Part shown: positions 1-30,580 of the stretch, one piece after another
Position numbering within the stretch: position 1 is the stretch's first letter
How the letters are laid out: each line of letters starts with the position of its first letter
Origin: a virus
Reading direction: 5' to 3' (one strand)
Virus record (IMG/VR): IMGVR_UViG_3300013094_001997
Coordinates: 1-30,580 of that record
Length of the DNA stretch: 30,580 nucleotides
The notes under the pieces: model-generated
Seen by the model: only the letters and a program-made list of their open reading frames with translations
What the model was told of the DNA's origin: nothing
Databases searched by the model: none
Translations under genes and position numbers: made by a program

Positions 1-271
1 GCCATATTTCCTCATCTGTTAGTGTCTTTGCTGTCTGTGTAATAACAGGGTCATAAGCAATGGCACCGCATCTTGCACATACTTTTCCGTCGCCTTTCAA
101 CGCCTCTATTTCAGCTTGTTGCTCTACTACTTTTGCATAAAGTTTGTCGTGATTAACAAGTAAAGAATAGTATTCAGCTTGTTGATGGCGTAGCATGGTG
201 GCTGCTTGTTCTCTTGTGCCGCCTTCCCAATGACCTTGCTCTAATTTATCAGCTAATTCATTTGCGTTCAT
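1..271 (-). CDS. Hypothetical phage protein with CxxC knuckle, 3' end off the window
   Basis: This minus-strand frame stays open from an ATG at 271 to the window edge, so only the first 90 residues are seen and the C-terminus is missing. It begins MNANELADKLEQGHW, followed by a Gln/Glu-rich stretch that is probably a coiled coil (about 20-65). A Cys-x-x-Cys-Gly knuckle (CARCG) near residue 70 could hold zinc if a second pair follows beyond the edge. The start overlaps the methyltransferase stop by 4 nt (ATGA), so the two are probably translationally coupled. I do not recognise a function. Confidence 0.75.
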   Translation of the reverse strand, partial: MNANELADKLEQGHWEGGTREQAATMLRHQQAEYYSLLVNHDKLYAKVVEQQAEIEALKGDGKVCARCGAIAYDPVITQTAKTLTDEEIW

Positions 272-822
272 TTCTTTTGCACCGCCAGTTGATAGTTGGA
301 AAGCACTAAATCATAGTGACCCTCAAAGCCCGCTAAGAAACCATTGATTCCATCTCCAGTCGCTTCGTGCGGATATTCGTAGTCATCAAACAACATAACT
401 CCGCCTTTTCTCAAGAGTCCCCAAGCCATACAAGCATCCGTAAGAGCAACTTCTGGTGCATGACTGCCGTCCACATAGATAAAGTCAAAAGTGTATTTGA
501 ACCCAATCATCTGTGCTAAGGCTTTGTAAGATGTATCTTTAAACAAGGAGACCTTTTGCTCTAACTTTTTAATCTCGTTTGTATTGCTCCAAAACCGAGA
601 CTCCACAGCAGGAAAGTCAATACCGCCGTGCTCTACGCTTCCGCTAAATGGATCTATACAAACAATCGTGCCTTTATTTGATAATCCGTTTTCCAAAAGC
701 CAACATGTAGATTTGCCCTCAAATGCGCCGATCTCAAGAAATAATCTATTGTCGGGCAACTTGGACATGCACAATTCAAAGTTCGGAATGTTGTGGCTAA
801 ACCAGTCTTGAGTGAAGTTCAT
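268..822 (-). CDS. Class I SAM-dependent methyltransferase
   Basis: This 184-residue protein has a Rossmann-type methyltransferase fold (Methyltransf_24-like). Motif I is LEIGAFEGKST (29-39). An acidic residue after the second strand (CIDPF, D57) should contact the SAM ribose. DFIYVDGSHA (113-122) is the typical motif of the fourth strand, and LLRKGGVMLFDDY (136-148) follows. The family methylates small molecules, sugars or proteins. No DNA-methyltransferase (D/N)PPY motif is present, so DNA modification is unlikely from sequence alone. It overlaps both neighbours by 4 nt within a minus-strand operon. The substrate is unknown; virion or host glycan decoration is only a guess. Confidence 0.85.
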   Translation of the reverse strand: MNFTQDWFSHNIPNFELCMSKLPDNRLFLEIGAFEGKSTCWLLENGLSNKGTIVCIDPFSGSVEHGGIDFPAVESRFWSNTNEIKKLEQKVSLFKDTSYKALAQMIGFKYTFDFIYVDGSHAPEVALTDACMAWGLLRKGGVMLFDDYEYPHEATGDGINGFLAGFEGHYDLVLSNYQLAVQKK

Positions 823-1253
823 TGCTCATCCTCCAAATCCCAACCCATAATTGCTGCTCTACGAGCTTTTACTTCTGCAGATGCATAGTCGTTTAATTCA
901 AAACAACGCTCGTAAGTATCGATTGCCCAGTAAGAAACCATCTTGGCTTTGTTAATAATTCCCAATAGATTGTTTGCCACTTCATCCTCAGTCATGGGTT
1001 CTTTGCGATCTCCATGGGTAATGTATAAAAGCTCAAGATCATCAATTACGCTATTAAACTTTTCAATAGAATCTTCAAGTTTATACATTAAATCTCTATC
1101 AACTTTTTTATTTTTCATTTCCTTCATTCCCTCTTTAAGCATAGCAATTACGCCATATTGAACAATAACTTTTAAACCATCTTCATCGTAATCAACTACT
1201 GCATCAGCTGATCCGTCCTCATTCTCCCTTGTTACCTTTAGCTGGATCTTCAT
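819..1253 (-). CDS. Hypothetical phage protein, acidic, 144 aa
   Basis: This 144-residue acidic protein starts MKIQLKVTRENEDGSADAVVDYDEDGLK, which looks like a short beta-rich N-terminal module. A helical region (about 40-125) and the tail MGWDLEDEQ follow. The N-terminal module resembles small phage proteins of unknown function as I recall them, but I cannot assign a role. It overlaps the methyltransferase start by 4 nt, and its own start lies 35 nt inside the preceding gene. That overlap is long but feasible, because both frames read well. Confidence 0.75.
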   Translation of the reverse strand: MKIQLKVTRENEDGSADAVVDYDEDGLKVIVQYGVIAMLKEGMKEMKNKKVDRDLMYKLEDSIEKFNSVIDDLELLYITHGDRKEPMTEDEVANNLLGIINKAKMVSYWAIDTYERCFELNDYASAEVKARRAAIMGWDLEDEQ

Positions 1254-1488
1254 TTTCCTCTTTCAATTTAACGATAAGCTCCAATAACAATTGTGCGTCA
1301 TCTTGCTCAAAAATTTTGTTAAAAATGCCTCTGCATGGATCCCGCAAAGCATCTGGGTAAAAGTAATTATCGGATACAAAATTAGAGAACGGACGGCAAG
1401 CAAGCTCATTTACTCGGCAGTTTTCTACATGTTCACAATCGTCGCAGGGACATACGTTTTTAATAACTGGTCTAGGATTTTCTGTCAA
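1219..1488 (-). CDS. Small Cys-rich hypothetical protein
   Basis: This 89-residue protein is the first gene of the leftward array. Its N-terminal half has six cysteines (CPCDDCEHVENC, then C31 and C52), resembling a small zinc- or iron-binding knuckle. The C-terminal half is a charged helix (LLLELIVKLKEENEDPAKG). The pattern recalls Cys-rich phage proteins in early regions, but no named family can be assigned. Its promoter should lie in the 84 nt divergent gap shared with the RusA-like gene. Confidence 0.7.
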   Translation of the reverse strand: MTENPRPVIKNVCPCDDCEHVENCRVNELACRPFSNFVSDNYFYPDALRDPCRGIFNKIFEQDDAQLLLELIVKLKEENEDPAKGNKGE

Positions 1489-1517
1489 TTTTCTCTTCCG
1501 AAAGGTTTTCCTCTGTA

Positions 1518-1532
1518 TAATCCTAGGGATTA
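1518..1532. promoter_or_regulatory. Perfect inverted repeat in divergent intergenic region
   Basis: TAATCC-TAG-GGATTA is a perfect 6 bp inverted repeat in the 84 nt gap between the leftward array and the rightward RusA-like gene. Its position between divergent starts fits an operator. No regulator is assigned. Confidence 0.35.
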
Positions 1533-1572
1533 TTTAAGTCATAGTAATGACAATCTTAAAGGTTTAATATAG

Positions 1573-1917
1573 GTGATTACCCTTAGTCTTCCTTACCCGC
1601 CCTCTGTAAATGCAATGTATAGATCCTCAAACAATAGAATCTATATCTCCAAGCGGGGAATGGATTTTAAAACTGCTGTATCTCAAGCCTGCCAGGGGAT
1701 TGCAGGGTTTGGGGATCAGCCAGTCGAAGTGTCAATTATCCTACATCCTAGAGATAAGCGTCTGATGGATATTGATAACTGCGCTAAAGGCATCTGCGAT
1801 TCCATGCAAGGTTTTATCTATGACAATGACCAACAGGTTTGGAAAATTACCATAGAGCGGGGCGCCAAAATTAAGGGTGGTGGATGCGAAGTTACAATTA
1901 AACCATATCAGGGTTAA
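1573..1917 (+). CDS. rusA: RusA-like Holliday junction resolvase
   Basis: This 114-residue protein matches the RusA family, which resolves four-way DNA junctions during phage recombination and replication. It begins ITLSLPYPPSVNAMYR, the usual opening strand with P-P-S-x-N. The acidic cluster RLMDIDNCAKGICDSMQGFIYDND carries D66, D68, K72 and D84, which line up with the metal-binding D70, D72, K76 and D91 of E. coli RusA. The start is GTG at 1573; no earlier in-frame ATG fits. It stands alone as the first rightward gene, with a terminator 60 nt downstream. Function is confident at family level. Confidence 0.88.
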   Translation: MITLSLPYPPSVNAMYRSSNNRIYISKRGMDFKTAVSQACQGIAGFGDQPVEVSIILHPRDKRLMDIDNCAKGICDSMQGFIYDNDQQVWKITIERGAKIKGGGCEVTIKPYQG

Positions 1918-1921
1918 CCCT
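1910..1921. promoter_or_regulatory. 12 bp palindrome AGGGTTAACCCT
   Basis: This perfect palindrome spans the RusA stop codon. A related palindrome, AGGGTAATCCCT, lies exactly 100 bp further on at 2010-2021, and both are followed by AA. They could be paired operator sites. No binding protein is assigned. Confidence 0.35.
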
Positions 1922-1940
1922 AATGCATCTATAACAAGTT

Positions 1941-1962
1941 AGTGATAGAATTCCGTATCACT
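1941..1962. promoter_or_regulatory. 22 bp inverted repeat AGTGATA-N8-TATCACT
   Basis: Perfect 7 bp arms are separated by 8 nt (GAATTCCG). The size and symmetry suit a dimeric helix-turn-helix repressor. The GTGATA half-site recurs in other non-coding parts of the window: TTGTGATAC at 2042-2050 and at 10894-10902. Confidence 0.4.
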
Positions 1963-1978
1963 GTGAGGGTGGTTCTTG

Positions 1979-2009
1979 GGGAGCGTGAGTTTACCGCTCC
2001 CATTTTTTC
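1979..2009 (+). terminator. Rho-independent terminator after rusA
   Basis: GGGAGCG (1979-1985) pairs perfectly with CGCTCCC (1995-2001) around a 9 nt loop, and ATTTTTTC follows. It ends the RusA transcript. Confidence 0.8.
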
Positions 2010-2021
2010 AGGGTAATCCCT
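2010..2021. promoter_or_regulatory. Palindrome AGGGTAATCCCT
   Basis: AGGG and CCCT arms flank TAAT. This is the second member of the pair described at 1910-1921, placed just past the terminator T-tract. Confidence 0.3.
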
Positions 2022-2074
2022 AACAAACCATTTTAAAAATCTTGTGATACACTGATTTCATTGATCGAACTTTA

Positions 2075-2102
2075 CCTCATCTAGCGATGGGGTTTTTCTT
2101 TC
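2075..2102 (+). terminator. Second terminator-like hairpin
   Basis: CCTCATC (2075-2081) pairs with GATGGGG (2086-2092) with one T-G wobble and a TAGC loop, followed by TTTTTCTTTC. It could stop read-through from the left, or terminate a short transcript, ahead of the structured stretch that follows. Confidence 0.6.
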
Positions 2103-2301
2103 AGTGGTTTCAACTGGACGGCTAATACCACCAGCGGTTGAAATACAAGCGGACTGGGGGTTAGTAACTGTAATACCGCACAAAAGGATGGCGAAGTCAG
2201 AGTCCTTGTTACAAACGTCTGACGGGTGCTGTGGCTCCAATACGGGTAGCAGCTGAAGGCGCATCTAGGTAGGCTAGGTGCGTCCACCAAATGGGTAACT
2301 G
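2102..2301 (+). ncRNA. Candidate structured non-coding RNA or long 5' leader
   Basis: About 200 nt without a convincing gene shows many mutually compatible stems. CAGT at 2102-2105 can close with ACTG at 2298-2301. TTTCAAC/GTTGAAA pairs at 2108-2114/2137-2143 with CTGG/CCAG inside it. GCGG/CCGC pairs at 2149-2152/2176-2179. AAGGA/TCCTT (2184-2188/2203-2207) interlocks with GTCAGA/TCTGAC (2196-2201/2218-2223) as an H-type pseudoknot. GCTG/CAGC forms at about 2228-2252. The long hairpin GCGCATCTAG/CTAGGTGCGT (about 2260-2283) has only two wobble positions. AATAC recurs in four places. The stretch appears more GC-rich than its surroundings. It may act in trans or as a leader for the gene at 2348. 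The identity matches no RNA class I recognise. Confidence 0.45.
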
Positions 2302-2305
2302 TTCT

Positions 2306-2340
2306 ACTTAAGTATTCTGCTTAAGTATACAAACTATAGG
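2306..2340 (+). promoter_or_regulatory. Repeated CTTAAGTAT motif upstream of the 2348 gene
   Basis: CTTAAGTAT occurs at 2307-2315 and again at 2320-2328, 13 bp apart. The first copy is part of the palindrome ACTTAAGT. The second runs into TATAC, which could serve as a -10 element. A strong ribosome site (AGGAGAG) follows just before the ATG at 2348. It is a plausible promoter/operator for the replication operon. Confidence 0.4.
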
Positions 2341-2347
2341 AGAGAGC

Positions 2348-2536
2348 ATGACAGACGGCGGCAAGGGCGATAGACAACGGCCACTCGGCGTTCCAATGGA
2401 CAAATTTGATGAGGCTTGGGACAGAATCTTTAACGAGAAAAAAGAAAAAGATACCAAATTAGAAATCAATGCAGAAAATGATGAGCAGTCAGTTACGCTC
2501 ACCAAAGAATGGCACTTTAACGAATGCGGAAAATGA
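2348..2536 (+). CDS. Small hypothetical phage protein
   Basis: This 62-residue protein opens MTDGGKGDRQRPLGVPMDKFDEAWDRIF, a charged module that I recall as recurrent in small phage early genes, with no known role. The tail is acidic. The start is well supported by AGGAGAGAGC immediately upstream. It is the first gene of the rightward replication operon and overlaps the next gene. Confidence 0.75.
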   Translation: MTDGGKGDRQRPLGVPMDKFDEAWDRIFNEKKEKDTKLEINAENDEQSVTLTKEWHFNECGK

Positions 2537-2712
2537 TGGATTTACGAGAAGAAATAAAAAAGCAAGTAGGGAAAATACCTAGTAGAGTTTTGCAAGGATC
2601 CGTCCAAGAAGTGGTAAGATGGAAGGAACGGGCAAATGAAGCATTACGTTTAGCAAGCAATAAAAACACGTCTGATTATGATTTACAGATAGCACTTGAC
2701 AGGATTAGATAA
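2533..2712 (+). CDS. Small hypothetical helical protein
   Basis: This gene encodes about 59 residues, mostly helical and basic (MMDLREEIKKQVGKIPSRVLQGSVQEVVRWKERANEAL in two segments). I place the start at ATG 2533, which makes the common 4 nt ATGA overlap with the previous stop. An upstream ATG at 2524 is also possible. Function unknown; a small nucleic-acid or protein adaptor is possible but unsupported. Confidence 0.65.
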   Translation: MMDLREEIKKQVGKIPSRVLQGSVQEVVRWKERANEALRLASNKNTSDYDLQIALDRIR

Positions 2713-3553
2713 ATTGAAACTCACAGAAATTACAATAGATAGCTCATTACAGGTAAGAGAATCACTAAACCAAGAAGTCATCAACGAATACTCAGAAGCA
2801 ATTAAAGAAGGTGCAAAGTTCCCAGCCATTAAGGTATTTCGGGTTGGGTCTCGCTATGTTTTAGTTGATGGATTTCACCGTTACTTCGGTCATAAAAAGG
2901 CTGGCTTTGCTGATATTGAAGTAGAGATCATTGATGGCACAATGCGTGAAGCCACGCTATATGCGATCGGCTCAAACCCAGATCACGGCTTACGCTTAAC
3001 TAATGCAGACAAACGCAAGAAAATTATGATGCTCCTCGATGATGTCGAGTGGGCAGAAATGAGCAATGCGGAGATGGCTAGAGCAGCCAAAGTATCAGCG
3101 ATGACAGTTTCTAGAATCCGTGAGCAATTGGGTCTCAAACCAGCAGTAGTAACAGCGACTCGCAACGGCAAAGAATTTAAAGTAAACACGGAAAACATTG
3201 GTAAGAAAAATGAACCGCAAGAAGAGACTTATGAAGATGAGATCGCCAATGAGGTGGCAGCAATCGTCGAGGAAAACGAAGCGCTCACAATGCGCTTGGC
3301 TGTCGCTGCGATGGAAGCTACGGACGAGGAAAAAAGGCTGGCTCAAGATCAGCTTATGGAGAAGTCTGCTACCATCAAAAATCTTGAGATCGAGAATCGT
3401 GCTTTAAAGACCAGTCGTGATACTTTTCAGAATCAATGTGCTGAACTCAAGACACAAGTAAAGTATTGGCAACGTCGTGCTGAGAAAGCAGAGAAGCGAA
3501 TTGCAGAATTAGAGAATCAGTTAGAAGGCTTAAAGAATCTAGCTGGCATGTAA
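2696..3553 (+). CDS. ParB/Srx-like domain protein with HTH and coiled-coil tail
   Basis: This 285-residue protein has an N-terminal ParB/sulfiredoxin-type domain (about 8-90), with VDGFHRYFGHKKAG (57-70) as the conserved box. ParB relatives use this box for nucleotide or DNA contact. A helix-turn-helix (NAEMARAAKVSAMTVSRI, 124-141) fits the central ParB DNA-binding region. The C-terminal third (about 195-280) is a long charged coiled coil. Two TTG starts are possible. TTG 2696 gives the full frame, but TTG 2714 is better placed behind AGGA and just after the preceding stop, giving 279 residues. A role in replication, nicking or regulation is likely. There is no ParA neighbour, so plasmid-type partition is not supported. 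Confidence 0.8.
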   Translation: MTGLDKLKLTEITIDSSLQVRESLNQEVINEYSEAIKEGAKFPAIKVFRVGSRYVLVDGFHRYFGHKKAGFADIEVEIIDGTMREATLYAIGSNPDHGLRLTNADKRKKIMMLLDDVEWAEMSNAEMARAAKVSAMTVSRIREQLGLKPAVVTATRNGKEFKVNTENIGKKNEPQEETYEDEIANEVAAIVEENEALTMRLAVAAMEATDEEKRLAQDQLMEKSATIKNLEIENRALKTSRDTFQNQCAELKTQVKYWQRRAEKAEKRIAELENQLEGLKNLAGM

Positions 3554-3584
3554 AGACTACGGGGGAAAGTGCACAGTCGGCTCG

Positions 3585-3694
3585 GCGACTTTAAATAGCC
3601 TGTATGCTTTATAAATTAAGGATTAATGTTTCACATAACCGCATAAGTACCCCACCATTAACGTAGCTAGGCGTATCCTAGCAGAAAGAATTAG
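3585..3694 (+). promoter_or_regulatory. Helicase leader with hairpin next to the ribosome site
   Basis: The 141 nt gap before the helicase contains a small hairpin AGTCG/CGACT around 3580-3595 and an AT-rich stretch with TTATAA near 3610 that could be a -10. A perfect hairpin GCTAGG-CGTAT-CCTAGC (3666-3682) lies directly before the weak ribosome site AGAAAGAA. The hairpin may tune helicase translation. No open frame is credible here. Confidence 0.35.
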
Positions 3695-5191
3695 ATGCTT
3701 GAATTGAGACCTCACCAGGCAGAAGTAATCAATGCGTTAAACGAAGGATTTAAAGAACATAGAAGACAAATACTTTGTGCAGTAACCGGATTCGGCAAGA
3801 CAGAATGTGCGATGGCAATCATGCAAGATGCTGTGGCACATGGTAAACGGGTAGCGATGGTATTGGATCGGATTGTTTTAGTAGATCAAACCAGTATCAG
3901 GTTATCTAAATACGAAATCCCTCACGGCGTATTACAGGCTACTCACTGGAGATACCGTCCAGAAGAGCCAATTCAAATCTGCTCCGTTCAGACTCTCGCC
4001 CGTCGTAAAGTTCCTTTAAAGGTTGATCTATTGATCGTGGACGAAGCCCATGTGATGTATAAGTCTACTGTGGACTTTATTAGGGAAAACCCTCATATGC
4101 AGGTCATTGGACTGACTGCTACTCCGTTCACAAAAGGTTTAGCGGATATCTATTCCAATGTGATTGGTGCTCAGCCAATGACTAACCTAGTGGAAGATGG
4201 CTGGGTAGTGCCAATGAAGGTTTATATCGCCAAAGAGATTGATATGGCGGGCGCCAAAAAGAATTCATTTGGTGAGTGGGATGCCAAAGAAGCTACCGAG
4301 CGTGGATTACAAATTGTTGGCGACGTGGTGGCAGAGTGGCAAAAGAAAACCATGGAGATCTACGGTGAGCCACGCAAGACGATCGTCTTCTGTGCTGGCG
4401 TAGAGCACGGCAGAGAATTGGTTAATCAATTCAAACAAGCAGGATTTAACTTTGTATCCATTTCGTATAAGGAAGATGATGATTTCAAACAACGCACTAT
4501 CGAAGAGTTTAAAAGACCCGATACCCATATCCACGGGCTTATCGCTACTGATATTCTTACTCGGGGCTTTGACGTTAGCGATGTTCACATTGGGATATCT
4601 GCTCGCCCTTTTAGTAAGTCATTCAGTAGTCACGTTCAGCAGATAGGACGGGTGCTACGCCCACACGAGGGTAAAGAGTTTGGAGTCTGGCTGGATCACT
4701 CGGGTAATTACCTACGCTTTCGCAAGGATTGGGATGATCTATACCACGATGGTGTAACAGAACTCAAGGCTGGTGGATCTGAGACTGTCAAGCGTGAGCC
4801 TACTGAGCGGGAAAAGAAGCAGGCAAAGTGTCCCGCTTGTGCCGCATTGTGGACTTCTAAAGATAATACTTGCTCCTCCTGTGGGCACGTCAGGCAGTCC
4901 ATGTCAGACATTATAAACATAGCGGGCACTTTAGAGGAACTAGAAGAAGCCAATCGGAAACTAAATATTTCCAATAAAGACTTTTACGCAGAGCTAATCT
5001 ATTTCGGGCGTGAAAAGGGATTTAAGGATGGATGGGCATTCTACAAATACAAAGAGAAGTTTGGGGTAAACCCTGATGGGTTACATGTAACACCTAAACC
5101 ACCATCACCGCAGACTTTAAGATGGATTAAGAGCAGAACCATAGCGTATTACAAGGCAAAAGAAGCACAACAACAAAGGATGGCAGCATGA
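3695..5191 (+). CDS. SF2 DEAH-box helicase with C-terminal zinc knuckle
   Basis: This 498-residue ATP-dependent helicase is of the ResIII/SF2 type and probably opens duplex DNA during phage replication or recombination. Visible motifs are the Q-like LRPHQ (4-8), Walker A TGFGKT (31-36), DEAH (116-119), motif III TAT (141-143), motif V ATDILTRGFD (284-293) and motif VI QQIGRVLR (315-322). A CPAC...CSSC zinc pair follows at 379-396. The C-terminal 100 residues are a charged helical extension ending in KAKEAQQQRMAA. It overlaps the next small gene by 4 nt. No methyltransferase or specificity subunit is near, so a restriction role is unlikely. Confidence 0.92.
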   Translation: MLELRPHQAEVINALNEGFKEHRRQILCAVTGFGKTECAMAIMQDAVAHGKRVAMVLDRIVLVDQTSIRLSKYEIPHGVLQATHWRYRPEEPIQICSVQTLARRKVPLKVDLLIVDEAHVMYKSTVDFIRENPHMQVIGLTATPFTKGLADIYSNVIGAQPMTNLVEDGWVVPMKVYIAKEIDMAGAKKNSFGEWDAKEATERGLQIVGDVVAEWQKKTMEIYGEPRKTIVFCAGVEHGRELVNQFKQAGFNFVSISYKEDDDFKQRTIEEFKRPDTHIHGLIATDILTRGFDVSDVHIGISARPFSKSFSSHVQQIGRVLRPHEGKEFGVWLDHSGNYLRFRKDWDDLYHDGVTELKAGGSETVKREPTEREKKQAKCPACAALWTSKDNTCSSCGHVRQSMSDIINIAGTLEELEEANRKLNISNKDFYAELIYFGREKGFKDGWAFYKYKEKFGVNPDGLHVTPKPPSPQTLRWIKSRTIAYYKAKEAQQQRMAA

Positions 5192-5355
5192 GAATGAAAA
5201 GAAATGAAGAGTTTGATATGACCCATCAAGAGGTCGCTGATGTAATGTCAGTTGCCCGTCAGACTGTAAACCATATAGAGAAGCGTGCTTTAGAAAAGTT
5301 CAAAGAAGAACTAAAGAAGCGTGGCATTGAATCGTTTGATATTTTGCCAGACTAA
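5188..5355 (+). CDS. Sigma-70 region 4-like HTH mini protein
   Basis: This is a 55-residue gene. Residues 11-43 read MTHQEVADVMSVARQTV followed by NHIEKRALEKFKEELK. That matches the region 4 signature of sigma factors (E-I-A-x-x-x-x-V-S-R-x-x-V-x-x-I-E-x-R-A-L-x-K-L), the part that binds the -35 element. Regions 1-3 are absent, so it cannot be a complete sigma factor. It might act as a transcription modulator, as small phage proteins that touch RNA polymerase do. The start makes a 4 nt ATGA overlap with the helicase stop. It lies between the helicase and the Toprim gene. Confidence 0.78.
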   Translation: MRMKRNEEFDMTHQEVADVMSVARQTVNHIEKRALEKFKEELKKRGIESFDILPD

Positions 5356-5363
5356 GGACAATC

Positions 5364-6170
5364 ATGAGTTTTGTAGAGTTTGCCGAGCAACACGGCTTAA
5401 TTATTGATTCCCTTTATCACGATCGCTGGGTAAGAGTCCCGACTAAAGACCATCCGCATAAAAAGAATGGCTCATACATTTGGGATGGTAGGCGTGGTGC
5501 GGTTCAGAATTGGGCAGTCCATGATAAGCCCGTAGTCTTTACCGATACGAATGTAGCCTATATGCCTGACCCGCAATGGCGTGCTAAAAAGGAAAAGTCT
5601 GAGCGTGAGCGTAAGCTAAGACAGAATCGTGCCATTAAAAAGGCTAAGTTCATTTTAGATAATGCTATTAAAGCACCGCACCCATATATGGAGTCTAAGG
5701 GTTTTCCCGTAGATAAGCATTGGGTTTGGAATGATCTGTTAGTAATCCCAATGAGGATCAATCAAGCCTTAGTCGGATGCCAGCTTATCGACAAGGACGG
5801 CAATAAGAAATTCCTTTACGGACAGATTACAAAGGGCGCAGAAGCGATTATTGACAATAAAGGTATGCATATACTATGTGAGGGCTATGCGACCGCTATG
5901 AGCCTTCGTAGAGTATTTAGAAGCGTGGGTCTCAAATACACAATTCATGTCTGCTTCTCTGCTGGAAACATTGTAGAAATAGCCTCATACTACGACCAAT
6001 GTCTGATTGTTGCCGATAATGATAGCGTGGGTCTCAATACCGCAAAAAAAACGGGCAAACCCTTTTGGAGTTCACCCGTTGATGGGGAAGACTTTAACGA
6101 CTTCGAGAAAAGACTTGGCACGGAATTAGCGGGCAAAGAATTTATTGAAGCAGTAAAGATGGTGGCATAG
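5364..6170 (+). CDS. Toprim-domain primase-like protein
   Basis: This 268-residue protein has a Toprim fold in its C-terminal half. The catalytic glutamate lies in ILCEGYATAMSL (E173), the D-x-D motif is LIVADND (D218, D220), and a later acidic GEDFNDF sits near 241-247. The N-terminal part (GSYIWDGRRGAVQNWA) resembles the segment before the Toprim domain in plasmid and phage primases of the putative primase/helicase group. No zinc ribbon at the start and no helicase domain are present, so it is shorter than T7 gp4. It may prime DNA synthesis together with the separate SF2 helicase upstream. GGACAATC precedes the ATG. Confidence 0.85.
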   Translation: MSFVEFAEQHGLIIDSLYHDRWVRVPTKDHPHKKNGSYIWDGRRGAVQNWAVHDKPVVFTDTNVAYMPDPQWRAKKEKSERERKLRQNRAIKKAKFILDNAIKAPHPYMESKGFPVDKHWVWNDLLVIPMRINQALVGCQLIDKDGNKKFLYGQITKGAEAIIDNKGMHILCEGYATAMSLRRVFRSVGLKYTIHVCFSAGNIVEIASYYDQCLIVADNDSVGLNTAKKTGKPFWSSPVDGEDFNDFEKRLGTELAGKEFIEAVKMVA

Positions 6171-6336
6171 CAGAAAATTCGTTATGAGCATTAAAGACTG
6201 TGTAATCAAGGTCTTGCATATTCGTAGCGATTGCTATGCCAATCTGTTTTGATCTGTCAGGTTTGCCGATAATTTCCATGCTTACTTCGACAGTTCCGTC
6301 AGGCTTGTCTTTCAGATAAATAATCGTTGCGTCCAT
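6142..6336 (-). CDS. Small hypothetical protein, convergent with the Toprim gene
   Basis: This 64-residue protein opens MDATIIYLKDKPDGTVEVSMEIIG, which suggests a beta-rich fold. It is the last gene of the leftward array, and its 3' end overlaps the end of the Toprim gene by 29 nt tail to tail. AAGG lies about 9 nt before the ATG. Its start sits 38 nt inside the preceding gene, a larger overlap than elsewhere in the array, so it is slightly less certain. Function unknown. Confidence 0.6.
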   Translation of the reverse strand: MDATIIYLKDKPDGTVEVSMEIIGKPDRSKQIGIAIATNMQDLDYTVFNAHNEFSAMPPSLLLQ

Positions 6337-6517
6337 ATATAAGCCTTAAAGTAGCTTCCTGCTCGATAAAATATTCAGGAAATGCGTTCACTAGCTTTCT
6401 CAAGTTTTCTTGATCTGCTAGCAAAGCACATTTCCCCAATGATACAGCAAAGCCACCTTTATTAGAAAGCCTATCTACCGCTTGGATTAGTGCGGTTTTA
6501 TCGGTTAAAACTCTCAA
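6299..6517 (-). CDS. Small hypothetical protein with TTG start
   Basis: This 72-residue protein (MRVLTDKTALIQAVDRLSNKGGFAV in its first third) looks alpha/beta and globular. The start is TTG at 6517, which overlaps the preceding stop as TTGA. No in-frame ATG exists in the first third, so the TTG is probably genuine and coupled to upstream translation. No family recognised. Confidence 0.65.
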   Translation of the reverse strand: MRVLTDKTALIQAVDRLSNKGGFAVSLGKCALLADQENLRKLVNAFPEYFIEQEATLRLIYGRNDYLSERQA

Positions 6518-6702
6518 AATCCATCATCCTCGGCGTCTTCTGAATCCTCGCAAGATTCGCAATCCATGACTTCTAAATCGTCTAATTGGTGCATATTAGC
6601 CAATTCGTCATGGGCTACATCAACGGCTTCATCTTCATCTGGTGCAGTTACATAAAATACTTGTGTGCCAGAATAGTGTAAAACTACTTCGTATGTCTTC
6701 AT
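6514..6702 (-). CDS. Small acidic hypothetical protein
   Basis: These 62 residues comprise a beta-strand opening (MKTYEVVLHYSGTQVFYVTAPDEDEAVDVAHDEL in two segments) and a strongly acidic tail (ESCEDSEDAEDDGF). The strand then A-x-(D/E)-E-D-E-A-x-x-x-A pattern recurs in several genes of this array (8326 and 8480 products), so they may be distant paralogues. DNA mimicry is conceivable given the acidity, but nothing shows it directly. Confidence 0.7.
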   Translation of the reverse strand: MKTYEVVLHYSGTQVFYVTAPDEDEAVDVAHDELANMHQLDDLEVMDCESCEDSEDAEDDGF

Positions 6703-6704
6703 GT

Positions 6705-6947
6705 TTATCCTTTCATGGTTTCTAAAGCGGGAATTACATAACCCTTAAATGGAATACTGTTCATAGGTTCGTTATAAAAAACACGATCCCGTAACTCATA
6801 ATCCTTTAAAAATGCGTTAGGGTTCTCCATTTTCAACTGTTCTACCAAATTGTCTAGCGGTTCATTTGACAGTCCCATGTCAGGGTGTTTTGGTTTGCGT
6901 CCTACTGATTTCAATAAATCCTGTTGCTGCTTAGTTAATTTAATCAT
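6705..6947 (-). CDS. Small hypothetical protein
   Basis: This 80-residue protein begins MIKLTKQQQDLLKSVGRKPK and has a mixed charge profile with no clear domain. Its start overlaps the upstream stop by 8 nt (ATGATTAA), one of several such junctions in the array. GGAGAAAAGC lies upstream of the ATG, inside the previous gene. Function unknown. Confidence 0.7.
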   Translation of the reverse strand: MIKLTKQQQDLLKSVGRKPKHPDMGLSNEPLDNLVEQLKMENPNAFLKDYELRDRVFYNEPMNSIPFKGYVIPALETMKG

Positions 6948-7113
6948 GCTTTTCTCCTAATAGTTCAAGTTCATAAGGTCTATACTCTAAAATGCTTTCT
7001 GGATATTCCCATTCAGAATCATCATCAATAATTGATACTGAATACCCATCCGTTCTTTCTATAACTCCCGTTATATCTTGGTCTTTTACTTTTACACGAT
7101 CTCCTATATTCAT
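6940..7113 (-). CDS. Small SH3/KOW-like hypothetical protein
   Basis: This is a 57-residue gene. It opens MNIGDRVKVKDQDITGVIER and continues with YSVSIIDDDSEWEYPESILEYRP. The G-D-x-V-x-V ... I-x-G-x-I pattern is typical of small SH3-like barrels (KOW type) found in phage accessory proteins. It has a 4 nt ATGA overlap upstream and an 8 nt overlap downstream. Partner unknown. Confidence 0.75.
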   Translation of the reverse strand: MNIGDRVKVKDQDITGVIERTDGYSVSIIDDDSEWEYPESILEYRPYELELLGEKHD

Positions 7114-7292
7114 GCTTCATCTCCTTCAACATCATTCCAGCATAAATCCTCATCTAGCATGGAATCTTCAATAAAATAATGTTTTCCCGTCTTTATATGG
7201 AATAGGTTCCCTTCGGAAAAAGCATCCCGTAGATTCTGATACTCACCTAAAAAAGCGTTGTTTTCGGTGTTAAATAGCTTCCATCTAAGCAT
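7110..7292 (-). CDS. Small hypothetical protein
   Basis: These 60 residues begin MLRWKLFNTENNAFLGEYQN. I choose ATG 7292 rather than the ATG at 7361 because it follows GAGGAAGAAA and makes the 8 nt overlap seen at neighbouring junctions. The longer version would run deep inside the previous gene. The fold looks beta-rich with an acidic tail. No family recognised. Confidence 0.7.
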   Translation of the reverse strand: MLRWKLFNTENNAFLGEYQNLRDAFSEGNLFHIKTGKHYFIEDSMLDEDLCWNDVEGDEA

Positions 7293-7860
7293 TTTCTTCC
7301 TCCTCTTCGTTGTCATCTTCCCACTCTGCCATGCCTTCAGAAATACAATGTTCTTCATCAATATTGCGGGGAATATTGTTTTTAACCCATTCGGAATTTC
7401 CTAGTATTTCATAACAATAATCTTGTCCATCTACAAACTCCCCACAAAAACCGCACCCGCCTTCGTGATAAGTTGCCGAGACTTCAAAACCCATATCTAC
7501 AAGCGTTGCGTATGCCTCAGTAGGAGGAGACCAAGCGGAGCAAAAATATACTACCAATGCTCCATCTTTTCTAAGTTTTTCTACCCTTGCACCATCTGAT
7601 CCAGCACCAATGTCCCACTTTGTTCCCCAATTTTGAACTCGCCAATCCCACCATGCTTGCTTAGGATCAACATACTCGGATTCAGGTTCACCGGTAGAAT
7701 AATTCATAGGGAATGTATGTTTTACTTTTACCTTTGTATAGTCCGGTTCAGGCACTAGGGTAGATAAAAATTTATCCTCATTCCAAGCCTGTAATGCTTT
7801 TTCCATCATAGCGTGGTCTTTATGGGTTAAAACTAAGTTGTTATTGCACCAATTAGGCAT
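7285..7860 (-). CDS. YubB/Api92-like ferredoxin-fold protein (DUF1281 type)
   Basis: This 191-residue protein has the MPNWCNNNLVLTH opening diagnostic of the Api92/YubB ferredoxin-like family found in phages and plasmids. The characteristic W-D-W-R-V-Q-N-W-G-T-K-W-D-I block lies at about 71-84, and a C-terminal GGCGFCGEF follows. Members are widespread on mobile elements with no defined biochemical role. The tail is acidic (EWEDDNEEEEENA), and its last residues are encoded by the ribosome site of the next gene. Family assignment is confident, function is not. Confidence 0.85.
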   Translation of the reverse strand: MPNWCNNNLVLTHKDHAMMEKALQAWNEDKFLSTLVPEPDYTKVKVKHTFPMNYSTGEPESEYVDPKQAWWDWRVQNWGTKWDIGAGSDGARVEKLRKDGALVVYFCSAWSPPTEAYATLVDMGFEVSATYHEGGCGFCGEFVDGQDYCYEILGNSEWVKNNIPRNIDEEHCISEGMAEWEDDNEEEEENA

Positions 7861-8164
7861 TTTCGTTCTCCTCTTTGAAATAAATTTGTTTAGTATTGGG
7901 TGTCCAGCTTTTATCAGCCCAAACTTTTCCGTTGTAAGACATATAACCTACTTCTTTACCATTAAAATAAACTGCTGGATTCATCCAATTTCCACCACCA
8001 ATATCATTTTCGTATTGCCAATTCCTTACTCTTTTAAGTAATAAATCAAAATTGTGGGCGGTAATTTTGACAATATCTACTCCATAAGGCGGTTGATTAG
8101 GGTCTTGTCCGTAATCCGGATTACCACAAACTTGCGGGGTAAGTTCAAATAATTTCTTAGGCAT
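7853..8164 (-). CDS. Hypothetical protein, 103 aa
   Basis: The product starts MPKKLFELTPQVCGNPDYGQ and has many aromatic residues in its second half (NWQYENDIGGGNWMNP, then YMSYNGKVW). ATG 8164 is preferred over the earlier ATG at 8200 because GAGGAGG lies directly upstream and the junction is the common 8 nt overlap. No family recognised; a compact globular protein is likely. Confidence 0.72.
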   Translation of the reverse strand: MPKKLFELTPQVCGNPDYGQDPNQPPYGVDIVKITAHNFDLLLKRVRNWQYENDIGGGNWMNPAVYFNGKEVGYMSYNGKVWADKSWTPNTKQIYFKEENENA

Positions 8165-8333
8165 TTTGAACCTCCTCAATATTTGTAATTTCAGAATCAA
8201 TCAATGAAATATTAAAATTTTCATAAAACGATTCTTTTAGCCTTAAAACATAATCTTCTGGTGAATCAGCCTCATGCCAATTACCTTCAAATCTAAGTAT
8301 TACTGTGCTGGTGTATTCTTTGTAATCAGACAT
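8157..8333 (-). CDS. Small hypothetical protein, 58 aa
   Basis: The sequence opens MSDYKEYTSTVILRFEGNWH and continues EADSPEDYVLRLKESFYENF. It looks like a strand-strand-helix unit similar in plan to the 8326 and 8480 products. It ends IEEVQNA, where the codons also form the ribosome site and start of the next gene. Both junctions are 8 nt overlaps. Function unknown. Confidence 0.72.
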   Translation of the reverse strand: MSDYKEYTSTVILRFEGNWHEADSPEDYVLRLKESFYENFNISLIDSEITNIEEVQNA

Positions 8334-8487
8334 TTTCTTCCTCCAATTTAACTATCTCAGCACAATTTGGCTCAGATAAATCTCCACGATCAAATAAATC
8401 CCATGCTAAATCTTCAGCGTCTTGATATCCTTCGGCTTCGACTGTATAAATAGCATGAGTAGAAATTACTACTTCAAATTTAGGCAT
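8326..8487 (-). CDS. Small hypothetical protein of the beta-alpha type
   Basis: These 53 residues begin MPKFEVVISTHAIYTVEAEG, followed by YQDAEDLAWDLFDRGD. A strand pair and then a helix starting with acidic residues (A-E-D-L-A) is the same plan as several neighbours. The start at 8487 follows GAGGAGGTTCAAA and is preferred over the longer frame starting at 8538. It may be a recently diverged paralogue of the 8480 product. Function unknown. Confidence 0.72.
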   Translation of the reverse strand: MPKFEVVISTHAIYTVEAEGYQDAEDLAWDLFDRGDLSEPNCAEIVKLEEENV

Positions 8488-8665
8488 TTTGAACCTCCTC
8501 TTCTCCGTTAAACTCAGAATAAACTTCAATATCAGCAAAATTCCATGACAAATCGTTTTCGTCCATCATAGTTTCTAGCTGTTCATCTGCTTCTTCCCTA
8601 CTATTTGCTTCTATTCCAACGATCAAAGTTTCTTTTTGTATAACAAAATATTCATAACGCTTCAT
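8480..8665 (-). CDS. Small hypothetical protein, first gene of sub-array
   Basis: This 61-residue protein begins MKRYEYFVIQKETLIVGIEA, followed by NSREEADEQLETMMDENDL. It follows the strand-then-acidic-helix plan of the neighbouring products and ends EEEVQNA. A strong ribosome site (AGAGGAGAGAG) precedes the ATG. A 145 nt gap with a tandem repeat and a hairpin lies upstream, so this may be the first gene of its own transcript. Confidence 0.72.
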   Translation of the reverse strand: MKRYEYFVIQKETLIVGIEANSREEADEQLETMMDENDLSWNFADIEVYSEFNGEEEVQNA

Positions 8666-8693
8666 TTTGGCTCTCTCCTCTGTTAATAAGCCT

Positions 8694-8735
8694 GACTCTC
8701 AATTAAAAAATAGCCTTCTACTGCAAACAATAGCT
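8694..8735 (-). promoter_or_regulatory. Possible weak promoter for the 8665-6142 gene run
   Basis: On the minus strand TTGTTT and TTTAAT are spaced by 17 nt just upstream of the 8665 start, and TTGTTT lies within the tandem 20 bp repeat. The match to the sigma-70 consensus is weak, so this is tentative. Confidence 0.25.
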
Positions 8736-8749
8736 TCATACTGCAAACA
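8710..8749. repeat. Tandem 20 bp repeat, two copies
   Basis: ATAGCCTTCTACTGCAAACA (8710-8729) is followed directly by ATAGCTTCATACTGCAAACA (8730-8749), with 17 of 20 positions the same. The period is close to two helical turns, so a protein bound to each copy would sit on the same face of the DNA. It lies upstream of the 8665 gene start. Confidence 0.65.
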
Positions 8750-8775
8750 AAAACATAGGGACAAACCCTACTCCA

Positions 8776-8798
8776 AAGTGCCTAAAAAATAGGCACTT
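8776..8798. terminator. Perfect 9 bp hairpin between minus-strand genes
   Basis: AAGTGCCTA (8776-8784) and TAGGCACTT (8790-8798) form a perfect stem around AAAAA. It follows the stop of the 8811 gene on the minus strand. No T-tract follows on that strand, so it may be a weak or protein-aided terminator, or an RNA processing site. Confidence 0.5.
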
Positions 8799-8810
8799 CA
8801 GGGTATAGTC

Positions 8811-9140
8811 TTAATCCATCCAGCCATCGTTATATGTTGCCTTGATTCCCTTAGATTCTAGGTAGTTCAATGCGTTGTCCTTTGATCGCTGGGCTGATAC
8901 ATTACCCTGAACCCAATCGCACCTAGTGATGGTCAATGGTTCGGGTTTGCGTTTACCCTTCCCGACATACCAAACTTGTAAGCCCTTGCCACCTGTGCAA
9001 GTGCCTTCATCCTTTGACCCTTGATATTGCCATTGTTCAAACCAAATCCCGCCGGCAATCTGTCCATGAGTTTTTAGGCTCTCGAGTTCTGTCGGCGTAT
9101 ATGCCTCTATTGTTCCGTTCCATGTTTTGCAAGTTTTCAT
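8811..9140 (-). CDS. Hypothetical protein, 109 aa
   Basis: The product begins MKTCKTWNGTIEAYTPTELE and contains a Gly/Lys-rich turn (TGGKGLQVWYVGKGKRK). The second half has CDWVQGNVSAQRSKDNALNY and ends NDGWMD. It looks like a compact alpha/beta protein. No family recognised. Its start overlaps the previous small gene by 4 nt (ATGA). A hairpin follows it, so it may end a transcript. Confidence 0.72.
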   Translation of the reverse strand: MKTCKTWNGTIEAYTPTELESLKTHGQIAGGIWFEQWQYQGSKDEGTCTGGKGLQVWYVGKGKRKPEPLTITRCDWVQGNVSAQRSKDNALNYLESKGIKATYNDGWMD

Positions 9141-9286
9141 AATTCGCCTCTGATCTGTTTAAGTTCGTTTTCTAAGCGTTCAATCGCTCCCTTGACCCGT
9201 TCCCGTTGTTTTGGGTCGGTGGTTTTGTTAAATACATACCTCTGCCATTCTAGGCTTGTGATAATTACCTTTTCTCTATCGGTCAT
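9137..9286 (-). CDS. Small hypothetical protein, 49 aa
   Basis: The sequence is MTDREKVIITSLEWQRYVFN, then KTTDPKQRERVKGAIERLENELKQIRGEL in two helical parts. It is charged, helical and coiled-coil-like. Both ends make 4 nt ATGA overlaps. GGGGGAATGT precedes the start. It could be a small adaptor or inhibitor; nothing specific is visible. Confidence 0.68.
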   Translation of the reverse strand: MTDREKVIITSLEWQRYVFNKTTDPKQRERVKGAIERLENELKQIRGEL

Positions 9287-9387
9287 ACATTCCCCCATTT
9301 AATGATTGCCATATAAACGATATAAATCGCATATAAGCCCGCCAATACCACTAGGATATTAAGCATTATTTCCTTAAATTCCTTCAT
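9283..9387 (-). CDS. Tiny single-pass membrane protein, 34 aa
   Basis: The start is MKEFKEIMLNILVVLAGLYA. A hydrophobic segment of about 20 residues (roughly 9-29) is followed by IIKWGNV. The charged N-terminus and single helix suggest an inner-membrane peptide. The gene overlaps both neighbours by 4 nt (ATGA), which strongly supports its reality despite its size. It might act in superinfection exclusion or lysis control, but no homologue is recognised. Confidence 0.7.
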   Translation of the reverse strand: MKEFKEIMLNILVVLAGLYAIYIVYMAIIKWGNV

Positions 9388-9575
9388 AGTCCGATTCCAT
9401 ATTCAATCATATAAGCGTTTAAAGCATCTTCCGCCTCTTTTTCAGAATCAAACCATTCATTTTTAAAAACTTCGTTTTCTTTGTGATCGTATATATACCA
9501 AGTGTTTAACTCTGTTTCTTCTCGGTCTTGTTCTTGGCATATTTCCAAATTATAAATACAGTCAATAGATTTCAT
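9384..9575 (-). CDS. Small hypothetical acidic protein
   Basis: These 63 residues read MKSIDCIYNLEICQEQDREE, then WYIYDHKENEVFKNEWFDSEKEAEDALNAY in part. A strand, turn and helix plan (D-S-E-K-E-A-E-D-A-L) resembles the DUF-type phage proteins in which a short beta hairpin precedes an acidic helix. GGGAGGG lies before the ATG. 4 nt overlaps occur at both ends. Function unknown. Confidence 0.7.
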   Translation of the reverse strand: MKSIDCIYNLEICQEQDREETELNTWYIYDHKENEVFKNEWFDSEKEAEDALNAYMIEYGIGL

Positions 9576-9682
9576 TTTCCCTCCCTGTATATCTTCATTA
9601 AAAGGTCGAGTTGTTCCCCGTCAATAATCCCTCTAGCGAAGGCAATCGCAAGGGCATAGTGCATTTTTTGGTATTTGGTCAT
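9572..9682 (-). CDS. Tiny hypothetical protein, 36 aa
   Basis: The sequence opens MTKYQKMHYALAIAFARGII and continues DGEQLDLLMKIYREGK. It is amphipathic and helical. ATGA overlaps on both sides support translation, and the ribosome site of the next gene (GGGAGG) is encoded in its C-terminal REG codons. Function unknown. Confidence 0.65.
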   Translation of the reverse strand: MTKYQKMHYALAIAFARGIIDGEQLDLLMKIYREGK

Positions 9683-9855
9683 GATTCATAATCCGCAAGT
9701 GTTTTAAGTGCATAATCTCGGACAGAATAACCCATCACTTTTGGGTCATTCGTGCTAAGGGCTAAACGCTCCATATATAACAGGGCAGAATCGCTATCGG
9801 TAAATTGTGCGATTACCTCGCTATCTTCGGTTGTGTTTTTATATACATAAAACAT
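9679..9855 (-). CDS. Small hypothetical protein, 58 aa
   Basis: The sequence opens MFYVYKNTTEDSEVIAQFTD and continues SDSALLYMERLALSTNDPKV. A strand hairpin is followed by a helix, and the tail is GYSVRDYALKTLADYES. It starts 1 nt after the previous stop, with GAGGAGTCTTAAT as its ribosome site, and overlaps the next gene by 4 nt. No family recognised. Confidence 0.7.
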   Translation of the reverse strand: MFYVYKNTTEDSEVIAQFTDSDSALLYMERLALSTNDPKVMGYSVRDYALKTLADYES

Positions 9856-9856
9856 A

Positions 9857-10324
9857 TTAAGACTCCTCTGTGAGTTGTGATAATGCCTCTCTAGCGTCCT
9901 CTGCCTTGATCTCTGCCCGCTTAACTATGCTGGTCAATGCCTTTTTATAGTGCTCTGACTCGCTAAAAGTATCTAAAAATTGATACATGGCTTTTCGTGC
10001 CTTCTCGCTGGTAGAAAATGCCTCGTCAAGCGGTGGTCTAGCGACTGATTCCCCGAAAATATCAAAAATGGCATACCGGAAACCCCGCTTGGTTTTATTA
10101 AAGTCTAAATATGACGATTCAATGATATAAAACAGAAGTCCGCTTGATGTTTCGTGAGCACTACTCACTCGAGAACCAAAAAAACGGAGCGTTGATTCAT
10201 CCGCAAAATGGTTGATGCCCCTCAAATTCTCTTGAGCGTTTACTTTTGGGATGCCGGATTCATGCCTAAAAAGACGGGCTATACCGGATTGTTGAATGAT
10301 TGATGCTATTTGGTTGTTTTCCAT
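9857..10324 (-). CDS. Hypothetical protein, 155 aa
   Basis: This protein begins MENNQIASIIQQSGIARLFR. The middle is beta-rich (FRYAIFDIFGESVARPP) and the C-terminal part helical (about 105-155), ending ALSQLTEES. AGAGGATAGACA precedes the ATG. It is the longest unknown of the sub-array. No motif identifies a function. Confidence 0.72.
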   Translation of the reverse strand: MENNQIASIIQQSGIARLFRHESGIPKVNAQENLRGINHFADESTLRFFGSRVSSAHETSSGLLFYIIESSYLDFNKTKRGFRYAIFDIFGESVARPPLDEAFSTSEKARKAMYQFLDTFSESEHYKKALTSIVKRAEIKAEDAREALSQLTEES

Positions 10325-10389
10325 TGTCTATCCTCTGTAAGTTTGGTTTGACTAAGACCCTTTACAGGGTTTCGGCTAATAAAGCCTCA

Positions 10390-10641
10390 TCAGTTAGTCT
10401 CTAGCTCTTTTACTGCTAATTTCAGGGCAGTATCTATATGACTATCGTCTAGGTATGAATATAAATGCCCGCAAATAAAACTATTTAATCCAGCCTTGTA
10501 AGATAAATCCCAGCGTAGTCTTTTTTCTAAGTCTTTTACTTTTGGGTCTTTTGCTAAGATAGTCCGCATAGCTGGAATACTGCAAGCTAGTGGAGCAATA
10601 CCGTTAAGAATTGTTGCGTAGTGTTCTTGTGTCATCTTCAT
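10390..10641 (-). CDS. Small hypothetical phage protein, first gene of the leftward operon
   Basis: This 83-residue protein opens MKMTQEHYATILNGIAPLAC and contains VKDLEKRLRWDLSYKAG, then YLDDSHIDTALKLAVKELE. The pattern H-Y ... I-A-P-L ... K-D-x-x-K-R-L-R-W-D-L ... Y-L-x-D-x-H-I-D-T-A-L recurs, as I recall, in small phage early proteins of unknown function. It is the gene nearest to the FNR-like site and its candidate promoter. An internal ATG at 10635 is an alternative start. Confidence 0.75.
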   Translation of the reverse strand: MKMTQEHYATILNGIAPLACSIPAMRTILAKDPKVKDLEKRLRWDLSYKAGLNSFICGHLYSYLDDSHIDTALKLAVKELETN

Positions 10642-10681
10642 GTTATCTAGCCTTTATAAAGTTAATGGTTTGATTTACTAC

Positions 10682-10694
10682 GGAATCAGTATTA
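10682..10694 (-). promoter_or_regulatory. Candidate minus-strand promoter with TGTG-TAATAC -10
   Basis: On the minus strand TAATAC (10694-10689) with an upstream TG forms an extended -10, giving a start near 10682 and a leader of about 40 nt. The expected -35 is poor, as is usual for activator-dependent promoters. The FNR-like box is centred about 41 bp upstream. Confidence 0.45.
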
Positions 10695-10715
10695 CACAGG
10701 TTTTAGGGCAAAAAC

Positions 10716-10729
10716 TTGATCTAGGTCAA
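10716..10729. promoter_or_regulatory. FNR/ANR-type box TTGAT-CTAG-GTCAA
   Basis: TTGATCTAGGTCAA matches 9 of the 10 conserved bases of the FNR consensus TTGAT-N4-ATCAA. Its centre (10722.5) lies about 41 bp from the predicted start of the leftward operon, the class II activator distance. A host oxygen-responsive regulator of the FNR/ANR family is the likely binder if the site is real. Confidence 0.55.
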
Positions 10730-10769
10730 GAAAATGAAAAATAATTTCCCACAATATGAGAAAGTTTCT

Positions 10770-10804
10770 ATTGCGGGGGAAGATAAAAGCCCGCAATATT
10801 CCCC
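10770..10804. promoter_or_regulatory. Competing inverted repeats (possible attenuator or operator)
   Basis: ATTGCGGG (10770-10777) and CCCGCAAT (10790-10797) form a perfect 8 bp inverted repeat with a 12 nt loop. GGGGAA (about 10776-10781) can instead pair with TTCCCC (about 10799-10804). The two pairings exclude each other. No T-tract follows, so a plain terminator is unlikely. Confidence 0.35.
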
Positions 10805-10856
10805 GTCTTGGATAGTTTGTCATTTGCTCTACTAGGGAATGAGATAAGAGATAACA

Positions 10857-10872
10857 CTGTATAAGTAAACAG
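10857..10872. promoter_or_regulatory. LexA-type SOS box 1
   Basis: CTGTATAAGTAAACAG fits CTGT-N8-ACAG, the beta/gammaproteobacterial LexA operator. It is separated by only 2 bp from a second such box and lies 85 bp before the small terminase ATG. Confidence 0.6.
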
Positions 10873-10874
10873 TC

Positions 10875-10890
10875 CTGTGCATATATACAG
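10875..10890. promoter_or_regulatory. LexA-type SOS box 2
   Basis: CTGTGCATATATACAG again fits CTGT-N8-ACAG with an AT-rich centre. The two box centres are 18 bp apart, so bound dimers would be close and might cooperate. A possible promoter begins 3 bp downstream. Confidence 0.65.
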
Positions 10891-10893
10891 TAG

Positions 10894-10921
10894 TTGTGAT
10901 ACTATCCTTATATCGTTATAC
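10894..10921 (+). promoter_or_regulatory. Candidate sigma-70 promoter for packaging genes
   Basis: TTGTGA (10894-10899) and TTATAC (10916-10921) are spaced by 16 nt. This predicts a start near 10928 and a leader of about 30 nt before the small terminase. The tandem LexA-type boxes end 3 bp before the -35. Confidence 0.4.
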
Positions 10922-10957
10922 CAATGTTCCGATTATGTTCCTATTATTGGCTAGATT

Positions 10958-11692
10958 ATGAGATTGCAGAAACTAACGAAGAAACAGATCAAGGAAGCAT
11001 TAGATCAAACACCCATGTATGAATTGCTTAATGTAGAGAAAAGCAAGCTGACTACTAAGCAGATTAAGTTCTGTGAGGAATTAGCAAGGGGAGAAACAAA
11101 GGCTGGAGCATATAAAAAGGCATACAACAGTAAGGGAACATCGAAGACAATGGCAAACAATGGGCATAGATTGGCAAAGCGTGACGATATCCAAGCGATA
11201 ACAGAGGCTATAAAACAGGGGATTGAGTTTCAGAAGTTGTATACAGCTGGACAAATAAGGGCTCTAGTTGTTCAAAGACTAACGCAAGAGGCAATTAGTG
11301 AGGACTCAAACCCTTCTGTAAGGGTAAATGCTCTCAAAGCCCTAGGCACAATAGCGGGAGTAGATGCCTTCGTGCATAGATCAGAGACTAAAGTAATCAA
11401 GGACTCGGATAAGGCTAGAGACGAACTGATTGCCATGCTAAAGCAATCCATAGGAGACAATGCTAAGGTAATCAATGCTGATGATTCTGATGTTATGCAG
11501 TTGCTTGCCGAGATCAGCCCTACCCCTTCCGAGATTCCCGACACACAGATCAGCGACCCCCACCAGCCCGATTCTGAAACAGGAGTCCCACCATCTAAAT
11601 TACATAGTATTCCAGACAAGGGAAGTGAGTCTGAAAGTAGCTCTGAAACTAATTCTGAAGTAATCGAAAATAATCCTGAGGAAAATCAATGA
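10958..11692 (+). CDS. terS: Terminase small subunit
   Basis: This 244-residue protein is the DNA-recognition subunit of the packaging motor. The segment LTTKQIKFCEELARGETKAG (31-50), followed by AYKKAYN and later ANNGHRLAKRDDIQAITEAI, is the helix-turn-helix of the Terminase_2 family. A helical oligomerisation part follows (to about 150). The last 75 residues are a low-complexity Ser/Glu/Pro tail (ESESSSETNSEVIENNPEENQ in part), probably disordered and perhaps a contact for the large subunit. No good ribosome site precedes the ATG, so expression may be low. The large subunit is 970 nt downstream. Confidence 0.88.
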   Translation: MRLQKLTKKQIKEALDQTPMYELLNVEKSKLTTKQIKFCEELARGETKAGAYKKAYNSKGTSKTMANNGHRLAKRDDIQAITEAIKQGIEFQKLYTAGQIRALVVQRLTQEAISEDSNPSVRVNALKALGTIAGVDAFVHRSETKVIKDSDKARDELIAMLKQSIGDNAKVINADDSDVMQLLAEISPTPSEIPDTQISDPHQPDSETGVPPSKLHSIPDKGSESESSSETNSEVIENNPEENQ

Positions 11693-11779
11693 CTTATATC
11701 TATAACTTGTTAGAGATAGAAAAAGAGGGGGTAGGGTGCTTAAATTTTGTGCAATATGTAACACATTTTTATACAGAAG

Positions 11780-11828
11780 TACCCCCCGGTAATTGCGTAT
11801 TTTCACTGGGGTAGGGGGGTATATTTTT
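11780..11828 (+). terminator. Terminator-like hairpin with long loop
   Basis: TACCCCCC (11780-11787) pairs perfectly with GGGGGGTA (11814-11821), and TATTTTTT follows. The 26 nt loop is long, which weakens the prediction, but the G/C arms and T-tract are clear. It sits between the small terminase and the small genes before the large terminase, so packaging genes may be partly uncoupled. Confidence 0.55.
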
Positions 11829-11851
11829 TGAGAACATTAAAGGACGTCACT

Positions 11852-12013
11852 ATGGAGATTGCTTGGGTGCAGTCGAAGATAGATTCCTTTAGATCTCTCC
11901 TAGCCTTCCTAGAGGATGAGAGAGATTTGTTGTTGGAGAAGGAAGAAGCAGAAAGAGCATTAGCAGAAATGGTAACTAAACGGACAATTGAAAAGGCAAG
12001 GAAAAATGATTGA
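11852..12013 (+). CDS. Small coiled-coil hypothetical protein
   Basis: These 53 residues open MEIAWVQSKIDSFRSLLAFL, then EDERDLLLEKEEAERALAEM, an almost continuous heptad-type helix. I choose ATG 11852 because AAGGA lies 8 nt upstream; a TTG at 11828 would sit in the terminator T-tract. It ends with an 8 nt overlap (ATGATTGA) with the next gene. Function unknown. Confidence 0.7.
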   Translation: MEIAWVQSKIDSFRSLLAFLEDERDLLLEKEEAERALAEMVTKRTIEKARKND

Positions 12014-12161
12014 GACTTATGTAAACGAAACTGATGGGCTTGTTGACCCAATTGATGGTGTCAAGATTATGCATTTAATATCAGACATGCCTGAATCCCC
12101 AACTAACGAGCAATTATATAATTTTGCTCTTAAAGCCATTGAGGTAGCCAAAAATGATTGA
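12006..12161 (+). CDS. Small hypothetical protein, 51 aa
   Basis: The start is MIETYVNETDGLVDPIDGVK, then IMHLISDMPESPTNEQLYNF, ending ALKAIEVAKND. Both ends make the same 8 nt ATGATTGA overlap, and the 14 nt AAAAATGATTGAGA is repeated at both junctions. That duplication supports translation of this short gene. Function unknown. Confidence 0.7.
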   Translation: MIETYVNETDGLVDPIDGVKIMHLISDMPESPTNEQLYNFALKAIEVAKND

Positions 12162-12375
12162 GAGCATTGTTAAGCCACAGCGCTTAGATAACGATATAGC
12201 GGTAGTGAAGATTCTCCAGCTCATGGGGCAACTCACGCCATCGGATATTAAGTATGTTCTATCCCTATGTAATAAGATACATTCCCATATTGAGTTAGAA
12301 AACCGTATCGTTAAATCTCATTGGGTTGCGGGCGAAACAGGTTCTAGTGATGTTAACTGGGAATCGCACCTGTGA
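12154..12375 (+). CDS. Small hypothetical protein, 73 aa
   Basis: The product opens MIESIVKPQRLDNDIAVVKI, then LQLMGQLTPSDIKYVLSLCN, an amphipathic helical protein with a polar tail ending VNWESHL. It begins inside the previous gene (8 nt overlap) and its stop overlaps a GTG start (GTGA). No family recognised. Confidence 0.68.
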   Translation: MIESIVKPQRLDNDIAVVKILQLMGQLTPSDIKYVLSLCNKIHSHIELENRIVKSHWVAGETGSSDVNWESHL

Positions 12376-12443
12376 GAAAAGATGTCTTTTATCTGATTGG
12401 TACGATAGTGGTTGCTTACATTATCCTATTTGTCATCCTATGA
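12372..12443 (+). CDS. Tiny membrane peptide, 23 aa, GTG start
   Basis: The frame reads MRKDVFYLIGTIVVAYIILF, then VIL and a stop. Three charged residues precede a single hydrophobic helix of about 18 residues. The start GTG overlaps the previous stop as GTGA, and the stop overlaps the next start as ATGA. It exactly fills the 60 nt that would otherwise be the only gap before the LexA-like gene. This packing is the main evidence that it is a gene. Confidence 0.55.
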   Translation: MRKDVFYLIGTIVVAYIILFVIL

Positions 12444-12664
12444 CAGAAAAGCAACAATACATCTATTCGATTATTGACTCCTGGTGGAGACGGTATGGCT
12501 TTGCTCCGTCTATCCAGAACATTATGGATATTACGGGCGATAAGTCTAAAGGCAATATCCATCGAATCATTAACCGACTGGTTGAATTGGGACACTGTAA
12601 GAAACTACCCAACACGGCACGTTCTGTGCGACCCTCCTACATACGGATCAGAAAAGCAGAATGA
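12440..12664 (+). CDS. LexA-type winged-helix DNA-binding protein without protease domain
   Basis: These 74 residues open MTEKQQYIYSIIDSWWRRYG and continue FAPSIQNIMDITGDKSKGNI, then a helix and RSVRPSYIRI. This aligns along its length with the LexA N-terminal domain: (L/M)T-x-(R/K)-Q-Q, an I at the first helix, G-x-x-P at the turn, E-I/N-I before G, S-x-x-N in the recognition helix, L-x-x-L, G and R-S/G-I near the wing. The S24 peptidase half with the Ser-Lys dyad is absent, so RecA-driven self-cleavage is impossible. I use ATG 12440 since the upstream frame overlaps two other genes. It overlaps the large terminase by 4 nt. Confidence 0.78.
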   Translation: MTEKQQYIYSIIDSWWRRYGFAPSIQNIMDITGDKSKGNIHRIINRLVELGHCKKLPNTARSVRPSYIRIRKAE

Positions 12665-14154
12665 ACCTTAAAGAGATCGTAGAGAAGATGCCGTTAACGG
12701 AGCGGGAAGCTTTTTACGAGGCTGCCGAAGTGTACGTTAACTCAATGAAGCGGGAGAAGGCTCAAATAGACTTTATGAGCTTTGTTCACGAAATGTGGCC
12801 CGGATTCATCAACGGCGCCCACCATAAGCTGATGGCGAAGAAGTTCGAAGACATCGCTAACGGGAAGTTAAAGCGCCTGATTATCAACATGCCCCCACGC
12901 CATACGAAGTCTGAGTTCGGCTCCTATATGTTACCGGCATGGTTTTTGGGGCGGGACCCGAGCAAGAAGATTATCCAATGTTCTAATACAGCGGAGCTGG
13001 CGGTAGGCTTTGGACGTAAAGTACGTAACCTAGTAGGAAGCGAACAATATGCAAAGATTTTCCCTAACGTTAATTTGCGCTCTGATTCTAAAGCAGCAGG
13101 ACGCTGGAGCACTAATGCTAATGGTGAGTATTTTGCTATCGGTGTGGGCGGTACTGTTACTGGTAAAGGTGCTGACCTGCTTATTATCGACGACCCCCAT
13201 TCAGAGCAAGAAGCCGCTATCGCATCCACCAATCCCGAAGTCTACGACAAAGTCTACGAGTGGTACTCCTCAGGACCTCGCCAGCGTTTACAACCGGGAG
13301 GGGCGATTATTGTAATTATGACCCGTTGGAGTAAAAAGGATCTAACAGGTCGAATCCTAAAGTCGGCAGTAGAGAAGGACGGTGATGAGTGGGACATCAT
13401 CGAACTTCCGGCGATTCTCCCATCTGGTAAATCTTTGTGGCCCGAATTTTGGGACATCAAAGAACTAGAGGTATTGCGGGAGGAATTGCCTGTAAGTAAG
13501 TGGAATGCCCAGTACCAACAGGCACCGACCTCCGAAGAAGGAGCGCTGATTAAGCGGGAGTGGTGGAAGTCTTGGGAAGAAGATACTCCGCCTCGGTGTG
13601 AGTTTGTCATTCAGTCATGGGATACCGCCTTTACTAAGAATGAGCGTTCGGACTATTCAGCCTGCACGACATGGGGCGTCTTTTACCTCAACGAAGATGA
13701 AATGCAACCCAACGTCATTTTATTGGATGCCTTTAAAGCCCGTCTTGAGTTTCCTGAGCTAAAAGATAAAGCATTCAATATGTATAAAGAGTGGGAACCC
13801 GATGCGTTTATCGTGGAAGGAAAAGCTTCAGGAATGCCGCTAATCTTTGAATTACGCCGTATGGGGATTCCCGTATCAGAGTTTACACCTACTCGGGGCA
13901 ATGATAAGATCGCCAGATTGAATTCAATATCAGATTTATTTGCTTCAGGCAAGGTATGGGCACCACCAAGAAGATGGGCTGATGAGGTTATAGAAGAGAT
14001 GGCATCCTTTCCTAATTCAGACCACGATGACTTAGTGGACTCTAGTACACAGGCGTTAATACGATTTAGGCAGGGCGGGTTTCTCAGATTAGATACTGAT
14101 GAGCCTGATGAAATAAAGCAATTTAAAAGCAGACGTAACTCAGGTTACTACTAA
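12661..14154 (+). CDS. terL: Terminase large subunit
   Basis: This 497-residue packaging motor pumps DNA into the prohead and cuts it. The ATPase half shows Walker A MPPRHTKS (77-84), Walker B LLIIDDPH (173-180) and the coupling motif IVIMTRW (217-223). The RNase H-like nuclease half has D321 in QSWDTAF, E386 in FIVEGKAS and acidic residues in HDDLVDS (455-461). The length is normal for the family. It follows the LexA-like gene with a 4 nt ATGA overlap and precedes the portal by 9 nt. Very confident. Confidence 0.96.
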   Translation: MNLKEIVEKMPLTEREAFYEAAEVYVNSMKREKAQIDFMSFVHEMWPGFINGAHHKLMAKKFEDIANGKLKRLIINMPPRHTKSEFGSYMLPAWFLGRDPSKKIIQCSNTAELAVGFGRKVRNLVGSEQYAKIFPNVNLRSDSKAAGRWSTNANGEYFAIGVGGTVTGKGADLLIIDDPHSEQEAAIASTNPEVYDKVYEWYSSGPRQRLQPGGAIIVIMTRWSKKDLTGRILKSAVEKDGDEWDIIELPAILPSGKSLWPEFWDIKELEVLREELPVSKWNAQYQQAPTSEEGALIKREWWKSWEEDTPPRCEFVIQSWDTAFTKNERSDYSACTTWGVFYLNEDEMQPNVILLDAFKARLEFPELKDKAFNMYKEWEPDAFIVEGKASGMPLIFELRRMGIPVSEFTPTRGNDKIARLNSISDLFASGKVWAPPRRWADEVIEEMASFPNSDHDDLVDSSTQALIRFRQGGFLRLDTDEPDEIKQFKSRRNSGYY

Positions 14155-14163
14155 GGATAAACT

Positions 14164-16776
14164 ATGGCAATAGATAAAGCGCTGTATCAGGCACCAATTG
14201 GAATCGACGAAGCAGCAGAAAACGAAACCCCAATTGAGATTGAGATTGAGAATCCAGAGTCCGTAAAGATCGGGATTGATGGATTAGAAGTAATCTTGGA
14301 GCCTGAGGAGGAATCCGAAGACGACTTTAATGCCAACCTTGCTGAATATGTAAACGACGGTGAACTTGCCCAATTAGCGGGCGACCTCTTGGGCGACTTT
14401 GAAGCGGACGTTGCTTCCCGCCGTGACTGGATCCAAACCTATGTGGATGGTTTAGATTTACTCGGATTAAAGATCGAAGAGCGTGCAGAACCTTGGGAAG
14501 GTGCTTGCGGTGTTTACCATCCATTAATGTCTGAGGCTTTGGTTAAGTTCCAAGCCGAAACAATGATGTCTATCTTCCCAGCAGCAGGTCCAGTAAGAAC
14601 CGTGATTATCGGTAAAGAGACTCCAGAGAAAAAAGATTCTGCTAGACGTGTTGAAGAAGACATGAACTACCAGTTAACCGAGACGATGCCTGAATACCGC
14701 CCAGAGACTGAGCGTATGTTATGGGGCTTGGGTTTAGCTGGTAACGCATTTAAGAAAGTCTACTACGATCCAAGCTTAGGTCGTCAAGTAGCAATGTTTA
14801 TTCCTGCTGAAGATATGGTTGTGCCTTACGGTGCATCTGACCTAGCCTCTTCCCCACGGGTAACCCACGTGATGCGTAAGACCGAGAATGAACTGCGCAA
14901 ACTACAGGTTAGCGGATTCTACCGTGATATTGACCTGGGCGATCCTATCCAGTCTTTGGATGAAGTGGAAAAGAAAATTGCCGAGCGTTTAGGCTTTAGA
15001 GCAACTACAGATGACCGCTATAAGATTCTAGAGATGCACGTTGACCTAGATCTTCCGGGTTTTGAGGATGTGGATGAGAATGGTGAAGAGACAGGTATCG
15101 CTCTTCCTTATGTAGTAACCATCGAAAAGGGTACACAAAACATTTTAGCGATCCGTCGCAATTGGGAGCCAGATGACAAGAAACAACAAAAACGCCAGCA
15201 CTTCGTTCATTACGGTTATATTCCGGGCTTTGGTTTCTATTCTTTTGGCCTCATTCATCTTATCGGTGCTTATGCTAAGTCTGGTACTTCTATCATCCGG
15301 CAGTTGGTTGACGCTGGGACACTTTCAAACTTGCCAGGTGGCTTTAAGACCCGTGGGTTGCGAGTCAAAGGCGACGACACACCAATAGCCCCAGGTGAAT
15401 GGCGTGACGTGGACGTTCCTTCTGGAGCGATGCGTGACAACATTATGCCGTTGCCATACAAAGAGCCAAGCCAAGTATTGGCTGGACTTATGGATAAGAT
15501 TATTGAAGAAGGTCGCCGCTTTGCTAACACAGCGGATCTAAACCTTTCCGATATGTCTGCTAATGCCCCAGTAGGTACAACGCTTGCCATTTTAGAGCGC
15601 ACCTTAAAAGTAATGAGCGCAGTACAAGCCCGTATTCACTTTAGCTTAAAACAGGAGTTAAAACTCCTCAAACACATTATTGCTGAATACACTCCTGAGG
15701 AATATTCATATGAGCCAGATGAAGGTAGTCGGACAGCGAAAAAGTCTGATTATGACAATGTTGATGTCATCCCCGTTTCGGATCCCAATGCGTCTACGAT
15801 GGCGCAAAAGATTGTCCAATACCAAGCGGTATTACAGCTCGCTCAGGGATCGCCACAGCTCTTTAATATGCCGCTCCTCTATCGCCAGATGCTCGACGTA
15901 CTGGGGATTAAGAATGCGCAGAAACTCGTTCCGATGGAAGAAGACCAGAAGCCGACCGATCCCGTTACGGAGAATCAGAACGTCTTGATGGGTAAACCAG
16001 TCAAGGCTTTTGCTTACCAAAACCATCAAGCGCACATCCAAGTGCATATGTCAGCCATGCAAGATCCTAAGATTATGCAATTATTGCAAAATAATCCGAT
16101 GGCTCCGCAGTTACAAGCTGCAATGCAAGCGCATATTAACGAACATTTGGGCTTTGAGTACCGTGTTCAGATTGAAAAACAGCTTGGATTTAACTTGCCA
16201 CCTCAACACGATGAGTCTGGCGAAGAGATTCCAATGAATCCAGAAGTAGAATCCCGCTTAGCGCCGCTATTGGCACAGGCTTCACAGCAATTATTAGCTG
16301 GAAATCAAGCTCAAGTAGCCCAACAAAAGGCTCAACAGCAGGCACAAGACCCAATTGTGCAGATGCAACAGCAAGAATTGCAGATTAAGCAGCAAGAACA
16401 GCAACGTAAGGTCCAAAAAGACCAGATGGATATGCAAATTGAGCAACAACGCCTGCAAATTGAGCGTGAGCGCATCGCTGCTATGCAACAAACTGCTACA
16501 AAACAGCAGGGAATTGGCTTAATGGAGAAGGCTTTGGAGTTAAAAGCCCACCAACAAGCTGAAGGAAACCGATTGGGAGTGGATGTCCTAAGAGACGCTA
16601 TGGATATTTCCCATGATGTGCGTAAAACACACAAAGAAACAGCAGTAAAAACAGCCCATAAGACGATGGATATGCTGCACGAACAGCGTGGGCGAAAGAT
16701 GGATCACGAAGTAGATTTAATGAAGCACTTGACTCCTACGGAGACGCCAGTGGAGCAAACACCTAAAGGAGAATGA
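14164..16776 (+). CDS. Portal protein, large P22-like type
   Basis: This 870-residue protein is the dodecameric ring through which DNA enters the head. Its position directly after the large terminase supports the call, as do the segments WEGACGVYHPLMSEALVKFQ (about 119-138), WGLGLAGNAFKKVYYDP and MFIPAEDMVVPYGASDL, which are typical of large podovirus-like portals. An N-terminal acidic stretch (EIEIENPESVKIGIDGLEVILE in part) precedes the core. The C-terminal third is Gln-rich coiled coil (QQQELQIKQQEQQRKVQKD), fitting the barrel-like extension of P22-type portals. AAGGAT precedes the start. Confidence 0.9.
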   Translation: MAIDKALYQAPIGIDEAAENETPIEIEIENPESVKIGIDGLEVILEPEEESEDDFNANLAEYVNDGELAQLAGDLLGDFEADVASRRDWIQTYVDGLDLLGLKIEERAEPWEGACGVYHPLMSEALVKFQAETMMSIFPAAGPVRTVIIGKETPEKKDSARRVEEDMNYQLTETMPEYRPETERMLWGLGLAGNAFKKVYYDPSLGRQVAMFIPAEDMVVPYGASDLASSPRVTHVMRKTENELRKLQVSGFYRDIDLGDPIQSLDEVEKKIAERLGFRATTDDRYKILEMHVDLDLPGFEDVDENGEETGIALPYVVTIEKGTQNILAIRRNWEPDDKKQQKRQHFVHYGYIPGFGFYSFGLIHLIGAYAKSGTSIIRQLVDAGTLSNLPGGFKTRGLRVKGDDTPIAPGEWRDVDVPSGAMRDNIMPLPYKEPSQVLAGLMDKIIEEGRRFANTADLNLSDMSANAPVGTTLAILERTLKVMSAVQARIHFSLKQELKLLKHIIAEYTPEEYSYEPDEGSRTAKKSDYDNVDVIPVSDPNASTMAQKIVQYQAVLQLAQGSPQLFNMPLLYRQMLDVLGIKNAQKLVPMEEDQKPTDPVTENQNVLMGKPVKAFAYQNHQAHIQVHMSAMQDPKIMQLLQNNPMAPQLQAAMQAHINEHLGFEYRVQIEKQLGFNLPPQHDESGEEIPMNPEVESRLAPLLAQASQQLLAGNQAQVAQQKAQQQAQDPIVQMQQQELQIKQQEQQRKVQKDQMDMQIEQQRLQIERERIAAMQQTATKQQGIGLMEKALELKAHQQAEGNRLGVDVLRDAMDISHDVRKTHKETAVKTAHKTMDMLHEQRGRKMDHEVDLMKHLTPTETPVEQTPKGE

Positions 16777-16970
16777 TGGATTACTTAGAATATTTGTTGA
16801 AAGAATTCAACGAACGGATTGAATTCTTATCGGGCGGACTAGCCCAAGGAAATATCCCAACAATTGAAGAGTATAGATACGTCTGTGGTCAGATTCGAGG
16901 TCTCGAGGCTGCAGGCGGAATAATTAAAGACCTCAAACAACGATTGGAGAACTCGGACGATGACCAGTAA
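16776..16970 (+). CDS. Small phage protein next to portal
   Basis: These 64 residues open MDYLEYLLKEFNERIEFLSG and continue GLAQGNIPTIEEYRYVCGQI, RGLEAAGGIIKDLKQRLENS. The amphipathic helical plan recurs next to portals in several phages, as I recall, with no known role. I choose the second ATG of ATGATG, because AAGGAG is only 1 nt from the first. It overlaps the portal stop by 1 nt and the HNH gene by 11 nt. Confidence 0.75.
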   Translation: MDYLEYLLKEFNERIEFLSGGLAQGNIPTIEEYRYVCGQIRGLEAAGGIIKDLKQRLENSDDDQ

Positions 16971-17403
16971 AAAGCTCATTGATGCTATGTATTATGAGCA
17001 AAATAAAGAATCCCTAAATGCTAGAAAAGCAATTAGGTATGCTGAAAATCGTGAAAAAATTCGTGCTAGACAAGCAGAATATTACCAAAAGAACAAAGCT
17101 TTATTTGCAAAAAAAGTAGCAAAACGACACGCTGCTAAATTAAATAGAACACCTAGTTGGCTAACAAAAGCTCACTATGCAGAGATCGATGGTTTTTATG
17201 ATTTCTGCCAAATATTTAATACCTACATACATGACAAAAAAAGTAAGTTTGAGGTAGACCATATTATCCCTTTACAGGGAAAACAAGTTTCTGGGCTACA
17301 TACCCCGGAAAATCTGCAAATATTATCTTGCAGAGAAAACGTAGTAAAACGCAACACCTTTAATCCAGATGTATATCCTAGACAAGGAGATTTATCAGAA
17401 TGA
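16960..17403 (+). CDS. HNH endonuclease
   Basis: This 147-residue protein has the HNH core FEVDHIIPLQGKQVSGLHTP then ENLQILSCRENVVKRN. D100/H101, H114, N118 and N127 are in the usual spacing for a metal-dependent nuclease. The N-terminal half is a basic, repeat-like Asn/Lys/Tyr region (YYEQNKESLNARKAIRYAEN), perhaps a DNA-binding part. It is either a free-standing homing nuclease or a packaging helper. Its position between portal and co-chaperonin and its more AT-rich coding suggest a late insertion. It overlaps both neighbours by a few nt. Confidence 0.85.
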   Translation: MTSKKLIDAMYYEQNKESLNARKAIRYAENREKIRARQAEYYQKNKALFAKKVAKRHAAKLNRTPSWLTKAHYAEIDGFYDFCQIFNTYIHDKKSKFEVDHIIPLQGKQVSGLHTPENLQILSCRENVVKRNTFNPDVYPRQGDLSE

Positions 17404-17807
17404 ATGAAGTTAACCTTAGCCAAGCAGTAGACTTAGCTGCAATTATGGCTAAAACAGCGGAAGAAAGAGCAAAACAGCTCCCAATCCCGCAAGGATATCG
17501 CATTTTATGTGCTATCCCTGAAGCTGAAAAGGAGTTTGACAGTGGACTTCTAAAAGCTGACGAAACCCTTAGAAATGACGAAATTTTAACAACCGTTCTG
17601 TTTGTGGTCGACTTAGGCCCAGATTGCTACGCTGATAAGGATCGTTTTCCTAATGGCCCATGGTGCAAAAAGGGTGACTTTATCCTTGTGCGCCCAAATG
17701 CAGGAACCCGCTTGGTAATCCATGACCGTGAATTCAGAATCATAAACGACGATTCTGTAGAAGCAGTCGTGCAGGACCCACGTGGAATTAAACGTAAATT
17801 TATTTAA
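17400..17807 (+). CDS. GroES-like co-chaperonin
   Basis: This 135-residue protein matches the Cpn10/GroES fold type seen in phages. It has PQGYRILCAIPEAEKEFDSG (30-49), where the mobile loop would follow, then a strand-rich part VLFVVDLGPDCYADKDRFPN with GPWCKKGDFILVRPNAGTR, and FRIINDDSVEAVVQDP at the end. Such proteins cap the host GroEL and help fold large capsid proteins, as T4 gp31 does. Its place between portal and scaffold fits. The identity is by pattern, not alignment, so it is somewhat uncertain. Confidence 0.75.
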   Translation: MNEVNLSQAVDLAAIMAKTAEERAKQLPIPQGYRILCAIPEAEKEFDSGLLKADETLRNDEILTTVLFVVDLGPDCYADKDRFPNGPWCKKGDFILVRPNAGTRLVIHDREFRIINDDSVEAVVQDPRGIKRKFI

Positions 17808-17818
17808 GGAGGCGGACG

Positions 17819-18787
17819 ATGCCTAGTTTTAAAGAAGATGAATTTAAGTTTCCAGATGAAGCGCCAGTTGCTGAAGTAGAAGCAGAAGGCTCTGAGCTGG
17901 AGATTGAAATTGAAGACGATACACCAGAGATAGATCGTGGACGTGTTCCAGCCGATCCAGAGAAAGTTAAGGCCTTAGAAGTTGAGGTTAACGAACTCGA
18001 CAAATATAGCCAAGAAGCAAAGGACAAGATGATCCAGATGAAGCGTGTCTGGAACGACGAGCGCCGTGCTAAAGAACAGGCTCAACGTGAGCAACAGGCT
18101 GCCTTAGATGCTGCTCAACGCCTATATGAAGAGAACAAGCGTATTAAAAGTATGCTTAATGCAGGCGGAAAAGAGTACAAAGAGGCTATTACAGACTCTA
18201 CCAGCATGAAATTGGCACTAGCTAAAGAAGCCTATAAACAGGCTTATGAGGCTGGCGATACCGACAAGATGATGGAAGCTCAGCAAAAGGTCACAGAAGC
18301 TACCTTAGCTTTAGACCGTGCGCAGCGTTTTCAAGCACCAGCTTTACAGGTTGAAGAATTTCCTGTACAAAGCATACAACAGACTCAAGTTGCACCACGC
18401 CTTGACGATAAGGTGATGGAATGGCAGGAAAAAAATCCTTGGTTCGGACAGGACGAGGAAATGACTGCAGCAGCGTTAGGGCTACACGAAAAGCTCAAGC
18501 GCCAAGGTGTGCAAATTGGTTCTGATGATTATTACGCAAAGTTGGACAAGACTATGCGTAAACGGTTTCCAGAAAACTTCGACGATGAAGTAGAAGAAGC
18601 TGAAGTAGTACCGACAAAGCAAAAGGCAGACGGTCCAAAAGCAAAGTCGAGCACGGTAGTAGCTCCGGCAACTAGGACGACGGCGCCTAAAAAAGTCAGG
18701 TTATCTCAATCGCAAGTAGCAATAGCGAAAAAACTTGGCTTATCCCCAGAGCAGTATGTCCGTGAACTTTTAAAAATGGAGGCCTAA
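17819..18787 (+). CDS. Capsid scaffolding protein
   Basis: This 322-residue highly charged protein is acidic at the N-terminus (VEAEGSELEIEIEDDTPEID) and coiled-coil rich from about 55 to 180 (DERRAKEQAQREQQAALDAA). A short structured block follows (VMEWQEKNPWFGQDEEMTAA) and the C-terminus is basic (KVRLSQSQVAIAKKLGLSPE). The plan and position just before the capsid genes are typical of internal scaffolds, which guide shell assembly and then leave. The basic tail would be the part that binds the capsid protein. AAGGAGG lies directly upstream. Confidence 0.8.
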   Translation: MPSFKEDEFKFPDEAPVAEVEAEGSELEIEIEDDTPEIDRGRVPADPEKVKALEVEVNELDKYSQEAKDKMIQMKRVWNDERRAKEQAQREQQAALDAAQRLYEENKRIKSMLNAGGKEYKEAITDSTSMKLALAKEAYKQAYEAGDTDKMMEAQQKVTEATLALDRAQRFQAPALQVEEFPVQSIQQTQVAPRLDDKVMEWQEKNPWFGQDEEMTAAALGLHEKLKRQGVQIGSDDYYAKLDKTMRKRFPENFDDEVEEAEVVPTKQKADGPKAKSSTVVAPATRTTAPKKVRLSQSQVAIAKKLGLSPEQYVRELLKMEA

Positions 18788-18788
18788 C

Positions 18789-19238
18789 ATGGCTGAAAAA
18801 AGAATTGACCGTGAAGTAGAAACCCGTGCAACAACCGAGCGCCCTAAACAGTGGGCACCTGCAGAATTGCTACCAGAGCCTGACAAACAGGCGGGTTACG
18901 CTTATCGTTGGATACGTGTTTCCACGTTGAACTCGGCTGATCCCCGTAATCTTTCCGCCAAAATGCGTGAAGGTTGGGAGCCAGTAAGACTTGAGGAACA
19001 ACCAAAATTTCAACTGTTAGCTGATCCCAATAGTCGTTATAAAGACAATATTGAGATTGGCGGGTTATTACTCTGCAAGGCACCTGAAGAGCTTGTTGAA
19101 CAACGTAATGAATATTACATTAGACAAAGCGACAACCAAACCAATGCAGTTGATAACAATTTAATGCGCCAAAGTGACCCAAGGATGCCTCTCTTTAATG
19201 AGCGGAAATCTACGACGACCTTTGGTAAAGGTAGTTAA
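18789..19238 (+). CDS. Capsid-region structural protein, unknown
   Basis: This 149-residue polar protein opens MAEKRIDREVETRATTERPK, with a central YRWIRVSTLNSADPRNLSAK and WEPVRLEEQPKFQLLADP. The tail is low-complexity, ending KSTTTFGKGS. It is found between scaffold and capsid, in a spot where phages carry a small virion or assembly factor. No family name can be given. It follows the scaffold stop by 1 nt with AAATGGAGGC as ribosome site. Confidence 0.7.
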   Translation: MAEKRIDREVETRATTERPKQWAPAELLPEPDKQAGYAYRWIRVSTLNSADPRNLSAKMREGWEPVRLEEQPKFQLLADPNSRYKDNIEIGGLLLCKAPEELVEQRNEYYIRQSDNQTNAVDNNLMRQSDPRMPLFNERKSTTTFGKGS

Positions 19239-19261
19239 ATTTTAATTTTAGGAGTTTAATA

Positions 19262-19870
19262 ATGGCTTATCCCATCGTTAGTAACCCCTACGGCTTTAAG
19301 CCTGTAAACCGTATTGACGGCCTGCCATATGCTGGCGCTATCCGTCAAATCCCAATCGCAAGCAATTACAATACTGCGATTTATAACGGTGACCCAGTTG
19401 CTATCGTCGTTGGTGGTACAGTAGCAAAATCATCTACTTCAGGTTCTGAAGTAACTTCTGCAACCATCGCTGGTGTATTTGTTGGTTGTCAATATGTAAA
19501 CAGCTCAGGTCAGACCGTTGAAGCTCAGTACTATCCTGGTACTTCAGTAACCAACGCAATTGCCTATGTTGTTGACGATCCTATGGCTGCATTCAAAGTA
19601 GCAGTTGCCTATGCTAACGGCACAGTTACAACTGTTCAAGAGAACGCAGTTGGTACAAACATGTCCTACTATGTAGGTACAGGTTCTACAACTACTGGTG
19701 ACAGTGGTGCTTGGGTTACTGCTGCTAGCGGTAACAGTACATCAACCTTACCTTGGCGTGTTATCGCTGTGGTGCCTGATACTAACGTTACTTCCACAAC
19801 TTTCTGTGAAGTTATCGTTAAGATCAACACACAACAGTATAACAACCCAACTGGTATTACTTTAGCTTAA
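19262..19870 (+). CDS. Capsid-associated structural protein (decoration-like)
   Basis: This 202-residue, Ser/Thr/Gly-rich, beta-type protein opens MAYPIVSNPYGFKPVNRIDG, then SNYNTAIYNGDPVAIVVGGT. The G-F-(R/K)-P-V start and the Y-N-T-A-I-Y-x-G-D-P-V block recur in phage virion proteins encoded beside the major capsid gene. A decoration or cement role is an inference. The ribosome site is AGGAGTTTAATA. The major capsid gene follows 13 nt later. Confidence 0.75.
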   Translation: MAYPIVSNPYGFKPVNRIDGLPYAGAIRQIPIASNYNTAIYNGDPVAIVVGGTVAKSSTSGSEVTSATIAGVFVGCQYVNSSGQTVEAQYYPGTSVTNAIAYVVDDPMAAFKVAVAYANGTVTTVQENAVGTNMSYYVGTGSTTTGDSGAWVTAASGNSTSTLPWRVIAVVPDTNVTSTTFCEVIVKINTQQYNNPTGITLA

Positions 19871-19883
19871 TAGGAGCGTTTAA

Positions 19884-20792
19884 ATGGCTATTTCTCGTGC
19901 ACAACTACTAAAAGAGTTGCTCCCAGGCCTGAACGCTTTGTTCGGACTTGAGTATGCAAAATATGGTGAAGAACATAAAGAGATCTATGAAACAGAGACC
20001 TCTGAGCGTTCCTTCGAAGAAGAAACTAAACTGTCTGGCTTTAGCGCCGCTCCAGTCAAAAACGAAGGCTCTGCCATCGCTTATGACAACGGTCAAGAAG
20101 CATGGACTGCTCGTTACAACCATGAAACAATCGCAATGGGCTTCAGCTTAACTGAAGAAGCTATCGAAGATAACTTGTATGACTCTTTGTCAGCTCGTTA
20201 TACTAAGGCATTGGCTCGTTCTATGGCTTATACCAAGCAAGTTAAGGCTGCTGCAGTATTGAACAACGGCTTCACATCCGGTTATAACGGTGGTGACGGT
20301 CAACCTTTGTTCTCTAGTGCTCACCCATTAGTTTCTGGCGGTACAAACAGCAACATCCCATCCACTCCAGCTGACTTAAACGAGACTTCTTTGGAAGCCG
20401 CCGTTATTCAAATCAGCTTGTGGACAGATGAGCGTTCACTCTTGATCGCTGCTAAGCCACGTAAATTGGTTGTTCCACCTGCATTACAGTTCGTTGCAAC
20501 TCGCTTGCTAGAGACTGAATTGCGTGTTGGTACAAACGACAATGACATCAACGCATTGAAGAACAATGGTTCGATTCCAGAAGGTTACGCAATTAACCAC
20601 TTCTTGACCGACACAAACGCATGGTTCTTGACAACTGATGTTCCAAACGGCATGAAGCACTTCGAGCGTGTTCCTCTCCAGAACTCTATGGACGGCGATT
20701 TCGATACTGGTAACGTTCGTTACAAGTCTCGTGAGCGTTATTCATTCGGCTGGTCTGATCCACTCGGAATGTACGGTTCTGCAGGCGCTTAA
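19884..20792 (+). CDS. Major capsid protein, Mu gpT-like
   Basis: This 302-residue protein forms the head shell. The segment ETIAMGFSLTEEAIEDNLYD (about 81-100), then LSARYTKALARSMAYTKQVK, carries the Mu gpT-type signature, in which the extended arm and spine helix of the HK97 fold appear. LFSSAHPLVSGGTNSNIPST (143-162) is also characteristic. The length is normal for a compact HK97-fold capsid. A strong terminator follows directly, as expected for a highly expressed gene that ends a transcript block. TAGGAGCG precedes the ATG. Confidence 0.88.
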   Translation: MAISRAQLLKELLPGLNALFGLEYAKYGEEHKEIYETETSERSFEEETKLSGFSAAPVKNEGSAIAYDNGQEAWTARYNHETIAMGFSLTEEAIEDNLYDSLSARYTKALARSMAYTKQVKAAAVLNNGFTSGYNGGDGQPLFSSAHPLVSGGTNSNIPSTPADLNETSLEAAVIQISLWTDERSLLIAAKPRKLVVPPALQFVATRLLETELRVGTNDNDINALKNNGSIPEGYAINHFLTDTNAWFLTTDVPNGMKHFERVPLQNSMDGDFDTGNVRYKSRERYSFGWSDPLGMYGSAGA

Positions 20793-20811
20793 TAAGCACC
20801 TCTAGTACAGG

Positions 20812-20842
20812 AAGCCCCGCTCAAAAAGCGGGGTTTTTCTTT
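20812..20842 (+). terminator. Strong rho-independent terminator after the capsid gene
   Basis: AAGCCCCGCT (20812-20821) pairs with AGCGGGGTTT (20827-20836) with one wobble around CAAAA, and TTTTTCTTT follows. It separates the capsid block from the later structural genes. Confidence 0.92.
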
Positions 20843-20853
20843 GGGGTTTTCCC

Positions 20854-20881
20854 TTGCAAATATATTTATTTGTAGTAATAT
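20854..20881 (+). promoter_or_regulatory. Candidate sigma-70 promoter for late structural genes
   Basis: TTGCAA (20854-20859) and TAATAT (20876-20881) are spaced by 16 nt, directly after the capsid terminator. The predicted start is near 20888, giving a leader of about 85 nt with its own stems. Confidence 0.55.
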
Positions 20882-20887
20882 CCTAAT

Positions 20888-20965
20888 AGACCGGGTAAAC
20901 CGGCTTTCCAGACTGTCCCGGCAGATGCGTACACAACTGGCTAGCTGATCTTTGTACGAAGGACA
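20888..20965 (+). promoter_or_regulatory. Structured 5' leader before the 20973 gene
   Basis: CCGGG (20891-20895) can pair with CCCGG (20917-20921), or CCGG (20891-20894) with the nearer CCGG (20900-20903); the two exclude each other. A perfect 6 bp stem CGTACA/TGTACG (20928-20933/20953-20958) ends directly at the ribosome site GAAGGAC. A translation control role is possible. Confidence 0.4.
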
Positions 20966-20972
20966 ATTTATT

Positions 20973-21467
20973 ATGACAACAGCAACAACCTCAGCCGTAT
21001 GGCGTTCAACAGGTGGCGATCAAACTCGCACCGCAGCAGCTGGCTCAATGAGAATGGCAGTGCCTTTCTATGTAGCTAATGCAGCAGCATCAGCAAACGT
21101 AGTGGTATCTTCAAGCCTACAAAACAACACAGTTATTCTACCAGCAAACGCAGTAGTAACTAGCATTATTATTAATACAACTGGCACAGGAACAATCGAC
21201 ATGGGCTTTACCCCATTATCTGGCGTAGGTCCTGGTCAAAATACCATAACTGGCACACCAGTTCCAACAGGATTGTTTGTAGCTAAATCTATTGCTGCTC
21301 GCTCTTCTACTGGTACTGCTGGTACAGGCGCAGGCAATAGCGTAGGCGCTGTAGCTAACACAACAAACTTGGTTGTGATTACTTCTGCTGCCAACGGTTC
21401 CGCATCTGGTAGTTGCTCTGGTTGGATTGAGTACTTTGTTGCTGACTCTAGCGTACAGGCAGTGTAA
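20973..21467 (+). CDS. Structural protein, Ser/Thr/Ala-rich beta type
   Basis: The 164 residues start MTTATTSAVWRSTGGDQTRT and are rich in Ala, Ser, Thr and Gly with alternating hydrophobic residues (VTSIIINTTGTGTIDMGFTP). This composition is usual for virion beta-sandwich proteins such as decoration or fibre-base proteins. ATG 20973 is chosen because GAAGGAC lies 8 nt upstream; an earlier TTG at 20952 falls inside the leader stem. It is the first gene after the promoter. Exact role unknown. Confidence 0.7.
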   Translation: MTTATTSAVWRSTGGDQTRTAAAGSMRMAVPFYVANAAASANVVVSSSLQNNTVILPANAVVTSIIINTTGTGTIDMGFTPLSGVGPGQNTITGTPVPTGLFVAKSIAARSSTGTAGTGAGNSVGAVANTTNLVVITSAANGSASGSCSGWIEYFVADSSVQAV

Positions 21468-21477
21468 TTAATCTTAC

Positions 21478-21499
21478 GGGTTAGGGTTTTCCCTAGCCC
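21478..21499. terminator. 9 bp hairpin between structural genes
   Basis: GGGTTAGGG pairs with CCCTAGCCC with one wobble around TTTT. Only a broken T-rich stretch follows, so it may pause polymerase or protect an RNA end rather than terminate fully. Confidence 0.4.
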
Positions 21500-21523
21500 A
21501 CTTAAATCTTTAGGAGATTAATT

Positions 21524-22063
21524 ATGACAATGCAATATGACGTAAGAGGCTCGCACCTTAGCGGTTCTGGCTTTATGTTTGTTGGGCGTACTCGTTTAAA
21601 AAACATAGTTTACCAAGGCAATGGTACTGCCGGTGGTATTGATGTATTTGATACTGCTATAGCGCCAGTTACTACTGGAACTTATGGTCGTTCTGGAACT
21701 ACCGTTACTGTAACGCAAACTGCCCACGGTTTAACATCAGGTCAAGAAGTTGGAATTACTTTTGCCGCTGTTTCCGCTGTTTCTGCTACTGCTGGTAATT
21801 ATATTATTACTGTTACAGGCCCTAATACCTTTACAATTACCGATATTAACTCCGGAACAATTGCTACTGGAACGGCTTGCAATTATGTTTCAAATACCAA
21901 CCCTAATCCAAATGCTAGCACCAATAGATGGATGACTAGTTATAATACTGGTACTGCAGTTCAACCATTCCAAGTATTATTTCAAGGTGAGGGTATGCTA
22001 GCAACTAATGGTATTTATGTAGTGGTATCAAACATTACGTATCAAACAGTTCAGTATGGCTAA
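21524..22063 (+). CDS. Structural protein with inserted beta module
   Basis: This 179-residue protein has an outer frame, MTMQYDVRGSHLSGSGFMFV (1-20) and, after the insert, RWMTSYNTGTAVQPFQVLFQ (135-154). The outer frame is split by a module at about 50-122: GRSGTTVTVTQTAHGLTSGQ ... GNYIITVTGPNTFTITDINS. The T-A-H-G-L-x-x-G-Q-x-V pattern is a module I recall from many phage structural proteins and in annotations naming a ubiquitin-activating E1 FCCH domain, probably by structural chance. The outer protein may be a small virion part. Its stop overlaps the next start by 8 nt (ATGGCTAA). Confidence 0.75.
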   Translation: MTMQYDVRGSHLSGSGFMFVGRTRLKNIVYQGNGTAGGIDVFDTAIAPVTTGTYGRSGTTVTVTQTAHGLTSGQEVGITFAAVSAVSATAGNYIITVTGPNTFTITDINSGTIATGTACNYVSNTNPNPNASTNRWMTSYNTGTAVQPFQVLFQGEGMLATNGIYVVVSNITYQTVQYG

Positions 22064-22316
22064 GAAAAAAAGTGTCTCGCTTGCAGTTGGGCGTGGTGAA
22101 AAGTTGCCTGTATCTAAGGGCGCTGGGCTTACCGCCAAGGGTCGTGCTAAGTATAATGCGGCTACTGGCTCTCATTTAAAAGCACCACAGCCTCAAGGCG
22201 GAGCAAGAAAGAAGTCGTTCTGTGCAAGGATGTCTGGAATGCCCGGTCCGATGAAAGATGAAAAAGGTCGTCCTACTCGTAAGGCGGCTAGCTTGAAAAG
22301 ATGGAATTGCAAATGA
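22056..22316 (+). CDS. Small basic phage protein (DUF6321-like)
   Basis: These 86 residues open MAKKKSVSLAVGRGEKLPVS. The recognisable phage pattern follows: G-L-T-A-K-G-R-x-K-Y-N, T-G-S-x-L-K-A-P, S-F-C-A-R-M-S-G-M-P-G-P-M-K-D, and R-K-A-x-S-L-K-R-W-N-C. The family name DUF6321 is from memory. No function is established. It is strongly basic and starts a run of Lys-rich genes. It overlaps its upstream neighbour by 8 nt and the next by 4 nt. Confidence 0.78.
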   Translation: MAKKKSVSLAVGRGEKLPVSKGAGLTAKGRAKYNAATGSHLKAPQPQGGARKKSFCARMSGMPGPMKDEKGRPTRKAASLKRWNCK

Positions 22317-22561
22317 ATGATATTGACCCAATTTCAACAGCTAGGGAGCTAGCTACGCACGCTAACGATATTGAGCATTTACAGGCAGATATGGATAAGA
22401 TGGTTAATGAGATGAAGGAGATCAAAGAAGCCATCCAAGCTATCCAAAAAACTCTTGCTGAAGCTCATGGCGGTTGGCGATTATTGCTCGGTGTAGGCGG
22501 AGCAGCAGCTTTAATTGGCGCTATTATGGCTAATTTGTTTCAAGGATTTTGGAGTAAATAA
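22313..22561 (+). CDS. Holin-like protein (XhlA-type) with coiled coil and one TM helix
   Basis: The product, about 82 residues, opens MNDIDPISTARELATHANDI. A charged coiled coil (about 18-55) is followed by a hydrophobic segment WRLLLGVGGAAALIGAIMAN near 58-77 and a short polar tail. This is the plan of the hemolysin/holin XhlA family, which makes inner-membrane lesions and helps release the lysin. ATG 22313 is preferred over 22301 because of the ATGA overlap. No endolysin is nearby, so a non-lysis membrane role is possible. Confidence 0.62.
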   Translation: MNDIDPISTARELATHANDIEHLQADMDKMVNEMKEIKEAIQAIQKTLAEAHGGWRLLLGVGGAAALIGAIMANLFQGFWSK

Positions 22562-23112
22562 TGCCTAGCAAAAGTAAAGCTCAGCATAATTTAATGGAAG
22601 CTGTAGCTCATAGCAAAAAGTTTGCTAAGAAAGTTGGTATACCGCAAAGTGTAGGAAAAGATTTTGCGGAAGCTGATAAGGGTAGGAAGTTTGGTTTAGG
22701 CGGTAATGTTAATATAACCCGTGGCGGTCAGGGAATGATTAACAAGCAGGAAACTCGGCGTGGAAGTACTTTGGGATATCAAAAAAGTGCCCCAAATACT
22801 AATTTAAACAAATTTGTAGGTAAAAAGGAAGGTGGCATTATGAAATACGATAAGACTCCTAAAGCAGGATCAATGTCTAAAGAAGTAGAAGCTGGTTCAA
22901 ACAAGCTTTTAAAATTTGGTGAAAGCGCTGTACAAAAGCGTGGTCATACTAAAGGCAAGAACCTTGGCGATACAGGCCCAATCAAAGGCATTATGAGTGG
23001 CGCTAAGAAAATGGCTAAAGGTGGTACGGCATCTGCACGTGCTGACGGTTGTGCTGAGCGTGGCAAAACCAAAGGCACACAAGTAATGATGAAAAAAGGC
23101 GGTAAGTGCTAA
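22561..23112 (+). CDS. Basic Lys/Gly-rich protein (DUF3008-like N-terminus)
   Basis: This 183-residue protein has an N-terminal MPSKSKAQHNLMEAVAHSKK and GIPQSVGKDFAEADKGRKF, a pattern recalled from DUF3008-type phage proteins. The rest is a low-complexity Lys/Gly region with K-x-G motifs (KKEGGIMK, AKGGTASARADGCAERGKTK, MMKKGGKC). It carries many more basic than acidic residues, so nucleic acid binding is likely. Short K-G-G motifs are shared with later genes. It starts 1 nt inside the holin-like stop. Confidence 0.72.
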   Translation: MPSKSKAQHNLMEAVAHSKKFAKKVGIPQSVGKDFAEADKGRKFGLGGNVNITRGGQGMINKQETRRGSTLGYQKSAPNTNLNKFVGKKEGGIMKYDKTPKAGSMSKEVEAGSNKLLKFGESAVQKRGHTKGKNLGDTGPIKGIMSGAKKMAKGGTASARADGCAERGKTKGTQVMMKKGGKC

Positions 23113-23114
23113 TC

Positions 23115-23459
23115 ATGCCTTATACAGAAACCGGTAAGGAAAAGCAAAAGCGAGAAGCCTATGAGAAAGCCAATAAAGAACGTGGCATTCGTCAAGAAGC
23201 AGAACGTGATTACAAAATGTTTGGTACAACTGAGCAGAATATCCCCAATGTCAATCCAATGGGCGACGTTGTTACTCCAAACGCAACTGGCATGAAAAAA
23301 GGCGGAAAAGTTATGGAACACAAACATCATATGGAGCACGTTAAGAAACACTCTGCTGGTCATAAGCACGAGCAAGAGAAGGTTTCTACACACTCTGCTG
23401 GTCACAAAATGCATCACGAGCATGTCAAAAAGATGTGTTACGGTGGTAAGACAAAATGA
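23115..23459 (+). CDS. Small His-rich basic protein
   Basis: The product, about 114 residues, opens MPYTETGKEKQKREAYEKAN. The C-terminal 47 residues contain 12 histidines in a short repeated pattern: HSAGHKHEQEKV, then HSAGHKMHHEHVKK, ending CYGGKTK. GMKKGGKV precedes this part. Metal or nucleic acid binding is plausible. ATG 23115 follows the previous stop; an earlier GTG at 23106 is less likely. It overlaps the next gene by 4 nt. Confidence 0.7.
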   Translation: MPYTETGKEKQKREAYEKANKERGIRQEAERDYKMFGTTEQNIPNVNPMGDVVTPNATGMKKGGKVMEHKHHMEHVKKHSAGHKHEQEKVSTHSAGHKMHHEHVKKMCYGGKTK

Positions 23460-23713
23460 GACCGTCTCGTGGCATGGGGGATATTAACCCCTCTAAAATG
23501 GGAAAGCCAAAGATTAAAGCTCGCCGTGATGATACAGACTTCACAGAATACGCTAAAGGCGGCGAGGTTTGGAATAAGCCACGCCCTAAAGGTTTAGGTA
23601 AACCTAAGGCGCTGACACCAGAAAAGAAAGCTAAAGCCAAAGCAATGGCTAAAGCAGCTGGCAGGCCTTACCCAAATTTAGTCGATAACATCAGAGCAGC
23701 GAGGAAAAAATAA
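23456..23713 (+). CDS. Small basic phage protein
   Basis: These 85 residues open MRPSRGMGDINPSKMGKPKI, contain AKGGEVWNKPRPKGLGKPKA and LTPEKKAKAKAMAKAAGRPY, and end NLVDNIRAARKK. The pattern G-M-G-D-I-N-P-S-K-M ... A-G-R-P-Y-P-N-L-V-D-N-x-R-A-A-R is, as I recall, recurrent in phage structural blocks. No function is known. It shares the K-G-G motif with its neighbours and overlaps both by a few nt. Confidence 0.72.
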   Translation: MRPSRGMGDINPSKMGKPKIKARRDDTDFTEYAKGGEVWNKPRPKGLGKPKALTPEKKAKAKAMAKAAGRPYPNLVDNIRAARKK

Positions 23714-23895
23714 TGGCAACTAAAAACTGGATTGCTGGAGCTATTAAGAAGCCAGGAGCATTACGCAAAGAACTGGGCGTTAAAGAAGGAAAGACTATTC
23801 CTGCTAAGAAGCTAGCTGCGGCGGCTAAAAAGCCAGGAAAGATTGGTCAACGTGCTCGTTTGGCTGAGACTTTAAAAGGAATGAAAAAGAAATGA
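23713..23895 (+). CDS. Small basic phage protein
   Basis: These 60 residues open MATKNWIAGAIKKPGALRKE, followed by LGVKEGKTIPAKKLAAAAKK and PGKIGQRARLAETLKGMKKK. The W-I-x-G-A-I-K-K-P-G-A-L-R-K pattern is recalled as common among tailed phages and is often left unnamed. It has 18 basic residues, so DNA or RNA binding is expected. It overlaps the previous stop by 1 nt and the next start by 4 nt. Confidence 0.76.
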   Translation: MATKNWIAGAIKKPGALRKELGVKEGKTIPAKKLAAAAKKPGKIGQRARLAETLKGMKKK

Positions 23896-24116
23896 AATTC
23901 TCATTTAGCGCATTATTCTCTTTATTTAAAAAGCCTGAGCTAGAGATTTCTTTTGACCCAAAGGAAACAGCTCCTTGGCCTTTCCCTGTTCCTGCAGAAA
24001 AGCGTCCACAGGTAAAAAAGGCTACTACTCGTACAGCTAAAAAGCCTGCAGTTAAGAAAGCTGTTGCTAAAAAAGCTACAACTGTTGCTAAAAAGAAAAC
24101 AAAAAAGGCTGACTAA
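23892..24116 (+). CDS. Histone H1-like tailed basic protein
   Basis: These 74 residues have a short hydrophobic head (MKFSFSALFSLFKKPELEIS), a Pro-rich linker (PWPFPVPAEKRP) and a Lys/Ala/Thr tail with repeated K-K-A and A-K-K-P-A-V-K-K units (about 41-74). The tail resembles histone H1 C-termini and bacterial AlgP-type repeats, which neutralise DNA. It could compact phage or host DNA. The stop overlaps the next start by 1 nt. Confidence 0.72.
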   Translation: MKFSFSALFSLFKKPELEISFDPKETAPWPFPVPAEKRPQVKKATTRTAKKPAVKKAVAKKATTVAKKKTKKAD

Positions 24117-24655
24117 TGTCTACTTTTGCTTATATACATTGCAAACCAGATGGAACTCCCTTTTATGTAGGTAAAGGAGTATTGCGTCGTGCAAAGTATT
24201 TAGGCGAGCGTAATCCATATCATAAAGCAGTAGTTACTAAATATGGAAAAGAAAACATTCTTATTGGAAAGCTAGAATGCTCTTCAGACGATATTGCATT
24301 TGAGCTGGAAAAAGGACTAATTAAGTGTCTAAAAGATTCTGGACTAAAGCTGACTAATTTTACTGATGGTGGAGAAGGTGGAGTTAATCCAATTCCTGAA
24401 ACACGTCAACGATTATCTGAGGCTGCCAAAAAACGTGGTGTTTCTAAAGCATGTCAAGAAGCTAAAGTTAAAGCTTTAAAAGGAAAAAGTTTATCTAATG
24501 AACATAAAGAAAAACTTAAAAAAGCTCAAACTGGTAAAATATTTACTGAAGAACACCGCAAGAATATAAGTATTTCAGCAAAAAAACGGGGCATGGAAGC
24601 AGCTCGCATAGGATTAGCATTAAAACGTTTAAATTTAAAGGAAAATAAAGCATGA
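24116..24655 (+). CDS. GIY-YIG homing endonuclease with NUMOD3 motifs
   Basis: This 179-residue protein begins with a GIY-YIG-like core. The first motif is AYI (5-7) and the second YVGKG (17-21), followed by R24/R25 and a conserved E (E65, in FELEKGLI). NUMOD3 DNA-binding motifs follow from about 96: SEAAKKRG, ALKGKSLSNEHKEKLKKAQ, TGKIFTEEHRKNISISAKKRG. This is the plan of free-standing or intron homing nucleases. It sits between unrelated structural genes with 1 nt and 4 nt overlaps and is A-rich, so it is probably a recent insertion. No intron is visible. Confidence 0.85.
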   Translation: MSTFAYIHCKPDGTPFYVGKGVLRRAKYLGERNPYHKAVVTKYGKENILIGKLECSSDDIAFELEKGLIKCLKDSGLKLTNFTDGGEGGVNPIPETRQRLSEAAKKRGVSKACQEAKVKALKGKSLSNEHKEKLKKAQTGKIFTEEHRKNISISAKKRGMEAARIGLALKRLNLKENKA

Positions 24656-25599
24656 GTACTAGTGGCACTAATTCCTTTAATTTGGATGTAAACGATATAA
24701 TTGAAGAAAGTTTTGAGAGGTGTGGTAAAGAGCTTCGCACAGGATATGATCTACGCACCGCTGCTAGATCTTTAAACCTATTGACCATTGAATGGGCAAA
24801 TAAAGGTATTAATCTTTGGACAGTAGAGCAAAAGCAGTTTGTAATGAATTCTGGTCAGGCTATCTACGCACTTCCTGTAGATACAATTGACATTTTGGAT
24901 GCCGTAACACGCCAATATAACGGCTACACAACCAATCAAATTGATATTAATTTAAGCAGAATTTCTGAGTCTACATACATAACCATTCCAAACAAGAATG
25001 CTACTGGTCGCCCAATTCAAATGTATGTAAACCGTCAGTCTGGGAATATTGCTTCCATTCCGCAAACTACATTAGCCACAACAGGAACCACACCTGTGGT
25101 ATCTGCTACGGATACAACGATTACTTTAGTTGATGCCTCCGGTCTTCCAACTCAAGGCTTTATTAATATTGATGATGAAACTATTGCATACCAAAATATT
25201 GTTGGAAATCAAATTGTTAATGCTTGGCGTGGTCAAAATGGCACAACTGCTGCAGCTCACAATGCTGGCGCCCAAGTATTTGTAAACCAACTGCCTTGTG
25301 TAAACGTTTGGCCTACACCAAATACACCTGGAAATCAGTACACTTTTGTTTACTACCGCTTACGCCGCATTCAAGATGCTGGATCTGGAATTAATACTCA
25401 AGATATTCCATTCCGCTTTATACCGGCTATGGTAGCTGGATTAGCCTATCACCTTAGCGTTAAGCTAGAGGGTGTAGATCCAAACAGAATTATTGGTTTA
25501 AAGCAGGCATATGACGAGACATTCCAATTGGCAGCAGATGAGGATAGAGAAAAGGCATCTTTAAGATTTGTACCGAGAAACCTTTATTACTATAACTAA
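24652..25599 (+). CDS. Head-tail adaptor-like protein (tail tube A / gp4 type) with inserted module
   Basis: This 315-residue protein opens MSTSGTNSFNLDVNDIIEES, followed by FERCGKELRTGYDLRTAARS, typical of adaptor proteins that bind the portal in podovirus-like phages. YALPVDTIDILDAV (72-85) and the late helix around FIPAMVAGLAYHLSVKL support this. A module at about 138-212 (TDTTITLVDASGLPTQGFIN, then IDDETIAY, AWRGQNGTTAAAHNAGAQVF) interrupts it. The R-G-x-x-G-T-T-A-A-x-H-x-A-G-A-x-V pattern is common in phage structural proteins. The role by position is convincing but not proven. Confidence 0.75.
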   Translation: MSTSGTNSFNLDVNDIIEESFERCGKELRTGYDLRTAARSLNLLTIEWANKGINLWTVEQKQFVMNSGQAIYALPVDTIDILDAVTRQYNGYTTNQIDINLSRISESTYITIPNKNATGRPIQMYVNRQSGNIASIPQTTLATTGTTPVVSATDTTITLVDASGLPTQGFINIDDETIAYQNIVGNQIVNAWRGQNGTTAAAHNAGAQVFVNQLPCVNVWPTPNTPGNQYTFVYYRLRRIQDAGSGINTQDIPFRFIPAMVAGLAYHLSVKLEGVDPNRIIGLKQAYDETFQLAADEDREKASLRFVPRNLYYYN

Positions 25600-25601
25600 T
25601 C

Positions 25602-26036
25602 ATGCCAAGTAAGTACTCGTCAGGTAAGTATGCAATCGCCGAATGTGATCGGTGTGCGCAGCGTTATAAGTTAAAGGAATTACGGATACAGACCTTAAAA
25701 ACTAAGCCGTATCGGGTAAAGGTATGTAAAACTTGTTGGGATCCAGATCAGCCACAATTACAATTGGGCATGTATCCAGTAAACGATCCACAAGCAGTTT
25801 ACGAGCCTCGTCCTGATGTTAGCTATTATCAGTCTGGAAATACAGGTTTATTGACTAATTTATATGATCCAAATGTCAATAATGCCGATGAGTATGGATA
25901 TCCTTTGGATGGTAGTAGGCAGTTTCAATGGGGTTGGAACCCCGTAGGTGGAGCAAGTTACTTTGACCGTGCGCTTACTCCAAATAGCTTGATTCCAGTG
26001 ATAACAGTAGGTACAGTTACGATACAAACAACATAG
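25602..26036 (+). CDS. Zinc-knuckle structural protein
   Basis: These 144 residues open MPSKYSSGKYAIAECDRCAQ, with Cys pairs CDRC (15-18) and CKTC (42-45) that would bind one zinc ion. Then DPDQPQLQLGMYPVNDPQAV and, late, a Gly/Tyr/Trp-rich region (QFQWGWNPVGGASYFDRALT). It occurs between adaptor-like genes in a virion block. No named family. Confidence 0.72.
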   Translation: MPSKYSSGKYAIAECDRCAQRYKLKELRIQTLKTKPYRVKVCKTCWDPDQPQLQLGMYPVNDPQAVYEPRPDVSYYQSGNTGLLTNLYDPNVNNADEYGYPLDGSRQFQWGWNPVGGASYFDRALTPNSLIPVITVGTVTIQTT

Positions 26037-26047
26037 GGAGTGGTAAA

Positions 26048-26290
26048 ATGGCAAAGAAGGAAATGAAAGAATCAAAGTCTGAAATGAAAAAAGAGATGGC
26101 TGCTGATAAAAAGCAAGACGTCGCTATGATTAAAAAGGCTTTTAAAGAGCACGACAAACAAGAGCATAAAGGTGGCCCAGGCACCAAAATTACCCTTAAA
26201 AAGGGTGGTGTAACAGGCAAAGAAATGAAGGCCGTTGGTCGCAACATGGCTCGTGTAATGAACCAAAAATCTTCAGGAAGAGGTCGTTAA
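26048..26290 (+). CDS. Small basic Lys-rich protein
   Basis: These 80 residues open MAKKEMKESKSEMKKEMAAD, a charged helix, then KKAFKEHDKQEHKGGPGTKI, TLKKGGVTGKEMKAVGRNMA and RVMNQKSSGRGR. The pattern (M-I-K-K-A-x-x-x-H-D-x-Q ... L-K-x-G-G ... G-R-x-M-A-R) recurs in phage structural blocks. It carries the K-K-G-G motif of the basic cluster. AGGGAGTGGT precedes the start. Confidence 0.73.
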   Translation: MAKKEMKESKSEMKKEMAADKKQDVAMIKKAFKEHDKQEHKGGPGTKITLKKGGVTGKEMKAVGRNMARVMNQKSSGRGR

Positions 26291-26291
26291 T

Positions 26292-26627
26292 ATGGCTAAG
26301 AATGATTTTCCCAAAACTGAAACTAAGAATGAGTTTAAAGCATTAGGTCATGCACAAGATAATGGCCCTGCTAGCGAATACACTGGTTTCAAATATCCAG
26401 TAGGTGGCGGTAATGATATTGGCATTTACAAACAGCCAATGCCAAACCCGCATGCTGCAGCTAAAGATGTAACCGATATTTCTGGTAACCCAATGGATAC
26501 TTTTAATATTGCAGTTGCTGGCACCAATAAAGGCAATTACAAAGGTACAAATCCAGCTGGCGTTGGAGTAATGCGTGGCTATGGCGCTGCTACTAAAGGT
26601 CGCAAAATTAGCGGAAAAATGGGCTAA
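26292..26627 (+). CDS. Small Gly-rich phage protein
   Basis: These 111 residues open MAKNDFPKTETKNEFKALGH and end GVMRGYGAATKGRKISGKMG. The V-x-M-R-G-x-G-A-A-T-K-G end is recalled as recurrent in phage virion blocks beside the 26048-type gene. Mostly disordered, with YTGFKYPVGGGNDIGIYKQP in the middle. No function known. Confidence 0.72.
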   Translation: MAKNDFPKTETKNEFKALGHAQDNGPASEYTGFKYPVGGGNDIGIYKQPMPNPHAAAKDVTDISGNPMDTFNIAVAGTNKGNYKGTNPAGVGVMRGYGAATKGRKISGKMG

Positions 26628-26629
26628 TA

Positions 26630-27571
26630 ATGAATTATTACCAGCTGTTATCTGCAGTACAGGACTATACAGAAAACCAATTTCCAATAACTTACTTGGA
26701 GGATGGAACAACTGTATCTTCTGTACAACAGATTAACAGAATGATTGAACAAGCTGAGTTGCGTATTTATAACTCAGTTTTAATTCCATCATTAAGAAAG
26801 AATGTGACGGGTGTGCTTACTGCAGCCAATCCCTATTTGTCCTCCCCAAATGACTACCTGTCAACATTTTCTCTTGCTGTAATTGATTCAAGTGGCAACT
26901 ATACTTACCTCTTAGATAAAGACGTTAACTTTATTCGTCAGTCTTACCCAAACCCAACATACCAAGGTACCCCCCGGTATTACGCTATTTTTGGCCCTCA
27001 ATACTCTTATCCAAACGAGCTATCGTTTATTATTGGTCCAACACCAGACCAAAACTATAATGTAGAACTGCATTACTATTATTATCCAGTGTCTATTATC
27101 CAAAGCGTTGCAGCAACATTGGGAGCAATTACTAATCCAGGGTCTGGATATATTACTGGAATATACAACAATATTCCTGCGACTGGCGGTAGTGGAGATG
27201 GCCTTTTATTAAATATAACTACATCTGGCGGAATTGTAACAAGCGCATCTATTTCTTATGGCGGATCTGGATACAATCCAGGAGATGTTATTACAGCCAC
27301 AATTGGAACCGCTGGAACAGGGTTTTCAACTACCGTTGCAACAGTTAATAATCCAACTGGAACTTCATGGATTGGAGACAATTTTGATACCGTTTTATTG
27401 TACGGAACGCTTGTTGAAGCGGCTACCTATATGAAGCAAGAGGCTGATTTGGTCGCCCTTTACACCAATAAATATCAAGAAGCAATGCAGCAGCTTAACC
27501 GTCTTGGAACAGGTCTTGAGCGTAGTGATGCTTACAGAAGTGGTCAAGCTAGAATTAAGGTTACTCAATAA
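26630..27571 (+). CDS. Adaptor-like structural protein with inserted beta module
   Basis: This 313-residue protein opens MNYYQLLSAVQDYTENQFPI, then VQQINRMIEQAELRIYNSVL, the pattern of phage adaptor or head-completion proteins. ELHYYYYPVSI (146-156) leads to an inserted module (about 157-241): NPGSGYITGIYNNIPATGGS, GDGLLLNITTSGGIVTSASI, SYGGSGYNPGDVITATIG. The outer frame resumes at TSWIGDNFDTVLLYGTLVEA with a long C-terminal helix. The G-S-G-Y ... G-D-V unit recurs in phage virion proteins. The role by fold and position is likely but unproven. Confidence 0.72.
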   Translation: MNYYQLLSAVQDYTENQFPITYLEDGTTVSSVQQINRMIEQAELRIYNSVLIPSLRKNVTGVLTAANPYLSSPNDYLSTFSLAVIDSSGNYTYLLDKDVNFIRQSYPNPTYQGTPRYYAIFGPQYSYPNELSFIIGPTPDQNYNVELHYYYYPVSIIQSVAATLGAITNPGSGYITGIYNNIPATGGSGDGLLLNITTSGGIVTSASISYGGSGYNPGDVITATIGTAGTGFSTTVATVNNPTGTSWIGDNFDTVLLYGTLVEAATYMKQEADLVALYTNKYQEAMQQLNRLGTGLERSDAYRSGQARIKVTQ

Positions 27572-28029
27572 TGCCTATAGCACAAGGATCTTGCAATATA
27601 TTTGGTCAAAACTTGCTCAATGGTAACGAGAACTTTACCACTGGCACTTACTATATTGCTCTATACAATGGAAACGCCAATTTGGGCGCTACAACTACGG
27701 CCTATACGACGGCAAATGAAGTGGTTGGAACAGGATATACGGCTGGCGGAAAGCCTCTAACTATTACCGTTACCCCTACCGTAAATAACCAGTACAACAC
27801 GGCTTATATATCGTTTGCTAATGCTGTTTGGAACCCAGCTAGCTTTACGGCTAGGGGTGCCTTAGTATACAATTACAACACAAAAGCGGCTTGTTTTGTG
27901 ATAAATTTTGGTTCAGACAAGACCTGTAGTAATAGTTTTACAGTGCAGTTCCCAGCAGCGACCAGTACGTCTGCTATTTTATCAATTAGTAGTTATACAA
28001 GCGCTAATATTATTAGTTCTGGTGATTAA
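27571..28029 (+). CDS. Structural protein, beta type
   Basis: These 152 residues include GTYYIALYNGNANLGATTTA, then YTTANEVVGTGYTAGGKPLT. The Y-Y-I-A-L-Y and Y-x-T-x-N-E-V-x-G-T-G-Y-x-A-G-G pattern recurs in small virion proteins near fibre genes. It is probably a tail or fibre-associated protein. It starts 1 nt inside the previous stop (TAATG). Confidence 0.72.
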   Translation: MPIAQGSCNIFGQNLLNGNENFTTGTYYIALYNGNANLGATTTAYTTANEVVGTGYTAGGKPLTITVTPTVNNQYNTAYISFANAVWNPASFTARGALVYNYNTKAACFVINFGSDKTCSNSFTVQFPAATSTSAILSISSYTSANIISSGD

Positions 28030-28038
28030 GGAGTTTTT

Positions 28039-28617
28039 ATGAGCAATGAAAAAGCAATATTTGGAGACAGCGTAGAAGCGACTGTTATCCGTGGCGCTGG
28101 TGCAACCGAATTGGTTGGCTTAGAAGGCGTTTACACAGCTGAGTGCTACGATGCACAAGGTAATTTAAAGTGGACAGATGTTATTGAGAACTTGACCACT
28201 AACGTAGGCCGTCAAAGCCTTTTGAATTCATACTTTGGTAACACCGGTGGTGGCGCTATTGTTATGGGTTTAATGGGTACAGGCTCTCCAGCTTATACAG
28301 ATACACAAGCATCACATAGTGGTTGGTTAGAAGTTGGTGGCGCTAATGCTCCTACATACTCTGGTACACGTAAGACTCCAACATTTAGTGCTGCTACTTC
28401 AGCAAACCCATCCGTATTAACTACAAGTGCGGCTGTTGTGTTTAGTATGACTAGTTCTGGTACTGTTGCTGGTGCATTTATTAACGTGGGTGGTTCTGCT
28501 ACTCAAGATAATACAACTGGCGTACTGTTCAGTGCTGGTGACTTTACTGGCGGCTCTAAAACAGTTTCTTCTGGCGATACTATTAACGTTACTTACACAC
28601 TATCTGCTGCTGGTTAA
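28039..28617 (+). CDS. Structural protein, tail-associated
   Basis: These 192 residues include GVYTAECYDAQGNLKWTDVI and ENLTTNVGRQSLLNSYFGNT near the N-terminus, then Ser/Thr/Gly-rich beta repeats (SSGTVAGAFINVGGSATQDN). The Y-x-A-E-C-x-D-x-x-G-x-L-K-W-x-D pattern recurs in phage virion genes next to fibre genes. AAGGAG precedes the start. Exact role unknown. Confidence 0.74.
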   Translation: MSNEKAIFGDSVEATVIRGAGATELVGLEGVYTAECYDAQGNLKWTDVIENLTTNVGRQSLLNSYFGNTGGGAIVMGLMGTGSPAYTDTQASHSGWLEVGGANAPTYSGTRKTPTFSAATSANPSVLTTSAAVVFSMTSSGTVAGAFINVGGSATQDNTTGVLFSAGDFTGGSKTVSSGDTINVTYTLSAAG

Positions 28618-28630
28618 TAGGGAGCTTTAA

Positions 28631-30511
28631 ATGGCTCTCGTTCTTAAAGATAGGGTTCTAGAAACCGCAACATCCCCCGGTACCGGTACAGTATCGTTGC
28701 AGGGGGCTGCCACTGGATATCAATCGTTTAGTTCTGCGATTGGTAATGGAAACACTTGCTACTACACTATTGCTGACCAGAGCGGTTCAAACTGGGAAGT
28801 GGGTATTGGCACGTATTCAACTTCAGGAAACACGCTTACTAGAACCACAGTACTATCTTCATCTAATGCTGGGTCTACAGTTAATTTCTCAATTGGTGTA
28901 CAAAACGTATGGGTAGATTATCCATCTGAGAAGTCGGTTAATTTAGATGCTTCTGGAAACGTATCACCATTAGGCACGATTGCATCAGGCGTTTGGAACG
29001 GTACAGCAATTACTACTGCGTATGGCGGTACAGGTCTTACATCATTTACTTCTGGCGGTGCGGTATATGCAACTAGCACATCTGCTCTAACTACAGGAAC
29101 TTTACCTGTTGCTTCTGGTGGTACAGGAACAACTACTTCTACTGGTTCTGGTTCAGTTGTTTTAAGCACAAGCCCAACACTTGTTACTCCCAATTTAGGA
29201 ACACCGTCTTCATTAACGCTTACTAATGCTACTGGTCTTTCTTTAACCACTGGCGTAACTGGGACACTGCCTATTGCTAACGGTGGTACAAATACTACTG
29301 CTACGCCTACAGCTGGCGGTGTTGCTTATGGCACAGGCACTGCTTATGCAGTTACCACTGCAGGTACATCTGGTTATATTTTAACTTCTGGTGGCGCAAG
29401 CGCTCCTACATGGACATCTACTACTGGCTCTGGTTCTGTAGTATTAAACACATCACCAACTTTAGTTACACCAGCATTAGGCGTGGCAACAGCTACTAGC
29501 TTAAGCTCTGGTACTTTAACAGCAACAAATAGTACCTCTGCTACATCTACAACGGGCGCAATCTCTTACGGTACAAATAACTTTAGTGACGTTAACGTAT
29601 TAGCTAACTTTACTACCAATCAGAATCAATACGCCCAAGTAACAGTACAAAACACTAACAGTGGAAGTCAAGCGTCAGCTGAGTTTATTGCCTATAACAA
29701 TAACGGAACAGCTTCAACTAACTTTGCTACGATGGGTATTAACTCATCTGGATACACAGGTACTGGCGCTATTAATGCTCCAAACTACGCTTACTTTATT
29801 TCTGGTAGCTCAGATATTGTTGTTGGAACCATTAGTGGAAATAGTATTCACTTTGTAACCAATAGTGCCGCTACAGACGCTATAACGATTAACTCAAACA
29901 ATGCTGTAGCATTTAATGGTTCTTACGGCTCTTCGGGGCAAGTATTAACTTCTGGCGGCTCTTCAGGAACTCCCGCTTGGATTAACCAATCATCAATTGC
30001 GGCTGGCTCTGCAACTACAGCAGGTAGCGTCACTAATAGCGTAACTTTTAATAATGGCGGTGCTGGTTCTGTATCTGGCGCAACATTTAATGGTAGCTCT
30101 GCCCTTACTGTTTCTTATAATACTGTTGGCGCACCATCTACATCCGGTACTGGCGCTTCTGGGACTTGGAGCATTAACGTCACAGGTAGTGCTGGCTCTG
30201 CAACAACAGCAACCACAGCAACAAACTTAGCTGGCGGTGCAGCTAGTCAGATTCCATATCAAACAGGCTCAGGTGCTACAGCATTTATTGCTAATGGTAC
30301 AAGCGGACAAGTATTAACTTCTAATGGTGCATCTGCACCAACATGGCAGCCCGTATCAGTTTCTGTGGGGCCAATTAACCAAAACTTAACCACGGTATCA
30401 TCTAACCAAACTATTCCAAGCGGTCAAAATGGATTCTCTGTTGGCCCAATGACAATCAATAGCGGTATAACTGTAACTGTAACAAGCGGTCAACGATGGG
30501 TGGTAATTTAA
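28631..30511 (+). CDS. Repeat-rich tail fibre-like protein
   Basis: This 626-residue protein is rich in Thr, Ser, Gly and Asn with several internal repeats. GSGSVVLSTSPTLVTP recurs as GSGSVVLNTSPTLVTP. Three copies of the type TSG(Y/Q)(I/V)LTSGGASAPTW occur, plus GGTG/GGTN boxes such as TLPVASGGTG and TLPIANGGTN. The N-terminal VLETATSPGTGTVSLQGAAT probably attaches to the tail. Such beta-repeat proteins are fibres or adhesins that touch the host. There is no cysteine beyond an early one. The sequence ends GQRWVVI just before a further gene start. Confidence 0.82.
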   Translation: MALVLKDRVLETATSPGTGTVSLQGAATGYQSFSSAIGNGNTCYYTIADQSGSNWEVGIGTYSTSGNTLTRTTVLSSSNAGSTVNFSIGVQNVWVDYPSEKSVNLDASGNVSPLGTIASGVWNGTAITTAYGGTGLTSFTSGGAVYATSTSALTTGTLPVASGGTGTTTSTGSGSVVLSTSPTLVTPNLGTPSSLTLTNATGLSLTTGVTGTLPIANGGTNTTATPTAGGVAYGTGTAYAVTTAGTSGYILTSGGASAPTWTSTTGSGSVVLNTSPTLVTPALGVATATSLSSGTLTATNSTSATSTTGAISYGTNNFSDVNVLANFTTNQNQYAQVTVQNTNSGSQASAEFIAYNNNGTASTNFATMGINSSGYTGTGAINAPNYAYFISGSSDIVVGTISGNSIHFVTNSAATDAITINSNNAVAFNGSYGSSGQVLTSGGSSGTPAWINQSSIAAGSATTAGSVTNSVTFNNGGAGSVSGATFNGSSALTVSYNTVGAPSTSGTGASGTWSINVTGSAGSATTATTATNLAGGAASQIPYQTGSGATAFIANGTSGQVLTSNGASAPTWQPVSVSVGPINQNLTTVSSNQTIPSGQNGFSVGPMTINSGITVTVTSGQRWVVI

Positions 30512-30512
30512 T

Positions 30513-30580
30513 ATGACAATTATTGTTAATGGCTCTAACACCCCTACGGCTGGTGCAGTAGGTTATGGTGATGGTACAAA
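30513..30580 (+). CDS. Partial start of another fibre-type gene
   Basis: An ATG 1 nt after the previous stop opens MTIIVNGSNTPTAGAVGYGD, then GT, and runs off the window. The M-T-I-x-V-N-G and Gly/Ala/Thr composition matches openings of phage tail fibre or collar proteins. Only 22 residues are visible, so the call is weak. Confidence 0.6.
   Translation, partial: MTIIVNGSNTPTAGAVGYGDGT

Follow-up and report, generated by a model that had tools for sequence, protein, structure and literature searches.

LexA-type boxes at the predicted terminase promoter in a clade of tailed phages

The viral DNA analysed here (30,580 nucleotides, IMG/VR record IMGVR_UViG_3300013094_001997, hereafter the window) comes from a freshwater phage and carries two LexA-type boxes in front of its packaging genes. 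Judging from the sequence, these boxes are real, conserved and functional-looking, and they are probably operators for the host SOS repressor LexA, which would hold the packaging operon until the SOS response. What was observed for this model is the sites, their score, their promoter geometry, their conservation and the gene order; from these we infer LexA binding, repression, release upon SOS, the class of the host and the extent of the operon.

The boxes and the terS promoter

The distal box 1, CTGTATAAGTAAACAG (10857–10872), and the proximal box 2, CTGTGCATATATACAG (10875–10890), neither assigned to a strand, are separated by 2 bp and lie within the divergent intergenic region 10642–10957. 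On the left, 215 bp separate the distal box from the leftward gene, the minus-strand genes on that side beginning at 10641, and the ATG of the terminase small subunit gene (terS) is 67 bp beyond the end of the proximal box. The sequence-only reading had described two tandem CTGT-N8-ACAG boxes, 2 bp apart, in a divergent control region, and this description is exact: they are the only two matches in the window, where 0.45 single matches are expected. Its estimate that such a pair would seldom arise by chance was borne out by 3,000 Markov-1 simulations of the window, which gave a mean of 0.41 single matches and no pair within 40 bp. Box 2, taken together with its flanks, has three mismatches to the 20-base E. 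coli consensus, and the expected number of such matches is 0.

The boxes were scored with a weight matrix made from 17 E. coli LexA boxes, of which the umuDC operator was checked against MG1655. Box 1 scored 19.3 and box 2 scored 22.1, inside the range of 13–27 obtained for the E. coli boxes themselves, and the third-ranked site of the window scored 13.4. By their palindrome, AT-rich core and score, the two boxes classify as LexA-type operators of the beta/gammaproteobacterial type, CTGT-N8-ACAG being the motif that LexA recognises in most Beta- and Gammaproteobacteria (PMC3323433; PMC6595937).

Rightward of the boxes lie terS (10958–11692, plus strand; phrog_51 8.6e-9; PF03592 6.1e-5, below its curated cut-off), several small ORFs, a gene for a 74-aa winged-helix protein that resembles the DNA-binding domain of LexA and has no peptidase domain (12440–12664, plus strand; PF01726 1.5e-5; phrog_3502 2.4e-11), the terminase large subunit gene terL (12661–14154, plus strand; phrog_38 3.6e-112) and the portal gene (14164–16776, plus strand; phrog_1216 5.6e-26). 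The predicted terS promoter is an extended -10 (TG-A-TACTAT, 10897–10905, plus strand), from which the terS mRNA would begin at about 10911–10913. When relatives were aligned on the box, TGnTAnnAT was found in this column, a few bases downstream of the box, in most box-bearing sequences; no clear extended -10 was present at the usual distance in box-bearing L039 and L074, and the layout of L027 differs. A simple -35/-10 promoter scan of the window did not report 10897–10905, because there is no good -35, as expected for an extended -10 promoter.

The box overlaps or abuts the predicted promoter, and this position, typical of an operator, is kept across relatives. It had been proposed that the boxes control either the packaging genes or the opposite, leftward array. 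The short spacing between box and extended -10, alike in most relatives, agrees with the former, and control of the leftward array loses its footing, as a conserved box geometry is absent on that side. The operator geometry, as predicted from this promoter, belongs to the terS-winged helix-terL-portal genes and not to the leftward genes. In the host-LexA model, LexA dimers on box 2, and additionally on box 1, would occupy positions -35 to -20 of the extended -10 promoter and block RNA polymerase, so that terS, the LexA-like gene, terL, the portal gene and probably the remaining morphogenesis genes would be silent. RecA would be activated by host DNA damage, or by single-stranded DNA from phage replication, and RecA-stimulated self-cleavage of LexA would release the packaging operon.

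Another conserved element, TTCC-N7-TTCC/TACC, precedes terS (10926–10941, plus strand) in relatives with the box and in several without it, mostly 10–30 nt 5' of the terS ATG, and is a candidate packaging or translation element. The LexA box of Alphaproteobacteria is GTTC-N7-GTTC, and this form is exact at 10926–10940 in the window and in a few relatives; it was rejected as probably a chance form, because other relatives hold the broader TTCC-N7-TTCC/TACC at that position. A conserved block, AAAAGCCCGC ... TGGATnGCTTnGAT ... CTAGTAGGGA (10790–10845, plus strand), was observed 5' of the boxes in many relatives and is missing from L003 and L009.

Conservation of the boxes among relatives

A TerL search of viral sequences gave 80 loci, and an IQ-TREE phylogeny was made of the 46 non-redundant TerL proteins for which the upstream sequence could be read. 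A box was counted as present at a matrix score of at least 17; a site at G006:6877 was left out of the counts, being inside a possible coding ORF. By this count, 22 of the 46 relatives have a box at the terS promoter. It was present in 21 of the 23 members of one TerL clade (support 100/99, some inner forks open) and in one of the 23 rows outside this clade. The absence of the boxes from close relatives that share the gene order had been named in advance as grounds for abandoning the idea; they are kept in these relatives, and they occupy the same place even where the TerS proteins are only 35–50% identical.

A further comparison is with L003, whose TerL is 100% and whose TerS is 89% identical to those of the window. 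In L003 the sequence 5' of the boxes is unrelated to that of the window, the interior of box 1 differs and the spacing between the boxes is 1 bp instead of 2 bp, and both CTGT/ACAG frames are intact. As the frames are intact amid changed surroundings, the simple reading is therefore that selection acts on CTGT/ACAG. Two good sites within 40 bp were found in the subclade of the window, in L017 and in L026; a single box was found in many other relatives, and the distal box is degraded in several members of the subclade (e.g. CTGTATGAATAACCAT). Judging by these comparisons, the proximal box is the conserved core and the second box is an addition.

The palindrome might have another role, either recognition by terminase (a cos or pac site) or binding of another regulator of a CTGT-N8-ACAG-like site. 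It adjoins terS, in the usual neighbourhood of packaging sites, and other conserved elements are close by. However, it has the AT-rich logo of LexA with TA/TA flanks, and CCAG half-sites are tolerated in it, as in the boxes of E. coli; one relative (L018/L020) carries an exact umuDC operator, TACTGTATATAAAAACAGTA, 20 letters identical to the operator before umuD of E. coli MG1655; and the packaging proteins of the box-less sister groups are homologous, yet do without such a site. We consider this explanation very improbable.

The nearest named phage isolates, by TerL, are 023Pt_psg01, HTVC027P and DSL-LC04 (56–57% identical), and a matrix scan of these regions found no good box near the packaging genes. 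It was observed that DSL-LC04 has an ORF annotated 'sigma-G factor' at a place similar to that of a 55-aa ORF of the window (5188–5355, plus strand), which matches sigma-70 region 4 (PF04545 4e-7) and is a possible phage sigma-like or HTH factor. In a relative that has no terS box, three CTGT-N8-ACAG motifs occur within about 100 bp (G013:C1:60830-60932), with matrix scores of only 9.9–10.8.

Host LexA and the phage LexA-like protein as readers of the boxes

The type of the boxes makes host LexA their likely reader and the best candidate. A betaproteobacterial host is hinted at by a Betaproteobacteria-1 RNA (RF02932; 2107–2227, plus strand; Rfam 90.7 bits, gathering 49.4), which lies in non-coding DNA with rusA on one side and the ParB/helicase genes on the other. 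The same RNA was found in G006, G008 and G010, each of which has the box, and in none of the records searched that lack it. This RNA family is phage-borne here, and blastn found no relatives of it in phage and plasmid collections. A search for the host via prophages in bacterial genome contigs returned only MAG contigs of mixed phyla and was unusable.

As second possible reader the sequence-only reading had named the phage LexA-like protein (product of 12440–12664). As a rival to host LexA, it would bind the boxes and autoregulate its own packaging operon independently of SOS. The gene for this protein is part of the same run, and the protein has the DNA-binding fold of LexA: the best PDB match of its AF2 model (pLDDT 89) is the E. 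coli LexA-DNA complex 3jso (TM 0.77). Moreover, small LexA relatives are able to bind palindromes without a peptidase domain, as does gp6 of the Bacillus phage GIL01, although that corresponding protein binds a different palindrome. The recognition helix speaks against such a role. E. coli LexA contacts DNA through Ser39, Asn41, Ala42, Glu44 and Glu45 (PMC3091678), whereas most members of the phage family have Ser/Gly, Gly, Asn, His and Arg at the aligned positions. Box-bearing L022 and box-less L030 and L035 share one and the same recognition helix, KGRGNVHRTMKKL. Because the CTGT-contacting residues are absent and the helix is unchanged in box-less relatives, the phage protein probably reads another sequence. 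The gene immediately precedes terL in nearly all relatives, and it was present in all 15 longer records scanned, regardless of the box. The phage protein was ruled out as first-choice reader on its recognition helix, and autoregulation through the boxes appears quite unlikely.

The C-terminal S24 autocleavage/dimerisation domain (PF00717) is absent from the 74-aa protein, and a tblastn search found no homologue of the protein in the phage collection. In GIL01, a member of the Tectiviridae, gp7 and a late promoter P3 with tandem LexA boxes have been described; P3 is activated by gp6, a truncated homologue of LexA, acting from another palindrome (PMC6182141). By analogy with gp6, the phage winged helix is perhaps a late activator acting at another site.

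Relation to known systems, lifestyle and early sites

Host LexA governs some temperate phages via sites at antirepressor, co-repressor or lytic genes. Control of phage genes by host LexA is known, and what is new here is the placement on the terminase operon; a search of the open-access literature, which was not exhaustive, found no earlier description of LexA boxes at a terminase operon. The clade offers a LexA-type operator placed directly on terminase and portal genes in 21 of its 23 members, in phages for which integrase and repressor were undetected in the records searched.

GIL01 shares several features with these phages: tandem LexA boxes at the late promoter (in the window and its subclade, many other relatives having a single box), a small phage protein made of the LexA-like DNA-binding domain alone (PF01726, no S24 peptidase) and, as far as the records searched here show, the lack of a dedicated CI-like repressor. 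The phages analysed here differ in being tailed and unrelated to GIL01; their LexA motif is of the Gram-negative type, and the LexA-like gene is inside the presumably controlled late gene run, whereas it is expressed early in GIL01. As the layout is shared but the phages are unrelated and the LexA motif is another one, the clade may work like the GIL01 system and is not a member of it.

Three other cases show that phages repeatedly adopt host regulators. The Vibrio phage CTXphi has a site for host LexA in the rstR-rstA region (PMC3323433), again a CTGT-N8-ACAG sequence at a promoter of the phage, but CTXphi is filamentous, integrates and has its own repressor, RstR, and the site is not on a terminase operon. 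Temperate enterobacterial phages carry dinI-like genes with LexA boxes (PMC7556043); these genes have an E. coli-type LexA box upstream, as here, but are single accessory genes of temperate phages and not a packaging operon. In the CtrA-dependent 'lytic deferment' of Alphaproteobacteria phages (PMC9437464), sites for a host regulator in phage promoters are also a clade-wide signature and time lysis, with the difference that CtrA responds to the cell cycle and LexA to DNA damage.

If LexA binds the boxes, DNA damage (for instance by sunlight UV in lakes) or phage replication would gate virion assembly, and delayed lysis or a carrier state is predicted in freshwater phages. Against the host-LexA model, in the absence of lysogeny genes the benefit to a lytic phage of having its packaging genes held by the host is not obvious. 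Only tentatively do we extend this model to the whole clade, taken as tailed, non-integrating phages of freshwater Betaproteobacteria: LexA would hold the terminase operon until phage replication or damage sets off SOS, and the phage LexA-like winged helix would drive late transcription. Such a two-LexA switch would be convergent with that of GIL01 and would be, for DNA damage, the counterpart of lytic deferment by CtrA.

A search of 15 records, most of which may be incomplete, found no S24 peptidase repressor and no tyrosine integrase (PF00589), and neither serine recombinase (PF00239) nor ParA was found in nine records, among them G006, which has the box and is 61 kb long. A gene for a ParB-like protein is present. 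Proteins of this kind occur in lytic phages too. These data bear on the proposal that the boxes are LexA operators of a non-integrating lysogen or phage-plasmid, host LexA silencing a dormant extrachromosomal prophage as in GIL01. It is a sub-case of the host-LexA model, so that the confidences given to the two overlap. The ParB-like protein and the lack of a dedicated repressor in the 15 records are in its favour, as is a second good box just after rusA in box-bearing G008 and in L115-L117 (with a near-match in G006, matrix score 17.3), which recalls the early and late LexA control of GIL01. Set against it are the lack of ParA and of tyrosine and serine recombinases in the records searched, the occurrence of ParB-like proteins outside lysogens, and the early box itself, which is absent from L113, L114 and L118 and degenerate in the window. 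A dormant prophage of this kind seems rather unlikely.

The post-rusA site of the window (1922–1955, plus strand), which is a LexA box in some relatives, reads ATGCATCTATAACAAG before TGATAGAAT; being degenerate and below threshold, it was rejected as an early LexA box, and no clear box was found at an early gene in the window. LexA may control early genes in some members only, as far as the distribution of these sites indicates. It was also observed that, 3' of rusA (1940–2012, plus strand), an inverted repeat with a T run, GGGGAGCGTGAGTTTACCGCTCCCATTTTTTC, comes no more than about 60 bp after the extended -10 TGATAGAAT; this stretch might encode a short RNA, and in G008 a LexA box is located at its promoter.
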